A stretch of DNA of 64,000 nt from Halobellus captivus (lineage in GTDB: Archaea > Halobacteriota > Halobacteria > Halobacteriales > Haloferacaceae): the NCBI RefSeq assembly GCF_007655485.1, contig NZ_VJXQ01000006.1, positions 1-64,000 on the forward strand, given 5' to 3'. A program made the position numbers and the translations under genes. Position 1 is the stretch's first letter; every line of letters starts with the position of its first letter. This document shows positions 1 through 64,000 of the stretch, one piece after another. The notes under the pieces were generated by a model. The model was not told where the DNA came from. It saw only the letters and a program-made list of their open reading frames with translations, and ran no database searches.

Positions 1-56
1 CACCACCGGGCGGGAAACCGTGAAGAGCATCGATACGAGCGCTCGTAGCGGACCGC

Positions 57-70
57 TAGGCTTAAACGCC
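57..70 (+). promoter_or_regulatory. TATA-like promoter of tRNA-Cys
   Basis: An AT-rich CTTAAA stretch at 61-66 lies about 30 bases before the first base of the tRNA-Cys gene in otherwise GC-rich sequence, the spacing expected of an archaeal TATA box. Assignment is by position and composition only. Confidence 0.5.
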
Positions 71-92
71 GAAACGGAATAGAATAAGCTGC

Positions 93-169
93 GCCAAGGT
101 GGCAGAGTTCGGCCCAACGCATCCGCCTGCAGAGCGGAACCCCCGCCGGTTCAAATCCGGCCCTTGGCT
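93..169 (+). tRNA. tRNA-Cys (GCA)
   Basis: The acceptor arms GCCAAGG (93-99) and CCTTGGC (162-168) pair perfectly and are followed by a U discriminator at 169, which is normal for cysteine tRNA. The anticodon stem-loop contains CTGCAGA, giving anticodon GCA. The T arm carries the usual GGTTCAAATCC. No intron is seen. CCA is not encoded. Confidence 0.95.
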
Positions 170-219
170 TTTGTATCTCCCACTTCGAGAGCGACAGCGC
201 CCATCGAACGGGGGAGATC

Positions 220-1278
220 CTACGGCTCGCTTTCGACGCCGCTGATCTCGAATCTGGCCCCGGCGCCTTCGTTATCGGACACCGAAACCTCCCAGCCGTG
301 CGCGTCGACGATCTGTTTCACGATCGCGAGCCCGTAGCCGGTTCCGTCCGCTTGCGTGGAGTAGCCGTGTTCGAAGATCGACTCGCGGATGGTGTCCGGG
401 ATTCCGGGGCCGTCGTCTGCGACGTAGAAGCCGTTTCGATCGGCGAGGCGTCCGACGTCCACAGTACCGCGCCGTTCTGTTGTCTCAGTGTCCGGCGCTC
501 CGTGTTCGATCGCATTCCGAAAGAGGTTCTCGAACAGTTCTTCCAGTCGACTCCTGTCCGCAGTGATGCTCCCGAGGTCAGCTTCCACGTGCAGCGTTGT
601 TTCGCCGGTTTCGACGTTCCGCCAGGAGTCTCGAATGGACCGTTCGAGATCGACGACCTCCGTTTCGCCGATGAAGCGCCCCTGGCGCGACAGCGCCAAT
701 ACGTCGTCGACGAGGTGGTCGATACGGTCGAGGGCGTCGAGGACCTGTTTCAGTTCGGGGCTCTCTTCGCGCTGTGTGGCCAGTTCCGTGTATCCACGCG
801 CAACCGACAGCGGGTTTCGAATGTCGTGTGCGAGAATGTCCGCGAACTCGTCGAGCCGCTCTTTCTGATCGCGGAGTTCGTCCTCACGGCGACGGCGCTC
901 AGAGATGTCGCGAACGATCCCCGTGAAATACTGTTCGCCGCCGTGGGTGTGTTCCCGCAGGCTGATGAGCGTCGGGACTTCGTGACCGTCTTTGTGTAAC
1001 GCCGGGAGTTCGACGCCCGCCCAGTCGATGTTGCGGACGCCGGTGTCGACGTAGGCCGCGAGCGCCGCGCCGTGGACCGGTCGCAGTCGCTCCGGAATGA
1101 TCTTCATCTTCGAGCTCCCGATCAGCTCCTCGGGCGTGTATCCCAGAATGTCTTCGATCGCGGGATTGGCGTACACGATGGTGCTGTCGGCGTCGATCGT
1201 TAGCATTCCCTCCGCAGCGCTCTCGACCAGGGTCTGATAGAATGTGTCCGGGCTGACCGGGAGCGCATTCGGTTCCAT
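220..1278 (-). CDS. PAS-domain sensor histidine kinase
   Basis: A 352-residue sensor kinase. One PAS domain fills about residues 10-130 (ends in a typical IVRDISERRRREDE linker), then a HisKA segment with the phospho-accepting His in ADILAHDIRNPL, then a HATPase domain with the N box (ENLFRNAIEHG), the G1 box DDGPGIP and a GTGYGLAI G2 box. No membrane helices are seen, so it is probably cytoplasmic. The start was set at the ATG at 1278 because the 25 residues upstream are not PAS-like. No response regulator lies beside it. Its kinase core closely resembles that of the 960-residue kinase at 25732. The signal sensed is unknown. Confidence 0.9.
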   Translation of the reverse strand: MEPNALPVSPDTFYQTLVESAAEGMLTIDADSTIVYANPAIEDILGYTPEELIGSSKMKIIPERLRPVHGAALAAYVDTGVRNIDWAGVELPALHKDGHEVPTLISLREHTHGGEQYFTGIVRDISERRRREDELRDQKERLDEFADILAHDIRNPLSVARGYTELATQREESPELKQVLDALDRIDHLVDDVLALSRQGRFIGETEVVDLERSIRDSWRNVETGETTLHVEADLGSITADRSRLEELFENLFRNAIEHGAPDTETTERRGTVDVGRLADRNGFYVADDGPGIPDTIRESIFEHGYSTQADGTGYGLAIVKQIVDAHGWEVSVSDNEGAGARFEISGVESEP

Positions 1279-1430
1279 AGCGTGCTTTCCGTTACGATGT
1301 GGCCCGACCCCTAAACACTTGCTGGCGAACGAATGAGCTCCCGCGCTCGCCACCGTATCGCTGTTCTCGTCCGCTGTGACCCTCCCGCGAAACGGTAACC
1401 GTTATACGCCACGTGATCAAATCCGGAGAT

Positions 1431-2237
1431 ATGCAACGACGCGCCGCGGCGATCTACGTCGCACTCTTCATCGTTATCGGTGCGGCTTCGTACTCGCTCA
1501 TCGCGACAGCGCAGACGCCGACAGTCGAGTTCGACAGCCCCGAGTACGAACTCGCACAGGACGACCAGCTCCAAGTCGGCGATCGGACCTACACCGTGTC
1601 GAGCGTCTCCGGCACGACTGGCGAACTCCAGTACACAGAGGAATCATCGGAGTACACCGAGACGTGGGAGAACGACTCCACGCAGACCGTCGACGATCAG
1701 GAGTGGCGAGTCCTCGTCGATAGCGGCGACGACCCCTCCGGGTTCACGCTGCAAGAAGAGATAAACGAGACCGCGATCCTGCAGGATGACCCGGACGCCA
1801 GCGAGGAAACGGTCGAGCAGAACGGCACGCGATACGTCGTACTGAACGACTCCGAACTCGTCCCGGCCGACGAGTACTTCCCGGAGCCCGAAACCCGATC
1901 GTACGCCGAAGGCGACACGCTCGACTACGAGGGGAACACGACGACTGTCGACTCCGTGGCGACCGACGCGGTCCAGTTGTCGTGGGCCGCCCCCCGAACG
2001 AACACGATCACCGCCGAGAACGAGGCGAACGTGACGCTCGGTGAGGAGACGTACCTCGCGTACTTCCCCGACGAATCGACGATGCAGCTCACGCAGGACT
2101 TCGAGAACTACAACCGTCAAACCGCCGAGATCGACCGCGTCCAGACGCAGACCAACGGGCTGTGGGGCGTGAGCATCCTATCGTTCCTCGCGGCCGTCTT
2201 TATGATCGGCTTCGCGTACCTGCCCTCGCGGTACTGA
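1431..2237 (+). CDS. Membrane-anchored conserved hypothetical protein
   Basis: A 268-residue protein with one N-terminal hydrophobic helix (about residues 5-25), an acidic exposed region of roughly 200 residues rich in Tyr, Thr and Glu, and one C-terminal helix (about 240-262) ending in a short basic tail. This suggests a double-anchored protein with a large surface domain. The ATG at 1431 is preferred over one 18 bases upstream because a TATA-like GTTATAC at 1401-1407 sits about 27 bases before it, which fits a leaderless message. I do not recognise a functional domain. Confidence 0.8.
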   Translation: MQRRAAAIYVALFIVIGAASYSLIATAQTPTVEFDSPEYELAQDDQLQVGDRTYTVSSVSGTTGELQYTEESSEYTETWENDSTQTVDDQEWRVLVDSGDDPSGFTLQEEINETAILQDDPDASEETVEQNGTRYVVLNDSELVPADEYFPEPETRSYAEGDTLDYEGNTTTVDSVATDAVQLSWAAPRTNTITAENEANVTLGEETYLAYFPDESTMQLTQDFENYNRQTAEIDRVQTQTNGLWGVSILSFLAAVFMIGFAYLPSRY

Positions 2238-2323
2238 ACTCGCTGCCGACTTCCTCTCAATTTTCGAACCATCGTTCGTTATAGATCGACAGAGTAATGT
2301 ACACTTACCGGCTCCGTCCGGGT

Positions 2324-2485
2324 ATGTCGATACAGCGGCCGCCGGGCGTCGACGCGAAGGCATGTCCCGACTGCGGCGAGGAAATGTCGTTCAACGGGAT
2401 TCAACCCGCGGGATACGCGCAGTTCTTCTGTGATCAGTGTCGGTATCGACGGGATACCTTCGTCGGTACCGACGCCGACGCGTAA
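2324..2485 (+). CDS. Small zinc-ribbon protein
   Basis: A 53-residue protein with a CPDC...CDQC pair of knuckles spaced like a zinc ribbon (CPDCGEEM and FFCDQCRYRR). Such micro-zinc-finger proteins are common in haloarchaea and mostly uncharacterised. An upstream in-frame ATG at 2297 would add nine residues, but the TATA-like GTTATAG at 2278-2284 would place transcription start near or after 2305, so the ATG at 2324 is preferred. Function is unknown; nucleic acid or protein binding is possible. Confidence 0.7.
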   Translation: MSIQRPPGVDAKACPDCGEEMSFNGIQPAGYAQFFCDQCRYRRDTFVGTDADA

Positions 2486-2505
2486 CCGTCGCCATAGAAC
2501 CGGTC

Positions 2506-2584
2506 GTCGGTGTCGTGTTCGGGGATCCGGACGTCGGTGCCGCGTCCGGGGAACCGAGTGGCCGGTGTCGCGTCGGGGGAATCG
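2506..2584. repeat. Three degenerate ~27-bp direct repeats
   Basis: Copies beginning at 2506, 2533 and 2561 share GTCGGTGYCGYGTYCGGGGA followed by a CCG or TCG end, spaced 27 and 28 bases. They lie between the zinc-ribbon gene and the VOC gene. Role unknown; they could be a degenerate minisatellite. Confidence 0.6.
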
Positions 2585-2643
2585 AACGCCGGTGACATCG
2601 GTGCCACTCCGACACTTATGGCGGTGGCCGCACTACCAAAGGT

Positions 2644-3258
2644 ATGAGCGACGAACCGCCAGTCACCGCCGAGCGACCGGACAGCCCATTCCACACGACC
2701 GGCACGGATCACATCACCATCTGGGGGAGCAACGAGGAGGACACCCTGGCGTTCTACCGGGACCTCCTGGGGATGCCGCTGGTTCTCAGACAGCCGAACC
2801 TCGACGATCCCTCACAGACGCATCTGTTCTTCGACACCGGCGACGGCAGAATTCTGACCGTTTTCGTCGGGGACCGCGCCTCGAACCGCGGGCCGCAGCG
2901 CGGCGGCACTGGATCCGTCCATCACCTCTGTTTCAGCATTGCGCCGGAGGATTTCGAGGACGTCGCGGGCGCGCTCGACGACGCCGGACGCAACTACAAC
3001 GTCTTCGACCGCGGGATCTTCTTTTCGCTCTACACCCACGACAACAACGGTCTCGTGATCGAACTGTCGACCGATAAGTACGACATCCCCGACGACCGCC
3101 GCGGCGAAGTGCTCGCGAAAGCCCAAGAGCTACGCGTCGAAGACGGCGCGGACTACGCGAAAGACGAACACCTCGCGGCCGCGCTCGAAGCGCTCGGGCT
3201 TGACGCCGATCCGTACGACCTCCCCGATGCGGCCTCGGGCGTCGGCGGCGTGAACTGA
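2644..3258 (+). CDS. VOC-family (glyoxalase/extradiol dioxygenase fold) protein
   Basis: A 204-residue protein with the beta-alpha-beta-beta-beta halves of the vicinal oxygen chelate fold. Likely metal ligands are the His in TTGTDHITIW, the His pair in GSVHHLCF and the Glu in NGLVIELST. These proteins are metal-dependent lyases, isomerases or dioxygenases; the substrate cannot be read from the sequence. The last 50 residues (helical, acidic) extend past the fold. A TATA-like ACTTATGG at 2614-2621 fits a leaderless start at 2644. It converges on the alcohol dehydrogenase gene. Confidence 0.85.
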   Translation: MSDEPPVTAERPDSPFHTTGTDHITIWGSNEEDTLAFYRDLLGMPLVLRQPNLDDPSQTHLFFDTGDGRILTVFVGDRASNRGPQRGGTGSVHHLCFSIAPEDFEDVAGALDDAGRNYNVFDRGIFFSLYTHDNNGLVIELSTDKYDIPDDRRGEVLAKAQELRVEDGADYAKDEHLAAALEALGLDADPYDLPDAASGVGGVN

Positions 3259-3329
3259 TACGGACTGTCGTCCTCTCGGAGCCGTCGGTGGCGTGACCGG
3301 ATACCGGCCGACGGCTCACCCCGCGCGGC

Positions 3330-4370
3330 CTACTCGACTTCGACGAGCACCTTGATCTCCTCGCGCTCGTCCATCGCGCGGTATCCTTCGGCGACGTCCT
3401 CCAGTTCGACGGTCTTCGTAAAGACGGGAGCGGGGTCGAGCGTCCCCTGCAACACGTCATCCATCAACTCCTCCGCGTACGCGCGCACGGGAGCGACGCC
3501 GCCGCGGAGCGCGATATTGTCGCCGAAGAAGCCGAAGAGGTCCAAGCCGCCGTCGAGGCCGTGCGGGACGCCGACGTAGCCGACGGTTCCGCCCGGCCGA
3601 CAGACCGCCGCGGCCGTCTCCATCGACGAGGCCGCGCCGACGCACTCTAACACGTGGTTCGCGCCGCCGTTCGTCAGCTCCCGAACGCGTTCGACCGCCT
3701 CGTCGCCGCGCTCGGAGACGAGATCGGTCGCTCCGAACTCCGCCGCGAGTTCGAGTCGGTCGTCGTGGTGACCGACGGCGATGATCCGCTCCGCGCCGAG
3801 ACGGCGCGCCGCGAGGACGCCGCAGAGCCCGACGGCCCCGTCGCCGACGGCCACGCAGGTGTCGCCGGTTCCGACGCCCGCGTTGACCGCCGCGTGGTGG
3901 CCCGTCCCCATCACGTCCGTCAGCGGGAGCAGCGATCGGAGGGCGTCCTCGTCGTCGGCGTAGCGGTCCGGCACCCGGACGAGCGTGCCGTCGGCGTGCG
4001 GGCAGCGGATCTTCTCGCCCTGTGCGCCGCCGTTGTCGCCGCCCCAGCCGTCGCCGTTGACGCAGGAGGTGTGCAGTCCCTTCCGACAAAACTCGCAGAA
4101 ACCACAGCTGACTTTAAACGGGGCGAAGACGCGGTCGCCCGGTTCGACCGAGCGGACGTCGTCGCCGACGGCCTCGACGATTCCCATCGGCTCGTGACCC
4201 ACGGCTGAACCTGGGTCCCGGTCACTCTCGCCCCGATAGAACCACAGGTCCGACCCGCAGACGGCGGTGTGGGTGACGCGGACGAGTGCGTCCGTCGGCG
4301 ATTCGAGCTCCGGTTCGGCGACGTCTTCGACGCGGACGTCGCGAGGGCCGTGATAGACTGCGGCGCGCAT
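3330..4370 (-). CDS. Zinc-dependent alcohol dehydrogenase (MDR family)
   Basis: A 346-residue medium-chain dehydrogenase. Catalytic zinc residues are visible in AVCGSDLWFY (Cys 38) and VGHEPMG. The structural zinc site is the four-Cys run CGFCEFCRKGLHTSC near residues 90-105. The Rossmann fold begins at CVAVGDGAVGLCGV. The closest recognisable relatives are threonine/sorbitol dehydrogenase-like NAD(P) oxidoreductases; the substrate is not determined. It is transcribed away from the DUF7260-like gene, with a 131-base divergent gap that holds the operator at 4483. Confidence 0.9.
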   Translation of the reverse strand: MRAAVYHGPRDVRVEDVAEPELESPTDALVRVTHTAVCGSDLWFYRGESDRDPGSAVGHEPMGIVEAVGDDVRSVEPGDRVFAPFKVSCGFCEFCRKGLHTSCVNGDGWGGDNGGAQGEKIRCPHADGTLVRVPDRYADDEDALRSLLPLTDVMGTGHHAAVNAGVGTGDTCVAVGDGAVGLCGVLAARRLGAERIIAVGHHDDRLELAAEFGATDLVSERGDEAVERVRELTNGGANHVLECVGAASSMETAAAVCRPGGTVGYVGVPHGLDGGLDLFGFFGDNIALRGGVAPVRAYAEELMDDVLQGTLDPAPVFTKTVELEDVAEGYRAMDEREEIKVLVEVE

Positions 4371-4471
4371 ATCGATACTCGGTTCGGCGCGAGGAAAAGT
4401 CCGCGGGTCGCGTGTCAGTACCGTGGGTCACGGTATTGAGCCGTTGCCCCGCTTCCTTGGAGGGTCGTAAC

Positions 4472-4498
4472 GATTATCTCTCTTTAGGCATACCTAAA
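4472..4498 (+). promoter_or_regulatory. TATA box and TTTAGG-N4-CCTAAA operator (iron-type)
   Basis: The perfect palindrome TTTAGGCATACCTAAA occupies 4483-4498. A TATA-like GATTATC sits at about 4472-4478, and the ATG of the next gene is at 4502, so the palindrome covers the interval between TATA box and predicted leaderless start, the classic place for a repressor. TTAGG...CCTAA half-sites are known for DtxR/IdeR-type metal repressors, including haloarchaeal Idr/SirR proteins. The same palindrome controls the ABC operon at 14709. Regulator identity is inferred. Confidence 0.8.
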
Positions 4499-4501
4499 AA
4501 T

Positions 4502-5314
4502 ATGGCTGACATCGACGACGCCGTTCGCGACCTGACGGCCGCGCGGCGGGCCGTCCGCGACGAACGCCGCGAGACGGAGCGTCAGCAGCGCGGCTTCGAG
4601 CAGTTCAGACAGACTGTCGCCGCGTTGGAGGCCGACCGAAGCGTCGGAGGCGGGTCGACTACCCGTACCGTTTCGGCCACACCGGGGTGGTCGACTGGCT
4701 CGACGACGACTCTCGCGACGACGACGAACGACCAGTGTCGTCGCGTTCGATCCGCGTTCGAGGAGTACGTCCTCCCGCACGTCGACGACGAGGCCGGGAG
4801 CGTCAAGGCGACAATCGCCTCGGAGCTGAGCGCGGAGGTCGCGCTCGCGCTCGCCGCTGAGGGTGGTGGGAATCAATTCACCGAACCGCTTCGGCGGGCG
4901 ATCCTCGAACGCGCCGACCAGCGCGTCGCCGAGAATCGGGTGATGCTCCGCGCGCTGACGCGCGAGCGCGATTCCCTCGACGAGGCGACCGGACTGCTCA
5001 AGCGCGTCGACCGGAAGCTTCCGACGGTCGATGAGTCGGTTCTCCTGCTCTCGACCGACGAGGAACTGTGGGATCGACGGCGACGTGCGGCATCGCTGGA
5101 AGCGGATCTCTCTCGCGCGCTCCGAGAGCGTCAATCGACGCTCTCGGCGATGACGGCCTCGGAGGTGAAGGCGGGAATCGCCCACGACACCGTCGTCGAG
5201 TACCTCTTCGGCGACCGCGACGTCACCTACCCCGCGCTCGACGCGCTGGTTCGGGGCAACCGCGCGTGTCGGCGACGGATCGAAGTCCTCGACTCGTCGC
5301 TCGACCGGAAGTGA
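4502..5314 (+). CDS. Coiled-coil protein, DUF7260-like
   Basis: A 270-residue hydrophilic, mostly helical protein. Residues about 5-45 form a charged helix (RRAVRDERRETERQQRGFEQF), followed by a Thr/Ser-rich linker and longer helices, among them VRSAFEEYVLPHVDDEAG and RVAENRVMLRALTRERDSLDEA. It resembles haloarchaeal proteins I recall as DUF7260; no enzyme motif or membrane segment is seen. The start at 4502 is fixed by the promoter and operator upstream. Because it shares its operator with an iron-type uptake operon, a role in metal homeostasis is plausible but unproven. Confidence 0.75.
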   Translation: MADIDDAVRDLTAARRAVRDERRETERQQRGFEQFRQTVAALEADRSVGGGSTTRTVSATPGWSTGSTTTLATTTNDQCRRVRSAFEEYVLPHVDDEAGSVKATIASELSAEVALALAAEGGGNQFTEPLRRAILERADQRVAENRVMLRALTRERDSLDEATGLLKRVDRKLPTVDESVLLLSTDEELWDRRRRAASLEADLSRALRERQSTLSAMTASEVKAGIAHDTVVEYLFGDRDVTYPALDALVRGNRACRRRIEVLDSSLDRK

Positions 5315-5350
5315 CGGGAGGGTTCTCTCCCCTCCTGGAAATCGTCGCTC

Positions 5351-6343
5351 TCACCACTCCAGGGAGCCGCCGGTCTGGTACTCGGTCACCTGCGTCTCGA
5401 AGAAGTTCTTCTCTTTGTTCAGATCGACCGCCTCGCTCATCCACGGGAACGGGTTGTCGGTGCCGTAGCTCTCCTCGAGATCCAACTGCCCGAGTCGGCG
5501 ATCAGCGACGTGTTCGACGTACTCGACGAACTGCTCGGGTCCCATTCCGAGAACGTCCTCGGGGCAGGCTTCCCGTGCGTACGTCGCTTCGAGGTCGACG
5601 GCGGTCTCGATCAGGTCGCGCACCTCCGCGCCGAACTCCTCGGTCCACGCCTCGGGGTGCTCCCTGCGGATCTGGTTGATGAGGTCGACGCCGAAGCCGA
5701 CGTGCAGCGACTCGTCGCGCATTATGTACTCGAACTGCTGGCCGATGCCGACCATTCGGTTCCTGCGCTTCAGCGCGAGCATCATCGCGAACCCGGCGTA
5801 GAAGAACACGCCCTCCATCACGACGTAGAAGCCGACGAGATCCCGCAGGAGGTCGCGGACGTCCTCTGTCCCCTCCAGTCGGAACTGCGGGTCGTCGACG
5901 TTCCGCGTGAGATCGACGACGAAATCGTCCTTCTCGCGGATCGAGGGGATGCGGTCGTACATCCCGTAGAGGTACTCGGGGTCGAAGCCGAGCGAGTCAC
6001 AGCAGTAGATGAACGTGTCCGTGTGGATCGCCTCCTCGTAGGCCTGCCGGAGGAGGTACTGCCGACACTCCGGCGCGGTGACGTACTCGTAGATCGCGAG
6101 GACGATGTTGTTCGCAGTCAGCGACTCCGCGGTCGAGAAGAAGCCGAGGTTCCACTCGACGAGCTGTCGTTCGGAGTCGGTGAGGTCGTCGCCGTTCCAC
6201 TGGGTGATGTCCTCCTGCATCGGGATCTCCTCGGGGACCCAGTTGTTGGCGACGCCGTCGCGGTAGTACTCGCGCGCCCAGTCGTAGTCGATCGGCAGGA
6301 TCTTGTTCGGGTCGTGTTCGGCGTCGTGGTTGAGTAGTGGCAT
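5351..6343 (-). CDS. nrdB: Ribonucleotide reductase R2 subunit, predicted class Ic
   Basis: A 330-residue R2-type ferritin-fold subunit that supplies the oxidising cofactor to NrdA for deoxyribonucleotide synthesis. Metal ligands are E73, E104, H107, E177, E211 and H214. Their spacing matches the ligand set of the Chlamydia trachomatis R2c protein (E89, E120, H123, E193, E227, H230) with a constant offset of 16. The residue four after H107, normally the radical Tyr, is F111, just as Phe127 in R2c. A Mn/Fe cofactor rather than a tyrosyl radical is therefore predicted. It is the last gene of nrdR-nrdA-nrdB, 11 bases after nrdA. Confidence 0.95.
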   Translation of the reverse strand: MPLLNHDAEHDPNKILPIDYDWAREYYRDGVANNWVPEEIPMQEDITQWNGDDLTDSERQLVEWNLGFFSTAESLTANNIVLAIYEYVTAPECRQYLLRQAYEEAIHTDTFIYCCDSLGFDPEYLYGMYDRIPSIREKDDFVVDLTRNVDDPQFRLEGTEDVRDLLRDLVGFYVVMEGVFFYAGFAMMLALKRRNRMVGIGQQFEYIMRDESLHVGFGVDLINQIRREHPEAWTEEFGAEVRDLIETAVDLEATYAREACPEDVLGMGPEQFVEYVEHVADRRLGQLDLEESYGTDNPFPWMSEAVDLNKEKNFFETQVTEYQTGGSLEW

Positions 6344-6354
6344 ACGCGGTCACC

Positions 6355-8925
6355 TCACTGGCAGGCCTCGCAGGTCGGATCTTCGACGCCCGGGAGGTCG
6401 CTGTCGGCGCTGCCGACGTCGCAAGCGTCATCCGCCGTGTCATCGGATCCGTCCCTCGATGTATCGGCCGTCCCAACGCCGCGGCGTTGCGTCCGACCGT
6501 ACTCCGCCATATCGAGCGTCGATTTCTCGATCTGTGATGCGCCCAGCGTCCGGAGGTAGTACGTCGTCTTGATTCCGAGCCGCCACGCCGTCTTGTAGAC
6601 GTCGTCGAGCAACGAGCCGTCGGTGCTCGGGAAGAAGACGTTGTGAGAGATCGATTGATCGATCCACTGCCCACGGTGGGCCGTGAGCCGGAGTTGGTGC
6701 CGCGGGTCGATCTCGAACGCACCGCGGTACAGCTCTCTGAGGTCTTCCGGAATCTCCTCGATCTCCTGGATCGAGCCGTCGTGGAACTTGATTCGGTCGA
6801 GCATCTCGGCGTTCCAGAGATCCCGCTGTTGTAGCTCGGAGACGAGGTGGTCGTTGACGACCGTGAAGTCGCCGCTCATGTTCGACTTCACGTAGAGGTT
6901 CGAGTAGATGGGCTCGATCGATGGGGTGGTGCCGTTGATCGTCGAGACCGTCGCCGTCGGCGCGACGGCCATCGTGTTTGAATTTCTCATCCCGTACTCG
7001 GCGACGTGCTCGCGAACGCGACCCCAGTCCATCGTCTCTGATCGATCCGTCGGGATCTCTCGACCGCGCTCGGCTTCGAGCCGATCGACGGTGTCCTGCG
7101 GGAAGATCCCGCGGTCCCACTTGCTCCCCTCGAAGGTCTCGTAGGGGCCGCGTTCCTTCGCCAGCCGCGAACTGTTGAGGATCGCGTGATAGGAGACGAA
7201 CTCCTGCCAGCGGTTCGCCCGCTCGATCGCTTTTTCAGTACTCATCGGCGTCTCGACTCGCATCAGCGCGTCGTGAAAGCCCATTACGCCGAGCCCGATC
7301 GGTCGGTGCCGCATATTCGAGCGTTCGGCCTCCTCCGTGGGATAAAAACAGAGGTCGACGACGTTGTCGAGCATCCGCATCGCGGTCTCGATCGTCTCCG
7401 AGAGCTTCTCGCGGTCGAGATCGGCGGATTCGCTTCCATCGCCTTCGCGGTGCGTGTTCCCGTCTCCTTCACGACCCGCGTTCTCGCCGCCCTTTCGATC
7501 CGTGTTTTCGTCGGCGACGTGGTTCGCGAGGTTGACGCTGCCGAGGTTACAGACCGCCGTCTCGTCGGCGCTGGTGTTGAGCGTGATCTCCGTACAGAGG
7601 TTCGAGGAGTGAACGGTGCCGACGTGATCCTGCGGCGAGCGGACGTTGCAGGGCTCCTTGAACGTGATCCACGGGTGGCCCGTCTCGAAGAGCCGCGTGA
7701 GCATCGTCCGCCACAGGTCGGCGGCGTCGACGCGCTCGTACTGCCGGAGGTCGCCCGCCTCGGCCTGCGCTTCGTACTCGCGATACAGTTCCTCGAACTC
7801 CTCGCCGTAGGTCTCGTGAAGGTCGGGCACTTCGTCGGGTGAGAAGAGCGTCCACTGCTCGTCGGCCTCGACGCGCTTCATAAAGAGATCCGGCACCCAC
7901 GCCGCGGTGTTCATATCGTGGGTGCGCCGTCGCTCGTCGCCGGTGTTCCGCCGGAGGTCGAGGAACTCCGGGAAGTCGAGGTGCCAGCACGCCAGATACG
8001 CGCAGGCGGCCCCCCGGCGCTTCCCCGAGCGGTTGATCGCGGCGGTGACGTCGTTGCTGATCTTCAGGAACGGGACCGTTCCGGTGGACTCGACGCCGGT
8101 GCTCTGGATGAGCGCGCCCGCCGCGCGGAGGTTCGTCCAGTCGTTGCCGAGACCGCCGCTCCACTTCGAGAGCTGCGCGTGGTGCTTGTAGGAGTCGAAG
8201 ATGTGTTCGAGGTCGTCCTCGACGGTCGTTAGATAGCAGGAGGACAGCTGCGGATGGGTCGTCCCGCTGTGGAACAGCGTCGGCGTCGAGGGCGTGAACC
8301 GGTGGGTCGAGAGTATCTCGTAGAATTCGAGCGCTCGCTTCTGTGGGTCGTCCTCCTCGATAGCGAGACCCATCGCGACCCGCATCCAGAAAGCCTGCGG
8401 GAGTTCGAGCGGCTCACCGTCCTGCTCGACGCGGAGGAAATACCGCTGCGTCAGCGTCGACGCCGCCAGGTACTCGAACTTCCGGTCGCGGTCGAGCGTG
8501 AGCGCCGCGGCCAGCGCGTCGAGATCGAAACGACCGTCGACCAGCCGCTTGTCGAGGCGGTCGACGTCCACGCCGCGTTCGACGTTCTCGGTGAACGTCT
8601 CTCTGTAAATCGTCTCGTAATCCCCGGTCGCCCCCTCGGATTCGAGGTCGATCGGCTCCTCGTCGGTCACCTCGTGGAAGTACCGATCGAAGTGAAGGTC
8701 GGCGGCGACTCGCTTGTAGGCGGGATCGCGCTCGATCCGTGCCGTCGTCACGTTGATGAGCGCCTCGTACACCTCCTCGCGGGAAGCGCCCTCGTATAGG
8801 TCGCGCGCCGCCTCTCGTTCCAACTCGGCGGCGGTGTCGTCGTCGACGACGCCCTCGTGGCCGCGTCGCGCTCTGTCCAGTCTCTCTCGCAACTCCGCGT
8901 GTCGTGTCGTTGATGCGCTAGCCAT
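6355..8925 (-). CDS. nrdA: Ribonucleoside-diphosphate reductase large subunit
   Basis: An 856-residue class I catalytic subunit. Key residues are present: Cys of SSCYLTTVEDD (near 229), radical Cys of NLCTEI (near 444), Cys of CNLGSVNL (near 458), the allosteric/phosphate segment MAVAPTATVSTINGTTPSIEP, the paired Tyr of TTYYLRTLG, and a C-terminal CEAC pair that receives electrons from thioredoxin-like donors. The N-terminus lacks the ATP-cone signature (KRDG...FD..KI), so dATP overall-activity inhibition is probably absent. A charged Asn/Gly/Arg/Glu-rich insert follows CNLGSVNLANHV at about 465-500. The ATG at 8925 overlaps the nrdR stop by eight bases, indicating translational coupling. Confidence 0.95.
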   Translation of the reverse strand: MASASTTRHAELRERLDRARRGHEGVVDDDTAAELEREAARDLYEGASREEVYEALINVTTARIERDPAYKRVAADLHFDRYFHEVTDEEPIDLESEGATGDYETIYRETFTENVERGVDVDRLDKRLVDGRFDLDALAAALTLDRDRKFEYLAASTLTQRYFLRVEQDGEPLELPQAFWMRVAMGLAIEEDDPQKRALEFYEILSTHRFTPSTPTLFHSGTTHPQLSSCYLTTVEDDLEHIFDSYKHHAQLSKWSGGLGNDWTNLRAAGALIQSTGVESTGTVPFLKISNDVTAAINRSGKRRGAACAYLACWHLDFPEFLDLRRNTGDERRRTHDMNTAAWVPDLFMKRVEADEQWTLFSPDEVPDLHETYGEEFEELYREYEAQAEAGDLRQYERVDAADLWRTMLTRLFETGHPWITFKEPCNVRSPQDHVGTVHSSNLCTEITLNTSADETAVCNLGSVNLANHVADENTDRKGGENAGREGDGNTHREGDGSESADLDREKLSETIETAMRMLDNVVDLCFYPTEEAERSNMRHRPIGLGVMGFHDALMRVETPMSTEKAIERANRWQEFVSYHAILNSSRLAKERGPYETFEGSKWDRGIFPQDTVDRLEAERGREIPTDRSETMDWGRVREHVAEYGMRNSNTMAVAPTATVSTINGTTPSIEPIYSNLYVKSNMSGDFTVVNDHLVSELQQRDLWNAEMLDRIKFHDGSIQEIEEIPEDLRELYRGAFEIDPRHQLRLTAHRGQWIDQSISHNVFFPSTDGSLLDDVYKTAWRLGIKTTYYLRTLGASQIEKSTLDMAEYGRTQRRGVGTADTSRDGSDDTADDACDVGSADSDLPGVEDPTCEACQ

Positions 8926-9568
8926 TTGTCGATAAGTCGTGATCTGCACCGGAGTCGCGGTCCGCCCGCGATCCCGGGTACGCGTCGGTTTCGTTCGATG
9001 CTTCGCTCTCGTCTCTGCTTCGGCTGTGGTCCGTGCGTCGGTTTTCGTCGGCGTTCCGGCCCGCATCGGCTCCGCTTCTCGCCCCGGAATCTTTGTCACC
9101 GTCTAACTCTTCGTCGAGAATCTGATCCAGTTCGCGGACGAACTCCTCGGGGTCGGAGAACGCCTTGTACACCGAGACGAATCGGATGTACGCGACGGAG
9201 TCGATCGCTCGGAGGTTCTCGGAGACCAGTTCGCCGACGAGCTTCGAGGAGACGATACGCGTTCCCCGCTCGCGGAGTTCGCGTTGGATGTCCTCGATCA
9301 GCCGATCGACGTCGTCGTCGCTCACCGGTCGCTTCTCGACGGCGCGCTCGACGCCGCCTCGTATTTTCTCGGCGTCGAACGGCTCGATCGAACCGTCTCG
9401 CTTCTTCACCTGAAGCGTCTCCCACTCGGGGCGCTCGTAGGTCGTGAATCGGAACGAACAGCGACTGCACTCGCGACGGCGACGGACGGTCGTCCCGTCC
9501 GCACCGCTTCTCGTGTCGATAACGCTCGTCCGGTCGTGTCCGCAGTCGGGGCACTCCATCGTTGTCAC
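8918..9568 (-). CDS. nrdR: NrdR-type transcriptional repressor
   Basis: A 216-residue regulator of ribonucleotide reductase genes. An N-terminal zinc ribbon (CPDCG...CSRCSFRF, with the usual RRRREC) is followed by an ATP-cone (LQVKKRDGSIEPFDAEKIRGGVERAV) that senses ATP/dATP. The last 60 residues form a low-complexity Asp/Arg/Ser tail beyond the usual length of about 150. The GTG at 9568 is chosen because an AGGAGG Shine-Dalgarno (9577-9582) sits eight bases before it; an ATG at 9559 is the alternative. It heads the nrdRAB operon and probably represses itself through the palindrome at 9592. Confidence 0.92.
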   Translation of the reverse strand: MTTMECPDCGHDRTSVIDTRSGADGTTVRRRRECSRCSFRFTTYERPEWETLQVKKRDGSIEPFDAEKIRGGVERAVEKRPVSDDDVDRLIEDIQRELRERGTRIVSSKLVGELVSENLRAIDSVAYIRFVSVYKAFSDPEEFVRELDQILDEELDGDKDSGARSGADAGRNADENRRTDHSRSRDESEASNETDAYPGSRADRDSGADHDLSTNG

Positions 9569-9591
9569 TCTTCGTTCCTCCTGGCGGGTAA

Positions 9592-9638
9592 ACCCACATA
9601 TTGTGGGTGTGCTACCTTGACCGCACTATGTCGTATTC
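9592..9638 (-). promoter_or_regulatory. NrdR-box-like operator pair
   Basis: The perfect palindrome ACCCACATATTGTGGGT lies at 9592-9608 (centre 9600). A weaker box-like GCACTATGTCGTATTC lies at 9623-9638, about 31 bases away centre to centre, matching the roughly three-turn spacing of paired NrdR boxes. On the minus strand a TATA-like GTTTATGCC is at about 9650-9658, so the weak box overlaps the expected start of transcription and the strong one lies in the leader. Repression of nrdRAB is inferred. Confidence 0.75.
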
Positions 9639-9775
9639 GACGACCCGGCATAAACTTTACCCAATCAAATTGAAGTAAGACAAACTAAGTTGTATTCGAT
9701 CCTATCCTACTGACTCTTCGGCGGGGCGCGAGAACACAACCCGCGCTGGACGCGAGTGGCCTGACTTGAGACCGG

Positions 9776-10081
9776 TCACCGCTTCGCGTCGGCGACAGAC
9801 GTTGCGGCGGGGGAGGTACCGTCGATTCCCGCCGGTTCGGTCCGCCCCTCAACGGCGATGAGGTCGTATCTCGGCAGCGCGGGGTCGTATCGACGGAGCG
9901 CGGTCCGGTACTGCTCCGCCGCGCGGGCCGCGAATTCGGCGCGGCGACGAGTCTCGAAGCGATATCCCACGACCGGCACGGGCCGCTCGCCGGTCCGTCC
10001 GCAGACGACGGCGAACGCGCCGCCGTCGCTTGCGAGCGCTTCGATGCGGGTTCGGAGGGTTGTGAGCGTCGGTTCTGTCAT
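9776..10081 (-). CDS. Small conserved haloarchaeal protein, DUF7552-like
   Basis: A 101-residue protein with the central pattern VCGRTGERPVPVVGYRFETRRRAEFAARAAEQY followed by LRRYDPALPRYDLIAVEG, which I associate with the haloarchaeal DUF7552 family. No catalytic motif or membrane helix is visible. It is the last gene of the uptake operon, 36 bases after the ATPase gene, so an accessory role in iron uptake or its control is plausible. Family naming is from memory and should be treated as tentative. Confidence 0.7.
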   Translation of the reverse strand: MTEPTLTTLRTRIEALASDGGAFAVVCGRTGERPVPVVGYRFETRRRAEFAARAAEQYRTALRRYDPALPRYDLIAVEGRTEPAGIDGTSPAATSVADAKR

Positions 10082-10117
10082 ATTGCGTGCTGGTGTTCGC
10101 GGCGGTTCCGCCGACCG

Positions 10118-11053
10118 CTACTCGTCAATCGCGCGGTGCGGCGCGATGTGCGGACCGGTCGGGCTGTCGGCGTCGACGCTGGCGTCGACGCGGAACACCT
10201 CCGAGAGCAGTTCCTCGGTGACGACCTCCCGCGGCGGGCCCCAGTCGTAGGGCTCGCCGTCTTTCATCGCGATGAGGTTGTCCGCGAAGCGCGCGGCCTG
10301 GCCGATATCGTGGAGGACGATCCCGACGGTGACACCCTGCTCGCGGTTGAGCGTCCTGACGACTTCCATCACGCGGAGTTGGTGGTGAAGATCGAGGTAC
10401 GTCGTCGGCTCGTCGAGCAGGAGGACGTCGGTCTCCTGTGCGAGCACCATCGCGATCCACGCGAGCTGCTTTTGCCCGCCGCTGAGGTTCTTCATCGACT
10501 TCTCCCGGAGGTGCTCGACCCCCGCCAATTCGATCGCCCGTTCGACCGCGCGGCGGTCGTCGTCGCCGACGGATTCGAAGAACCCCCGGTGGGGGTATCG
10601 GCCGTGGTACGCGAGCTCCTCGACGGTGAGGCTCGCCGGGGAGTCGTGTTCCTGTGAGAGCAGGCCGAGGCGTCGCGCGAGCTCCTTCGAATCGAGCGAC
10701 TGCACGTGTTCCCCGTCCAGTCGGATCGTCCCCGCGTCGGGAGCCAACTGATTCGCCATCGCCTTCAGCAGCGTGCTCTTCCCGCTGCCGTTGGGTCCGA
10801 CGAGCGCGGTCACTTCTCCGGCTGGGAGCAGGACGCGCTCGCACTCGACGACGGGCTCCGTCGTCGCCGGATAGCCGATTTCGAGGTCTTTGCCCTGTAG
10901 TTCGACGGCGTCGGCCGCCGATTTGGCCGTCACGTCGTCGGTGGGTGTGGCTCCCACGCTGTCGGACGGAGCGGCCGTTTTCCCATTCGCGTTTGTCCTT
11001 CTCTTCGCGTCTGCATCCGAATCCGCTCGTCCGACGCGCTCGTTCCCCTGCAT
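10118..11053 (-). CDS. Iron/siderophore-type ABC transporter ATPase (FepC/FecE family)
   Basis: A 311-residue ATPase that powers import of a chelated metal or corrinoid. Walker A is GPNGSGKST, the ABC signature is LSGGQKQ, Walker B is VLLLDEPT, and the switch His is in VLHDIG. About 45 Ser/Thr/Asp-rich residues precede the domain. It belongs to the operon that starts at 14704, 31 bases after the permease gene. The operator at 14709 and the FecCD-type permease point to iron chelates; vitamin B12 is the main alternative for this transporter family. Confidence 0.93.
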   Translation of the reverse strand: MQGNERVGRADSDADAKRRTNANGKTAAPSDSVGATPTDDVTAKSAADAVELQGKDLEIGYPATTEPVVECERVLLPAGEVTALVGPNGSGKSTLLKAMANQLAPDAGTIRLDGEHVQSLDSKELARRLGLLSQEHDSPASLTVEELAYHGRYPHRGFFESVGDDDRRAVERAIELAGVEHLREKSMKNLSGGQKQLAWIAMVLAQETDVLLLDEPTTYLDLHHQLRVMEVVRTLNREQGVTVGIVLHDIGQAARFADNLIAMKDGEPYDWGPPREVVTEELLSEVFRVDASVDADSPTGPHIAPHRAIDE

Positions 11054-11084
11054 CAGTCCTCACTCCGTATTTTTCGATACTGCA

Positions 11085-12215
11085 TCAGATCTCACCCAGC
11101 GCCTCCTGTTTCCGCATCAGATAGAGGAAGTACGGGCCGCCGACGAGCCCCGTGACGATCCCGACGGGAATCTGCACCGACGCGCCCACGAGCAGTCCCA
11201 GCCCGAGCCGAGCGCCGACGTCGGCGGCGACCATCAGCGCCGGACCGGCGAACAGGCAGCCGACGATCAGCTTCCGGTACTCGCTGCCGACGATGTTGCG
11301 GACCATATGCGGGACGATCAGTCCGACGAAGCCGACGATCCCGGCGACGGCGATGCTCGCTGCGGCCGCGAGAACGGCGACGCCGGAGAGCGCGAAGCGG
11401 ACCTTCTCGACCGACATTCCGAGCGACCGCGCCGTTTGCTCGCCGAGGAGCAGGACGTTCAACTGCCGCGCGCCCAGGAGCGACAGCCCCATCGCGACAA
11501 TCGTCCACGGCAGCGCCATCCGGACCTGTTCCCAGTCGGTGCCGGTCAGCGAGCCGGTCGTCCACGCGATGGCCGACTGGACCACGCCGATATCGTCGGC
11601 GAAGAAGAACAGTCCCGTCTGCAACGACTGGAAGACGGTCCCGACGATCACGCCCGCGAGCACGAGCCGCACCGGCGAGGTGCCGTTCTTCCAGGCGATC
11701 GCGTAGACGATGAGAAACGCGACCGCGCCGCCGACCGAGGCCACGAGCGGCAAGAACGCGGAGAGCCCCGAAAACACGACGAGCGTGAGCAAGATCAGCA
11801 GCCCCGCGCCCGAGGAGACGCCGAGGATGAACGGGCTCGCGAGCTCGTTTCGCGTCACGGCCTGGAAGATCGCTCCGGAAACGGCGAGGTTCATCCCGAC
11901 CGCGACGGCGACGAACACGCGCGGAAGCCTGATGTTCCAGACGATGAGGCTCCGTTGTTCCATCTCCGGCAGGTCCGCATCCAGGAGGAACGCCTCCCAC
12001 GCGCGGAGATCGAAGATCACGTCGGGATTGAACACCGCCTGCCAGGCCTGTATGGGGGTCATCGAGTACGAGCCGAAGCTCACCTGGACGAGCCCGCCCG
12101 CGACGACGACCAGGACGCTCCCGAGACAGAGCGTCGCGAGCGCCCCGTCGACGTGGTCGAGCAACCGCTCCCGCGGTGCGGTCGATTCCGGCCTCGAAGC
12201 GGTCTCCTCACGCAT
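11085..12215 (-). CDS. FecCD-family ABC transporter permease
   Basis: A 376-residue integral membrane permease with about nine to ten helices and the family landmarks RLPRVFVAVAVGMNLAVSGAIFQ, NPLASPFILGVSSGAG-like segment, and GLIVPHMVRNIVG, which is the cytoplasmic coupling region for the ATPase. Family members form homodimers that import siderophores, heme or cobalamin. It lies between the two binding-protein genes and the ATPase gene, in a single direction, with a 96-base gap upstream. Confidence 0.93.
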   Translation of the reverse strand: MREETASRPESTAPRERLLDHVDGALATLCLGSVLVVVAGGLVQVSFGSYSMTPIQAWQAVFNPDVIFDLRAWEAFLLDADLPEMEQRSLIVWNIRLPRVFVAVAVGMNLAVSGAIFQAVTRNELASPFILGVSSGAGLLILLTLVVFSGLSAFLPLVASVGGAVAFLIVYAIAWKNGTSPVRLVLAGVIVGTVFQSLQTGLFFFADDIGVVQSAIAWTTGSLTGTDWEQVRMALPWTIVAMGLSLLGARQLNVLLLGEQTARSLGMSVEKVRFALSGVAVLAAAASIAVAGIVGFVGLIVPHMVRNIVGSEYRKLIVGCLFAGPALMVAADVGARLGLGLLVGASVQIPVGIVTGLVGGPYFLYLMRKQEALGEI

Positions 12216-12311
12216 ACTGTGTCCGTTCCACCGTCGGGCTGGTTGCGCTGTGAACGGATCGATGCGCTGTCGAAACGGCTCCCACCGACCGCGCGGCGGC
12301 CGCCCGGTGCC

Positions 12312-13490
12312 TCACGACTCGAACGCCCCCGTCACGATGTTTGCGACTCGCTGTCGATCGAACAGTTCCTCCTCACCGAACCGCTCCGGGTAGAGCCCCC
12401 GGGCAGCTTCCTCGAGTTGGAACAGGTGAATAATCGGCCCCTGATAGGTCAATCCGCCGTAGAACACGCGACCGTCCTGCACGGCCGTGAGCTGGCTCGC
12501 GACGTCGTGCGATTCCATGTGGGCGACGACGTTCTCCCGGAAGTACTCCTCGGAGATTTCCCCCTGAATTCGGACGGCGATCGCGTCGGGATCGATCTCC
12601 AGGAGCGCCTCGTAGTCGACTGTGCCGCCACCGGCCTGCGCGTCGGTGACGCCGTGCTGTGCGAGCGCGTCGCCAACCCGCAGGTCTCGCCACTGTTTCG
12701 ACTGCGAACCCTCACCGACGAGGTAGGGATAGAACGACTCCGGCGGCAACTCCGCAGGGTACAGAACCGCGAGATCGGGCGTCGACGGCGGGAGCCGCGA
12801 TTCGACGTCTGCGAGTACTTCGCCGTGGTAGCGCTCGAACGCCTCGAAGCGCTCGCGCTCGTCGAACAGGTGAGAGAGCTTCTCGAAGGCTTCATACAGC
12901 GAGTAGTACTCGTAGTCGTGCCAGTCGTACACCCTCGTAAAGACCGTGTTCCCGAAGAAGGGCGCGACGGCGGCTTCGATCTCGTCGACGTCCGACTGGC
13001 TCCACTGCAGTCGGTTGATCATAAAATTCGGATCGATGACGTGGACGTCGGCGTCGATTTCGTGGAAGAGTTCCTTGCCCGTGCCCCCCTGCCACAGTTC
13101 CGTGAGAGACGCGGCATCGACGTCGACCCCGGGCAGTTCGTCGTAGTGGTGTGTCCCGAAGCGGGCGCGAACGCCGATCCCGGCGAGGCCGTCGCCCTGT
13201 CCGAGTGCCACGCCCATATCGGCGTAATCGCCGGTGTACGGGAGCCACCGCTCGGGGACCCTCTCGAACGTGACCTCGCCGACGGGCTCCATCGCCACCA
13301 CGTGCGACTCGTCCGGACGCGTCGTCGCGCTCGTCGACGTGGCGGTTTCGGTGGACTCTCCTTTCGCATCGTCCGCTGGCTCGCCGCCGCTGCCGCCCGT
13401 ACAGCCCGCTAGCAACCCCGCCGTGAGGGCGGCACTTCCGAACTTCAGGTACCGACGGCGGGTGGGTGTCTTCACGTCCTTCGCGGTCAT
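12312..13490 (-). CDS. Tat lipoprotein, siderophore-type substrate-binding protein (second copy)
   Basis: A 392-residue periplasmic-binding-type lipoprotein. The signal is RRRYLKFGSAALTAGLLAGC: twin Arg plus a lipobox Cys, so export by Tat and lipid anchoring are expected. After a Thr/Ser/Asp linker comes the class III binding fold (ADVHVIDPNFM, VVAHMESHDVASQLTAV, VFYGGLTYQGPI). It is a clear paralogue of the protein encoded two bases upstream at 13493-14704. Both feed one permease. It probably binds an iron chelate outside the cell. Confidence 0.92.
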   Translation of the reverse strand: MTAKDVKTPTRRRYLKFGSAALTAGLLAGCTGGSGGEPADDAKGESTETATSTSATTRPDESHVVAMEPVGEVTFERVPERWLPYTGDYADMGVALGQGDGLAGIGVRARFGTHHYDELPGVDVDAASLTELWQGGTGKELFHEIDADVHVIDPNFMINRLQWSQSDVDEIEAAVAPFFGNTVFTRVYDWHDYEYYSLYEAFEKLSHLFDERERFEAFERYHGEVLADVESRLPPSTPDLAVLYPAELPPESFYPYLVGEGSQSKQWRDLRVGDALAQHGVTDAQAGGGTVDYEALLEIDPDAIAVRIQGEISEEYFRENVVAHMESHDVASQLTAVQDGRVFYGGLTYQGPIIHLFQLEEAARGLYPERFGEEELFDRQRVANIVTGAFES

Positions 13491-13492
13491 AT

Positions 13493-14704
13493 TCAGGCGT
13501 CTCCGTTCACAATTTCGGCGACCCGCTCCCCGTCGAACAACTCCTCGTCGACGTCGTACAGCGTCCGCGCCAGCCGTTCGGTCACGACGAGGTTGGTGAT
13601 CGGACCCTGATACAGCGGCCCCGCGCGGTAGACGTCGCCGTTTCCGACCGCGGTGAGTTCGCTCGCGACGTCGTGACTCTCCATGAACGCGAGTACCGTG
13701 TCGCGGAACTCTTCGGCGGTCTTCGCTTCCTGCCCGCGAACGAGGAGCACCTCGGGATCGACGTCCAGGAGCGTCTCGTAGTCGATGGCACCGCGGCTGC
13801 TGTGGAAGTCCTTGACGTCGGTTTCCGCGAGCGCGTCGCCGACTTCGAGATCGTTCAGGTGCTTGAAGCTTGTTCCCTCGCTCTGAACGTACGGGTAGAA
13901 CGACTCCGGCTCGTCGCCGCCGCCCCAGACGACCGCCGCCGAGGGGCGTTCGCCCCGTGCCGGAACAATCGACGTCAGCGTCGACTGGAAGTCGTCGTGG
14001 ACCGCCTCGAAGGCCTCGAAGCGCTCTCTTTCCTGGAAGACCTCGGCGAGTTTCTCGAAGGCCTCATACAGCGTGTAATACCGGTAATCGTCGTGCCAGG
14101 CGTACGTCCGCGAGAAGATGCTGTTTCCGAATATCGGGCCGAGCTGCGTCTCCAGTCGGTCAATGTCGTCCTGGGACCACTCCCCGCGGTTCCGCAGGAA
14201 GTTCGGATCGAAGACGTGGACGTCTGCATCGAGTTCGTAGAACTGCTCCTTGCCGACGCCGCCGTCCCCCCAGAGTTGCTCGATGGCGTCCCCTTCGACG
14301 CTCACTCCCGGGATCCGGTCGTAGTAGTGCGTGTGGTATCTGCTCGGGAGCCAGACGCCCTTCGGCGGCTCCTGTCCGAGTGCGATTCCCATATCGGCCC
14401 AGCTTCCGTTGTTGGCGACCCAGGTTTCGGGTACCTCCGCGAAGGAGACCTCGCCGACGGGTTCGATTTCGACGGAGTACGACGTGGATTCAGCGGTCGA
14501 ATCCGCCTCCGTCGACTCCGACGTCTCTGATCCCGTCCCAGACGGTCCCGTCGTTGACTCCCCGTCCGCACTCCCGGCCGCCGACTCGGTGGAGCCGTCG
14601 GATCCGCCCCCGAGACATCCGGCGAGGAGCCCGGCCGTTGTGATTCCTGTGCCGTACTGCAACACGTCGCGTCGCGAAATCCCGTTGTCGCCTCGATTTG
14701 CCAT
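13493..14704 (-). CDS. Tat lipoprotein, siderophore-type substrate-binding protein (first copy)
   Basis: A 403-residue lipoprotein with signal SRRDVLQYGTGITTAGLLAGC followed by a long Ser/Thr/Glu/Asp linker (about residues 32-75) and a class III binding fold sharing DADVHVFDPNFLRNRGEWSQ, YEAFEKLAEVF and AFMESHDVASELTAVG with its neighbour. It is the first gene of the operon; its ATG is five bases from the perfect operator palindrome, implying a leaderless, strongly repressible message. The second copy follows after two bases. Ligand differences between the copies cannot be read from the sequence. Confidence 0.92.
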   Translation of the reverse strand: MANRGDNGISRRDVLQYGTGITTAGLLAGCLGGGSDGSTESAAGSADGESTTGPSGTGSETSESTEADSTAESTSYSVEIEPVGEVSFAEVPETWVANNGSWADMGIALGQEPPKGVWLPSRYHTHYYDRIPGVSVEGDAIEQLWGDGGVGKEQFYELDADVHVFDPNFLRNRGEWSQDDIDRLETQLGPIFGNSIFSRTYAWHDDYRYYTLYEAFEKLAEVFQERERFEAFEAVHDDFQSTLTSIVPARGERPSAAVVWGGGDEPESFYPYVQSEGTSFKHLNDLEVGDALAETDVKDFHSSRGAIDYETLLDVDPEVLLVRGQEAKTAEEFRDTVLAFMESHDVASELTAVGNGDVYRAGPLYQGPITNLVVTERLARTLYDVDEELFDGERVAEIVNGDA

Positions 14705-14708
14705 ACGA

Positions 14709-14733
14709 TTTAGGCCACCCTAAAGGATAAAAT
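14709..14733 (-). promoter_or_regulatory. TTTAGG-N4-CCTAAA operator and TATA box of the uptake operon
   Basis: The perfect palindrome TTTAGGCCACCCTAAA at 14709-14724 lies between a TATA-like ATTTTATCC (about 14728-14733, minus strand) and the ATG at 14704. The layout is the same as at 4483. A second, imperfect copy (TTTAGGGTCGCCGAAA on the minus strand) is at 14745-14760, upstream of the TATA box. A DtxR-type iron repressor is the likely ligand. Confidence 0.82.
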
Positions 14734-14744
14734 CCCTTTCGAAG

Positions 14745-14760
14745 TTTCGGCGACCCTAAA
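14745..14760 (-). promoter_or_regulatory. Imperfect second iron-type operator
   Basis: On the minus strand TTTAGG-GTCG-CCGAAA differs from the perfect palindrome by one base in the second half-site. Its centre is 36 bases from that of the perfect copy, and it lies just upstream of the TATA box. It may allow cooperative binding or have a different function. Confidence 0.45.
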
Positions 14761-14872
14761 CTTGATAGCTCGGAAGAATTAAGCCCATTGACTATATAGC
14801 CTAAATAGAGAAAATACCAGTATATACCAATATGTTCTATCTACGTCGACGCGCTCGGGGGAAGCGGTTGTG

Positions 14873-16135
14873 ATGCTGCAGCTCGGACCGGAGAGCGTCC
14901 CGATCAACGCGGACGTCTTCAACCTCTTCGTCGCGGGTGCGCTCGGAATGCTGCTCGGCTTAGAGCGCGAGTGGTCCAACAAGTCCGCGGGCATTCGAAC
15001 GTTCACCCTGACGAGCCTCATCGGCGTCGCGGCCGCGACGCTCGGGCACACCGTCTTACTGGCGCTCGGTGGTCTCTTAGTGCTCACGCAGGGTATCCTC
15101 CTCGGTACGCGCGGGATTCTCGTCGAACTGTCCGACGAATCGAATGAGGGGGGCCTCGCGCTGACGACGTCGACGTCACTGCTGGTCGCCTACGTCGTGG
15201 GCGTGCTCGTCGGGATGGACCTTCTGTTGGTCGGTGTCGTCATCGCGATCACGTCGTCGTTCCTGTTGGTCCTCCGACGCGAACTCCACACGTTCGCGAA
15301 CCGGCTCTCCCACGAGGAAGTGCGCGGTGCGGCCGAGTTCGCGATCATCGCGTTCGTCGTCTACCCGCTCCTCCCGGCCGGTACGTACGGCCCGTGGAAC
15401 GCGATCGATCCACAACTCATCTGGATGCTCGTGATCGCGGTCAGTGCGATCGGTTTCGCGAACTACGCGATTATGCAGCGCTACGGCGGCCGAGGGATGC
15501 TGATCACCGGCTTCTTCGGCGGCCTCGTCAACTCGACGGCCGTGATCGGCGAGATCGCCAATCGGGCGAAAACCAACGCGGGGATCCTCGATCTCGCGGT
15601 GGCGACGATCCTCGTCGCCGACGCCGCGATGGCGGTCCGAAACCTCATCATCGTCGTCGCGTTCGTCCCGCAGTCCGCGTTCAGCGTCGGCCTCCCCCTG
15701 GGCCTCATCGCCGTCGGCGGCGTGGCGCTCACCGGCTACGAGCGCAACTGGAGCGGTGACATCGAACTCGACCTCGACTCCCCGTTCAGCAGCGCGAACG
15801 CGCTGACGTTCGGTGCGCTGTTTCTCGCCGTGCTCGTGATCACCGCGGGCGCACAGCAGATGTTCGGCACCGCTGGATTCCTGGTGACGAGCTTCCTCAG
15901 CGGCCTCCTCTCGAGCGGGACGACCACGACGACCGCTGTCTCGCTCGCGAGCACCGGACAGATCACTCCGGCCGTCGCGGCCCAAGGTGTGCTCGCTGGC
16001 ACGCTCGCGAGTATCTTCGTGAAGGTCTGGCTCGCGGTCGGCATCAACCGAAACCTGTTCGCCCCGGTGGTGAAGCGCTCGGCGTATCTCTCCCTTCTGG
16101 GGCTGGCTGGCGTTCTCGCCGTTCAGATCCTGTGA
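14873..16135 (+). CDS. MgtC/DUF4010 family membrane protein
   Basis: A 420-residue integral membrane protein. The first 140 residues match MgtC/SapB-type proteins (FVAGALGMLLGLEREW...AGIRTFTLTSLIG), and the rest is the DUF4010 multi-helix region with GGRGMLITGFFGGLVNSTA and TSFLSGLLSSGTTTTTAV. About twelve helices are expected. MgtC proteins affect magnesium or ATP homeostasis; the DUF4010 fusion is uncharacterised. GTG at 14870 is also possible, but the ATG at 14873 is adjacent. A TATATACC box at 14820-14827 may drive it. It diverges from the iron operon. Confidence 0.9.
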   Translation: MLQLGPESVPINADVFNLFVAGALGMLLGLEREWSNKSAGIRTFTLTSLIGVAAATLGHTVLLALGGLLVLTQGILLGTRGILVELSDESNEGGLALTTSTSLLVAYVVGVLVGMDLLLVGVVIAITSSFLLVLRRELHTFANRLSHEEVRGAAEFAIIAFVVYPLLPAGTYGPWNAIDPQLIWMLVIAVSAIGFANYAIMQRYGGRGMLITGFFGGLVNSTAVIGEIANRAKTNAGILDLAVATILVADAAMAVRNLIIVVAFVPQSAFSVGLPLGLIAVGGVALTGYERNWSGDIELDLDSPFSSANALTFGALFLAVLVITAGAQQMFGTAGFLVTSFLSGLLSSGTTTTTAVSLASTGQITPAVAAQGVLAGTLASIFVKVWLAVGINRNLFAPVVKRSAYLSLLGLAGVLAVQIL

Positions 16136-16157
16136 TCTCGGCGGAACCGCTCCACAG

Positions 16158-16847
16158 CTAACAACGCCCTTCGCCGTTGCAGATCGCCGCCAACTCACAG
16201 TCGCCGATTATCGCGCCGTCGACGCCGCGGTCTCTGAGTTCGCCGACCGTATCGCGGTCCGCGGCCGTCCACGCGTTGATGTCGAAGCCCCGCTCGTGCG
16301 CGCGTTCGACGATGTCGGTGTCGAGACAGAGATTCACGTGTGGGTGGACGTACGCACAGCCGAGATCCCCGGCGATGTCGAGCGCCGAACCGACGTCGAA
16401 GTCGTCGTCGATCAGGAACGCGAGTGACGATACCCCCGCCTTTCGAGCATCAGTGACGGTGTCGGGACCAAACGAGGAGACGATCACCTCGTGGTCGTAC
16501 TCGCTCGCGATGTCGACCACGTCGGCGGCGATTCCCTGCACCTTCAGCTCGATGTTGAGTCCGACGTCTGGGGGAACCGCCTCGAAAACTTCTGACACCA
16601 GCGGGGGCGACTCGTCGGTTCCGAGCACGGAGACGTCTCGGAGTTCGTCGAGCGACGTCGAGGCGACCCCGCCGGTCGCGTCGGTCGTGCGATCGAGCGT
16701 CTCGTCGTGCAAGACGACCAGCTCTCCCGATCCGCATCGACGGACGTCGAGTTCGATCATCTCGACGACCGCGCTCGACGCTCGAAAGGCTTCGAGCGTG
16801 TTTTCGGGATACTGCGCCATACAGCCGCGGTGTGCGATCGCTCGCAC
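16158..16847 (-). CDS. Glycerophosphodiester phosphodiesterase
   Basis: A 229-residue TIM-barrel phosphodiesterase that releases glycerol 3-phosphate from deacylated phospholipids. It has the opening AIAHRGCMAQYPENTLEAF, metal-binding ELDVR, and LHDETLDRTT. The GTG at 16847 is chosen as the start because GGAGG at 16855-16859 precedes it by seven bases and the protein then begins directly at the barrel; a longer reading from a TTG at 16892 has no support. It lies downstream of, and in the same direction as, the Phn transporter genes, 199 bases away, which suggests a shared theme of organophosphate use. Confidence 0.92.
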   Translation of the reverse strand: MRAIAHRGCMAQYPENTLEAFRASSAVVEMIELDVRRCGSGELVVLHDETLDRTTDATGGVASTSLDELRDVSVLGTDESPPLVSEVFEAVPPDVGLNIELKVQGIAADVVDIASEYDHEVIVSSFGPDTVTDARKAGVSSLAFLIDDDFDVGSALDIAGDLGCAYVHPHVNLCLDTDIVERAHERGFDINAWTAADRDTVGELRDRGVDGAIIGDCELAAICNGEGRC

Positions 16848-17046
16848 GTCAGGGCCTCCGATCGTCCGCAAGCCGCAATCGGGCTCCGGCAACTCGTCGA
16901 TCCCTCATACCGTGTGTGTTTCTCATACCGTATCCGTCTCTCACGCCCACTGAATAGCTCTTACTGCACAGCGAATACTGCGAGCAGAAACGGGATTTCA
17001 CCGCATCGGTGCGGAAGAATACGGAAACTGCGGTCCCGGATCGGTT

Positions 17047-17838
17047 TCAGCGGGCCTTCCGACGCAGATACGCCGACACGACCTCGCTGAAGACGACGAT
17101 CACGAGAATCGCGAGCAGGATCGTGAGCACCTGCTGCCACGCGAAGAAGTTGATCGACGTGTTGAGTTCGACGCCGATGCCGCCCGCGCCGACGAACCCG
17201 ATGATCGTCGATGCGCGCACGTTGATGTCCCATCGGTAGGTGGAGACGCCGATGAGCGTGGGCTTGACCTGCGGGAGGATACCGTAGATCGCGGCCTCGA
17301 TCGAGTTCGCGCCGGTCGCTTTGACCGCCTCGACCTGTCCGGGATCGATCTCTTCGATCGATTCGGCGATCAGCTTCGAACAGAAGCCGATCGAGCGAAC
17401 GGCGATCGCGAGCGTCCCGGCGAGCGCGCCCGATCCGAAGATGATGACGAAGACCAGCGCCCAGATGATCACGTTCACCGACCGCGACGCGGAGATGATG
17501 AACTTTCCGAGGAGGAAGCTCAGCCTGTTGGGCGTCGTGTTCTCCGCACCGAGTAGCGCGACCGGGATCGACAGCAGCACCGCCAGCGTGGTCCCGAGGA
17601 TCGCGATATGGATCGTCTCGATCATCGGCGAGACGATCTGCCCGGTGTAACCGACGTTCGGCGGATACATCCGGTTGATCAGATCCATAAACTCCGTCGG
17701 CGCGGTCCCGATGTAGTCGTAGTTGATCCGCAGCAACCGCCAGGAAACCGCGGCGGCGACGATGGTGAGCAGTCCGGCCAGATAACGGAGGAGCCGCTGT
17801 CGCGGTGTCCGCCGTTCCCACGTCCGGTAATCGGTCAT
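17047..17838 (-). CDS. Phosphonate/phosphate-type ABC permease (PhnE, second)
   Basis: A 263-residue permease with about six helices and the binding-protein-dependent transport signature ATGANSIEAAIYGILPQVKP, followed by the PhnE-type YRWDINVRASTIIGFVGAGGIGVELN. Its start codon overlaps the stop of the preceding phnE gene (ATGA), so translation is coupled. It pairs with the upstream PhnE paralogue as a heterodimeric channel. Final gene of the transporter operon. Confidence 0.93.
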   Translation of the reverse strand: MTDYRTWERRTPRQRLLRYLAGLLTIVAAAVSWRLLRINYDYIGTAPTEFMDLINRMYPPNVGYTGQIVSPMIETIHIAILGTTLAVLLSIPVALLGAENTTPNRLSFLLGKFIISASRSVNVIIWALVFVIIFGSGALAGTLAIAVRSIGFCSKLIAESIEEIDPGQVEAVKATGANSIEAAIYGILPQVKPTLIGVSTYRWDINVRASTIIGFVGAGGIGVELNTSINFFAWQQVLTILLAILVIVVFSEVVSAYLRRKAR

Positions 17839-18647
17839 TGTATCCGCCCCCGGATGTAGGTGCTGATCAGTTCACCGACCATCACGATGGCGATGATCGC
17901 GATGATGATCAACAGGAAGAAGTCGTAGTCGTACTGGTCGAAGGAGTTCAGCAGCGTCGCACCGATCCCGCCAGCACCGACGATGCCGACGATCGTGCTG
18001 TGTCGGATGTTGATGTCCCAGCGGTAGATCGTCAGACCGACGATGCGCGGCATCACCTGCGGGAGGACGCCGAAGAGCATCGTCTGGGTTCGGTTCGCAC
18101 CGGTGGCCTCGGTGGCCTCCATCTGACCGCTGTCGATGTCTTCGATCTCCTCGGCGAGCAGTTTCGCGAAGAAGCCGACCGTCTTGTAGGAGAGTGCGAT
18201 CACGCCAGCGAGCGCGCCGATGCCGACGGCCTTGACGGCGATGATCGCGATGATGAGCTCGTGGAACGACCGCGAGACGGTGATGATCCCCCGGCCAACC
18301 CAGTAGACGGGTTTCGGGGCGATGTTCTCGGCGGCCATGAAGGCGACCGGAATCGAGATGATCACGCCGACGATCGTCGCGATGACCGACATCGCGAGGC
18401 TCTCGATGAGTCCCTCGATCAACAGCTCGTTTTTGAACTCCGTGGTGTACTCGGGCGGGAACATCCCGTTGACGAGGCCGACGGCGGCGTCCCACCCGTC
18501 CATCACTCGCGCCATCGAAATCCGCATATTCCACGCGCTCCACAGGAGGAAGACCGCGATGATCACGTACACCGCCCACTTCACGTAGTGGTTGTAGAAC
18601 GCCGTCGGGCGAGTCCAGGATCGACGGTCCGTTTGTTTCGTGGCCAT
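17835..18647 (-). CDS. Phosphonate/phosphate-type ABC permease (PhnE, first)
   Basis: A 270-residue permease with about six helices and the coupling motif ATGANRTQTMLFGVLPQVMP, then IYRWDINIRHSTIVGIVGAGGIGATL, which is typical for PhnE. It starts one base after the ATPase stop codon and overlaps the second permease by four bases. The substrate could be phosphonate, phosphite or phosphate; no C-P lyase genes are nearby. Confidence 0.93.
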   Translation of the reverse strand: MATKQTDRRSWTRPTAFYNHYVKWAVYVIIAVFLLWSAWNMRISMARVMDGWDAAVGLVNGMFPPEYTTEFKNELLIEGLIESLAMSVIATIVGVIISIPVAFMAAENIAPKPVYWVGRGIITVSRSFHELIIAIIAVKAVGIGALAGVIALSYKTVGFFAKLLAEEIEDIDSGQMEATEATGANRTQTMLFGVLPQVMPRIVGLTIYRWDINIRHSTIVGIVGAGGIGATLLNSFDQYDYDFFLLIIIAIIAIVMVGELISTYIRGRIQ

Positions 18648-18648
18648 A

Positions 18649-19482
18649 TTAGCTACGTCTTATTTCGCCTTCGTCGCTGGAAACGCCCCCGACGTCCCCG
18701 GCTTCCGCGGCCACTTTCCCCGTCGGACCAGCGCCCTCCGGGATCTCTTCGCCGCGGTAGATCTGCCCGCGGGCGGTCTCGTCGAGATCGGCGGGCGTTC
18801 CCTCGAAGACCTTCTCGCCGAGGCGGAGGCCGACGATCCGGTCGGCGTACTCCTCTGCGAGGTCGACTTCGTGGATGTTGATCAGGACTGGAATGTCGTC
18901 CTCGGCGGCGATCTCGGTCAGCAGGTCCATCACCGCTCTGGACGATTCCGGATCGAGGCTGCTCGTCGGCTCGTCGACGAGCAGAATCTTCGGCCGTTGG
19001 AGGATCGCCCGGGCGATTCCGACACGCTGTCGCTGCCCGCCGGAGAGCTCGTCGGCCCGGTTGTTCTCGTGGCCGTCGAGACCGACGCGCTCTAACACCT
19101 CGTAGGCGCGCTCGATATCGTCGCCGTCGAAGTTCCGTCGGAACGCGTTCCAAGTGCTAACGTAGCCGAGCCGCCCCGAAAGGACGTTTTCCATCACCGT
19201 GAGCCGCTCGATGAGGTTGTACTCCTGGAAGATCATCCCGATGTCGCGGCGCGCGTTCCGGAGCTTTTTCCCGGACAGTCCGGTGAGCTCCAGTCCGTCG
19301 AGCTCGACGCTCCCGCCGGACGGTTCGGTGAGCCGATTCACACAGCGGATGAACGTACTTTTCCCGGCACCGCTCGGGCCGATCATCGCCACCGTTTCGC
19401 TGCCGGTGACCTCGAGAGAGACGCCTTTCAGGGCCTCGTCGCCGGACGGGTACGTTTTCTGTAAGTCAGTTACTGAGAGCAT
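18649..19482 (-). CDS. phnC: Phosphonate-type ABC transporter ATPase (PhnC)
   Basis: A 277-residue ATPase with Walker [10 protein letters not shown], signature [10 protein letters not shown], Walker [13 protein letters not shown] and switch His in NIHEVDLA. The insert between Walker A and signature ([32 protein letters not shown]) is characteristic of PhnC. The C-terminal 35 residues are a Gly/Glu-rich extension. It lies in the order phnD-phnC-phnE-phnE. Confidence 0.93.
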
Positions 19483-19541
19483 ATCTAATGTGTCGTCGAT
19501 ATCGTGAATGCGTTGCTAAGGAAACGGGTAGAGAACCGACG

Positions 19542-20753
19542 TTACTCCGAGAGGTTACCCGTCTCGTACTCGACTTCGAGCGACTCCTGGATCTGGAGGA
19601 TGATGTCCCAGACCGTCGCGTAGTCGATCTCGACCCACGTACCGCGGCCCTCGAACTCCTCGGCGATCGTGGTACCCTGGTAATCGTAATCGAGGAACGC
19701 CGCGCGGACGCCTTCCTGAATGTCGGGATGGAGCGTGTTGACGTAGGAGAACGCCGTCGTCGGGAATGGATCTGACGCCCAGATGGCCTTGATCTGCGTC
19801 GGATCGAGCTGATCGTCGCGAGCGACGCGAGCGTAACACGTTGAACAGACCGGGGCCGCCTCGTAGTCGTCGTTTGCGACGCCGAGAGAGCTCTGCTGGT
19901 GGCCGCCGGAGTAGCTGACCTCGTAGTCTTCCTCGGGCACGACGCCCTCGTTCGCGAACAGCGCGCGCGGGGCGAGGTTCCCGGAGTTCGAGGACGGATC
20001 CGCGTGGGCGACGTTCTCCATCGGATCGCCAGCGAGGTCTTCGAGCGAGCCGATATCCGGATTGTCGACCTGCGTGATCAGCCAGAGGCGGTAGCCGAAC
20101 GAGCCGTTTTCGCCGCTGCCGTCGATCTGGACCGAGAACGGGACCGCGTTAGCGATGTTCACCGCGTACGGGACCGCGCCCGTCGAGAATCCGGCCAGGT
20201 GGAGCCGTTCGGAGCGCATCGCTTCGACCTGCGCCGCGTAGGAGTCGAGGGAGGCGTAATTGACCTCTTTGCCCGTCTCCTCTTCGATGTTGTCGAGCAG
20301 GGGACGGAGCGTCTCCTCGTAGACGGTCGGGTCTTCCGTGGGCGTCAGGGAGAACTCGAGCGTGTCGGGGTCGAGCCATTCGCTTTCGTCCTCCGGCGTT
20401 TCCGCCACCGGCTGTCCGTAGCGCGGCTCGTCCCGCGGGTTCTCCTGCATTCGTTCGAGATCCGACATCGCTCCGGTCTCGAACCCCGCCTCGAGGAGCG
20501 TGCTGGTCAACTGCGGGAACTCGGGACTGCTCGGGTCGAAGTCGGGATACGTCGACGGGTCGGTGTGTGCGGGAGCGTCCGAGCCGCCGTCGCCACTCGA
20601 GTCTCCGCTCGAGTCGCCACTCGAATCTCCCCCTGAGTCACCACTCGAGTCCCCACCCGAGTCACCGCCGTTTCCACCGCTACATCCCGCCACGCCTGCG
20701 AGCGCAGCAGCACCAATTCCACTGACAAACTTCCGTCTATCCACCTGACGCAT
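19542..20753 (-). CDS. PhnD-family substrate-binding Tat lipoprotein
   Basis: A 403-residue exported binding protein. The signal DRRKFVSGIGAAALAGVAGC carries twin Arg and a lipobox Cys. A Gly/Asp/Ser linker with repeated GGDSSGD units (about residues 28-60) precedes the PhnD-type domain (AGFSTGAVPYAVNIANAVPF, VAHADPSSNSGNLAPRALF, YSGGHQQSSLGVAND). Family members bind phosphonates, phosphite or phosphate. It heads the transporter operon and is preceded by an AT-rich promoter region. Confidence 0.9.
   Translation of the reverse strand: MRQVDRRKFVSGIGAAALAGVAGCSGGNGGDSGGDSSGDSGGDSSGDSSGDSSGDGGSDAPAHTDPSTYPDFDPSSPEFPQLTSTLLEAGFETGAMSDLERMQENPRDEPRYGQPVAETPEDESEWLDPDTLEFSLTPTEDPTVYEETLRPLLDNIEEETGKEVNYASLDSYAAQVEAMRSERLHLAGFSTGAVPYAVNIANAVPFSVQIDGSGENGSFGYRLWLITQVDNPDIGSLEDLAGDPMENVAHADPSSNSGNLAPRALFANEGVVPEEDYEVSYSGGHQQSSLGVANDDYEAAPVCSTCYARVARDDQLDPTQIKAIWASDPFPTTAFSYVNTLHPDIQEGVRAAFLDYDYQGTTIAEEFEGRGTWVEIDYATVWDIILQIQESLEVEYETGNLSE
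20588..20670 (-). repeat. Short tandem repeats encoding the PhnD linker
   Basis: Five or more copies of a roughly 12-15-base unit based on CTCGAGTC(A/G/C)CC encode Gly-Asp-Ser-Ser repeats between the lipobox and the binding domain. Copy-number change here would alter only linker length. Confidence 0.7.
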
Positions 20754-20953
20754 AAATCAAGGATCGATAGTGACAGAACTTAATTCTTTGGATACGCCTC
20801 ATAAGCAGTATTCACATAATTATTCTCTGCATATGATTGATACGAATACGTAGTGGAGACCGCGCTCCGGCGAGCATCCCCTTCAACCGCGCCTCGAAGC
20901 GTTTCGAGGCCGCTGTCTCTCGGGCACCTGTGCGTTCACCCCGAATCGTAGAG

Positions 20954-22120
20954 TCACCTCGCGTCGTAGAGCTTCCTGAACGCGCGGGTGGCGAACCGCG
21001 GCTCCACGCGGCTGGGCGGCCGCCCCTTCCCCGATGTCGTCCCGTGGGGGACCCGCTCGATGATGCCGGTTTCCGCGAGTTGATAGAGGAACCGCTTGAC
21101 GGTACTCGGCGACAGCGACACCGACTCCACGGCCGCAATCGTCGACGCCGCGGTCGTGACCGAATCCCTGGCGCTCTCGTCCAGGTCGATCAGCGACCGC
21201 AACACCGACTGCTTGTTCTCCGGGAGCGCGAAGATGCGTCCCAGCGACACCCCCGGCCGCGGGACCGAGTCGATGCCCGCCTCGATGTCGGTCTCCCGTA
21301 CGTGGTTGTTTCCGTCGGATATCGCGGCCTCGGCTGCTCCCAGCAGGGCTGACAGCGCGTCGTGTGCGTCTCCGTCCGCCCACTCCGCGATCCGTCTGGC
21401 TCCCGCGTGATTCAGGGATTCGCCGGGGAATCCCTCGTTAGCCCGCGTCATCAGCAGGTCGATCAACACCTGATCCTGATACCGCTTCATCTCGAACTGG
21501 GCGTCCGCCTCGACGGGGACTGACGGGCCGGGCGGCGTTCGTCTGATGGCGAGCCACGATAGCTTATCGAGCGGGGAGAGCGCATCGAGCAACCACTCGA
21601 GGTCCTCCGATTCCACCTCTCCGAGGTGATCTATCGCAACGACCACGCCCGAGGACTGCCGAGCGAGCGCGCGCTCCAGTCGCTCGAACATCCAGTCGGT
21701 GCCGACGCCTTGGTCGGGGACGGAATCGTCGCTCAGCCCGCTGAGGAGGTCGCGGTACAGCGCGAACCGGGTACTCGATTTCCGCGCGTCGATGTAGACG
21801 AACGACGGCACCTCGGTCATCTGCACCCGCGTCGCCGTGTGAATCACCGCTCCCGGTTGCAGCGACAGCGACGCGAGCCGATCAAACAGGACGGAGACGA
21901 CGGCGGACTTTCCGGATCCTTTCGGCCCGTACACACACCCGTTCGGCGGAAGTTCGCCCCGAAACGCCGGATCCAGGTGATCGAGCAACCGCTCGACGAC
22001 CGGGCCGCGGCCGACGGGGTCGTCCACGTGGGCGACCGGACTGAGTCGGTCGTAATCGACGATCAGACGACGATCGGTCTGCACGCGCTGTCGACGCCTG
22101 ATCCGGGCATCGATGTCCAT
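20954..22120 (-). CDS. Orc1/Cdc6-like AAA ATPase
   Basis: A 388-residue P-loop ATPase. Walker A GPKGSGKS is at 65-72. The Walker B position reads VVVAIDHLGE (D164-H165), with His where AAA proteins normally have the catalytic Glu. C-terminal residues about 290-388 look like a winged helix (SPSTVKRFLYQLAETGIIERV). Replication initiators of this family are usually 400-500 residues. Its start codon is one base from the glpK stop, so it is co-transcribed with glycerol kinase, which is unlike an origin-linked initiator. A regulatory or DNA-binding role is more likely; uncertain. Confidence 0.75.
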   Translation of the reverse strand: MDIDARIRRRQRVQTDRRLIVDYDRLSPVAHVDDPVGRGPVVERLLDHLDPAFRGELPPNGCVYGPKGSGKSAVVSVLFDRLASLSLQPGAVIHTATRVQMTEVPSFVYIDARKSSTRFALYRDLLSGLSDDSVPDQGVGTDWMFERLERALARQSSGVVVAIDHLGEVESEDLEWLLDALSPLDKLSWLAIRRTPPGPSVPVEADAQFEMKRYQDQVLIDLLMTRANEGFPGESLNHAGARRIAEWADGDAHDALSALLGAAEAAISDGNNHVRETDIEAGIDSVPRPGVSLGRIFALPENKQSVLRSLIDLDESARDSVTTAASTIAAVESVSLSPSTVKRFLYQLAETGIIERVPHGTTSGKGRPPSRVEPRFATRAFRKLYDAR

Positions 22121-22121
22121 G

Positions 22122-23639
22122 TTAGCGCTCTCGCTCCCAGTTCATCGCTCGCTCGACGGCGTCGGTCCATCGCTCGTACTTGCGGGCCGCGATTTCGGTG
22201 TCAATCTGCGGCGAGAACCGACGTACGCGTTGGGTGACCTCCCGTAGCGCGTCCAGTGAGGGCCAGTACCCCACCGCGAGCCCCGCCGCGTACGCGGCAC
22301 CGAGCGCGTTCGTCGCATCGACCTGCGGCCGCACCACCGGTCGGGCGACGAGGTCCGCCTGCATCTGACAGAAGTAGTCGTTCCTCGTCGCCGCCCCGTC
22401 GACGCGGAGTTCCGAGAGCGTGTCGCCGAGGTCGGCCTCGACAGCCGAGACGACGTCGCGAACGCGATAGGCGATCGATTCGAGCGTCGCCAACAACACG
22501 TGTTCGCGCCGGGTCTCCCGCGTCAACCCCAGGATCGTCCCCCGCGCCCGAGCGTCCCACTGGGGCGCGCCGAGCCCCGAAAACGCGGGGACCACGTAGA
22601 CGCCCTCGGAGGAGTCGACGCGCTGGACGGCCGATGCGATCTCCGTGATATCGGTGAGCAGCGAGACGTCGCTGAGCCATTCCAGCGCCGAACCCGCCTC
22701 GAAGATCGGGCCTTCGAGCGCGTACCGGGCATCGCCGCCAGCGCGCTGGAACCCGATCGTCTCGATGAGACCGTTCTCCGACCGGACGCGCTCGCGACCC
22801 GTGCTCGCCAACAGGAACGAACCGCTCCCGTAGGTGTTCTTCGCCTCGCCCGGCTCGAAGCAGGCCTGTCCGAACAGCGACGCCTGTTGGTCGCCCATCG
22901 CGGCGGTCACGGGGACGGACGCACCCAGAAACCCGCTGGAGTCGGTCTCACCGTAAGCGTTCGGATCGCTCGACGGGCACACCGAAGGGAGAACTTCCAT
23001 CGGGACGTCGAACGCCGCACATAGCCGTTCGCTCCACGACAGCGAGTCGATGTCGAACAGCATCGTCCGCGACGCGTTGGTCACGTCGGTGACGTGTCTC
23101 CCCGTCAGGTTGTACACCAGCCAGCTATCGATCGTTCCGAAGCGGAGTTCACCCGCCTCCGCGCGACGGTGGAGATCCCGCGATCCCTCTTCGCCGCCGC
23201 GTTCGAGCAGCCACGTGAGCTTCGCCGCCGAAAAGTACGGGTCGGGTTGGAGTCCGGTTATTCGACGGATTCGATGCCCCTCCGCGTCGAGCGTCGTCTC
23301 GAACCGCTCGGTCGCCCTGCGATCTCGCCAGCCGATGGCGTCGCCGAGGGGTTCGCCGGTCGACGCGTCCCACAGCAGGGCCGTTTCGCGCTGATTGGCG
23401 ATGCCGATGGCCGCGATCTGCTCGGGATCCACCGCGGCGTCTCGAAGGCCCTCCCGAACGACAGACTTCGTACACTCCCAGATGCTGTTTGCGTCCTGCT
23501 CCATCCGGTTCGGTTCGGGCGTTGATTGTTCGTGCCGCGCGTACGCGCGGCCGACCGGGGCTCCCTCGCGGTCGAAGACGATGAACCGGGTTCCGGTGGT
23601 CCCCTGGTCGATTGCCCCGACGAATGTGTGCGTCGTCAT
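22122..23639 (-). CDS. glpK: Glycerol kinase
   Basis: A 505-residue FGGY-family kinase that phosphorylates glycerol to glycerol 3-phosphate in the cytoplasm. It shows AIDQGTTGTRFIVFD at the start, GIANQRETALLWD, GDQQASLFGQACFEPGEAKNTYGSG and AYAAGLAVGYW, all typical of GlpK. Length is normal. Glycerol is a major carbon source for haloarchaea because of Dunaliella. No glpABC or glpF genes are in view. The AAA ATPase gene follows after a single base. Confidence 0.96.
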   Translation of the reverse strand: MTTHTFVGAIDQGTTGTRFIVFDREGAPVGRAYARHEQSTPEPNRMEQDANSIWECTKSVVREGLRDAAVDPEQIAAIGIANQRETALLWDASTGEPLGDAIGWRDRRATERFETTLDAEGHRIRRITGLQPDPYFSAAKLTWLLERGGEEGSRDLHRRAEAGELRFGTIDSWLVYNLTGRHVTDVTNASRTMLFDIDSLSWSERLCAAFDVPMEVLPSVCPSSDPNAYGETDSSGFLGASVPVTAAMGDQQASLFGQACFEPGEAKNTYGSGSFLLASTGRERVRSENGLIETIGFQRAGGDARYALEGPIFEAGSALEWLSDVSLLTDITEIASAVQRVDSSEGVYVVPAFSGLGAPQWDARARGTILGLTRETRREHVLLATLESIAYRVRDVVSAVEADLGDTLSELRVDGAATRNDYFCQMQADLVARPVVRPQVDATNALGAAYAAGLAVGYWPSLDALREVTQRVRRFSPQIDTEIAARKYERWTDAVERAMNWERER

Positions 23640-23865
23640 TTGAATTGCCGTCCCAACCCGAAGCGGCCGCCTCCCAACAGCCAGATGTGCCTTCGTATAT
23701 CACGGGTAGGAATAAATGGTTCGCACCGGCACGCGATCGCCGCCGTCCGTCGTTGGGCGCTCTCTCCTCGGATTCGACGTACTGCTCAGCGAGTGATTTC
23801 TTTACTGGTGGTATCTCGTTGTATGTGAAAATTAATACGGTGGGGCCGCGCAGACGGTGCTTGTG

Positions 23866-24093
23866 ATGGACTCGTCCGTTTTCCGCTCGCGCCGAAGTCG
23901 GCCGTCGCCGCCCGCCCGCGATCCGTTCGCGGAGGCTCTCCGAGTCGGCTCTCGCGGTTTCGGCGTGCGAAACGCGGTGATGGTAACTGCTGAGCCGACA
24001 CGTCCCGACGAACTGGCGCTCTCTGCTGCGATGGCACCGACCGCCGAATACGACGAGACACCGGGCGGACTCGACGGCGGCGGTGAGCGATGA
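23866..24093 (+). CDS. Possible small Arg/Ser-rich protein coupled to the phosphatase gene
   Basis: A 75-residue reading frame whose stop overlaps the start of the next gene (ATGA), as in translationally coupled pairs. A TATA-like ATTAATAC at 23831-23838 is about 30 bases before its ATG, so it could be the leaderless first gene. The product is basic at the N-terminus and acidic at the C-terminus, with no motif. It may instead be a leader for the phosphatase message. Confidence 0.4.
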   Translation: MDSSVFRSRRSRPSPPARDPFAEALRVGSRGFGVRNAVMVTAEPTRPDELALSAAMAPTAEYDETPGGLDGGGER

Positions 24094-24755
24094 GCAGACC
24101 CCTCGCCATCGATATCGACGGGACGATGACTCGCCCCGACGGAGGCATCGACGAGCGACTGTTCGCGCCGCTGCGCCAGTGGGATGAACCGGTGGTCGTC
24201 GCGACCGGAAAATCCTTCGCGTACCCCGTCGCGCTGTGTGCGTTCATCGGCATCCGCGAGCGCGTCATCGCGGAGAACGGGGGTGTCGTCCTCGTCGACG
24301 GCGATCTCACGGTCGACGGCGACGCCTCGGCCGCCCGGGCGGTCGCGTCGGACCTCCGCGCGGAAGGCTATCCCGGCGGCTGGCCCGAACCGGATATGCA
24401 CAACCGCTGGCGGGAGACGGAGCTCTCGGTGACCCGATCGGTCCCGAGGGACCTACTCGAATCGCTCGCCGCCGAGTACGGCCAGACCATCGTCGACTCC
24501 GGCTACGCCTACCACGTCAAATCGCCCGACGTGAGCAAAGCAACCGGGCTGCGACGCGCCTGCGAGCGGTTGGACCGCGATCCCGAGGCGTTCGTCGCGA
24601 TCGGCGACTCCGCGAACGACGCGGAACTGTTCGACCTCGCGGGCTACGCTGTCGCCGTCGCGAACGCCGACGAGACCGCCATCGCGCGAGCAGACACGCA
24701 AACGGAGGGCGCGTTCGCCGACGGCGTCCTCGAAGCGCTCGGAGAGGTGGCCTGA
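24090..24755 (+). CDS. HAD-family phosphoglycolate phosphatase (archaeal type)
   Basis: A 221-residue HAD phosphatase with motif I DIDGTMT, motif II ATGKS, a Lys in YHVKSPDVSKATGL and motif IV GDSANDAELF. The cap arrangement and length match the archaeal phosphoglycolate phosphatase family (TA0175 type), which clears 2-phosphoglycolate. Substrate is inferred from family only; sugar phosphates are an alternative. Confidence 0.88.
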   Translation: MSRPLAIDIDGTMTRPDGGIDERLFAPLRQWDEPVVVATGKSFAYPVALCAFIGIRERVIAENGGVVLVDGDLTVDGDASAARAVASDLRAEGYPGGWPEPDMHNRWRETELSVTRSVPRDLLESLAAEYGQTIVDSGYAYHVKSPDVSKATGLRRACERLDRDPEAFVAIGDSANDAELFDLAGYAVAVANADETAIARADTQTEGAFADGVLEALGEVA

Positions 24756-24781
24756 TCGATGGCGCGCTCCCGGCGGTTCAG

Positions 24782-25630
24782 ATGACCGTGCTCGATCGAT
24801 TCCGTCGGCCCGAGTACACCGGCGCGAACCGCTGTCGCGCGTGCACGGTCGTCAACGTTGTCGTCTTGGTCGCCGTGGCTGCGGTAGTCGGCGTCTGGAC
24901 CCCCGGTCTCGGCCTCGCGGTCGCTCTCGTGGGCCTCCTCGCGATCTGGCTCCGCGGGTATCTCCTTCCGTACACGCCGCAGTTCGCCCCGCGGATCGCC
25001 GAGCGGCTCCCCGGTTCGTTCTTCGGCCACTCGCGCCGCTCGGATACGCTGGGGGACGTCGGTGGAGTCGCAGATACCGCCGCCACAGATACTGATGATG
25101 CCGCAGACGACGGAAACGGGGACGCCACCGCCGAACACGTTCTCGAAGCCCTCGTCGCGGCGTCGGTCGTCGTCGTCGACGACGAGCGCCTGGAACCGGA
25201 GAACGCGTTCGCGTCCTCGTGGCGCGCGGAGATGGCCTCGTTGGCCGATCGCTCGGACGTCGCTCTCACCGACATCGTGACCGAGACGGTCGCGAACGCC
25301 GATTCGACGCGGGTCGAGGGGAGCGGTTCGGACGTCTTCCTCGTCGTCACCGGCTCCGGCGGATCGACGACGTGGCTCCGCCGACCGGTCGCACTCGCCG
25401 AGGTGGGGGCGCTGCGGGCGCTCGCTGAAACCGACGTCCCCGAGAGATTGCGAGCGCAGGCGGCGTACGCGCTGTGTGCGTTCCTCGACACCTGTCCGGA
25501 GTGCGGCGACGAACTGGTCGAGAGCAGGCCCGACGACTGCTGCGGACACACGGTCCCCGACCTCGACGGGGAGCCCGCACCGGTCGTCGCCTGTGAGACC
25601 TGCGGCGTCGTGTTTTATCAGTTCGAGTGA
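24782..25630 (+). CDS. Membrane protein with C-terminal zinc ribbon
   Basis: A 282-residue protein. Two hydrophobic helices lie at about 25-65 (VVNVVVLVAVAAVVGVW and GLAVALVGLLAIWLRGY). A Thr/Asp-rich linker follows, then a globular part, and a C-terminal ribbon with CPECGDEL, CC and CETCGVVF. The start at 24782 is 26 bases after the phosphatase stop, suggesting one operon. Haloarchaeal conserved protein of unknown function. Confidence 0.8.
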   Translation: MTVLDRFRRPEYTGANRCRACTVVNVVVLVAVAAVVGVWTPGLGLAVALVGLLAIWLRGYLLPYTPQFAPRIAERLPGSFFGHSRRSDTLGDVGGVADTAATDTDDAADDGNGDATAEHVLEALVAASVVVVDDERLEPENAFASSWRAEMASLADRSDVALTDIVTETVANADSTRVEGSGSDVFLVVTGSGGSTTWLRRPVALAEVGALRALAETDVPERLRAQAAYALCAFLDTCPECGDELVESRPDDCCGHTVPDLDGEPAPVVACETCGVVFYQFE

Positions 25631-25731
25631 CGGCGCCGCGCTCCACCCGTTTGACTGGGAGAACCCCGGCCTATCCGACGGCCACCGCTTAAGGTGCCCC
25701 GACGTGAGTCCGAGACAACGAGCCCATCCGT

Positions 25732-28614
25732 ATGACTGACTCCGCTGATTCGATCGACGTCCTCCACGTCGACGACGACCCCGCGTTCGGCGATCTGGTG
25801 ACAACGTTCCTCGAACGCGTCGCCCCCCGACTCACGGTCCGATCGGCCACGACCGTCGAAGACGGACGACGGATCCTCGCCGCGCATAACGTCGACTGCG
25901 TCGTCTCCGATTACGATATGCCGGGGCGGAACGGCATCGAGTTCCTCGAAACGGTCCGCGAGACGAATCTGGACCTTCCGTTCATCCTCTACACGGGCAA
26001 GGGGTCCGAAGAGATCGCCAGCGATGCGATCTCCGCCGGTGTGACCGATTACCTCCAGAAGGGGACGGGACCCGAGCAGTACGAACTCCTCGCGAACCGG
26101 ATCATCAACGCCGTCGACGCCCGGCAGTCGAACCGGCTGTTGTCGGAGCGAACCCGGCGACTGGAGACGCTCATCGAAAATCTCCCGGGAATGGTCTATC
26201 GCTGTCGGAACGAACCGGGCTGGCCGATGGAGACCGTCGAAGGCGAGGTCGAATCGCTCACCGGCTTCACCGCTGAAGCGCTGGAGCGTAACGAGGTGCA
26301 GTGGGGGGACGAGATCATCCACCCGGAGGATCGAGACACCGTGTGGTCCTCCGCTCAAGAGGCACTCGCCGCGGATCGAAGGTTTGAGATCACATACCGA
26401 ATCTCCACTTCGAACGGACACACTCGGTGGGTGTGGGAACGGGGCCGGGGGGTCTACGAGGGAGACGAGTTGATCGCGCTCGAGGGGTTCATCACGGACG
26501 TCACGGCACAGAAAGAACGTGAGGAGCGTCTGAAGCGGACGACGGCTCGGTTGGAGGCGCTGTTCGAGAACTCGCCGGATATGATCGATATCCACACCGG
26601 CGAAGGGACGATCATCGAGGTGAACAAACGGTTCTGTGAGGTGTTCGAACAGTCCGAGGACGAACTGATCGGAAAGAAGGTGTGGGACGTCGACCGCGAC
26701 AGCGATCCCCAGAAACTGCGGGAGATCTGGGACGGGATGGACGTCGGCGATCGGTTCGAGATCGAGACCTCCTTCCTGCGCGCCGACGGCGAGAGCTTCC
26801 CGGTGAAAGTCCACCTCACTCGGATCCCCGCGGGCGACGCCGAACGGCGGTTTGTGGCTATTTCTCGGGACATCTCCGAACAGATCGAGCACGAGCGATC
26901 GCTGCGCCGCTACGAACGGATGGTGAACACGATGCGGGAGGCTGCCTGTATCTACGACGCGGACGGCCGTTTCGAGGTCGTAAACGAGCGGTTCGCGGAG
27001 ATCTACGGGACGACTCCCGACGCGCTTGAGGGACAGTCGAGCGCGCTGTTAGACCAGCTCAGAGCGGCCGCCGATGGCGATCCCTACCGCGAACTCCTCG
27101 ACGGCGACCGCGAGGAACTCCGCGGGGAGACTGAACTGTCGTTACCCACCTACGGTCCCACCGTGCTCGAATACCGACTGGCACCGCTCGTCGTCGACGG
27201 TGCGGTCGAAGGCGTCGTCGGCGTGACGCGCGAGGTCACAGAGCGCCGTACGCGCGAACGACAGTTCGATCGGATGCGCGATCTCCTCGTTCGAACCGAA
27301 CACATCGCGGACGTGGGCGGCTGGGAACTCGACCCGGTCACGATGGAGGTGTTCTGGACTGCAAACCTCTATGAGATGTTCGGCGTGAATCGCGACCGCA
27401 ACCTCTCGCTGGACGACATCATCGGCGCGCACCACGAGGACGACCGAGCGGTGATCGCCGACGCCATCGAAAATGCGCTCGACGCTGGCGAGTCGTTCGA
27501 CGTCGAGGTACGGTTCTCCGAACCGGACGGTGAACGTCGGTGGCTTCGCGTGCAGGGCGTTCCCACGGTGGAGGACGGGACGGTCGTGACGCTCCGCGGA
27601 GCCGTCCAGGACATCACCGAGCAGAAAGTTCGAGAACGCGAACTCGACCGGGCACGCAGGCAGGCCGACGAACTGTTCCACGGGATGAACGACTCCGCGT
27701 GGGTCATCGGGCTCGACGAGAGGCTTCGAGCGGTCAACGACGCCGCCGTGGAGGCGCTCGGATACTCCCGCCAGGAACTGCTCTCGATGAAGCCGCAGGA
27801 CATCGACGAAGGACTCGAAGGCGGTGATATCTCGCGGCTGATCCAAGAACTACCCGAAGACGTAGTGCAGGTCTTCGAGACGGTCCACGAGACGAAAGAC
27901 GGAGTACGGATCCCGGTCGAAATCAGCTCCAACCTCATTAGCTACGAGGGTGAGAAAGCGGTGTTGAGCATCGCACGCGATATCTCCGAACGGAAGGACC
28001 GCGAACGACAGCTCGCGGAGTTCGCCTCCGTCGTGAGCCACGACCTCCGCAACCCGCTCAACGTCGCTCAAGGACGTCTGGAACTCGCCCGCGAGGAGTA
28101 CGATAGCGAGCATCTCGACACCGTCGCGCGGACGCACGATCGAATGAACGCGCTGATCGACGACCTGCTGACGCTCGCACGGAAGGGGAAATGGGGAACT
28201 TCGCGTGACCCGATCGATTTGGCCAGCTTCGCCGCGACCTGTTGGCGAAACGTGGCCACTGCGAACGCGACGGTCGAGATACGGATCGACGGGACGGTTC
28301 GAGGGGATCCGACCCGCCTCCAGCAACTCTTCGAGAACCTGTTCCGGAACGCGGTCGAACACGGCGGGCCGGACGTGACCGTCACGGTCGGATCGATGGA
28401 CGACGGCTTCTACGTCGCCGACGATGGTTCCGGTATCCCTGCCGAACACCGGTCTGACGTGTTCGAGATGGGCTACTCGACCGCCGAGAGCGGAACGGGT
28501 TTCGGTCTGAATATCGTCGCCAAGGTCGCCGACGAACACGACTGGACCGTCTCCGTCACCGAGAGCGAGTCGGGCGGTGCCCGGTTCGAGGTCCGAGGCG
28601 TCGTTTTCGAGTGA
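25732..28614 (+). CDS. REC-PAS(5)-HisKA-HATPase hybrid histidine kinase
   Basis: A 960-residue signalling protein with no membrane helix. An N-terminal receiver domain (DVLHVDDDPAF; phospho-acceptor Asp in VVSDYDMPG; conserved Lys in DYLQKG) is followed by five PAS domains beginning near LIENLPGMVYR, LFENSPDMIDI, MVNTMREAACIYD, TEHIADVGGWEL and LFHGMNDSAWVIG. The kinase core has SHDLRNPLNVAQ, ENLFRNAVEHGG, DDGSGIP and GTGFGLNI. The receiver at the front suggests it is itself a phosphorylation target. Inputs and partners are unknown; no separate regulator lies beside it. Confidence 0.93.
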   Translation: MTDSADSIDVLHVDDDPAFGDLVTTFLERVAPRLTVRSATTVEDGRRILAAHNVDCVVSDYDMPGRNGIEFLETVRETNLDLPFILYTGKGSEEIASDAISAGVTDYLQKGTGPEQYELLANRIINAVDARQSNRLLSERTRRLETLIENLPGMVYRCRNEPGWPMETVEGEVESLTGFTAEALERNEVQWGDEIIHPEDRDTVWSSAQEALAADRRFEITYRISTSNGHTRWVWERGRGVYEGDELIALEGFITDVTAQKEREERLKRTTARLEALFENSPDMIDIHTGEGTIIEVNKRFCEVFEQSEDELIGKKVWDVDRDSDPQKLREIWDGMDVGDRFEIETSFLRADGESFPVKVHLTRIPAGDAERRFVAISRDISEQIEHERSLRRYERMVNTMREAACIYDADGRFEVVNERFAEIYGTTPDALEGQSSALLDQLRAAADGDPYRELLDGDREELRGETELSLPTYGPTVLEYRLAPLVVDGAVEGVVGVTREVTERRTRERQFDRMRDLLVRTEHIADVGGWELDPVTMEVFWTANLYEMFGVNRDRNLSLDDIIGAHHEDDRAVIADAIENALDAGESFDVEVRFSEPDGERRWLRVQGVPTVEDGTVVTLRGAVQDITEQKVRERELDRARRQADELFHGMNDSAWVIGLDERLRAVNDAAVEALGYSRQELLSMKPQDIDEGLEGGDISRLIQELPEDVVQVFETVHETKDGVRIPVEISSNLISYEGEKAVLSIARDISERKDRERQLAEFASVVSHDLRNPLNVAQGRLELAREEYDSEHLDTVARTHDRMNALIDDLLTLARKGKWGTSRDPIDLASFAATCWRNVATANATVEIRIDGTVRGDPTRLQQLFENLFRNAVEHGGPDVTVTVGSMDDGFYVADDGSGIPAEHRSDVFEMGYSTAESGTGFGLNIVAKVADEHDWTVSVTESESGGARFEVRGVVFE

Positions 28615-28662
28615 GGGCACAGACCTCGTTTTCGAGTGTGGATTCGAGGCGTCGTTTTCGAA
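28597..28662 (+). repeat. Three copies of CGTTTTCGA around the kinase stop codon
   Basis: The final codons of the kinase gene (GGCGTCGTTTTCGAGTG) recur at about 28627 (CCTCGTTTTCGAGTGTGG) and 28650 (GGCGTCGTTTTCGAACGG), spaced 23-29 bases. The pattern suggests a small tandem duplication of the gene end. Confidence 0.55.
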
Positions 28663-28745
28663 CGGCGAAAGAGAGTTCCGCGTTCGGAGGGATACAGACC
28701 GGTTCTCGGCTTCTCCGGGCAGCGGCGCACGAGCGGTATACCGCG

Positions 28746-29189
28746 CTACGTCGAACGCTCCGCGGTTGTATCGTACCGTTTCACCAGCACGCGGAGCCAC
28801 CAGAACTTCAGCCCGATCGAGGCGATCGTTCCGACGATGGCCCCGAGCGGCCGCCGTCGATACGCGGCGTACAGTGCGTAGCAGAACCCGAACGCGCCCG
28901 CCGCGTTGCAGACGTTCGGGTAGTCGAGGCCGACCGTCGGGCGGTCTTCGTCTCGAATCCACCAGCGCTCTGCGAGGACCGCGCGCGTCATCCACGCATC
29001 GTCGCTTTCGGGCGGATTGAACAGGATCGGATTTATGACTAGCCAGACGACTGTCGCGAGTAGCAGCCGCCAGTTTCGACGGTAGAGTGCGTAGACGAGA
29101 AGCGGGCCCGTGGGTACGCGTGACCAGCCGCTCTTCGGATTCGAGTGTCGTTTCCAGAGGGTCGTTTCAGCACGCTCACGGAGAGACAT
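28746..29189 (-). CDS. DUF6653-like membrane protein
   Basis: A 147-residue protein opening with LWKRHSNPKSGWSRVPTGPLLVYALYRRNWRLLLATVVWLVINPILF, which I associate with DUF6653. Three or four helices are predicted (about 30-65 and 100-135). The ATG at 29189 is used because the longer upstream reading has no family character. Function is unknown. It is transcribed divergently from the winged-helix fragment at 29271. Confidence 0.75.
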   Translation of the reverse strand: MSLRERAETTLWKRHSNPKSGWSRVPTGPLLVYALYRRNWRLLLATVVWLVINPILFNPPESDDAWMTRAVLAERWWIRDEDRPTVGLDYPNVCNAAGAFGFCYALYAAYRRRPLGAIVGTIASIGLKFWWLRVLVKRYDTTAERST

Positions 29190-29270
29190 AGGTGTCCTTG
29201 GGAGTTTGGACGGATATAGGTCGGTGCCCACACAATCAAAGCGCTGAGGACTGTGCCCCATCGTTCTTGA

Positions 29271-29564
29271 GAGGGCAACGTAGCCTTCCAGCGTAGGACC
29301 ACGGGCGATTCGAGGCGGTACGCCGTCCTCTATTACCTCTGGGATCGGGAGGAAGTCGCTCGCAAGGAACTGGCCAGCGCGATCGACGATCCGCAGTTCG
29401 ACCTCACGCACCACTTGGGGAAACTCGTCGAAGCTGGCCTCGTTGCTCGAACCGGTGCCCCCGAAGACCAGGATAGTCGGCAGACGTTCTACCGAATCAC
29501 GCACCTCGGCCGCCAGGAAGTCACATCCGACATCGAAAATATCACCGGCTCTAACCCCCAGTAA
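29271..29564 (+). pseudogene. Winged-helix regulator fragment without a start codon
   Basis: An open frame of 97 codons bounded by TGA at 29268 and TAA at 29562. It encodes a clear winged-helix segment: RRYAVLYYLWDREEV, KELASAI, HHLGKLVEAGLVAR and FYRITHLGRQEV, similar to haloarchaeal ArsR/DUF7344-type regulators. No ATG or GTG precedes the conserved part in frame; a GTG at 29253 runs into the TGA. Either the 5' end is decayed or frameshifted, or a rare start is used. Confidence 0.7.
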
Positions 29565-29626
29565 GCGGCGTTTGACAACGCCGATATTCGAGACGATACC
29601 GGTTCATCAAACGCACATTCCACAAA

Positions 29627-29641
29627 ACGGACCCGACGGGA
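29627..29641 (-). repeat. 15-bp copy of the tRNA-Arg 3' end (att-like)
   Basis: ACGGACCCGACGGGA at 29627-29641 is repeated exactly at 29693-29707, where it forms the 3' acceptor and T-arm end of tRNA-Arg. Such partial copies beside a tRNA are what integrases leave behind. Only 51 bases separate the copies, so if it is an attachment scar the element is gone or lies farther out. Confidence 0.5.
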
Positions 29642-29693
29642 GTCACGTGAGCGTCAGCGAACGTGACTACGTCGGGGGAGTGAGCGAAGCGAA

Positions 29694-29766
29694 CGGACCC
29701 GACGGGATTTGAACCCGCGACATCCTGGTCCGGAACCAGGGACTCTGTCCACTGAGCTACGGGCCC
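29694..29766 (-). tRNA. tRNA-Arg (CCG)
   Basis: Read on the minus strand, the acceptor arms GGGCCCG (29766-29760) and CGGGTCC (29701-29695) pair with one G-U. The anticodon stem-loop is CCTGG-TTCCGGA-CCAGG, giving anticodon CCG for CGG codons. The T loop GGTTCAAATCC is standard. No intron; CCA is not encoded. Confidence 0.95.
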
Positions 29767-29833
29767 TCGACGCCTCGTAGACCTGCCGGTGATAAAACGA
29801 TTGTGAACAGAATACAAGAGAAAACCGCCCGTT

Positions 29834-30421
29834 TCAGGGCGCTTCGCCGGTCTCGATCGTGAAGTCCGCGCGGGGGTAGGCAACGCACGTGAGCGTGTAG
29901 CCCTCGTCGAGTTCGGTGTCGTCGAGCATCTGCTGGTTGTCGTGGACGACGTAGTCCTCGGAGTTCCCGCCGGAGGTAATCTGCCCCGCACAGGAGACAC
30001 ACTGCCCCTCGCGACAGGCGTACGGAAGGTCCCAGCCGTTATCTTCGCCCTGTTCGAGGACGGTCCGGTTGTTCGCGAGTTCGATCGTCTCGCCCTGTTT
30101 CACGAACTCGACGTCGAAGTACTCGATCTCGTCCTCGGGGATGTCGGCGGGACTCGGTTCGGCGTCGTCGCCGCCTTCTTCGAGTTCAGCGCCCTCCTCG
30201 CCGCCAGCGACCGCTCCCGCGGCGACGCCGCCGCCACCGATAGAGCGGTTCATCGGTTCGGGGAAATCCGTTTCCGGGACGGTGCGTGCCCGACGTTCGA
30301 GCACCTCCTGGGAGATGTCTCCGGTGGGGGCCCAGCCGGTGCCACGGGCGTAGTGAAGCGACACCGCCAGAAGCGTGAGGGCCACCCCGAGACCCAGCCC
30401 CACGAAATTGATTTCGACCAT
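29834..30421 (-). CDS. Membrane-anchored 2Fe-2S ferredoxin
   Basis: A 195-residue protein. One N-terminal helix (INFVGLGLGVALTLLAVSLHY) anchors it; a Gly/Ala/Glu-rich linker (about 55-95) follows; the plant-type ferredoxin domain at the C-terminus holds ligands in CREGQCVSCAG and the distal Cys in YTLTCVAYP. It is an electron carrier held at the membrane, unlike the abundant soluble haloarchaeal ferredoxin. Partners are not evident from neighbours. Confidence 0.9.
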   Translation of the reverse strand: MVEINFVGLGLGVALTLLAVSLHYARGTGWAPTGDISQEVLERRARTVPETDFPEPMNRSIGGGGVAAGAVAGGEEGAELEEGGDDAEPSPADIPEDEIEYFDVEFVKQGETIELANNRTVLEQGEDNGWDLPYACREGQCVSCAGQITSGGNSEDYVVHDNQQMLDDTELDEGYTLTCVAYPRADFTIETGEAP

Positions 30422-30731
30422 TAGCGGCGGCTACGGAGTCGGGGGTTAAGGAAATTGTGATTGCCGCGGCAGTACGAAGGTTCAGCGGTCGATTGTGGCG
30501 TCAGTGCGGCGAAGACGATTCCGGAAGCCCCCGCGGCGCTCGCTGCCTGCGACTCGCCGCGCTCCTCGTCGCTCGCTCTGCTCGCTCCTGCGGTGCTTAC
30601 TTCGCCTCGGCTACCGAGCGCCGCGGCCCCTTCCAGTCCCATCCGGAGTGGTTGTGCGGTCGTTGTCGTCGGAGCAACGAGTCGTCGTCGACGGTGTTGG
30701 GCGTAGCCCTCACCGCGGGTGGCTGTGTGGG
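30422..30731. other. Intergenic region with a long hairpin element
   Basis: No gene is supported here. The stretch holds the 112-base hairpin at 30523-30634 and Ser/Arg-codon-like low-complexity DNA (repeated GCTCGCTC). It lies downstream of gnd and upstream of the ferredoxin gene on the minus strand. Confidence 0.6.
30523..30634. repeat. Long inverted-repeat (hairpin) element
   Basis: Arms CCGCGGCGCTCG (30531-30542) and CGAGCGCCGCGG (30615-30626) are perfectly complementary. Outside a symmetric three-base internal loop, GGAAG (30523-30527) pairs with CTTCC (30630-30634). The 72-base loop is rich in GCTCGCTC repeats. The layout recalls dispersed hairpin elements of haloarchaeal genomes; a structured transcript or terminator is possible. 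Confidence 0.6.
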
Positions 30732-31634
30732 CTATTCGTCGCGGCGTTCGACCTCGTGACGGCCGAAACCGTAACGCAGGCGGTTGGCCAGCCGTCGACC
30801 GAAGCGGCCGTCGTCGGCTCGGCTGCCGAACCGCTCGGCGAGCGCCTGATAGATGAGCGGCACCGGTACCTCCTGTTCGAGTGCCTCCTGGACGGTCCAG
30901 GTTCCCGTCGATCCGCCGGAGACGTGATCGGCGACGTCGCCCAGTTCGTTGCCCTCCTCGCGGAAGGCCTCCTCGCAGAGTTCGAGCAGCCACGAGCGGA
31001 TGACCGCGCCGTTGTTCCACGTGCGCGCGACGGATTCGAGATCCAGGTCGTAGCGACCGTTCGCGAGAAGTTCGAAGCCCTCACCGTAGGCCTGCATCAG
31101 CGCGTACTCGACGCCGTTGTGGATCATCTTCACGTAGTGACCCGAGCCGCTGGGGCCCATCCGGTCGTGGCCCGCCGATCCCGTGGCGACGGCGTCGAAG
31201 ACGGGCGTCATCGTCTCGTAGGCCCACTTCGGGCCGCCGATCATCAGCGAGAAGCCCAGCTCCGCGCCCGCGGGGCCGCCGGATGTGCCGCAGTCGAGGT
31301 ACGCCGCGTCCGTCGCGTCGGCCCGCCGGACCGAGGCCTCGAAGTGGGAGTTGCCGCCGTCGACGACGACGTCGTCGGGACCGAGATGCGGTTTGAGTTC
31401 CTCCAACGTCACGTCGACTGCCTCGCCAGCGGGCACCATCAGCCAAATCCGCTTGTCGGCACCGAGTCGCTCGACGAAGTCGTCGAGGTCCGCTGCGGGC
31501 GTCGCCCCCGCGTCCGCGGCGGTCGCGACCGCCTCCGCATCGAGATCGAACGCTACCACGTCGTGTCCGGCGTCGAACACGCGGTCGACGACGATCTGTC
31601 CCATCCGGCCGAGGCCGATGACGCCCAGTTGCAT
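30732..31634 (-). CDS. gnd: 6-phosphogluconate dehydrogenase (decarboxylating)
   Basis: A 300-residue enzyme of the short archaeal type that oxidises 6-phosphogluconate to ribulose 5-phosphate and CO2. The Rossmann motif is GVIGLGRMG; substrate residues appear in DGGNSHFEASVRR, GTSGGPAGAELGFSLMIGG and SGHYVKMIHNGVEY. In haloarchaea this is the route to pentoses. No partner gene of the pathway is adjacent. Confidence 0.95.
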   Translation of the reverse strand: MQLGVIGLGRMGQIVVDRVFDAGHDVVAFDLDAEAVATAADAGATPAADLDDFVERLGADKRIWLMVPAGEAVDVTLEELKPHLGPDDVVVDGGNSHFEASVRRADATDAAYLDCGTSGGPAGAELGFSLMIGGPKWAYETMTPVFDAVATGSAGHDRMGPSGSGHYVKMIHNGVEYALMQAYGEGFELLANGRYDLDLESVARTWNNGAVIRSWLLELCEEAFREEGNELGDVADHVSGGSTGTWTVQEALEQEVPVPLIYQALAERFGSRADDGRFGRRLANRLRYGFGRHEVERRDE

Positions 31635-31720
31635 ATCTCGAACTCCTCGGCGGAGGTGGTAGTGATTGTGGTTTCGTGGCGAGACGGGCGGTTCAACCGC
31701 CTCGACCGACGGTGAGACGG

Positions 31721-32638
31721 CTACAAACGGTCGAGAAGTGCGTCTGCCAGCCGTCCTCCGGCGTCGTCATCGACCCGGAAGAACAGCTCCGGTTCGATCA
31801 GTTCGACTTCCAGCAGTTCGAACTCTGTCGCGTCGGACCCGTCGCTGTCCGTTCCGATTTTCGACCCGCGTTCTTCCCTCGTGATGCCGTCGACCCGCGC
31901 GTACAGCGGAACCGGCCCGTCCAGTTCGTTCGTCACCGCGTCGACGACGTCGGCGGCCTGGTCTCGAAGCGACGCTCCCGGCGTCTCGGCATCGACGCTG
32001 CCGCCGTGGTCCTCTTGAACGCGGAAATCGCCCGCTTTCGGCCGCTTGACGACACCGTGACTGTACGCGCCGTCGAAGAACACCAGCGACCATTCGCCGT
32101 CCGTGATCCCGTCGGCGAACTGTTGGATGAGGACGTCGCGCTCGCCGAGCAGATTGTCGAGCCACGCCTGCTCGTCGGCCGCATCCGTGCGGGCGATTCG
32201 TTTCGTCCGAAACGCGCCCGCGCTCACCGCGGGCTTGGCGACGACTTCGTCCCAGCCGCGTTCCGCGAAGACCTCCGCGAGAGCGACGTCATCGCCCCGC
32301 TCGACGTACTCCGTCGGCAGCGTCGAGACACCGCGGGCGTCCAAGTCTCGAAGGTAGAACTTGTGGCGGTTCCACCGCACCGTCTCGGGCGCGTTCAGCA
32401 CCGTCGTCGACGCCGCATCGAGTCGGTCGACCCACGCCGCGAACTCGTCGGGACGACGGTAGTAATCCCAGATCGATCTGATCACGACCGCGTCGAACCG
32501 GCCCCACTCCACGGATTTGTCGGACCAGACGACGGGGACCGCGGTTACGCCGCGTTCGCGCAGCGCGGCCAGGAACGAAGCGTCGTCGTCGACGAGGTCG
32601 GGCATATCGGCGGCGGTCGCCAGCGCGATAGTTGTCAC
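31721..32638 (-). CDS. ATP-grasp family ligase-like protein
   Basis: A 305-residue protein with an N-terminal preATP-grasp domain (IALATAADMPDLVDDD...VVIRSIWDYYRRPDEFAAWVD) and an ATP-grasp domain (EVVAKPAVSAGAFRTKRI, VLIQQFADGITDGEWSLVFFDGAYSHGVVKRPKAGDFRVQEDHGG). RimK-like carboxylate-amine ligase chemistry is likely, with unknown substrates. The GTG at 32638 is taken as the start since the conserved fold begins there. It diverges from the aminopeptidase gene 61 bases away. Confidence 0.85.
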   Translation of the reverse strand: MTTIALATAADMPDLVDDDASFLAALRERGVTAVPVVWSDKSVEWGRFDAVVIRSIWDYYRRPDEFAAWVDRLDAASTTVLNAPETVRWNRHKFYLRDLDARGVSTLPTEYVERGDDVALAEVFAERGWDEVVAKPAVSAGAFRTKRIARTDAADEQAWLDNLLGERDVLIQQFADGITDGEWSLVFFDGAYSHGVVKRPKAGDFRVQEDHGGSVDAETPGASLRDQAADVVDAVTNELDGPVPLYARVDGITREERGSKIGTDSDGSDATEFELLEVELIEPELFFRVDDDAGGRLADALLDRL

Positions 32639-32699
32639 GTTCGAGGCTCGGCCACGTCGGGCGATAAGCGTTTTTGACCGCGCCCGTCGAGTGGCTCGT

Positions 32700-33794
32700 A
32701 TGGACGAACGCATCCGCGAGCACGCCGAGACGCTAGTCGACTGGAGCGCGCGCATCGAATCGGGCGACGACGTCGTTCTCAGCGTCGCCGAAGACGCCCA
32801 CGACCTCGCCGTCGCCGTCGCCGCGGTGCTCGGCGACCGCGGCGCGAACGTGGTCACGACCTACGCCTCTGAAGAGATTTCTCGCGCGTACCTCCGCGCG
32901 CACGACGGCGACTTCGAGACGCCAGCGCACGAACTCGCCCTCTACGAGAACGCGGATTCCGTGCTCTTTCTCGGCGGCGGCCGCAACACGTTCGCCGCGG
33001 CGGACGTCGACGGCCAGACGCGGCAGGACGCCGCGCGGGCGAGCCAGCCGATCAAGGAGGCGCGGATGGACACCGACTGGGTGTCGACTGTCCATCCGAC
33101 GCGATCGCTCGCCCAGCAGGCCGGGATGTCCTATGAGGCGTACCAGGAGTTCGCCTACGAGGCGATTCTCCGCGACTGGGAGTCGCTCGCCGGGGAGATG
33201 TCGCAGTTGAAATCGCTCCTCGACGACGGGAGCGAGGTCCGACTGGTGAGTGCAGAGACGGATCTCACGATGTCGATCGAGGGCCGAAGCGCGGTCAACT
33301 CTGCCGCCTCAGTCGCCTACGACTCCCACAACCTCCCCTCCGGGGAGGTGTTCACCGCGCCGTACGACGCGGAGGGCGAGGTCGTCTTCGACGTTCCGAT
33401 GACCATCTCCGGGACACGCGTCCGCGACGTGCGGCTCCGATTCGAGGCGGGCCGCGTCGTCGACTTCAGTGCCGACACCGGGGCGGAAACCATCGCCGAC
33501 TTGCTCGACACCGACGAGGGAGCGCGTCGGCTGGGCGAACTCGGAATCGGAATGAACCGCGGAATCGACCGGGTCACGGACAACATCCTCTTCGACGAGA
33601 AGATGGGCGATACGGTTCACCTCGCGCTCGGACGGGCCTACGACGCGTGTCTTCCGGAGGGAAAAAACGGTAACGATTCCGCAGTTCACGTCGACCTCAT
33701 CACCGACGTGAGCGAGGATTCGCGCCTCGAAATCGACGGCGATGTCGTCCAGCGAAACGGACGATTCCGCTGGGAAGACGGCTTCGAGGCCTAA
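32700..33794 (+). CDS. M29-family aminopeptidase
   Basis: A 364-residue metallo-aminopeptidase. The N-terminal domain (VVTTYASEEISRAYLRAH) precedes the dinuclear site residues in NLPSGEVFTAPYD (Glu), IGMNRGIDRVTDNILFDEKMGDTVHLALG (Glu, His) and HVDLITD (His, Asp), as in AmpS/PepS. It trims peptides in the cytoplasm. Length is typical. Confidence 0.92.
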   Translation: MDERIREHAETLVDWSARIESGDDVVLSVAEDAHDLAVAVAAVLGDRGANVVTTYASEEISRAYLRAHDGDFETPAHELALYENADSVLFLGGGRNTFAAADVDGQTRQDAARASQPIKEARMDTDWVSTVHPTRSLAQQAGMSYEAYQEFAYEAILRDWESLAGEMSQLKSLLDDGSEVRLVSAETDLTMSIEGRSAVNSAASVAYDSHNLPSGEVFTAPYDAEGEVVFDVPMTISGTRVRDVRLRFEAGRVVDFSADTGAETIADLLDTDEGARRLGELGIGMNRGIDRVTDNILFDEKMGDTVHLALGRAYDACLPEGKNGNDSAVHVDLITDVSEDSRLEIDGDVVQRNGRFRWEDGFEA

Positions 33795-33920
33795 TCCGCT
33801 GTCGGACCGAAGGCGAGCGTCGAAACCGACTCCAACGTCCCGTAGTCGCCCCCTCACGGCCGCATCCTGCCGGGAGTCGCTTTCGACGTACTTTTTATCG
33901 GCGGCCGTCTCCTCCCGTCT

Positions 33921-34442
33921 ATGGCTGAATTCAAGGTCGTCGTCTCCAACGAGACCGGACACACAGAGCAGTTCGAGGTCGACGGACAGGACGCGAACCG
34001 ATTCATCGGGCGCGAACTCGGCGACGAGGTCGACGCCGGTGCCGTCGGTCTCGACGGACAGACCCTGGAACTCACCGGCGGCTCCGACGAGGCCGGACGT
34101 CCGATGCGCGCCGACGTCGCCGGATCGAACCTGAAGGAACTCCTCCTCGAGGGCGGCGTGGGCTACGAGCCCTCGCGCGACGGCGAGCGAAAGCGGATCA
34201 CTGTCCGCGGCCGACAGATCTCCGACGCGACCGCGCAGGTCAACGCGTCGCTCGTCGACGGCACGCTCGGCGACGACGAAGCGGAGGAAGGCGAGGACGC
34301 GGCCGACGAAGAGGCTGACGCCGATGCCGCTGCGGACGAAAGCGCCGAGGAGGACGCCGACGACGCCGAAGACGACGTCGAAGCGGACGCTGAGGATGAG
34401 GCGGACGACGCCGAAGCCGACGACGAGGACGACGAAGAGTAA
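33921..34442 (+). CDS. rps6e: 30S ribosomal protein S6e with acidic tail
   Basis: A 173-residue S6e protein. Residues 1-115 are the conserved core ([47 protein letters not shown]). Residues 117-173 are a nearly uninterrupted run of Asp, Glu and Ala, with almost no basic residue. Archaeal S6e proteins are often near 130 residues, so the tail is a long extension. A TATA-like TTTTTATC at about 33892-33899 fits a leaderless ATG. Confidence 0.95.
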
Positions 34443-34447
34443 CCCCC

Positions 34448-34876
34448 GTGTCCGAACGCGTTCCGAGCGATCACGACTCAGTGCGGAGCCTCCGCGCGTC
34501 GCTCGCTCGGAGCGGCGGCACCAGACGACCCTGTCTCCGACTCCCCGACGGTGCCGTCGTCGAGGAGGGCGATTACATCCGGCTGTTGCTCGGCGGCCTG
34601 ACGACTCACGCGCGAGTCGTCGCCGACGCGTCCGGGCTTCTTCTACGCGGATCGTACGACAATCGACGACTGGCTCGTGAACCGAGAGACGGCGAGAACC
34701 GGTTCACCGAGTGGTGTGAGACGCACGACCGCGGTCCGGGTGACGCGGTCGAACTCGACGAACTCGATCCGGGATTCTGCTACGGCCTCCGGGAACCGGG
34801 CGAACGGGTCGTCTACGATGTCCCGCGTCGGCCGAACCAGTCGCTGCACCATATCGCCTCGAACCTCGGTGAATGA
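34448..34876 (+). CDS. Conserved haloarchaeal protein, DUF7112-like
   Basis: A 142-residue protein starting at a GTG five bases after the rps6e stop, so the two are likely co-transcribed. Segments DGAVVEEGDYIRLLLGGLTTHARVV, GSYDNRRLAR, EWCETHDRGPGDAVELDELDPGFCYGLREPGERVVY recall the haloarchaeal DUF7112 family. A beta-rich small domain is suggested. No function is assigned. Confidence 0.78.
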   Translation: MSERVPSDHDSVRSLRASLARSGGTRRPCLRLPDGAVVEEGDYIRLLLGGLTTHARVVADASGLLLRGSYDNRRLAREPRDGENRFTEWCETHDRGPGDAVELDELDPGFCYGLREPGERVVYDVPRRPNQSLHHIASNLGE

Positions 34877-34955
34877 GGAGCCACCCGGAGCGAGCCCTTG
34901 ATCGCGATTTCGCCGGGTGAGTAACTCTTACCACGACGCCGAGGCTCTTTCGGGT

Positions 34956-36752
34956 ATGAGCCAGGTTCCCGAGCGAAGCGAAATCGACACCGAGGACACG
35001 TGGGACCTCACGAGCATCTATCCCGACGACGAGGCGTGGGAGGATGCCTACGAGTCGATCAACGGACGGATCGAGGAACTCCGAGCCTACGAAGGTCGAG
35101 TGACCGAGGACCCCGAGACCCTCTTGGAACTGCTGGAACTCCAGGAGGAACTCCTCCGCGAAGTATCGAAGGTCAGCAGCTACGCGAGCCTTCGAAGTGC
35201 GGAAGACACCCGGAACCAGGAGTACCAGGCGATGAGCGCGAAGGCCGAGTCGCTCGCGTCGGCGACGCAGTCGGCGGTGAGTTTCCTCGAACCCGAACTC
35301 CAGCGACTCGACGAGTCGGACGTCGAATCGTTCGTCGAGAGCGAACCGACGCTCGCCGACTACGAGCATTATTTCGACGATGTGCTGCGGATGAAGCCGC
35401 ACACCCGATCGGCGGAGGTCGAGGAGGTCCTCGCCGAACTGGGCGAAGTCGCTGGCGCGTCTTCGGACATCTACGGGATGCTCTCGAACGCGGATATGAC
35501 GTTTCCGACCGTCGAACGCCCCGACGGCGAATCGGTAGAGATCTCTCAGGGCAATTTCACGAAGCTACAGAAACACCCCGACCGCGAGTTCCGACGGGAG
35601 GTCTACGAGCAGTTCTACGACGAGTGGGACGACGTCCGCAACGCCGTCGGGACGTCACTGAAGAACAGCGTCAGAAAGGACGTGAAGTACGCCCGTGCCC
35701 GCAACTACGAAACCGCTCGGAAGGCGGCGCTCGACGGCCCCAACGTCCCGGTCGAGGTATACGACACGCTGGTCGATACCGTTCACGACAACCTCGATAG
35801 CCTCCATCGACACGCAGAGCTAAAGCGAGACGCCCTCGGTGTCGATGAACTTCGGATGTGGGATCTGTATATGTCGATGACTGGCGACGAAGGGCCGGAG
35901 ATCTCCTACGAGCGGGCGACGGAGTACATCGTCGACGCGGTCGCGCCCCTCGGCGAGGCCTACCAAGACCGTGTCGAAGCGGGCCTCGACTCCCGCTGGG
36001 TCGACGTCTACGAGAACCGCGGCAAGCGCTCGGGCGCGTTCTCCTCGGGCACCTACGACACCCAGCCGTTCATCTTGATGAACTACCAGGACGACATCAC
36101 CTCGATGTTCACGCTGGCACACGAACTCGGCCACTCGCTGCACTCCGAACTCGCGAAGGACGCCCAGCCGTGGCAGTACGCGGACTACACGATCTTCGTC
36201 GCCGAGGTCGCCTCGACGGTCAACGAGACGCTCCTGACGCACCACCTCCTCGAAACCATCGAGGACGACGAGCTTCGAATGCACGTTCTCGACGAGTACC
36301 TTGAGCGCTTCCGGTCGACGCTCTTCCGCCAGACGATGTTCGCCGACTTCGAGCTCCGGATCCACGAGATCGCCGAGGACGACGGCGCGCTCACGCCCGA
36401 TCGGTTCGACGAGACCTACCGCGAGCTCAAGGCGGCGTTCTACGAACCGGCCGCCCTCGACGGCCGGATCGACCGCGAGTGGATGCGCATCCCGCACTTC
36501 TACTACAACTACTACGTCTACCAGTACGCGACCGGCATCTCCGCCGCTGTCGCGATTGTTGAGCGAATCCTCGAAGACGGCGAGGACGCGGCGTCTGCGT
36601 ACCGCGAAGCGTTGGCACTGGGCGGGTCGGAGTACCCGATCGACGTGCTCGAAACCGCGGGCGTGGACATGACTTCCTCTGAGCCGATCGAGTCCGCCAT
36701 CGCCGTCTACGACGAGTACCTCGATCGGATGGGCGAGCTGCTCGACCAGTAA
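34956..36752 (+). CDS. pepF: Oligoendopeptidase F (M3 family)
   Basis: A 598-residue metallopeptidase that cuts short peptides in the cytoplasm. The zinc motif is HELGHSLHSELA with the third ligand Glu in EVASTVNETLL; the C-terminal substrate-closing motif is RIPHFYYNYYVYQYATG. The ATG at 34956 is preferred to a GTG at 34917 because the family begins with the RSEIDTEDTWDL segment. Length is typical. Confidence 0.95.
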   Translation: MSQVPERSEIDTEDTWDLTSIYPDDEAWEDAYESINGRIEELRAYEGRVTEDPETLLELLELQEELLREVSKVSSYASLRSAEDTRNQEYQAMSAKAESLASATQSAVSFLEPELQRLDESDVESFVESEPTLADYEHYFDDVLRMKPHTRSAEVEEVLAELGEVAGASSDIYGMLSNADMTFPTVERPDGESVEISQGNFTKLQKHPDREFRREVYEQFYDEWDDVRNAVGTSLKNSVRKDVKYARARNYETARKAALDGPNVPVEVYDTLVDTVHDNLDSLHRHAELKRDALGVDELRMWDLYMSMTGDEGPEISYERATEYIVDAVAPLGEAYQDRVEAGLDSRWVDVYENRGKRSGAFSSGTYDTQPFILMNYQDDITSMFTLAHELGHSLHSELAKDAQPWQYADYTIFVAEVASTVNETLLTHHLLETIEDDELRMHVLDEYLERFRSTLFRQTMFADFELRIHEIAEDDGALTPDRFDETYRELKAAFYEPAALDGRIDREWMRIPHFYYNYYVYQYATGISAAVAIVERILEDGEDAASAYREALALGGSEYPIDVLETAGVDMTSSEPIESAIAVYDEYLDRMGELLDQ

Positions 36753-36910
36753 CGGCACGGCTCCTCACCCGGGTAGATCGACCGATCGCGTACAGATCCT
36801 CCACGGTTGCCTGCGGTGCAGTCGCTCTCTGGAACGAATGGGCAAACAGTCGGTACCCGCTTGCGACGGCGCAGCATCTTCGAGCGACGTCCCTGGCGTC
36901 TCCGAACGAG

Positions 36911-36958
36911 GTCTCGTTACCGCCATCGAACGACGTCTCGTCACCGCCGTCGAACGAT
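36911..36958. repeat. 24-bp tandem duplication
   Basis: Two adjacent 24-base copies differ at three positions. They begin GTCTCGTTACCGCCATCGAA and GTCTCGTCACCGCCGTCGAA respectively. A partial third copy may precede them (GTCTCCGAACGAG). Confidence 0.7.
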
Positions 36959-37063
36959 GCCCTCGCCTGCATCGCCGATCTCGAAACCCGCGCCGATGTA
37001 CCGAACAACCGCTTTCCGGCGCGGGGTGACTCTCAGATCACGGGGGCACTGGCCGCGTGTTCG

Positions 37064-37071
37064 TATATAAA
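37064..37071 (+). promoter_or_regulatory. TATATAAA promoter element
   Basis: A consensus archaeal TATA box in GC-rich surroundings, 78 bases before the flavoprotein ATG. It shares TATATAAACTCGC with the promoter-like site at 59756. Confidence 0.55.
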
Positions 37072-37148
37072 CTCGCGTCCGATCACGGTCACCCCCCGCA
37101 TCCGTTCGTGATCCCAATCGGTAAGCGACTCGGCTCGTTCGAACCCGT

Positions 37149-38579
37149 ATGGACGCGAACCGGGAGGCGCGGGAAACCGCGTCGAAGCTTCCATTGGATG
37201 TGCTCTCCCAGAACCTCGACGGCACTGTCGTCGCTCCTGCTGAGGCTGTTGTCGCTCCCGGCGACACTGACGTCACTCCCGACGACGCCTATGCCGAGGC
37301 GAGACGAGTCTGGAACGGGATGATAAACGAGTACCCGGTCGCAATCGCGTACTGCGAATCCGTCGGTGACGTTCTCGCGTCGGTCTCGTTCGCCCGCGAG
37401 CGCGACCTCACCGTCGTCGTTCGCAGCGGCGGCCACAGCGTCTCGGGATCTTCGGTCGTCTCCGGCGGTTTCGTCGTCGACTGCTCGAAAATGGAGTGGG
37501 TCCGCGTCGACCCCGACGAACGAGTCGCCCGCGTCGGACCGGGTGCGACGTGGGGGACGCTCGACCGCGCGACGCAATCGTTCGGGCTGGCCACGCCCGG
37601 CGGTGTCGTCTCCGACACCGGCGTCGCAGGTCTCACGCTCGGTGGCGGCACGGGCTACCTGTCGCCGAAGCACGGGTTCACCGCCGACAACCTCTGCGAG
37701 GTCGACGTCGTCACCGGCCGCGGCGAGCGCGTGACCGCGAACGCCGACCGCAACGAAGATCTCTTCTGGGCGGCCCGCGGCGGCGGAACGCCCGGCGTCG
37801 TCACCGCGTTCGAGTTCGACCTCCACCCGCTCGATCACGACGTCTGCTACTTCGAGACGTGGCTGCCCGCCGAGGGGGCCGCCCCCGCGCTCGCGGAGTA
37901 CCGACGCTACCAACGGGACGCACCTGACGAGTCGTGCGTTTCGCCGTATTTCGCACGCGTTCCAGCCGATTCCTGGTTCCCCGACGACCGCCGCGGAGAA
38001 GGCGCGCTCGTCCTCTCCGGCGTCTACACGGGCGACCCTTCAGAGGGCAGACTCGAATTCGACCAGTTCTGCGACCGCTCGGATTCCTTCGCCGAGTCCT
38101 TCGAGACGATGGCATACACCGAACTCCAGTCGATGATGGACGCGGAATTCCCGGCCGGACGTCGCTACTACTGGAAGTCGGTGCCGCTGGCCGAACTCGA
38201 CGACGACGCCATCGGGGCGCTCCGGGGGGCGGCCGAAAACGCGCCATCGGATCTCTCGACGATCGTCGTCTGGCCGATGCACGGCGCTGTCGGGCGGTAT
38301 CCTGACTCGTCGAGTCCGATCGTCGGACGCGACGCCGACGTGGTCGTCAACGTCGAGGCGGCCTGGGACGATCCGACTGCGACTGCCGAGAACGTGGCGT
38401 GGGTCAGAGAGGTCTGTCGGCGGTTTCGGAGTTCGACATCGATCGACGGGACGCTCCCGAACTTCGCGGGGGGAACCGAATCCGACGCCGTCGACGTGTA
38501 CGCGTCGAATGCCGAGCGGCTACGAGCGATCCGCGATCGGCACGACCCCGACGACGTGTTCCTGTACGAGCGGACCTAG
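37149..38579 (+). CDS. BBE-type FAD-linked oxidoreductase
   Basis: A 476-residue flavoprotein of the berberine bridge enzyme/VAO class. The FAD domain shows VVVRSGGHSVSGSSVVSGGFVVDCSKM (His is the usual covalent FAD attachment point), GPGATWGTLDRATQSFGLATPGGVVSDTGVAGLTLGGGTGYLSPKHG and GVVTAFEFDLHPL. The C-terminal BBE segment ends with DPDDVFLYERT, a variant of the usual DP.N.F. Substrate is unknown; sugars or aromatic compounds are common in the family. Confidence 0.9.
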   Translation: MDANREARETASKLPLDVLSQNLDGTVVAPAEAVVAPGDTDVTPDDAYAEARRVWNGMINEYPVAIAYCESVGDVLASVSFARERDLTVVVRSGGHSVSGSSVVSGGFVVDCSKMEWVRVDPDERVARVGPGATWGTLDRATQSFGLATPGGVVSDTGVAGLTLGGGTGYLSPKHGFTADNLCEVDVVTGRGERVTANADRNEDLFWAARGGGTPGVVTAFEFDLHPLDHDVCYFETWLPAEGAAPALAEYRRYQRDAPDESCVSPYFARVPADSWFPDDRRGEGALVLSGVYTGDPSEGRLEFDQFCDRSDSFAESFETMAYTELQSMMDAEFPAGRRYYWKSVPLAELDDDAIGALRGAAENAPSDLSTIVVWPMHGAVGRYPDSSSPIVGRDADVVVNVEAAWDDPTATAENVAWVREVCRRFRSSTSIDGTLPNFAGGTESDAVDVYASNAERLRAIRDRHDPDDVFLYERT

Positions 38580-38671
38580 GGGCGTGGTCGGGGTGACCGT
38601 TCCGTTCGCGTCCCTTCTCGCTCGCTGAGACCAGCCGACACTCTCAATAAAACGCCGCCCAACGTTCGACT

Positions 38672-39754
38672 ATGAACTTCCAGACGCTGGGCGACTCCGA
38701 CGTCGAAGTGAGCGAAATCGGATTCGGCGCGTGGGTCGTCGGCACCGACTGGTGGGGCGACCGCACGCGAGAGGACTCGATCGAACTCATCCACCACGCG
38801 ATCGATGAGGGCATCACCTACTTCGATACCGGCGACGTCTACGGTCACGGCGAGAGCGAAGCGCTTCTCGGCGAGGCGCTTTCGGAGCACAGAGACGAGG
38901 TCACCGTCGCGACGAAAGTCGGCTACGACTTCTACAACCACCCGCAGGCGGGACACGGCGAACTCCCCAAGGAGATCACCGGCGAGTGGGTCCGCTCGGC
39001 GACCGAGAAGAGCCTCGACCGACTCGGGATGGAGTACGTCGACGTCCTCCAACTGCACAACGCGAACGTCGACGAGGTCGACGAGGGCGTGTTGGAGACG
39101 CTGGACGAACTGAAAGAGGAGGGACTCATCCGTGCGACGGGCTGGGCACTTGGACCGTCGATCGGCTGGCTCGCCGAGGGCGATATGACCATCGAAGAGG
39201 AGTTCGACTCCCTGCAACTGGTCTGGAACCTCTTCGAGCAGGAGGTCGGCAACCACTTCCTCGACACCATCGAGGAGACCGGCTCTTCGACCAGTCTGAT
39301 CCCGCGCGTTCCCCACTCCTCGGGGCTCCTGAACGAACAGGTGACGCCCGAGACGGGCCACGACCTTGACGACCACCGCGGCTTCCGCCCCGACGCGTGG
39401 TACGAAACGGGCTGGGAGAAGATCGAGACGCTCCGGTTCCTCGAACGGGATGGTGAACGGACAATGGGTCAGGCGGCCATCGCGTACCTCCTCAGTCACG
39501 ACGAGGTCGCGTCCGTGACGCCGACGTTCCACACGAAGGAGGACATCACCGAGTGGGCCGCCGCGTCGGAGGTCCCGAAGCTCTCCGGGGAGGAGATGGC
39601 CCGCGTCGCCGACCTCTACGAGACGAACTTCGAAATCGACTGCGAGGATGGAATGGATGAGCTTCGATCCTCCGTGGGCGGCGAGGACATCCGCGCGGCC
39701 GGAATCGACAAGCGCGCGACCGCGGGGCCGCGAAACTCCGCGTCGTCGGACTGA
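38672..39754 (+). CDS. Aldo/keto reductase
   Basis: A 360-residue NAD(P)H-dependent oxidoreductase with a TIM barrel. Catalytic tetrad residues are visible as Asp in TYFDTGDVYGHGESE, Tyr in the same segment, Lys in VATKVGYDF and a histidine in VLQLHNAN. The C-terminal 60 residues (SGEEMARVADLYETNF and onward) form an extension. Substrate unknown. It follows the flavoprotein gene by 92 bases in the same direction. Confidence 0.92.
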   Translation: MNFQTLGDSDVEVSEIGFGAWVVGTDWWGDRTREDSIELIHHAIDEGITYFDTGDVYGHGESEALLGEALSEHRDEVTVATKVGYDFYNHPQAGHGELPKEITGEWVRSATEKSLDRLGMEYVDVLQLHNANVDEVDEGVLETLDELKEEGLIRATGWALGPSIGWLAEGDMTIEEEFDSLQLVWNLFEQEVGNHFLDTIEETGSSTSLIPRVPHSSGLLNEQVTPETGHDLDDHRGFRPDAWYETGWEKIETLRFLERDGERTMGQAAIAYLLSHDEVASVTPTFHTKEDITEWAAASEVPKLSGEEMARVADLYETNFEIDCEDGMDELRSSVGGEDIRAAGIDKRATAGPRNSASSD

Positions 39755-39793
39755 CCGAAACGATTTTTCTACCGGCAGACAGATCCCTCCGGG

Positions 39794-40273
39794 ATGACAG
39801 TCCTCCATCGACTCGGAACGCGACTCTCCGAGTACGTTTCCGCCGTCGCGCGGAGCCCTCCTCTGTTCGGCCTCGTCGTCGGCGTCTGGCTCGCCGTGCT
39901 GACGATGTTCACCGCGACTAATCCTGTCACGGCGTTTCTGGTCGTGGCTCCGGCGACGATGATCCTCTGGTACGGCGTGCTGTACGCCGCCGGACGACTC
40001 CGTAGGCAGGCGGACGAACCGAATCGTTTCGAGCGGTCTGCAGACGGAGCTGCGTCGCGGACGCTCGGACGCTCGAACGGGTTATTCGGACTCCGCGGCG
40101 ACGATGATCCGGTCGACGAACGTCCGATCCAGCGACTCCGGACGCGGTACGCCGAAGGTGATATCGACCACGCGGAGTTCGAGCGCCGCTTGGAGGCACT
40201 TGTCGAAACGGAGGATCTCCTCGACACGGAGTCCGATGAGGTCGCTACACGGCAAATCGAGCGCGAACGATAG
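39794..40273 (+). CDS. SHOCT-domain membrane protein
   Basis: A 159-residue protein. Two helices (PPLFGLVVGVWLAVLTMF and AFLVVAPATMILWYGVLYAAG) are followed by a soluble tail with a SHOCT-like motif, PIQRLRTRYAEGDIDHAEFERRLEALVETEDLL. SHOCT motifs are thought to mediate oligomerisation. Common in haloarchaea; no function assigned. Confidence 0.85.
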   Translation: MTVLHRLGTRLSEYVSAVARSPPLFGLVVGVWLAVLTMFTATNPVTAFLVVAPATMILWYGVLYAAGRLRRQADEPNRFERSADGAASRTLGRSNGLFGLRGDDDPVDERPIQRLRTRYAEGDIDHAEFERRLEALVETEDLLDTESDEVATRQIERER

Positions 40274-40368
40274 CAACCCCTTCGTTTCGCTTCGAAACCG
40301 ACACACTGAGCGGCGTCTGACGCTGCAGTCGCAGACGCGTCAGACAGTATAAAAAAGAGCGTCTGCTT

Positions 40369-41922
40369 CTACGCCAAGAAGACGTGTCGCGGCCGGTCAG
40401 CCAGGACGTCGCGACCCCACTGAACCGTGTCGCGGAACTCCTCGGAGCGGAAGAACTCCATCGCGTTCTCGCGGGCGTCCCACTGGCTGGAAATGAACAT
40501 ATCGTTCTCGTCTTCGACGTTCATCATCAGATCGGTATCCTGGTGGCCCTCCATCTCGTCGAGGATTCCCCCGACAGTGCCGAACGTGTCGACGAAATCG
40601 CCGTGGTGTTCGGGCTTGACCGTGTAGAACATCCCCATCGTCCCGAACCCGGACGACTCGCCCGCGCGGGAGACGATGCCGGGGAGTTCCGAGAGGAATC
40701 CGGCTGCGGTCTCCGCGGCCGACTGCGTCTCCCAGATACTCACGACGGCCGCGCGACCGCGCTCGTGCGCCTCGTAGACGGCGGTCTTTACGTGCGTGCC
40801 GTAGTGATCGAAGTTCGCGCGGAGCCCGTCTACCTCCTCGAACAGCTCGTCGGTATCGGCTTCCGAGTAGAGGACCGTCGCGTACACGTCCTCGCCGTGG
40901 GGCTGTCCGGCGTAGATGTTCAGGTCGGCGAGTTCCTCGCGGATGTCGTCCACGCCGCCGGATTCGTCGGAATGTCCGTCGTCCTCGGAGCCGTGCGGCG
41001 AATCGCCGTGTGCGCTTCCACCGCCGTGACCTCCGTGCGCACCCCCGTGGTCGCTCGACCCACCGTGCGCCGCGTCGCCGTGCGCGTGACCGTGGGCCTC
41101 CCCGTGAGCGTCGCCGTGCGACTGTCCGCCACCGTGCTCGCTCGTCGGCACCACGTCGCCGGAGAGATACGCGCCGAGGTCCGTCGGCGGGAAGCGCCGA
41201 CCGACGTAGAACTGACCGAATTCGCCGTACTTCGAGGAGACTTCGTCGAAACGCATCTCGTAGACGATATCTTTGATGTGGGTCGGATCGTCCGAGAACA
41301 GCGTCACCCCCCACTCGTAGTCGTCGAAACCGACCGAGGAAGCGATGACCTGTTTGATCTTCCCGGCGTACTTCTTGCCCGTTTCGGCGTGAGTGGCCAT
41401 CAGGTCCGCACGCTCCTCGAAGGAGAGGTCGTACCAGTTGTGCTCCTCGCCGCGCCGCTTCGACATCGGGTAGAACGAGACGTACTCGTTCTCGGGCATC
41501 TCCGGGTTCTTTTTGCCCTCCATATAGCGACGCAGGCCCTCATCGGCCGACTCGGGGTCCTCGAAGTAGTCGGGACTCGTGTAACCCGATATCTCGGTTA
41601 CGGAGACGTAGGAGGTCGGTTGATCGGTGAAGCCTGCGAGCGCGGTTCGCTCGAACTGTCGCTCGGCGCGCGAGAGATCGTCGAGCGTCGGTCGGAAGTG
41701 GATGACGAGCAGATCGGCTTTGTGGCCGATCACTGAGAAGACGGCGGATCCGCCCTCGTCGGCCTCATCGGCGACGTCCTCGTGACGCTGGAGATACTCG
41801 GTCCCTTCCCGGACCGCGCGTTCGCGTTCGCGCTCGGGCGCGTCGCGCCACGCGTCCCAGTCGACGGTCCGGAAGTCGTGCAGCACGAACCAGCCCTCGT
41901 CGGTTGGTGGGGCCTCTGGCAT
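40369..41922 (-). CDS. pitA: PitA-type chlorite dismutase-like/ABM fusion heme protein
   Basis: A 517-residue fusion. Residues about 1-250 are a chlorite dismutase/HemQ-like domain (MATHAETGKKYAGKIKQVIASSVGFDDYEWGVTLFSDD, YEMRFDEVSSKYGEFGQFYVG); the His of THAETGKKY is a candidate proximal heme ligand. A His/Gly-rich linker (about 258-322) leads to a C-terminal antibiotic-biosynthesis-monooxygenase fold (about 335-517). This matches PitA described from Haloferax volcanii. The linker could bind metal. A role in heme metabolism is plausible; perchlorate respiration is not implied. Confidence 0.93.
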   Translation of the reverse strand: MPEAPPTDEGWFVLHDFRTVDWDAWRDAPERERERAVREGTEYLQRHEDVADEADEGGSAVFSVIGHKADLLVIHFRPTLDDLSRAERQFERTALAGFTDQPTSYVSVTEISGYTSPDYFEDPESADEGLRRYMEGKKNPEMPENEYVSFYPMSKRRGEEHNWYDLSFEERADLMATHAETGKKYAGKIKQVIASSVGFDDYEWGVTLFSDDPTHIKDIVYEMRFDEVSSKYGEFGQFYVGRRFPPTDLGAYLSGDVVPTSEHGGGQSHGDAHGEAHGHAHGDAAHGGSSDHGGAHGGHGGGSAHGDSPHGSEDDGHSDESGGVDDIREELADLNIYAGQPHGEDVYATVLYSEADTDELFEEVDGLRANFDHYGTHVKTAVYEAHERGRAAVVSIWETQSAAETAAGFLSELPGIVSRAGESSGFGTMGMFYTVKPEHHGDFVDTFGTVGGILDEMEGHQDTDLMMNVEDENDMFISSQWDARENAMEFFRSEEFRDTVQWGRDVLADRPRHVFLA

Positions 41923-42004
41923 ACGTTCGCGTTAGGACGCCACCCGTATGGACGTTGCGAGTCCGTTTGCGGCTCGGCGACGGATTCGAAGTGTATGTCT
42001 GACA

Positions 42005-42012
42005 TATATTTA
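42005..42012 (+). promoter_or_regulatory. TATA box of the HalOD1 gene
   Basis: ATATTTAA lies about 29 bases before the ATG at 42038, giving a leaderless message. It sits in an AT-rich patch between the divergent pitA and HalOD1 genes. Confidence 0.65.
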
Positions 42013-42037
42013 AGTGACCCCCTGACCTTGGTAAAAT

Positions 42038-42301
42038 ATGACGCGGAAGAGCGGTCCCGTCTCCGAACGAGTTATCCAGTGCGTTGCAGCCACCACCGAT
42101 CGCGACGAGCTCGACCTCCCGCCGCTGTACGATGCCATTGATCCTGACACGTTGGACGCGGTCGTCTCGACGATGTCGAACGGCGAGCTCACGTTCACGT
42201 ACGCTGGCCACGAGATAACAGTGGACAGCGAGGGCGAGATCAGCGTCGACGACGAAATGACTCGCGGTTCCACGGCGCAATTCGCCGTCGGCGAAACCTG
42301 A
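42038..42301 (+). CDS. HalOD1 output-domain protein
   Basis: An 87-residue stand-alone HalOD1 domain (SERVIQCVAATTDRDELDLPPLYDAIDPDTLDAV, then GELTFTYAGHEITVDSEGEISV). The domain occurs as an output of haloarchaeal two-component regulators and as single-domain proteins; its activity is unknown. Confidence 0.9.
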   Translation: MTRKSGPVSERVIQCVAATTDRDELDLPPLYDAIDPDTLDAVVSTMSNGELTFTYAGHEITVDSEGEISVDDEMTRGSTAQFAVGET

Positions 42302-42413
42302 TCGCATAGCCGCTCGGTTCTGATCGCAATCGACACAGTGCCGTTTTTCCGCCCTTCTCGGAACCCCGTTCGAAGACTCGACCCTTCGAAGACTCGGCCG
42401 TTCGCCGACGAGT

Positions 42414-44225
42414 TCAGCCGAGGAGCGTCGGGCCGAACAGGAGCAGCAGCAGCGACAGCAGCATCGTCACGCCTACGCCGGTCGTGATCGTGCTGACTAC
42501 CCGGTTTCGATCCGCGACGGGGAGTCGCGAGACGACCGCCTCGACGCTCGTCCGGAGGATTCGCCCCCCATCGAGCGGATAGCCCGGAATGCAGTTGAAC
42601 AGTCCGAGCTGAAGGTTGATCCACGCCATCCAGAAGGAGACGTTGGCGACGACGAACACCCCGGTTCCGAGGAATCCGAGCGGTCCTCCGATGCTGTAGA
42701 AGTTGAACACGCTCGCCGTGAATCCGGGGAAGTTCGGGATTCCGAGCACCAGCGAGGCGAGCGGGAGCACGAGCGAGATGTACACCGTCGCCAGCGGTGA
42801 GTCGCCGATGGCTCCCGAGAGCGCGGCCGCATCGGGGCCGCCGTCGCCGCCGAGCAGTTCGAGGTACGTCCCCGCCGGATACGACTGCGTGCCGAAGTCA
42901 GTTAGCAAGAGGCCGCTCGTCCCCGGGAAGATGTTGACGCCGAGGAATCCGCTGCCGTCTTGCGGGTTCTCTCCCAGTGTCACCTCGTAGGTGTCGATCT
43001 CGCCGTCGTGATACAGCTCGACGGTCACGGTCTCCCCCGGCTCGGTTCCGTCGAGTACGCGCGTCAGTTCCCTCGAGGAGACCACGCGCTCCCCGTCGAT
43101 CGCGGTCACGATCACGCCCGGCCCGGTGGGTGCGTCCGACGCCGCGAGCGGTCCGTCCTCGGCGATCTGCGTGAGGTACGCGCCGACCGGAATCGTCTCG
43201 GTCTGGCCATCGATTTCCAGTTCGACGAAGCGGTCCTCACCGACGACGTCCGCGAATCCAGCGCGCGTGTACACGGGCGACCCGTTGACCGCCGTGACGG
43301 GTTTCGCCTCTCCGTCGACACTCACGTTCGCGGGATTTCCTTCGACGTATCCGGTCACGACCAGCGACCGCTCGACGTCGACGGTCCGGGTCTCTCTGTC
43401 GGCGGCGCTCTCACCCCTGTCGAGTTCGACCGTCACGGTCCGCTCGTCGCTGGCGAGCAGCGCCGAATCCAATGAGCTCTCGTTGCCGACGGGGACGCCG
43501 TCGATGGCGGTGATGCGATCGCTCTGCGAGATTCCCGCTTCCGCGGCGGGCGAGCCGCCGTACGCCCCCTGGACGGCCATCCCCGGAGCGACGCCGACGC
43601 TGGCGATCACCGGTCCGAACAGCAGCGCGAACGCGAGGAACGTCACGAAGAAGTTGTTCGTCACGCCAGCGGCGAACATCCGCGTCCGACCGCCGCGACT
43701 CGCCTCCCGCTGGCTCTCCTCGTCCGGCTGGACGAACGCTCCGAGCGGGATAATCGTGAACAGAAAGACGCCCATCGACTCGATGTCGATCCCCTCGACC
43801 CGACAGAGGATCCCGTGTCCCCCCTCGTGGACCACGAGGCCGACGAGGAGCCCGAAGACGATTTCGGGCGCGACCGAGAGCGGTAGGAAGTCGTTGACCC
43901 CGGGGATGACGAGAAAGTTCTGCGGCTGGTTGACAGACGACGCCGGAGGCGGGTTTCTGGCGATTGCGATCCCCTGCACCAGGAGGAAGAAGAACATCCC
44001 CGCCATGATGACGAGCGCCGCGCCGACGCCGAGGTTGCTCCACGCCCGCCAGAACCGCTTCGGGGTCGCGATCCAGTCGATGAGGTCGCGCCCCCGCTTC
44101 GTGTGCACGGTCGTGAACGGCCCCTGTATGCGGATCGATTCGGGCAACAGCCCGCGCTGAGAGAGGTAGAGCGCGGCCGCCGAGTACGCGACGAGCCCGA
44201 TGAGCACCCACAGAAGCGTATTCAT
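42414..44225 (-). CDS. Site-2 protease (M50) with two PDZ domains
   Basis: A 603-residue intramembrane metalloprotease. The zinc site is VHEGGHGILCRVEG in an N-terminal helix, and the third ligand is in NCIPGYPLDGGRI near the C-terminus. Two PDZ-like domains lie between (VQGAYGGSPAAEAGISQSDRITAIDG and GPGVIVTAIDGERVVSSRELTRVL). Such proteases release membrane-bound regulators. The ATG at 44225 opens with a helix (MNTLLWVLIGLVAYSAAALYL) and is preferred to a start 45 bases upstream. Confidence 0.93.
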   Translation of the reverse strand: MNTLLWVLIGLVAYSAAALYLSQRGLLPESIRIQGPFTTVHTKRGRDLIDWIATPKRFWRAWSNLGVGAALVIMAGMFFFLLVQGIAIARNPPPASSVNQPQNFLVIPGVNDFLPLSVAPEIVFGLLVGLVVHEGGHGILCRVEGIDIESMGVFLFTIIPLGAFVQPDEESQREASRGGRTRMFAAGVTNNFFVTFLAFALLFGPVIASVGVAPGMAVQGAYGGSPAAEAGISQSDRITAIDGVPVGNESSLDSALLASDERTVTVELDRGESAADRETRTVDVERSLVVTGYVEGNPANVSVDGEAKPVTAVNGSPVYTRAGFADVVGEDRFVELEIDGQTETIPVGAYLTQIAEDGPLAASDAPTGPGVIVTAIDGERVVSSRELTRVLDGTEPGETVTVELYHDGEIDTYEVTLGENPQDGSGFLGVNIFPGTSGLLLTDFGTQSYPAGTYLELLGGDGGPDAAALSGAIGDSPLATVYISLVLPLASLVLGIPNFPGFTASVFNFYSIGGPLGFLGTGVFVVANVSFWMAWINLQLGLFNCIPGYPLDGGRILRTSVEAVVSRLPVADRNRVVSTITTGVGVTMLLSLLLLLFGPTLLG

Positions 44226-44551
44226 TGGAAAAGCGAACGAGTCGAGCGCAAAAAGGTGTTCCTCATCCACTTTTTTCTCGGGGGTCCTCGGCGACGGCAG
44301 AGCCGTCGCCTCGACCCCTCGACAAAAACCTGGAGGAAAAAAGGCCGCTCGGCTCGCTCCGGCGAGCCTCGTGGTGCGACCGCTGGCTACTCTGCCGCTA
44401 CCTCACCGCTCCGCTCCGCTCCACCCCGCTCTGCCCCGCACCGCTTCACTGCGTACGCTCTGCTCCGCATCCGCGACGGCAACATCTCCGTTCTGCAGTT
44501 GCGCCTCCGTGGTGCGAACCGTTTTAACGCATTCGGAAGAATTGCCCGTAG
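44226..44551. other. Divergent gap holding structured repeat copy A
   Basis: No gene is supported. The interval carries repeat copy A (44267-44375), then a pyrimidine-rich stretch (repeats of CCGCTCCGCTC), and a TATA-like GTTTTAACG at about 44520-44528 that fits a leaderless start of the LURP-one gene at 44552. Confidence 0.6.
44267..44375 (+). repeat. Structured repeat, copy A
   Basis: Order: CCACTTTTTT; a hairpin (44281-44318) with stem GGCGACGGC-AGA-GCCGTCGCC extended by GGGGTC/GACCCC; the single-stranded CAAAAACCTGGAGGAAAAAA; a second hairpin GGCTCGC-TCCG-GCGAGCC (44351-44368); ending CGTGGT. The unpaired blocks are shared with copy B at 45093, whereas hairpin 1 differs in sequence but not in design. 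Confidence 0.75.
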
Positions 44552-45091
44552 ATGTTCGAGAGCCGCTCCTACGAGGTCCGCCAGAAGATCGCGATCGGGA
44601 ACAAGTATCGCGTCTACGAGGACGACACGCCGATCCTCGAATCCGCACAGAAGAAGCTCCGACTCAAGGAAGATTTCCGCTTTACCGACCCCGACACCGG
44701 AGACGAACGGTTCCGCGTCAAAGCCGACAGCATCCTCGATATCTCCGCCGCGTACGACATCGTCGACTCACAGACCGACGAACGCGTCGGCTCGGTCAAA
44801 CGCGAAGCGATCTCGTTTTTCAAACACGAGTACACGCTTCTCGGCCCCGACGGCGACGTCGTCGCCACGATCCGCGAGGACAACGTTCCGCTCGCGATCG
44901 CCCGACGCCTGCTGACGACGCTGATCCCGTTCTCCTACGAGATCGTGACGCCGGACGGCCGCGGGGTCGGACAGGCCAAGGGCGCGTTTTCGCTCCGAGA
45001 CAAATACTCGATCGAACTCCACGGAGACGACATCGACCCCCGACTCGCCGTCGTCGGTGTCGTCGTCATCGACGCGATCGAAGAAAACTAA
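44552..45091 (+). CDS. LURP-one-related/scramblase-like fold protein
   Basis: A 179-residue beta-barrel protein with the repeated strands of the LOR/Tubby-like fold: QKIAIGNKYRVYEDDTPILESAQKK, AAYDIVDSQTDERVGSVKREAISFFKHEYTLLGPDGDVVATIRED, and KGAFSLRDKYSIELHGDDIDPRLAVVGVVVIDAIEEN. Prokaryotic members have no assigned function. The gene is flanked by two copies of the structured repeat; the second begins two bases after its stop codon. Confidence 0.88.
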   Translation: MFESRSYEVRQKIAIGNKYRVYEDDTPILESAQKKLRLKEDFRFTDPDTGDERFRVKADSILDISAAYDIVDSQTDERVGSVKREAISFFKHEYTLLGPDGDVVATIREDNVPLAIARRLLTTLIPFSYEIVTPDGRGVGQAKGAFSLRDKYSIELHGDDIDPRLAVVGVVVIDAIEEN

Positions 45092-45092
45092 C

Positions 45093-45187
45093 CCACCTTT
45101 TTACTGCGGAGGGGTCCGACGGACCCCTCCGCGCAAAAACCTGGAGGGAAAAAAGACCCGCGAGGCTCGCAAAGCGAGCCTCGCGGT
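45093..45187 (+). repeat. Structured repeat, copy B
   Basis: Order: CCACCTTTTT; perfect hairpin GCGGAGGGGTCC-GAC-GGACCCCTCCGC (45106-45132); CAAAAACCTGGAGGGAAAAA; perfect hairpin GCGAGGCTCGC-AAA-GCGAGCCTCGC (45160-45184); ending CGGT. Lies between the convergent LURP-one and lysS genes, where it could terminate both. Confidence 0.78.
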
Positions 45188-45262
45188 ACAATCGCTAGCG
45201 GCTTCCGCACCGCCTCCGCGACCGCGACAGCACCGTACCGCCTCCACGACCGCACCGCGTCG

Positions 45263-46999
45263 CTACGATTCGCGGCGCAGCCTGGCGACGACGAACTCGG
45301 TGTCGAGTTCGCCGAGGAACTCTCCCAGTCTCGGCCCCTGCGGCTGATCGAAGAAGAGCAGATACCCCGACTCGAAGAAGTCGCCGATCTCGATGTCGTG
45401 CGCTCGGGCGGTCTCGTACATCTCGCCCTGGATCTCCTCGCCGTCGTGCCCGGCCTCGACGTACGCCGCGAGGTCGTCGAGCGCGGCTGCGACGTCGTCG
45501 TCGAACTCGACGTCCGGGAGACCCTCCTGCAGGCGGTAGTTGTACGCGTTGTCCTCGCGGACCGCCCACGCGCGCGCCCGGTCGACCCGTTCGAGCGCCT
45601 CCTCGATCGCCCATTCGGGCGTGTCGTCGTCGACGTACCCCTCGTTCCGCGCCATCTCGATCCGCAGGTCGCGGTCGTCGGTCATCCCGAGAACGGCCGC
45701 GAAGGTGTACGGCAGTCGGACGCGATCTGCGCGCACCTCGCTGACGACGAACGGATAGGCCCGCTCGGCGAACGCCGTCAACGCCTCGTCGTCGACGTCG
45801 CCGAAGTACGCTCGCTCGAAGCGATCGAAGTCGTCGACGAGCTGATCCAACCGGGAGATGTCGAGATCACGCGCCTTCCGCGGGTTGAGCGCGAAGAAGT
45901 ACTTGAGCACCTCCGGCTCCAACAGTTCGAGCATTTCTGATACCGTGACGATGTTCCCCGCCGACGAGGAGAGCGCCTCGCCGTTGAGCGTGAACCACTC
46001 GTACACCATCGGAACGGGCGGCTCGATGCCGAGAACGTTGCGCGCGATGTCCTCGCCGGAGGGCCACGACCCCTCGGCGTGGTCCTTCCCGAACGGCTCG
46101 AAGTCGACCCCGAGCACCTGCCACTGCGCGGGCCACTCGAACCGCCACGGGAGCTTTCCGTCGCGGAACGTCGCGGTCCCCTCGTGGCCGCACCCCTCGA
46201 TGGTGTTGTCGCCGACGGTCATATCCGTGCAGACGTACTCGACGGTTTCGGCGTCGAGGTCCACCGACGTGACCGTCTCGGTGATCTTCCCGCAGTTCTC
46301 ACAGACCGGATTGAACGGGACGTAGTCTGCGTCGACCTTCGATTGGTACTCGGATAACACCTCGCGCGCGACGTCGACGCGTTCGAGGACGTGACCGACG
46401 ACCTCGTCGAAGGTGCCCTCCTCGTACATCTCCGTGTTCGAGAGCATCTCCACCGGGACGTCGAGTCGGTCCGCGTCGGCTTTCAGGAGCGCCGCGAAGT
46501 GCGCCGCGTACGACTCCGACTCGCCGAAGGGGTCGGGGATGTCGGTGTACGGCTTCCCCAGGTTCCGCCCGAGCGCCCCGGCGTCGACGTCGCCGAGGCC
46601 GACGATGTTGCCGTCGACGTCCGCGAGCTTTCGCGGCAGCTTTCGGAGCGGGTCGCGGTCGTCGCTCGTGAAGACCTGTCGAACCTCGTGACCGCGCTCC
46701 CGCAGGACGGCGGCGACGAAGTACCCGCGCATAATCTCGTTGAAGTTGCCGAGGTGTGCGACGCCGGAGGGAGAGACGCCGCCTTTGATCACGATCGGGT
46801 CCTCCGGACCCCGCGACTCGATCTCGTCTGCAACCTCGTCGGCCCAGAACGCGTGCCGCGGTTCGTCGTTCCCGCTGTTCGATTCGCGTCCGTTGTCCGA
46901 TTCGCGTCCGTTGTCCGATTCGCGCCCGTTGTTCGGTTCGCCTTCACTGTCTCCACCGTTCTCGTCGGTAGAGACTTCGACGTCGGATTCTCCGCCCAT
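45263..46999 (-). CDS. lysS: Lysyl-tRNA synthetase, class I
   Basis: A 578-residue class I enzyme charging tRNA-Lys. HIGH-like motif is HLGNFNE within SPSGVAHLGN; the KMSKS-like motif reads LSSSAGN, with Ala in place of the usual Lys. A Cys-rich zinc region (CENCGK ... GCGH) lies near residues 245-285. The first 48 residues are a low-complexity extension with three NGRESD repeats from an 18-base tandem repeat. The start follows the pyrH stop by three bases, so the pair is one operon. Confidence 0.95.
   Translation of the reverse strand: MGGESDVEVSTDENGGDSEGEPNNGRESDNGRESDNGRESNSGNDEPRHAFWADEVADEIESRGPEDPIVIKGGVSPSGVAHLGNFNEIMRGYFVAAVLRERGHEVRQVFTSDDRDPLRKLPRKLADVDGNIVGLGDVDAGALGRNLGKPYTDIPDPFGESESYAAHFAALLKADADRLDVPVEMLSNTEMYEEGTFDEVVGHVLERVDVAREVLSEYQSKVDADYVPFNPVCENCGKITETVTSVDLDAETVEYVCTDMTVGDNTIEGCGHEGTATFRDGKLPWRFEWPAQWQVLGVDFEPFGKDHAEGSWPSGEDIARNVLGIEPPVPMVYEWFTLNGEALSSSAGNIVTVSEMLELLEPEVLKYFFALNPRKARDLDISRLDQLVDDFDRFERAYFGDVDDEALTAFAERAYPFVVSEVRADRVRLPYTFAAVLGMTDDRDLRIEMARNEGYVDDDTPEWAIEEALERVDRARAWAVREDNAYNYRLQEGLPDVEFDDDVAAALDDLAAYVEAGHDGEEIQGEMYETARAHDIEIGDFFESGYLLFFDQPQGPRLGEFLGELDTEFVVARLRRES
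46880..46933 (-). repeat. Three 18-bp tandem repeats in lysS
   Basis: Units at 46880-46897, 46898-46915 and 46916-46933 based on CGATTCGCGTCCGTTGTC; the first two are identical. They encode NGRESD repeats in the N-terminal extension and could vary in number between strains without changing frame. Confidence 0.85.
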
Positions 47000-47002
47000 C
47001 GC

Positions 47003-47722
47003 TTACCCCTGTGCCCAGTAGGTCGGTTCGCGTTCGACGCCGCTCGGTACGATATCGGTCCCGCCGTGTTCGCCGCGGAGGACGGCATCCTCGATTCGCG
47101 TGGGGTCGGTGCCGTCGAGGACGATCGTTCGCATCTCCGAGCGCTCGATGAGTTTCGCCGCGAGGAGATCGACGGGTGCGGACGCGCCCGCGTCGCGACT
47201 CATCGGCGCGATCACGTCGACGAGTTCCTTGCCGGTCAGCGTCTCGTACTTCTCGGCGTCCGCATCTGCGCTCGGATCCGCGCTGTAGACGCCGTCGACG
47301 CTCGTCGCGTAGACGAGCAGGTCGGCGTCGACGTACTCGGCGAGCGCCGCGGCGACGGCGTCGGTGGTCTGGCCGGGCATCACGCCGCCCATCACCGACA
47401 CGTCGCCGCGTCGGATGGCGTCGCCGGCGCCCTCGTAGTCGTGTGCGACCTTGGGATCGACGTTCGAACCGAGCGCCGCGATGAGCAACCGCGCGTTGAT
47501 GCGGGTCACGTCGATGCCGATCTGGTCCAACTGCACCTCGTTCGCGCCCAGGTCGCGGGCCGTCCCGATGTAATCGCGTGCGACGCCGCCGCCGCCGACG
47601 ACGGCACCGATTTCACAGCCCTCGTCCGCGAGCGTCTCGACCACTGTTGCGTGTCCCTCGGCCCGTTGGGCATCGAGGTCGGGGGCGAGAACGCTTCCCC
47701 CGATAGAAACGACGACTCTCAT
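47003..47722 (-). CDS. pyrH: UMP kinase
   Basis: A 239-residue amino-acid-kinase-fold enzyme converting UMP to UDP. It has SIGGSVLAPDLD, VVGGGGVARDYIG, GVMPGQTTDAVAAALAEYVDADLLVYATSVDGVYSADP, all typical of the archaeal PyrH type. It precedes lysS. Confidence 0.95.
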   Translation of the reverse strand: MRVVVSIGGSVLAPDLDAQRAEGHATVVETLADEGCEIGAVVGGGGVARDYIGTARDLGANEVQLDQIGIDVTRINARLLIAALGSNVDPKVAHDYEGAGDAIRRGDVSVMGGVMPGQTTDAVAAALAEYVDADLLVYATSVDGVYSADPSADADAEKYETLTGKELVDVIAPMSRDAGASAPVDLLAAKLIERSEMRTIVLDGTDPTRIEDAVLRGEHGGTDIVPSGVEREPTYWAQG

Positions 47723-47902
47723 TGTCCCGTCGTTGCCGCGAACCGGGCTTAAGGGTTGTCAACCGAGAACGACGAGACGGGGGCTCCGCGGCGGGCAACG
47801 CGTGTTACAGGGTGATGGCTGCGGCCACTCCGACCGTCTCAAACGCGGTGGCCGCTGTCACAGCCGACAGTCTCAAGCCGGTCGGTGCCCCGATTTCGGA
47901 GT

Positions 47903-48691
47903 ATGCAACTCCTCGGTATCGTCGGCCCGGAGGCGCGATCGCTCTGTGAGCAACTCTCCGCGCATCTCGACGGGCGCGTCGCCCTCGTCGAACGCCGCGA
48001 CGGAGGCGAAGGGCTGAACGCGCCCGCCAGTGGCGCCGACACGGCCTACGAACTCGACGCCGACGGCGGCTGGTCGGCCGTAGGAACGGACCGAACGTTC
48101 GACGATATCCTCGATGACCTCTCGGCGACGTACGATCACGCGCTCCTCGCTGGCTTCCCCGACGCCGACGTGCCGACGGTCGCACTCGGCGACGCGGACG
48201 TTACTGATCCGGCGATAGAAGCCGATACGGCCGAGGACGTCGATGTCGCTGAGGCCGTCGACGCGCTCGCGACGGCCGAACCGCACGTCACGCTCGAAAC
48301 GCTCGTTGAACGGGTCAAGGCGTCGCCACGGGCGGCACACGCGGGCGCAATCGCGACGTTCACGGGTCGCGTGCGGACCAAGGACGGCGACGCGGATCCC
48401 GAAACGCTCAGTCTCACCTTCGAGAAGTACGAGGACGTCGCCGAAGAGCGACTCCACGCGATCGAGTCCGAACTGATGGAACGCGAGGGCGTCCAGGAGG
48501 TCGCGATGTTCCATCGGACCGGGCGAATCGAATCGGGCGAGGACATCGTCTTCGTCGTCGTACTCGCGGGACACCGCGAGGAGGCGTTCGAGACCGTCTC
48601 CGACGGCATCGACCGGCTGAAAGACGAGGTTCCGATCTTCAAACACGAGACGACCGTCGAGGAGGACTTCTGGGTGCACGATCGGCCCTGA
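47903..48691 (+). CDS. moaE: Molybdopterin synthase large subunit MoaE with MobB-like N-terminal domain
   Basis: A 262-residue fusion. The C-terminal 130 residues are MoaE (HAGAIATFTGRVR, FEKYEDVAEERLHAIE, MFHRTGRIESGEDIVFVVVLAGHREEAF, PIFKHETTVEEDFWV with the catalytic Lys). The N-terminal 120 residues resemble MobB in layout, but the P-loop position reads GIVGPEARSLCEQL and lacks GKT, so it probably does not bind GTP. It inserts sulfur into precursor Z for the molybdenum cofactor. ATG at 47903 is chosen over 47885 because the domain starts there. Confidence 0.9.
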   Translation: MQLLGIVGPEARSLCEQLSAHLDGRVALVERRDGGEGLNAPASGADTAYELDADGGWSAVGTDRTFDDILDDLSATYDHALLAGFPDADVPTVALGDADVTDPAIEADTAEDVDVAEAVDALATAEPHVTLETLVERVKASPRAAHAGAIATFTGRVRTKDGDADPETLSLTFEKYEDVAEERLHAIESELMEREGVQEVAMFHRTGRIESGEDIVFVVVLAGHREEAFETVSDGIDRLKDEVPIFKHETTVEEDFWVHDRP

Positions 48692-49024
48692 TCCGGCCGC
48701 GAACACCGTCTCGAAATGGACCTCGCCAGTCGAGAGCACTGTCTCGAAACGGCTCTCACAGCACCGCGAGCAAGATATTTCCACATTTTTTAGGAAGAAA
48801 GAAAGTCTAACACTCTCGATTTAACCGTTATCTGCGCACTATTATTTCTGTAAAATTAGGTGGAAATAAATCCTTAGAAAGTACAATAAAATTTCTAGAC
48901 TATCCCAGGCCGGTATTGAAATATTCCTTTTTACATCGAGATCCGGTAAATAGAGCCGAATTGCACCTAACGTTCCTCCGTTTATATACTCCCCCGACTA
49001 CAAGGCGGGGATGAGGTCACACAG
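48692..49024. other. AT-rich intergenic region
   Basis: Bases about 48775-48990 are strikingly AT-rich for this genome (for example runs such as TACAATAAAATTTCTAG). No reading frame is supported. An inverted pair TTTCCAC (48779-48785) and GTGGAAA (48861-48867) is present. A TATA-like TTTATATA at 48981-48988 probably drives the DUF7123 gene with a short leader. Confidence 0.6.
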
Positions 49025-49294
49025 ATGAGCGCAACCGCGACACCCTCCACCGAACCCGTCAGCGACGATCTGTCCAAAGAGGAGCGACTGAAGTCGTACC
49101 TGCTCGCGAAGGCACAGGACGGCGAGATGTACTTCAAATCGAAGTTCATCGCCGACGAGGTCGGCCTCTCGCCGAAAGAGATCGGCGCGCTGATGGTGAA
49201 ACTCAGCGACTCCGCGTCGGAGTTGACCGTCGAGAAATGGTCGTACACGAGTGCGACCACCTGGCGGATCGAACCTGCACAGGACCCCGCCTGA
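49025..49294 (+). CDS. Small conserved protein, DUF7123-like
   Basis: An 89-residue protein with KEERLKSYLLAKAQDGEMYFKSKFIADEVGLSPKEIGALMVKL, which reads as a winged-helix-like DNA-binding region, and a C-terminal WSYTSATTWRIEP. It matches the haloarchaeal family I recall as DUF7123. Its own strong promoter and long AT-rich upstream region suggest high expression. Confidence 0.82.
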   Translation: MSATATPSTEPVSDDLSKEERLKSYLLAKAQDGEMYFKSKFIADEVGLSPKEIGALMVKLSDSASELTVEKWSYTSATTWRIEPAQDPA

Positions 49295-49452
49295 TCCCCC
49301 ACACGCTCGCGGCGTGAAGGCCACAGACTGCCCTGATTCCCCTCTTCGCTGTTCGATCGGAGAGCCTCCGGTTTTGAATCCCCTCGTCGTCACGGACCCC
49401 GCGGTGCGGTCTGTCGTGGCGTTTATCAGATCGCATCTCGTAATCCGTATCA

Positions 49453-50592
49453 ATGGATTCCCCGGATTCGGCGGGTGAACCGCCGATCGAGGCCCTTCGA
49501 ACCGTCTTTCACCTCCACGAGACGCAACACGATGGCGACCGACTGCTGTTTTTCGGCGAATCGCTCGTTCCCGAGCGAATGCTGATCGAGGAGGTGTGGA
49601 CACCGTTCCGCGAGGCGGGTTACGAGATCCAGATCGCGAGCACCCGCGGCGGTCGCGAGGACGTCGTCGTTGCCCATCCCGTGAACCGAGGAATCGACGG
49701 CATTCCGTGGAAGAATCTCGGGCTCTTCGTGGCGACGATCGTTTCGACGCTGCTCGTCGGATCGCTGACGTGGTATTACACGCCGCTTTCGGAGCTTCTC
49801 GCCGATCCGCTGTTGGTGCTGCAGGCGTGGCCGTTCACCGCGGCCATCCTCGGCGTGCTCGCGACCCACGAACTCGGCCATTACGTGATGGGCCGGTACC
49901 ACGGCGTCGACGTGTCGCTGCCGTACGTGATCCCCTTTATCTTCCCGTTCGGCACGCTCGGCGCGGTAATCCGAATGCGCGGGCAGATGCCCGACCGGAA
50001 GGCGCTCTTCGATATCGGCGTGGCGGGGCCGATCGCGGGGCTTGCGGCGACGGTCGTCGTCACCGCGATCGGCCTCTCGCTGCCGCCGATCGCGGTTCCC
50101 GAGTGGGCGGTACAGAACTCGGGGCAGGTGATCGTGTTCAATAATCCGCCGCTTTTGGATCTCATCGCCGGGGCGCTCGGTCGACCGACCGAGTACGCCG
50201 ACGCGTCGACCGCGGTCAACCCGGTCGTCATCGGCGGCTGGGTCGGGATGTTCTTCACTGTCCTGAACCTGCTCCCCGTCGGCCAATTGGACGGCGGACA
50301 CATCCTCCGCGCGATGTTGGGAGAGTCCCAAGAACGCGTCGCGGCGGTCGTTCCGGCCGTCCTGTTCGGCCTCGCTGCGTACCTCTACTACAGCCTCGGC
50401 TACGCGCTGAACGAGTCGGTCGGGCTGTGGGGGTTCTGGGGGCTGCTCTCGGCGCTGGTCGCGTTCAAAGGACCGGCCAACCCCGTGGACGACTCACCGC
50501 TCGGACCCGCGCGCCTCGCTGTCGGGATCGCGACGTTCGCGCTCGGTTCGCTCTGCTTCCTGCTCGTTCCCATCGAAGTGATCGCCGTCTGA
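49453..50592 (+). CDS. Site-2 protease family (M50) membrane protease
   Basis: A 379-residue protease with about seven helices. Zinc residues are in LATHELGHYVMGRYHGVDVS and the third ligand in NLLPVGQLDGGHILRAM. A soluble N-terminal domain of about 80 residues precedes the first helix; there is no PDZ domain, unlike the paralogue at 42414. The 3' end overlaps the convergent gene by 99 bases. A GTTTATC box at about 49420 supports a leaderless ATG. Confidence 0.92.
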   Translation: MDSPDSAGEPPIEALRTVFHLHETQHDGDRLLFFGESLVPERMLIEEVWTPFREAGYEIQIASTRGGREDVVVAHPVNRGIDGIPWKNLGLFVATIVSTLLVGSLTWYYTPLSELLADPLLVLQAWPFTAAILGVLATHELGHYVMGRYHGVDVSLPYVIPFIFPFGTLGAVIRMRGQMPDRKALFDIGVAGPIAGLAATVVVTAIGLSLPPIAVPEWAVQNSGQVIVFNNPPLLDLIAGALGRPTEYADASTAVNPVVIGGWVGMFFTVLNLLPVGQLDGGHILRAMLGESQERVAAVVPAVLFGLAAYLYYSLGYALNESVGLWGFWGLLSALVAFKGPANPVDDSPLGPARLAVGIATFALGSLCFLLVPIEVIAV

Positions 50593-50919
50593 GCGGGGTT
50601 GCTCCGGGCGGTGTTCGCGGTTCCGTCCTGACCGCTCGGCTTCCTCACCGTGTCGGGGACCCCCGGCGAGATCGATGCCGCGAACGACGATGTAGATGAG
50701 GACGACGCCGGTTCCGATGGCGAGTACGAACTGGCCGACGACGGCCAGCACCGCGCCGACGGGCGAACTTCCGAAGAGGAAATACACGAGCGCGAACGGT
50801 ATCGCGGCGACGGCGACGAAAAACAACACGAGCTTCGCGAGCGGAACGGCTTCGAGGAGGACTTGGTTCCTGTCGACCGAGCCGGTTTCGGCGTCGATAA
50901 ATGGGCGGCGAGAGGGCAT
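50494..50919 (-). CDS. Small two-helix membrane protein
   Basis: A 141-residue protein with two strong hydrophobic helices (KLVLFFVAVAAIPFALVYFLF and AVLAVVGQFVLAIGTGVVLIYIVV) in the first 90 residues, then a highly charged tail. The tail is encoded in DNA that also encodes the last 33 codons of the convergent protease, so its length may have grown into the neighbour. No function assigned. Confidence 0.78.
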   Translation of the reverse strand: MPSRRPFIDAETGSVDRNQVLLEAVPLAKLVLFFVAVAAIPFALVYFLFGSSPVGAVLAVVGQFVLAIGTGVVLIYIVVRGIDLAGGPRHGEEAERSGRNREHRPEQPRSDGDHFDGNEQEAERTERERRDPDSEARGSER

Positions 50920-50981
50920 CGTTCCCCCGTCCCGAGCGACGACATTAGAACTTGGTGTCCGGCTCTACTCGGTGTTCGACT

Positions 50982-51854
50982 CTATTCGTGCGTGTAACCC
51001 TCGTCGGGGAGGATCTCACCGTCCATCCGAATTCCGTCGTCGACGACGTCGCCGACGACCGTGAACGGGACGGAAACGGCGCTTTGGGCGTCTTCGATCG
51101 CCTCCCTCGGAACCGTGCACACGAGCTCGAAGTCCTCGCCGACCGTCGTCGTCATCTCTCGTTTCTCCGCTTCGTCGGCGGCGTAGTCGTCGACGGCGTC
51201 GTGGACCGGAACCGCGTCCCACGAGACGTCGAATCCGACCTCGGACGCTTCGGCGAGCTGATGGAGCGACCGCGCGAGGCCGTCCGAGGAGTCCATCATC
51301 GCGGTGGCGTACGGGGCGAGCGCGACGCCCGCGGCGACTCGCGGCGGAAATCGAAAGAGGTCGTTTCCGCGGTCGACGTCGCCGGACTCGAACGCGCGGA
51401 GTCCGGCGGCGCCCCGGCCCAGTGCGCCGGTCACGCAGACGACGTCTCCCGGTTTCGCTCCGGAGCGGCGAACGGGCGCGTCGGTCTCGCCCAGCGCCGT
51501 CGTCGAAACGGTGAACTCGCGCGTGGTGTCGAGGTCGCCGCCGACGTACTCGGCGTCGACGGACTCGCAGACGTCGACCGCGCCGTCGACGAACGCGTCG
51601 AGTTCGTCCGCCTCCAGCGTCGGAGCCGCGTAGGCCGCGACCGCGGCCGTCGCTGCCGCTCCCATCGCGGCGACGTCAGAGAGCGACGCGCCGACCGCCC
51701 GCCAGCCCGCCGTGTGGCGGTTCGTCCCCGCCGGGAAGTCCGTCGACTCGTGGAGCATATCGATCGTCACGACGAGGCCGTCCACGACGGCGGCGTCGTC
51801 GCCCGCGGTCGGGAGCGCGGCCGCGAGTCGACGGAGCGCCGATCGTTCGTCCAT
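50982..51854 (-). CDS. thiL: Thiamine-monophosphate kinase
   Basis: A 290-residue PurM-like kinase making thiamine diphosphate. It shows GDDAAVVDG...VTIDMLHESTDF, RAVGASLSDVAAMGA, DLDTTREFTVSTTALG, MMDSSDGLARSLHQLAE and VGEDFELV, all ThiL landmarks. Length is a little short of the bacterial average. Confidence 0.94.
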   Translation of the reverse strand: MDERSALRRLAAALPTAGDDAAVVDGLVVTIDMLHESTDFPAGTNRHTAGWRAVGASLSDVAAMGAAATAAVAAYAAPTLEADELDAFVDGAVDVCESVDAEYVGGDLDTTREFTVSTTALGETDAPVRRSGAKPGDVVCVTGALGRGAAGLRAFESGDVDRGNDLFRFPPRVAAGVALAPYATAMMDSSDGLARSLHQLAEASEVGFDVSWDAVPVHDAVDDYAADEAEKREMTTTVGEDFELVCTVPREAIEDAQSAVSVPFTVVGDVVDDGIRMDGEILPDEGYTHE

Positions 51855-51910
51855 AGCGGGCGTGCGGTCCGGCCGGGCAAAAAGCCGACGTCACGCTCGT
51901 CGACGATCCG

Positions 51911-51976
51911 ACGGACGCTCGTCTACGGTTCAACGGACGCTCGTCTACGGTCCAACGGACGCTCGTCTACGGTCCG
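51911..51976. repeat. Three 22-bp tandem repeats
   Basis: Units at 51911-51932, 51933-51954 and 51955-51976 all start ACGGACGCTCGTCTACGGTY and differ only in the last three bases. They lie between the divergent thiL and flippase-like genes, close to both promoters. The 22-base period is about two helical turns, so a set of protein sites on one face is conceivable. Confidence 0.85.
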
Positions 51977-52048
51977 ACGCTCGCTTTGTAATCTGTCGGC
52001 GCGCACGGGTTTCGATGGCTTGATGCCGAGACGAACGGACGGTGTGAT

Positions 52049-53098
52049 ATGATCCGCGAGAACCTTCGAGCCACAGTCATCGGGTTCCTCGCGGCCGTCG
52101 GCGTCTTCGCACTGCTGTTCTACTTCGCGGGCGTCGACGAACTCGTTTCGACGCTCACGCGAGCCGAACCCGCGTATCTCGCACTCATCGTTCTTACGAC
52201 GCTGGCGTGGCTGGTGGCGTGGAGCTTCTCTCTGAACACCGTTCTCGACGTACTCGGCGTCGAGCTCTCGTATCTCTCCTCGTTTCTCGTCTTCGCGGGC
52301 GCGACGTTCTCGAACAACATCACGCCGTTCGGACAGGCTGGCGGCGAACCGGTGACGGCGTACCTCATCTCCCGCGCGGCCGACGCCGAGTACGAACGCA
52401 GCCTGGCCGCCATCGCCAGCGTCGACACGCTGAACTTCGTCCCGTCGATCACGATCGCGCTCGTCGGCGCGGGCTACTTCGCCTCCGAGGTCGCGCTCGG
52501 GGCGAACGAGAACCTCCTCGCGGCGATCGCCGCTGTGGGAGGGCTCGCCGTGGTCGTCCCCGCCCTCATTTACGCTGGCTGGAAGCGACGCTACCGTCTC
52601 GAAGCCCGCGTTATCGACGCGTTGACGCCGATCATCAGGTCGATCGCCGACTGGATCCCGCGGATTCGCGTTCCCACTCCCGAGGGTATCGAACGCCGGA
52701 TCAACGGGTTCTTCCGGGCGATCGAGCGCATCGCCTCGAACCCCCGCGGGCTCGCGCTCGCGCTCGCGGCGTCCACCGTCGGGTGGCTCTGTCAGATGAT
52801 CGGACTCTGGTTGGCGTTCGCGGCGATCGGGGTCGACGTGCGGCTCTCGATCGCGCTCATCGTGGTTCCGATCGCGGCGATCGCGGGCGTCACGCCGCTT
52901 CCCGGCGGTGCTGGCGGGATCGAAACCGTGCTCGTGCTCCTCCTGCTCGCCGCGCCGCTCCCGCAGGTGACCGAACCGACCGCCGTCGCCGCCGTCGTCA
53001 TCTTCCGCGGGGCCGTCTACTGGATCCCGACGGTCATCGGCGGACTCGTTGTCGGCTGGATCGGGACCGGTCTCGGAATCAGCGGGGACGAGTCCTAG
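52049..53098 (+). CDS. Flippase-like (LPG synthase TM/UPF0104) membrane protein
   Basis: A 349-residue protein with eight or so helices and the family motifs NNITPFGQAGGEPVTAYLI and VTPLPGGAGGIETVLVLLLLA. Relatives include the membrane part of MprF and proteins tied to lipid flipping or glycolipid synthesis. The specific role here is unknown. The upstream region contains three 22-base repeats. Confidence 0.9.
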   Translation: MIRENLRATVIGFLAAVGVFALLFYFAGVDELVSTLTRAEPAYLALIVLTTLAWLVAWSFSLNTVLDVLGVELSYLSSFLVFAGATFSNNITPFGQAGGEPVTAYLISRAADAEYERSLAAIASVDTLNFVPSITIALVGAGYFASEVALGANENLLAAIAAVGGLAVVVPALIYAGWKRRYRLEARVIDALTPIIRSIADWIPRIRVPTPEGIERRINGFFRAIERIASNPRGLALALAASTVGWLCQMIGLWLAFAAIGVDVRLSIALIVVPIAAIAGVTPLPGGAGGIETVLVLLLLAAPLPQVTEPTAVAAVVIFRGAVYWIPTVIGGLVVGWIGTGLGISGDES

Positions 53099-53219
53099 GC
53101 GTCGGATTCGTGTCGGCCGATGGCGACGCCCCAACCACCCCAGACCGTCTGAGAGTCCGTCTCACGCGCCGTAGGCCCGATACGATGGCTTTAAACGACG
53201 CGGACAGGAACCAGTACCT

Positions 53220-53675
53220 ATGGTAAGTGTCTACGACGTTCCGGCCGACGCCCTCATCGAGGACGTCGCCGACCGCCTCGCGGATCGAATCGAAGAGCCC
53301 GACTGGATCGAGTTCGCGAAGACCGGTGAAACCCGTGAACTCCCGCCCGCTCAGGACGACTTCTGGCACGTCCGCGCGGCGTCGCTCCTCCGCAAAGTCG
53401 CTAAAGAGGGCCCGATCGGCGTCGACCGACTCTCGACGGAGTACGGCGGCCGAAAGCGCGGCTCCACCCGCTACCGCGTCTCCGGCAACAGCTCCGCGCC
53501 GGGAAGCAAGAAGGTCATCCGGCAGGCGCTCCAGCAGCTCGAAGAGGAGGGTCTCGTCGAGACGGCGAAGGGACAGGGCCGCCGCATCACCAGCGAGGGG
53601 CAGAGCTTCCTCGACAACGCCGCGGCCGACGTCCTCGACGAGCTGGACCGACCGGAACTCGAACGCTACGCGTAG
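53220..53675 (+). CDS. rps19e: 30S ribosomal protein S19e
   Basis: A 151-residue winged-helix ribosomal protein (YDVPADALIEDVADRL, DFWHVRAASLLRKVA, GSTRYRVSGNSSAPGSKKVIRQALQQLEEEGLVE). S19e sits in the head of the small subunit. It starts the conserved archaeal block rps19e-pdcd5-PP-loop. Confidence 0.97.
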   Translation: MVSVYDVPADALIEDVADRLADRIEEPDWIEFAKTGETRELPPAQDDFWHVRAASLLRKVAKEGPIGVDRLSTEYGGRKRGSTRYRVSGNSSAPGSKKVIRQALQQLEEEGLVETAKGQGRRITSEGQSFLDNAAADVLDELDRPELERYA

Positions 53676-53741
53676 GCGCGACTCGCTGTTCGAGGCTGAA
53701 CGACGTAACCGTTTTTAGCGCTGCGACAGAACCTTACGACG

Positions 53742-54101
53742 ATGAGTGGAACCCCCGACGACGACCGACTGGAGGAACTGCGCGAAAAGAAGATGCAGGA
53801 GCTCCGCGATCAGGCCGACGGGCAGGGCGGCGGGTCCAACGAGGCCGCACAGGAGGCCGCCCGCGAGCAGGCGGAGGCCAAACAGGACGCGATGCTGAAG
53901 CAGTATCTGACCGACGGGGCGCGCCAACGACTCAACGCCGTCGAGATGTCGAAACCCGACTTCGCCGAGTCGGTGAAGAAACAGATCCTCGCGCTCGCAC
54001 AGAGCGGCCGCATCCAGAACCGAATCGACGAAGACCAGATGAAGGACCTGCTCCGAGAGCTCCAGCCCGAATCGAAGAGCTTCGATATCCGCCGTCGATA
54101 G
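53742..54101 (+). CDS. PDCD5-family DNA-binding protein
   Basis: A 119-residue helical protein with [11 protein letters not shown], a disordered N-terminal half, and the conserved core [33 protein letters not shown]. Archaeal members (TFAR19/MTH1615) bind DNA; the cellular role is unclear. It follows rps19e by 66 bases. Confidence 0.95.
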
Positions 54102-54108
54102 CGAACCC

Positions 54109-54702
54109 GTGGATCTCGCACTCCTCTACAGCGGTGGGAAGGACTCGACGCTCGCCGCGCTGTTTCTCGACTCTTTTTACGACGTCCAACTCGTCACCGG
54201 TCACTTCGGGATCACCGACGACTGGAAACACGCCGAAGCGGCGGCAGAACGCCTCGGCTATCCGTTCGAGGTCGTCGATCTCGACCCGTCCGCCGCCGAG
54301 GAGGCGGTCGAACGGATGCTCGAGGACGGCTACCCCCGAAACGGCATCCAGCGCGTCCACGAACACGCGCTCGAACGGGTTGCGTCCCTGGACGTCGACG
54401 CCGTCGCCGACGGCACACGCCGCGACGACCGCGTCCCCACGATCTCGCGCGCACAGGCGCAGAGCCTCGAAGACAGACACGACGTCGACTACCTCTCCCC
54501 GCTCGTCGGACTCGGCCGGAACGCCGTCGACACGCTCGTCGCGGAGCGCCTCTCGGTCGAAACCGGCCCCTCGGCGCAGGTTCCGAAGGGCGACTACGAG
54601 GCCGAGTTGCGGGCGCTGATCGCGGAGACAGCGGGTGCCGATGCGATCGGATCGGTGTTCCCCGAGCACGAGCAGTCGTACGTGCGCGGCCTGAGGGAGT
54701 GA
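54109..54702 (+). CDS. PP-loop ATP pyrophosphatase, DUF7411-like
   Basis: A 197-residue N-type ATP pyrophosphatase. The PP-loop is LLYSGGKDSTLAAL at the N-terminus; a second conserved part is VADGTRRDDRVPTISRAQAQSLED. Relatives adenylate and thiolate or amidate substrates (asparagine synthetase, diphthamide synthase, tRNA thiolases). The GTG at 54109 is seven bases after the PDCD5 stop. Substrate unknown. Confidence 0.88.
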   Translation: MDLALLYSGGKDSTLAALFLDSFYDVQLVTGHFGITDDWKHAEAAAERLGYPFEVVDLDPSAAEEAVERMLEDGYPRNGIQRVHEHALERVASLDVDAVADGTRRDDRVPTISRAQAQSLEDRHDVDYLSPLVGLGRNAVDTLVAERLSVETGPSAQVPKGDYEAELRALIAETAGADAIGSVFPEHEQSYVRGLRE

Positions 54703-54791
54703 CCCTCTCGCCGCACTTCCAGTTCCGGATGACCGCACGGTATCGATCTCGAATCCGAACACATTTCTCCCGGTGAGGGTCATCTGCGAGC

Positions 54792-55673
54792 GTGTTCTCC
54801 CTCCCTCCCGGAATCGGTTACTCTCTCCTCGCGGCGCTCGTGTGGGGGACGTACATCTTCGTCCTCAAGCAGTACTTCGAGAAGTACCCCAGCACGGTCC
54901 TGACTGTCGGGATCAACGCCGCGGCAGTCCTGTGGTATCTCCCGCTCACGCTGCGGCGGACGGATCCGGCAGACGTCCCCTCGCTCTCGTCGTTCGGCGC
55001 GCTCGAAGGCGTGCTCGTCCTCGGTACGATCGTCGCGACGGCCGCGGCGTTCCTCGTCTTCCTCTGGGCGCTCGACCTCGGGGAGGTCTCTTACGTCGCG
55101 CCGATCAGCAAGATCGTCCCCGTCTTCGTCCTCCCGATCGAAGTCGTGTTCCTGCAGGAGCACCTCACCCCGGTCCAGGTGACGGGCGTCGTGATCGCCA
55201 CGCTCGCGGTCTACGTCGCGAACTACCGGACCGGTTCCCTGCTCGATCCCGTCCGGAAGGCGGCGACCTCGCGAGCGGCGCAGTTCGGCCTGCTGAGTGC
55301 GGCCTGTTTCGCCGTCAGCGACGTCGGGAAACGCGTCGCGCTGCAGGAACTCGGATTCCCACTCGAACTGTGGGTCCCGACGGTCCTCGGCGGCGTGCTC
55401 GTCGTCGTCCTACCGCTCGCGGCGCGCGAGTGGGTGCCGATCCGCGACGCGCTTCCGAAGTTCGCTCTCGCGGGCGGCGGCGTCGCGCTCGGCGAGCACG
55501 CCACCTCGCTGGCGTTCTCGACCGTTCCCGCGTCGATCGCGTCGCCGATCATCAACACGCAGGCGGTCGTTGCGGTCCTCCTCGGCGGGATCTTGCTCCG
55601 CGAGGACTCCTTCGGAATCCGTCTCGTCGCCGCCGCCCTCGCCGTCGTCGGCGTCGGTTTGATCGCGGCGTAA
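54792..55673 (+). CDS. EamA/DMT-family transporter
   Basis: A 293-residue membrane protein with ten helices in two EamA repeats (YSLLAALVWGTYIFVLKQYF and RAAQFGLLSAACFAVSDVGKRVALQ). Family members export metabolites such as amino acids or nucleosides. It starts with GTG at 54792; no substrate can be inferred. Confidence 0.9.
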   Translation: MFSLPPGIGYSLLAALVWGTYIFVLKQYFEKYPSTVLTVGINAAAVLWYLPLTLRRTDPADVPSLSSFGALEGVLVLGTIVATAAAFLVFLWALDLGEVSYVAPISKIVPVFVLPIEVVFLQEHLTPVQVTGVVIATLAVYVANYRTGSLLDPVRKAATSRAAQFGLLSAACFAVSDVGKRVALQELGFPLELWVPTVLGGVLVVVLPLAAREWVPIRDALPKFALAGGGVALGEHATSLAFSTVPASIASPIINTQAVVAVLLGGILLREDSFGIRLVAAALAVVGVGLIAA

Positions 55674-55765
55674 CGGGTAGGTGCTCCGCCATCGGCTGGA
55701 TTCGAGTCTGGGTGCCCGCGGCGCGCTTCAACAGTTTCAAGCGCGCCACCGCCGAATCCGCCCGT

Positions 55766-57061
55766 ATGTACGACCGACTCAAGGGCTTTCGGGACTTCTA
55801 CCCCGAGGAGATGGCCCCTCGGCGGCAGGTCATCGACATGCTGGAGGACGCCGCCGCGAGCTACGGCTTCCGCGAGATTTCGACGCCCGCACTCGAACGA
55901 ACGCAGATGTACGTCGACAAGAGCGGCGAGGAGATCGTCGACGAGCTGTACGCCTTCGAGGACGAGGGCGGCCGCGAGGTATCGCTGACGCCGGAGCTGA
56001 CGCCGACGGTCGCGCGGATGGTCGTCGCCAAGCAGCAGGCGCTCTCGAAGCCGATCAAGTGGTACTCGACGCGGCCGTTCTGGCGCTTCGAGCAGGTCCA
56101 ACAAGGGCGGTTTAGAGAGTTCTACCAGACGAACGTCGACATCTTCGGCTCTTCCGAGCCCGAAGCCGACGCGGAGATCCTCGCGTTCGCCGCCGACGGG
56201 CTCACGAACCTGGGACTCACGGGCGATGACTTCGAGTTCCGCGTCTCGCACCGCGACATCCTCGGTGGGCTGCTCCGCGCATTCGACGCCGACGTCGACA
56301 CCCGCGCGGCGATCCGCGCGGTGGACAAGCGAGCGAAAGTCGAGGAGACGGAGTACCTCGGCCTGCTCTCGGACGCCGGACTCTCCTACGGACAGGCCGA
56401 GGAGTTCGACGACCTCGTCACCGCGGGCGACCTCGACGAAATCGCGGAATTCGGCGGCGACGACGTCGAGAAAGCGGTCGAGAACCTCCGAGAAGTGCTC
56501 GCGGCGGCCGAGGACTTCGGCGCGCGCGAGTTCTGTGACGTCTCGCTGACGACCGCCCGCGGACTTGATTACTACACGGGCGTCGTCTTCGAGTGCTTCG
56601 ACTCCACGGGCGAGATCTCGCGATCGGTCTTCGGCGGCGGCCGCTACGACGATCTCATCGAGAGCTTCGGCGGTCAGCCGACCCCGGCCGTCGGCGTCGC
56701 GCCCGGCCTCGCCCCGCTGTCGCTGCTCTGTCAACGCGCTGGGGTCTGGCCCGACGAGGCGCTCGCGACTGACTACTACCTCCTCACCGTCGGCGACACC
56801 CGCGACGTCGCCTCCCGGATCGCTCGCGACCTTCGCGCGGGCGGCAACGTCGTCGAGGTCGACGTCTCGGGCCGAAGCTTCGGCGCGCAGATGGGCTACG
56901 CCGACGGCATCAACGCCGAAACGGTCGTCATCGTCGGCGAGCAGGACCTCGCGAACGGCGAGGTAACGGTAAAAGATATGGACTCCGGCGAGCAGACGAC
57001 CGTTCCGGTCGAGGAGTTCCCGGGCGAGCGCGCGTCGCCGACGCTCGAGGATCTGCGCTGA
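55766..57061 (+). CDS. hisS: Histidyl-tRNA synthetase
   Basis: A 431-residue class II synthetase charging tRNA-His. It has GFRDFYPEEM, motif 2 RPFWRFEQVQQGRFREFYQTNVDIFG, the histidine-specific ARGLDYYTGVVFE, motif 3 GGGRYDDLIESFGG...PAVGVAPGLAPL and the C-terminal anticodon domain. The reading frame remains open upstream, but the conserved start is the ATG at 55766. Confidence 0.97.
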   Translation: MYDRLKGFRDFYPEEMAPRRQVIDMLEDAAASYGFREISTPALERTQMYVDKSGEEIVDELYAFEDEGGREVSLTPELTPTVARMVVAKQQALSKPIKWYSTRPFWRFEQVQQGRFREFYQTNVDIFGSSEPEADAEILAFAADGLTNLGLTGDDFEFRVSHRDILGGLLRAFDADVDTRAAIRAVDKRAKVEETEYLGLLSDAGLSYGQAEEFDDLVTAGDLDEIAEFGGDDVEKAVENLREVLAAAEDFGAREFCDVSLTTARGLDYYTGVVFECFDSTGEISRSVFGGGRYDDLIESFGGQPTPAVGVAPGLAPLSLLCQRAGVWPDEALATDYYLLTVGDTRDVASRIARDLRAGGNVVEVDVSGRSFGAQMGYADGINAETVVIVGEQDLANGEVTVKDMDSGEQTTVPVEEFPGERASPTLEDLR

Positions 57062-57167
57062 TCCGGGTGCGGGACGGCAGACAACGCCGTCGATCGTTCG
57101 TCCCTCGCAATGACGGTTTCCTGTCGCTCGCGGTGACGTTTTACCATTCCTCGCGTAATCTAGCGGT

Positions 57168-57662
57168 ATGTATGAGAGGATTCTGGTCCCGGTCGATGGC
57201 AGCGCGCCGAGCGATGCGGCCGCCGACCACGCCATCACATTGGCTCGCGACGCTGATGCCGCGCTGTCGGTCGTCTCCGCTGTCGACGTCCACGCGCTCG
57301 AAGCGGCAAAGCTCGACTCCGAGGCGCTACTCGACGCCTACGAGGCGGAGGCCGAGAAGCACGTCGCGGCGGTCGCAGACCGCGCTCGCGCCTCCGGAGT
57401 CGACGTCGACACCGCTGTGATCCGCGGCGCGCCCTATCGCGCGATCCTCGACCGTATCGACGCCGTCGACGCGGATCTCGTCGTGATGGGTAGCCACGGT
57501 AGACGGGGACTCGAACGCTATCTGCTCGGTAGTACGACGGAGCGCGTGCTCCGACTCTCGGCAGTCCCCGTGCTCGTCCTCCGCCGCGACGAAGGTGATT
57601 ATCGAGACCCCGAGGAACCGGAGTCGCTCGATCCGACCGGTTCGGATCCGACTGATGAGTAG
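57168..57662 (+). CDS. UspA-type universal stress protein
   Basis: A 164-residue protein of the USP fold with ILVPVDGSAPSDAAADHAI and the ATP-binding GSHGRRGLERYLLGSTTERVLRLS. An acidic C-terminal tail of about 20 residues extends past the fold. Its last codons overlap the truA start by eight bases, so the two are co-translated. Confidence 0.93.
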   Translation: MYERILVPVDGSAPSDAAADHAITLARDADAALSVVSAVDVHALEAAKLDSEALLDAYEAEAEKHVAAVADRARASGVDVDTAVIRGAPYRAILDRIDAVDADLVVMGSHGRRGLERYLLGSTTERVLRLSAVPVLVLRRDEGDYRDPEEPESLDPTGSDPTDE

Positions 57663-58515
57663 CGACGCGAGGAAACCGGTCGCTGACGATCGAAAACGTG
57701 CCTTTCGAATCGCCTACGACGGGCGACCGTTCCACGGGTTTCAGCGCCAACCGTCGGTCCCGACCGTCGAGGACTCGATCTTCGATGCGCTCGATTCCCT
57801 CGGCGTGTTCGATCGCGAGGGGCGACACCGCCCGCGCGGGTACGCCGCCGCCGGTCGCACGGACGCGGGAGTCTCCGCGCTGGCGCAGACCGTCGCGTTC
57901 GAGTGCCCCGAGTGGTGCACGCCGCGAGCGCTGAACGCCGAGCTTCCGCCGACCGTTCGCGCGTGGGCGGCCGCCGAGGTACCCGCTGATTTTCACGCGA
58001 CCCACGATGCGACCCGCCGGGAGTACGTCTACGACCTGTACGCGCCCGCCCTCGACGACGAACGCGCGGCTGCGGCCGCTGAGGCGCTCACCGGCGACCA
58101 CGACTTCCACAACCTCACGCTGGATGACCGCGGGACGGTCCGCGACGTCTCGGTTTCCGTTCGACGCGACGGCGATTTCCTGTCGATTCGCGTCGTCGCT
58201 GGCGGCTTCCCGCGGGAGCTCGTTCGCCGTCTCGCGTCGGTGATTCGCGGTGTCGCCGCAGACGAGTTATCGATGGCGGATCTCGAACGGCTTCTGGGAT
58301 CGGACCCGCTCGACGGACCCGACGGGATCCCGTCGGCCGCACCCGAACCGCTCCTCTTAGCGGCGGTCTCATACCCCGAGATCGACTTCGAGCGCGATCC
58401 GCGTGCTGCAGAAAGCGCCGCTTCGGTGTTCCGCAGTCGCCACCGGGACGCCCTCGTGCACGCCCGCGTCGCCGAACGCGTCGTCGAGGGGATCGTTCAC
58501 GGCGAATCGGTCTGA
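57655..58515 (+). CDS. truA: tRNA pseudouridine synthase A
   Basis: A 286-residue pseudouridine synthase acting on tRNA positions 38-40. The catalytic Asp is in AAAGRTDAGVSALAQ; other landmarks are AYDGRPFHGFQRQP and RREYVYDLY, GGFPRELVRRL. The ATG at 57655 overlaps uspA and gives a protein that begins just before the fold. Confidence 0.95.
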   Translation: MSSDARKPVADDRKRAFRIAYDGRPFHGFQRQPSVPTVEDSIFDALDSLGVFDREGRHRPRGYAAAGRTDAGVSALAQTVAFECPEWCTPRALNAELPPTVRAWAAAEVPADFHATHDATRREYVYDLYAPALDDERAAAAAEALTGDHDFHNLTLDDRGTVRDVSVSVRRDGDFLSIRVVAGGFPRELVRRLASVIRGVAADELSMADLERLLGSDPLDGPDGIPSAAPEPLLLAAVSYPEIDFERDPRAAESAASVFRSRHRDALVHARVAERVVEGIVHGESV

Positions 58516-58549
58516 AGGGTTTTTCACGACGCTGACTCACATTGAACGT

Positions 58550-58819
58550 ATGAGCTCCCGCTCGTCGGTTCCCTCCAAGACACAGCCGCACCGCGACGCC
58601 GCGTATCAGTTCGCAGTGGGCGCGTTCTACTTCGCGATCATCTCCGGCGTCGGTTCGCTCCTCGCGCTGCTCTTCGGCGCGTTCGGCATCGTCGTGAGCG
58701 TTCTCGTCTCGCTCGTCGGCGTCTACTACGGGGGCATCGAAGTCGCCCGCGGCATCGACATCGTCGTCCGCCACGCTGTCAGCGAATCTGCCGCTCACTT
58801 ACACGATGAGGGCGTCTAA
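58550..58819 (+). CDS. Small membrane protein
   Basis: An 89-residue protein with two helices (QFAVGAFYFAIISGVGSLLALL and GIVVSVLVSLVGVYYGGIEVA) and short hydrophilic ends. Conserved-looking in composition; function unknown. It follows truA by 34 bases. Confidence 0.8.
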   Translation: MSSRSSVPSKTQPHRDAAYQFAVGAFYFAIISGVGSLLALLFGAFGIVVSVLVSLVGVYYGGIEVARGIDIVVRHAVSESAAHLHDEGV

Positions 58820-58940
58820 CGGACGCTGACCGGGACCCGATGGACACCCATCGGTACACGATCATCGTACACGATCGATTGGTCGGAGATAATATACTTG
58901 CCCCTAAATATTATCTCGATTCAATACAAATCGCCGACCG

Positions 58941-59096
58941 ATGCCGAACTGCGAGAACTGCGGGTCCTTCGTAACCGCGGAGTACGTCCGGGTGTTCGCA
59001 CCGAACGGGATGGACCAGCCGCGGGTCTGTCCGAACTGCGAGGACAAGGTCCGCGACGGGGCCGACGTCCGCGAGGCGCGCGCGACGAGACATTAG
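58941..59096 (+). CDS. Small zinc-ribbon protein, DUF7563-like
   Basis: A 51-residue protein with two Cys knuckles, CENCGSFV and CPNCEDKV, joined by YVRVFAPNGMDQPRV, ending DGADVREARATRH. It matches the haloarchaeal family I recall as DUF7563. A TATA-like TAAATATTA at 58905-58913 lies about 30 bases before the ATG. Probably a structural zinc protein; role unknown. Confidence 0.88.
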   Translation: MPNCENCGSFVTAEYVRVFAPNGMDQPRVCPNCEDKVRDGADVREARATRH

Positions 59097-59139
59097 CTGA
59101 TTTCACGCGGCTTTTAGCCCTCCGCGACCTCTCGGCGGT

Positions 59140-59625
59140 ATGAGCAAACTCGACGAGTTTCTGGCGGGCGACAGACACGACGACGTCGCGCTGTTTCTGA
59201 CCGAGGAGTACCTCGACAGTCAGGGGAAGCTCCCGAAGATGGGAGAGACGGTCGACGCGGGCTACGTGCTCGTCGTCCCCGGCGACGACGGCCGCCGGGC
59301 GTTTTCCGCCGGGACCGGGATGGACGCGATGGAGTTCGCCCGCGGCGCGATGGCCGCGCGCGGACACGTCTCTCGAACGCTCGACGGCGGCGAGTGTCCC
59401 GAAGCCGTCGCTGATGATGACGACGCGCACGACGTCGAGTTCATCTTCGCGTTCTCCGAGGCGCAGAACGAGGAGGTCGGGGGACTCTACGCCCGCGGTG
59501 AAGTTATCCACGCGTACGCGCACTGCACCTGTGGCGCGAGCTACTCGGACAAGTGGGTCGTCGGCGAGGAGACAGAGACGGGCGTCCAGCCCGGCGGCTC
59601 CGAACCGGTCGAAGGGACTGAGTAG
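59140..59625 (+). CDS. DUF5807-like conserved protein
   Basis: A 161-residue protein of the haloarchaeal DUF5807 type (MSKLDEFLAGDRHDDVALFLTEEYLD ... FIFAFSEAQNEEVGGLYARGEVIHAYAHCTCGASYSDKWVVG). A CTCG near the C-terminus and the His-rich HAYAHCTC segment could bind metal. Function unknown. Confidence 0.85.
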   Translation: MSKLDEFLAGDRHDDVALFLTEEYLDSQGKLPKMGETVDAGYVLVVPGDDGRRAFSAGTGMDAMEFARGAMAARGHVSRTLDGGECPEAVADDDDAHDVEFIFAFSEAQNEEVGGLYARGEVIHAYAHCTCGASYSDKWVVGEETETGVQPGGSEPVEGTE

Positions 59626-59755
59626 GGCAAACAGCCGACAACCGCTCGCGCCGGGACCGCTCCCGGCGCACCACCCGCGTCGGCGTGTCGGACAACCGCT
59701 GATCGACGCGGGGCGAACGTCACGTCACGTCACGCGGGGTCTGGTCCCGCCACCG

Positions 59756-59763
59756 TATATAAA
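59756..59763 (+). promoter_or_regulatory. TATATAAA promoter element facing the DHH gene 3' end
   Basis: A consensus TATA box in a 209-base intergenic gap. Read rightwards, it would start a transcript near 59790, at an ATG (59794), running antisense into the end of the DHH gene. The site is close to symmetric, so the direction is not certain. Confidence 0.5.
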
Positions 59764-59834
59764 CTCGCCGTCGGCCGGGCTGCTGTCTCTTCGATGCGGC
59801 GGTTTCTCCGCTCGATTTCCGAAGGTGATCCGTC

Positions 59835-61181
59835 CTACTCGTCAGTTCCGTCTTCGCTCGCGTCGCCGTCCGCGTTGTCATCGGCCACGCCGCTCTCTCC
59901 GTCGTCATCGGTTGCATCGCCGTCGTCGGTAACGACGTCCCCGTCGCGCTCGTCTGCTTCGGCGTCCGTCTCAGCGTCTTCGACCTCGGCGGCGACTCGC
60001 TCGAAGGCGCGAAGAATGACGCGCTTCGTCGTCGCACCCTGCGTCGTCCAGTGGTGGGCGTAATCCAGCATATCGTCGTAGATGTCGGGTTTACACCCCG
60101 CGGCTCTCGGATGGCCGCCGCCGTTGACTAACCGCGCGACCTCGTGGGCGCGCTCGAATCCCTCGGATCCGCGGATACTCGCGCTCCCGGCGGGTTTGAC
60201 GACGACAGCCGCGTCCGCTCCCTCCTCGCGGAGCGCGTCGGCGACCTCGTTCTGTGAGCATCGACCGTAGGTGACGCCGACCGTCCACGGGCCCACCTGT
60301 TTTATCTCCGCACGGGAGACCGCGGCCTCGATCAGCGCCTGCTTTTCGACGCGCCGGAGGCTGATGTACTGCTCGACGATATCGGGGAGATCCACGCCGA
60401 AGTTCCCGATCACCGAGACGTACTCCTCCGCGTCCGTCCAGTAGGCGTAGTCCGCGAGGTCGTCGCTGCGGGCGTCTTCCTTCAGCCAGAGGTCGTGATC
60501 GCGCGTGACTTCGGCCAGTTCGATCCAGCGGTCCTCGAAGTCGTAGTCGAGCGATCGAAGCGTCACGTCGACGGTGCACTCCTCGTCGGATTCACCGATC
60601 ACGAGGTCGACACCCGCCTCGCGGACGGCGTCTGCCGTTCCGTCGTCCCACTGGTGGTGATCGTACCAGGAGACTGATGAGGCGACCGACCGCGCCGCGT
60701 CGAGCTCCTCGGCGATCCACTTGTACTCGTCGGGACACAGATCGCAGACGTAGAGATCGATTCCCTCCGGCGCGTATTCCGCGACGTTTTCGAGGGCTTC
60801 GTCCAGCGAGTACGGACCGGCACCGACGAGCGCGACCGTCGACCGCGGTCGATCGGCGTCTTCAGATTCGGGGTCGGCGTCGTCGCTGCCATCGTCGTCG
60901 GAACCGGTGCCTTCCCAGCGCGCGACGCGTTCGACGAGGTCGTCCTCGAACGTCGCCCATTCGAGGGTCGCACCGTACGCTTCGCGGATCAGCGCGACGC
61001 ACCCCAGTCCGTCCGCGTCGGTGTCAGCGACGACGACGGCCTCCGCACCCTCGACGGCCTCGGCGACCCGCTCTTCGGATCGGTCCTCGTCGAGGGAGTC
61101 CGGGTAGAAGAATCCCGTACCAGGAAGCTGCGATTTCCGGGTCAGCGAGAGACTCGCGCTATCGATGAGTTCGTCTTCCAT
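59835..61181 (-). CDS. DHH-family phosphoesterase
   Basis: A 448-residue protein. The DHH domain shows VVADTDADGLGCVALI, VDLYVCDLCPD-like segment and WYDHHQWDDG; the DHHA1 part contains LVNGGGHPRAAGCKPD. Relatives are RecJ-like nucleases and nano-RNA/cyclic-dinucleotide phosphodiesterases. The last 45 residues are an Asp/Glu/Ala tail. The ATG at 61181 is chosen as the domain starts soon after. Exact substrate unknown. Confidence 0.9.
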   Translation of the reverse strand: MEDELIDSASLSLTRKSQLPGTGFFYPDSLDEDRSEERVAEAVEGAEAVVVADTDADGLGCVALIREAYGATLEWATFEDDLVERVARWEGTGSDDDGSDDADPESEDADRPRSTVALVGAGPYSLDEALENVAEYAPEGIDLYVCDLCPDEYKWIAEELDAARSVASSVSWYDHHQWDDGTADAVREAGVDLVIGESDEECTVDVTLRSLDYDFEDRWIELAEVTRDHDLWLKEDARSDDLADYAYWTDAEEYVSVIGNFGVDLPDIVEQYISLRRVEKQALIEAAVSRAEIKQVGPWTVGVTYGRCSQNEVADALREEGADAAVVVKPAGSASIRGSEGFERAHEVARLVNGGGHPRAAGCKPDIYDDMLDYAHHWTTQGATTKRVILRAFERVAAEVEDAETDAEADERDGDVVTDDGDATDDDGESGVADDNADGDASEDGTDE

Positions 61182-61288
61182 ATCAGAGAGCGACGGTCCC
61201 CCTCGTGAAAACCGGCGTGGTTCCGACCCCGGTGTGGTTTCGACCCCGGCGTGGTTGGCTGGCCGAGATCGGTGATCTCCGAGCGATT

Positions 61289-61756
61289 TCAGCTTCTCTC
61301 CGGCGTTCCGGTGAGTTCCGTCTCGCCCTCGTCGTCGGCGAGTTGGCGAACCGTCAGCACGGGTATCGGGCACGTCCGAACAACTCGCTCCGCGACCGAG
61401 CCGATGAGAAACCGGTTTTCCCCGTGTCGGCCGCGGGTCCCCATCGCGACGACGTCGGCGTCGACGTCGCGGGCGTACTCGTCGATCACGGAGGACGGGC
61501 GTCCCTCCGTGATCGCGGTGATGACGTCTCGGTCCGTCGACTCGCGGACTTCGTCGATCGCCTCTTCGCCCCGGTCGATCAGCGCGTTCTCCATCTCCTC
61601 GCGGAGGCGCTCCGGCGCGGACGCGACGTCGCCCTCGTCGACGACGTACAGACAGTGCACTTCGGCGTCGAAGCGATCGGCGAGATCGAGTGCCACGTCG
61701 ACGGCCCGTCTGACGCTCTCGGAGCCGTCCGTGGCGATGACGATCGTCTCGAACAT
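61289..61756 (-). CDS. UspA-type universal stress protein
   Basis: A 155-residue USP-fold protein with IVIATDGSESVRRAVDVALDLA and the ATP-binding GTRGRHGENRFLIGSVAERVVRTCPIPVLTVR. Stands 107 bases upstream of the DHH gene on the same strand. Confidence 0.93.
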   Translation of the reverse strand: MFETIVIATDGSESVRRAVDVALDLADRFDAEVHCLYVVDEGDVASAPERLREEMENALIDRGEEAIDEVRESTDRDVITAITEGRPSSVIDEYARDVDADVVAMGTRGRHGENRFLIGSVAERVVRTCPIPVLTVRQLADDEGETELTGTPERS

Positions 61757-61823
61757 AGCCGTCCGTTCACCGTCGCTCGGGATAAACCCCGTCGGCTCGG
61801 AGCGGTCAGATCAATCGCTGTCC

Positions 61824-61876
61824 CGTGCAGATTCTTCGTTGTCTCCGCGCAGATTCTTCGTTGTCTCCGTGCAGAC
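61824..61876. repeat. 22-bp tandem repeat
   Basis: Units at 61824-61845 and 61846-61867 both contain GCAGATTCTTCGTTGTCTC, with a third partial copy at 61868. Located between the divergent ends of uspA and the PAP2 gene. Same 22-base period as the repeats at 51911, with a different sequence. Confidence 0.8.
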
Positions 61877-61885
61877 GCTGTATCT

Positions 61886-62743
61886 TCACTCCGAAACGCT
61901 ATCTCGACTCCGCCATCGGCGGACGGATTCCGCGAGCCGACCGTCGTCGATGCGGACCGCGAGTTCGACGCTCGCTGCCGCGACGATAATTCCGGCGACG
62001 ACGTCGGTCGCCCAGTGGATTCCCAGGTACATCGTCGAGATGATGATCGAGACGGCCAATACGGTCGCGATCGGCAGCCACCGCGGATAGATGGACCGAA
62101 ACCGGTACGCGACCAGCGCGACCGTTGCCGACAGCGACGTGTGTAGCGACGGGAAGACGTTCGTGTTCACGTTGACCTGCGCGACCAGCAGCTGCGACTG
62201 CGGCCAACTCGTGTACAGCAGCGGCTCGACCAGTTCCGGCATATAGTTCCGTGGGCCGTATGCAACGACCAGGACGTAGCAGACGACGCCGATCCCGTAA
62301 TTCAGGATGTAAGTGAGAAGCAGCACCCGAAGCGGTTGCGATCGCTCGTATACCGCGTACGCGAGGACGGGGAACGTCAGGAGGAACGTGTAGCCGAAAA
62401 TGTATACGAACCCGAAATATGTCGTCAACAACGGATTCGCGTAGCTTTGCAGGACCGCGACGAACTGCGATTCGAGCAGGTAGATATATCGGGTCAGGTT
62501 GACTCCGAGGAGCCACGAGAGTTCGACGCCGATGTCTCGGACTACCTTGTTAATCGTGAGAACCACCGCGAGGACGCCGAGCGTCGGCATCACCTCCCGG
62601 AGGTTCCGTCGCAGGCGATACCGGAGGCGTGGCTCGTCCGACGCGGTCGGACGCGGGTCCCACCCGACCACGATGAGAAACGCGAGAAGGTGCCCGAGAG
62701 CGACGACGAGGCCGACCTGGAGGAGTACGTCTACGAGCGCCAT
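61886..62743 (-). CDS. PAP2-superfamily membrane phosphatase
   Basis: A 285-residue protein with about six helices. PAP2 motifs are FPSLHTSLSATVALVAYRF and YLGIHWATDVVAGIIVA, with the catalytic His residues. Archaeal members dephosphorylate lipid or polyprenyl phosphates, or transfer inositol phosphate. The ATG overlaps the stop codon of the upstream binding-protein gene (TAATG), so translation is coupled. Confidence 0.88.
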   Translation of the reverse strand: MALVDVLLQVGLVVALGHLLAFLIVVGWDPRPTASDEPRLRYRLRRNLREVMPTLGVLAVVLTINKVVRDIGVELSWLLGVNLTRYIYLLESQFVAVLQSYANPLLTTYFGFVYIFGYTFLLTFPVLAYAVYERSQPLRVLLLTYILNYGIGVVCYVLVVAYGPRNYMPELVEPLLYTSWPQSQLLVAQVNVNTNVFPSLHTSLSATVALVAYRFRSIYPRWLPIATVLAVSIIISTMYLGIHWATDVVAGIIVAAASVELAVRIDDGRLAESVRRWRSRDSVSE

Positions 62744-64000
62744 TACGTTCCTCTCACGAGTACGCCGTCTTCGTACTGAAACCCCGCGTTTCTGAACTCC
62801 TCTCTGACCCGCGCGATGTCCAACTCGCCGTCCGTACCGAGGAACGGCGTCGTCGGATCGTCGCCGTCCCACCTGAGGTCTTCCGGTACCCATTCGGTCC
62901 CGTCGAGCAGCGTCACCGCGGGATTCGCGTATCCGTTGAAGACGTCCGAAACGAGGAAGGAACGATCCACCAACCGCGCGAGCGCGTGCCTGAATCGCGG
63001 GTTGGTGAGTGGGGGAATCTGGGTGTTGTATCCGAGGAGATACGGGGATGTCGACCGATTCACGACGAGTTCGAGGTCACTGGCCCGTCCGATCTGCGGA
63101 ACGGTGTCCGCTCCGACGGGCGTCGCGGTCACGTCGGCGTCGGCGTCCGCGACGACTCCTACGGCCGCGTTGTCGGAGCCGACGATCTGCAACTCCAAGC
63201 GGTCGAATTGCGGGGCACCGATCTGTGCGATGCCCCTCTCGTCGGAGTCGTCGGCGAGGAAGTGATCCTCGAACGGTTCGAGGACGAGCGAGTCTCGGGG
63301 CGTGTTCTGGACGAACCGGAGGGGGCCGCTTCCGACGGGTTCGATGTTGTTCGTCACGAGCGCTTCGGTCGCATCGCTGATCTCGATCCCACTGATAGAG
63401 ACCCGATCCGTTCGCTCTTCCCAGACGTGCTTCGGGAGGATCGGGACGGTGAACGCCCGCGTCGCGACTCGGGGGGAGCAGTCAGTGAACTGAATGACGG
63501 CGACGGTGTCGCTCGTGACGGTGACCTCGTCGACGAGCTCACTACGTCCGTAAAAGCGTGGCGACGGGACTTGCGTGTCCGCTTCGGTCTCGTCATCTTC
63601 GGTTCCGTCATCGGACGAGCCCAGCGTGGTATCCGAAAGCATCGCGAAAGTGAACGCCACGTCTTCGGCGGTTAGCGGTTCCCCGTCGTGCCAGGTCCGG
63701 TCCGGGCGCAATCGCACCGTCGCTTCGGGGCCGCCGTCGCCGTCGGAGAACGACCACGACTCCGCGAGCCACGGAGACATTCCGTCTGACGTGGCGTAGC
63801 CGATCGGATCGTACAGCAGTCCCGTCAGAACCCCCGAGCGCCGATGTTCCACCGAGAGCGGATTCAAGTTCTCCGTCGGACGCCTGTCCGTTCCAACGAT
63901 TCGCAGCGTGGCCTCCTCGGATTCGCTCCCGTCGTCGGTCGACCCGGTCTCGGATACGCGTTCGAGCGCCAGATACCCGTAGGTCGAGTGGAGGCTCGCG
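62743..64000 (-). CDS. Family 5 (oligopeptide-type) solute-binding protein, 5' end beyond window
   Basis: About 419 codons of the C-terminal part; the start lies past base 64000. It has the family 5 segments YDPIGYATSDGMSPWLAESWSFSDGD, VRLRPDRTWHDGEPLTAEDVAFTF, PVGSGPLRFVQNTPRDSLVLEPF and NPRFRHALARLVDRSFLVSDVFNGYANPA. Such proteins bind peptides or nickel for ABC import. A DDGTEDDETEADT acidic insert is present. The following gene is a PAP2 phosphatase rather than a permease. Confidence 0.92.
   Translation of the reverse strand, partial: ASLHSTYGYLALERVSETGSTDDGSESEEATLRIVGTDRRPTENLNPLSVEHRRSGVLTGLLYDPIGYATSDGMSPWLAESWSFSDGDGGPEATVRLRPDRTWHDGEPLTAEDVAFTFAMLSDTTLGSSDDGTEDDETEADTQVPSPRFYGRSELVDEVTVTSDTVAVIQFTDCSPRVATRAFTVPILPKHVWEERTDRVSISGIEISDATEALVTNNIEPVGSGPLRFVQNTPRDSLVLEPFEDHFLADDSDERGIAQIGAPQFDRLELQIVGSDNAAVGVVADADADVTATPVGADTVPQIGRASDLELVVNRSTSPYLLGYNTQIPPLTNPRFRHALARLVDRSFLVSDVFNGYANPAVTLLDGTEWVPEDLRWDGDDPTTPFLGTDGELDIARVREEFRNAGFQYEDGVLVRGT

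Follow-up and report, generated by a model that had tools for sequence, protein, structure and literature searches.

The two structured repeats that flank a small gene in the window (by which we mean the whole 64,000-nucleotide stretch of Halobellus captivus DNA that was analysed) belong to a dispersed family that we read, with a probability of about two in three, as bidirectional archaeal-type terminators that occupy vertically inherited sites and whose central hairpin has repeatedly been replaced as a block. Terminators of haloarchaea are mostly regarded as plain T-tracts, but this family is recognisable, conserved, possibly two-way and can be annotated as such. Judging from the sequence comparisons, what is new here would be the way in which the repeat evolves, namely by an exchange of hairpin blocks at fixed sites.

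Both copies, A (44267-~44374) and B (45093-~45186), follow a common order of CCACYTTTTT, hairpin 1, CAAAAACCTGGAGG leading into an A-tract, and hairpin 2 (Table 1), and the predicted fold of each contains two hairpins. An earlier note on this DNA had already placed the two repeats correctly on either side of the gene, and the order of parts that it described is confirmed. The G(T)GGT-like end that it mentioned corresponds to a GCGGTAC end, with the correction that a weakly common tail (~RATYRCTGGYGG) follows, and after it a GC-rich tract. Such GC-rich low-complexity tracts (CCGCACCGCCTCCGCGAC...) are found 3' of hairpin 2 at 44375-44470 and 45190-45265, as well as at many other copies, and may be a further part of the repeat unit.

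Table 1. Features of the two repeat copies and the adjoining genes (positions in the window).
Feature	Position	Strand	Basis
Site-2-type protease gene, start 41 nt from copy A	42414..44225	-	Peptidase_M50 and PDZ matches
Copy A, CCAC	44267-44270	+	sequence
Copy A, T6	44271-44276	+	sequence
Copy A, 5' arm CCACTTTTTT, T-tract toward transcripts from the left	44267..44276	+	sequence; family-wide arm covariation
Copy A, hairpin 1 of kind d (GGGGGTCCTCGG...CGACCCCTCGA)	44277..44322	+	fold; kind assignment
Copy A, CAAAAACCTGGAGG	44323-44336	+	sequence; A-tract continues to 44342
Copy A, core CAAAAACCTGGAGGAAAAAA, 3' arm plus A-tract	44323..44342	+	sequence; genome core count
Copy A, hairpin 2 (GGCCGCTCGGCTCGCTCCGGCGAGCCTCGTGG)	~44343..44374	+	fold
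Copy A, tail (GCGACCGCTGGC...), weakly common to other copies	44375..44395	+	tail comparison
Bracketed gene, 179 aa	44552..45091	+	ORF
Copy B, CCACC	45093-45097	+	sequence; 1 nt past TAA of the bracketed gene
Copy B, T5	45098-45102	+	sequence
Copy B, 5' arm CCACCTTTTT, 1 nt past the stop codon	45093..45102	+	sequence
Copy B, hairpin 1 of kind a (GCGGAGGGGTCC GAC GGACCCCTCCGC)	45103..45133	+	fold
Copy B, CAAAAACCTGGAGG core	45134-45147	+	sequence; A-tract to ~45153
Copy B, core CAAAAACCTGGAGGGAAAAA	45134..45153	+	sequence; core counts
Copy B, hairpin 2 (CCGCGAGGCTCGC AAA GCGAGCCTCGCGG)	~45157..45186	+	fold
Copy B, tail (TACAATCGCTAGCGGCTTCCGC...), running toward the lysS 3' end (- strand)	45187..45210	+	sequence; tail comparison
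Lysyl-tRNA synthetase gene lysS (class I), convergent with the bracketed gene	45263..46999	-	tRNA-synt_1f match

The core pattern, with at most one mismatch, matches four times in the window compared with 0.34 expected, a number reached in none of 100 shuffles, and the two exact matches among these are copies A and B. In the genome from which the window comes (G000; 3.35 Mb), CAAAAACCTGGA has nine exact occurrences against none for the reversed control, and allowing 1-2 mismatches gives ~15 recognisable copies. Across the order, the exact core CAAAAASSTGGASSNAAAA is present in 60 of 392 genomes and 26 of 95 genera (reversed control zero in every genome), while the exact 20-mer CAAAAACCTGGAGGGAAAAA is confined, among named records, to Halobellus, Haloferax and Halogeometricum; the Haloferax species with copies include H. 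larsenii, H. elongans and H. marinum. The cores fall into two classes, I being CAAAAACCT(G/A)GAGGGAAAA and II being CAAAAAGCTGGACCAAAAA; since all copies were collected by searching for core patterns, forms with other cores were missed and the family is larger than counted. We annotated 123 copies among 12 Halobellus genomes, using a simple codon-based gene caller whose gene calls are approximate. Tandem cores, two or three in a row and ~97-109 nt (one element length) apart, were seen at L220 (G271), L223 (G348), G272:C1:64034-64149, G024:C22:647-768 and G030:C1:1583711-1583833. An Rfam scan of the window at the gathering score returned two tRNAs only, leaving the repeat unmatched, and our literature searches found no description of this hairpin repeat family.

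In the annotated Halobellus copies the parts come in the order stop codon, 0-10 nt, CCACCTTTTT, hairpin 1, CAAAAACCTGGAGGGAAAAA or its class II form, hairpin 2, GCGGTAC and tail. Hairpin 1 is 22-96 nt long, usually 30-52, and folds strongly (median z -4.1, with 93% below -1.5; 123 copies for both), whereas hairpin 2 is less structured (median z -1.7). In the arms TTTTT is paired to AAAAA and, further out, CCA to TGG. The second pair of this outer arm covaries, being CCA/TGG in 99 copies and CTA/TAG in 14, and the change spans different kinds of hairpin and eight sites (Fisher p 4e-13, a value overstated by the non-independence of the copies). Between the T/A and the outer helices, CC stands opposite CC in 81 copies and opposite GC in 29. 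A GG, with which the palindrome would be complete, does not occur in any copy; it was permitted by the search pattern, so that its absence is no artefact of the search, though the pattern did limit other variants. This mismatch (44270-44336 and 45096-45147 in the window) suggests an internal loop that has been kept, or perhaps a protein-binding site. The hairpin is slightly more stable on the strand opposite the upstream gene than on the sense strand. Selection on the sense RNA was considered and rejected, as neither the G-U counts nor the strand energies give the sense strand any advantage. At three loci hairpin 1 has grown to ~95 nt by two extra hairpins, and this enlarged composite is nearly the same at the two G087 loci (L165, - strand near 2513; L157, - strand near 2344) and related at the one in G091 (L194, - strand near 695).

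The placement of the copies favours a terminator. Of the 110 copies whose neighbours are clear, 72 start 0-10 nt past a stop codon on the same strand, compared with 6.0 expected for copies placed and oriented at random within those intervals, and five further copies come after tRNA ends; in most copies the T5 lies ~6-15 nt past the stop codon. Those directly behind genes face a convergent gene in 41 cases and a tandem gene in 31. A further 29 turn their 5' side toward a divergent gene, many of them ~40-46 nt from its start codon and hence just outside the presumed promoter, and some of these are simply copies in reverse orientation behind the gene on the other side. About 15 copies (roughly 12%) lie between two outward-pointing genes, where no annotated gene needs a terminator; these copies and the ones beside divergent genes count against the terminator reading. 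On whether copies occur only as terminators after genes, a check that the earlier note had proposed, the picture is mixed: roughly two thirds follow a gene or tRNA directly, and about a quarter are beside a divergent promoter. The window holds one of each sort, copy A having its 5' side toward a divergent gene and copy B lying between convergent genes. In other genera the pattern is weaker, with 16 of 42 sampled copies directly behind a gene, as judged from short loci with gene calls of the same approximate sort.

With this design the polymerase would first run into a T-tract whichever side it came from, CCACCTTTTT on one strand and TTTTTCCCTCCAGGTTTTT on the other, with the palindrome between these opposed T-tracts and the second hairpin on one flank. 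Read on the - strand, the core is usually TTTTTCCC (69 of 123 copies), and in copy A its complement TTTTTTCCTCCAGGTTTTTG likewise puts two T-tracts on that strand; the T5 thus meets transcripts from the left and the two T-tracts meet those from the right, each ahead of the palindrome. In a bacterial two-way terminator the hairpin comes first, the reverse of the order here. Since the T-tract precedes the hairpin, the latter should not be needed for T-tract termination; it could back up leaky termination or, perhaps, be maintained by the recombination itself. In Haloferax volcanii, intergenic RNA ends carry a T-stretch and a T5C insert gave 95% termination in vivo (PMC7237163). The proposal that copy B is a bidirectional terminator is supported by its position, by T-tracts on both strands and by the convergent genes around it, and this is probably what it is. 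On the other hand, copy A is unlikely to be a leader element of the protease gene, as had also been proposed: it begins upstream, 41 nt from the start codon and beyond the presumed promoter, and we would expect it to be absent from a leaderless protease transcript. Beside divergent promoters such an element might rather act as an insulator against read-through. We infer both the termination activity and the insulator role from the sequence and its arrangement.

Strong hairpins directly behind stop codons might also bring to mind a 3' UTR RNA element, either a processing site or a stabiliser, in place of a terminator. We consider this improbable, because the first T-tract precedes both hairpins and the terminated RNA would hold neither of them, because some copies adjoin divergent promoters, and because folding shows no preference for the sense strand.

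With the terminator reading goes a second component, the history of the sites. An orthologous copy in another Halobellus was found for 107 of the 123 copies, in 28 groups (for later counts the group at the window locus was divided in two, as sites A and B), and the kind of hairpin 1 differs in 124 of 179 orthologous site pairs (69%). The hairpins 1 of copies A and B are themselves two recurring kinds, each seen at other loci, and kind a is the commonest in the window's genome (6 of 15 copies). Orthologous site comparison finds other kinds at the site of copy A in sister species: f in G087, G088, G092, G096 and G086, and a in G093, with d in G000 and G089. In G089, hairpin 2 of this site is as in G087 and G088, but hairpin 1 and the core differ. 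Of 48 orthologous pairs from close relatives, 20 are swapped. The upstream flank has a mean identity of 86% in swapped and unswapped pairs alike, while that of hairpin 1 is 89% in unswapped but 57% in swapped pairs, that of the core 96% and 85%, and that of hairpin 2 85% and 79%; the baselines are 56% for unrelated kinds of hairpin 1 and 68% for hairpin 2 of unrelated loci. These figures indicate short-tract block exchange: most sites are old and vertically inherited, and what changes is the central hairpin, swapped as a block while its surroundings are kept. The claim that hairpin 1 keeps its design while its sequence varies was right as to the design (median folding z -4.1, n=123), but the variation consists mostly of block replacement by other recurring hairpins and not simply of point changes. 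Since whole hairpins are exchanged, ordinary alignment of hairpin 1 is unsuitable.

The hairpins also resemble one another within genomes. Matches of kind within a genome number 180, compared with 126 +/- 10 if, site by site, the kinds are permuted among the genomes (0 of 2000 shuffles), although these kinds were drawn up manually once the data were known. The nearest hairpin 1 at another site comes from the same genome 33 times, against 15.3 +/- 3.5 expected (200 shuffles, maximum 27), in a test that is independent of the kinds; for both counts, copy pairs share ancestry and the probabilities are guides only. Eight copies were unassigned in the first typing, and a recount with four of them assigned and the rest left out had the same outcome. 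A hybrid hairpin 1 at L155 (G087; - strand near 3932) combines the 5' arm of kind c with a 3' arm of kind h by way of an inner stem common to both, suggesting that recombination took place within hairpin 1. Homogenisation within genomes, block replacement and the absence of the repeat from outgroup loci are all apparent from the sequences, as are the position of the repeat, its structure, the compensated change in its arms and the conservation of its sites.

Haloarchaea are polyploid and carry out efficient gene conversion. Hairpins from other copies would most likely replace the central one through short-tract non-allelic recombination of this sort, and each genome would in this way drift to its own set of hairpins; we infer this mechanism from the pattern of replacement. 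The tract exchanged among the Halobellus copies is only ~35-60 nt, which is at odds with the long conversion tracts of H. volcanii, where two sites separated by 600 bp almost always convert together (PMC8223754). Conversion between non-allelic copies may simply be far shorter than between chromosome copies, which seems more likely than a special hairpin process. Such a process would make the central hairpin a minimal mobile unit of 35-60 nt, copied by dedicated means from elsewhere in the genome into a resident terminator by way of arms of ~10 paired bases, with flanks and second hairpin untouched, and this we regard as quite unlikely. Hairpin exchange at fixed sites combined with homogenisation within genomes preserves a clean trace, left in nature, of exchange over very short tracts among polyploid archaea, and the present dataset makes the conflict with the long measured tracts testable.

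Alternatively, the family could be a mobile repeat without a transposase, comparable to the PATEs or small mobile repeats of Haloquadratum, with a preference for insertion behind genes that gives it a terminator-like look as a by-product. The copies are indeed dispersed, they have been gained at loci that are free of the repeat in outgroups, several genomes have tandem copies ~100 nt apart, and the composite hairpin 1 recurs with the same extra hairpins at two G087 loci and in related form in G091. However, 107 of 123 copies are at old sites common to several species, so that little current insertion is seen, and it is the central hairpin that changes, not the presence of the repeat. The arms covary and their pairing is kept, the copy-rich genomes have no Y1 transposase genes, and no full-length transposase-bearing element was noticed, albeit without a systematic search. 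On balance a mobile repeat of this kind seems unlikely, and we retain the terminator with an exchangeable hairpin.

As to the bracketed gene, the earlier name LURP-one is unsupported, the Pfam and NCBIfam scans having given no match for it. Orthologues from sister species are 82-92% identical to it, and those from other genera 65-75%. Haloferax, Halogeometricum, G063 and G064 likewise have the protease gene, the bracketed gene and lysS in this order, all of them without a copy at the locus, and the gap from the gene to lysS is only 15-46 nt in G063, G064, G038, G042, G041 and G035. With the same gene order in genera that lack the repeat there, the gene must be ancestral at the locus and the repeats later. 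Within Halobellus, both copies flank the gene in G000, G092, G096 and G086. Genome G093 lacks the gene and the second copy, and its sister G092 has the gene (protease tree, support 0.97), so the absence in G093 is derived. The one copy remaining there has the 5' flank of copy A and its first tail bases, followed by the lysS side, and the junction lies inside the repeat tail and a low-complexity tract; this would be as expected for a deletion between direct copies, which is the probable mechanism. On a separate branch, G087, G088 and G089 are also without the gene. Our reading of these comparisons is that the gene was lost in some Halobellus and not carried in by a cassette. Copies in direct orientation around a gene may recombine and delete that gene, and such repeats can therefore shape gene content.

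The earlier note had suggested a possible mobile cassette, with the repeats at its ends and the bracketed gene inside. Two direct copies do surround one gene that is present in some Halobellus and absent from others, and close copy pairs are above chance in G000 (4 within 4 kb vs 0.25 expected, P 0.00035). Nevertheless, Haloferax, Halogeometricum and other genera have the gene between the same neighbours with no repeat at the locus, the genes inside the other close pairs are unrelated to the bracketed gene and to each other, and the absence in G093 is derived, all of which makes a cassette very improbable. Comparison with outgroup sites, which are too diverged to settle the matter, gave no obvious target duplication at the locus of the kind that a MITE would show. 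The close pairs in G000 surround one to a few genes each (C1:383170/384573, C15:178900/182473, C15:395090/396702 and C18:44323/45134), and some reappear beside the same genes in other species.

Several known elements resemble the family in part. The mitochondrial double-hairpin elements likewise have two hairpins, variable sequence with a conserved design, and suspected mobility, but they belong to another domain of life and, to our knowledge, have not been described as gene-end terminators. The bacterial REP sequences associated with RAYTs are also short extragenic palindromes between genes, but the Halobellus repeat has no GTAG-type tag and a low copy number. Matches to PF01797 (Y1 transposase) are absent from G000, G087 and G093, which have ~15-22 repeat copies each, and number 10-17 in G095 and G097-G100, none of which has a copy. 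Because these transposase genes are missing where the repeat is common and plentiful where it has no copies, an origin of the RAYT/REP type was rejected. Closer in some respects is SMR-A of Haloquadratum walsbyi (PMC3119063), which is ~110 bp long, has inverted repeats and no transposase, and is dispersed in a haloarchaeal genome. SMR copies, however, are commonly >95% alike, and SMR-A inserts into PATEs and IS605-type elements (PMC3119063); by this description they would differ from the copies here, which follow host genes, vary in hairpin 1 and are found at old sites that species share. The H. volcanii study (PMC7237163) gives T-stretch, AGATC and hairpin motifs, and the part of it consulted mentions no repeat family. 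The T5C terminators of that study share with the repeat a T5 followed by C directly behind genes and no need of an upstream hairpin, but the Halobellus repeat has two opposed T-tracts framing a palindrome, within a conserved repeat of ~100 nt that includes a second hairpin.
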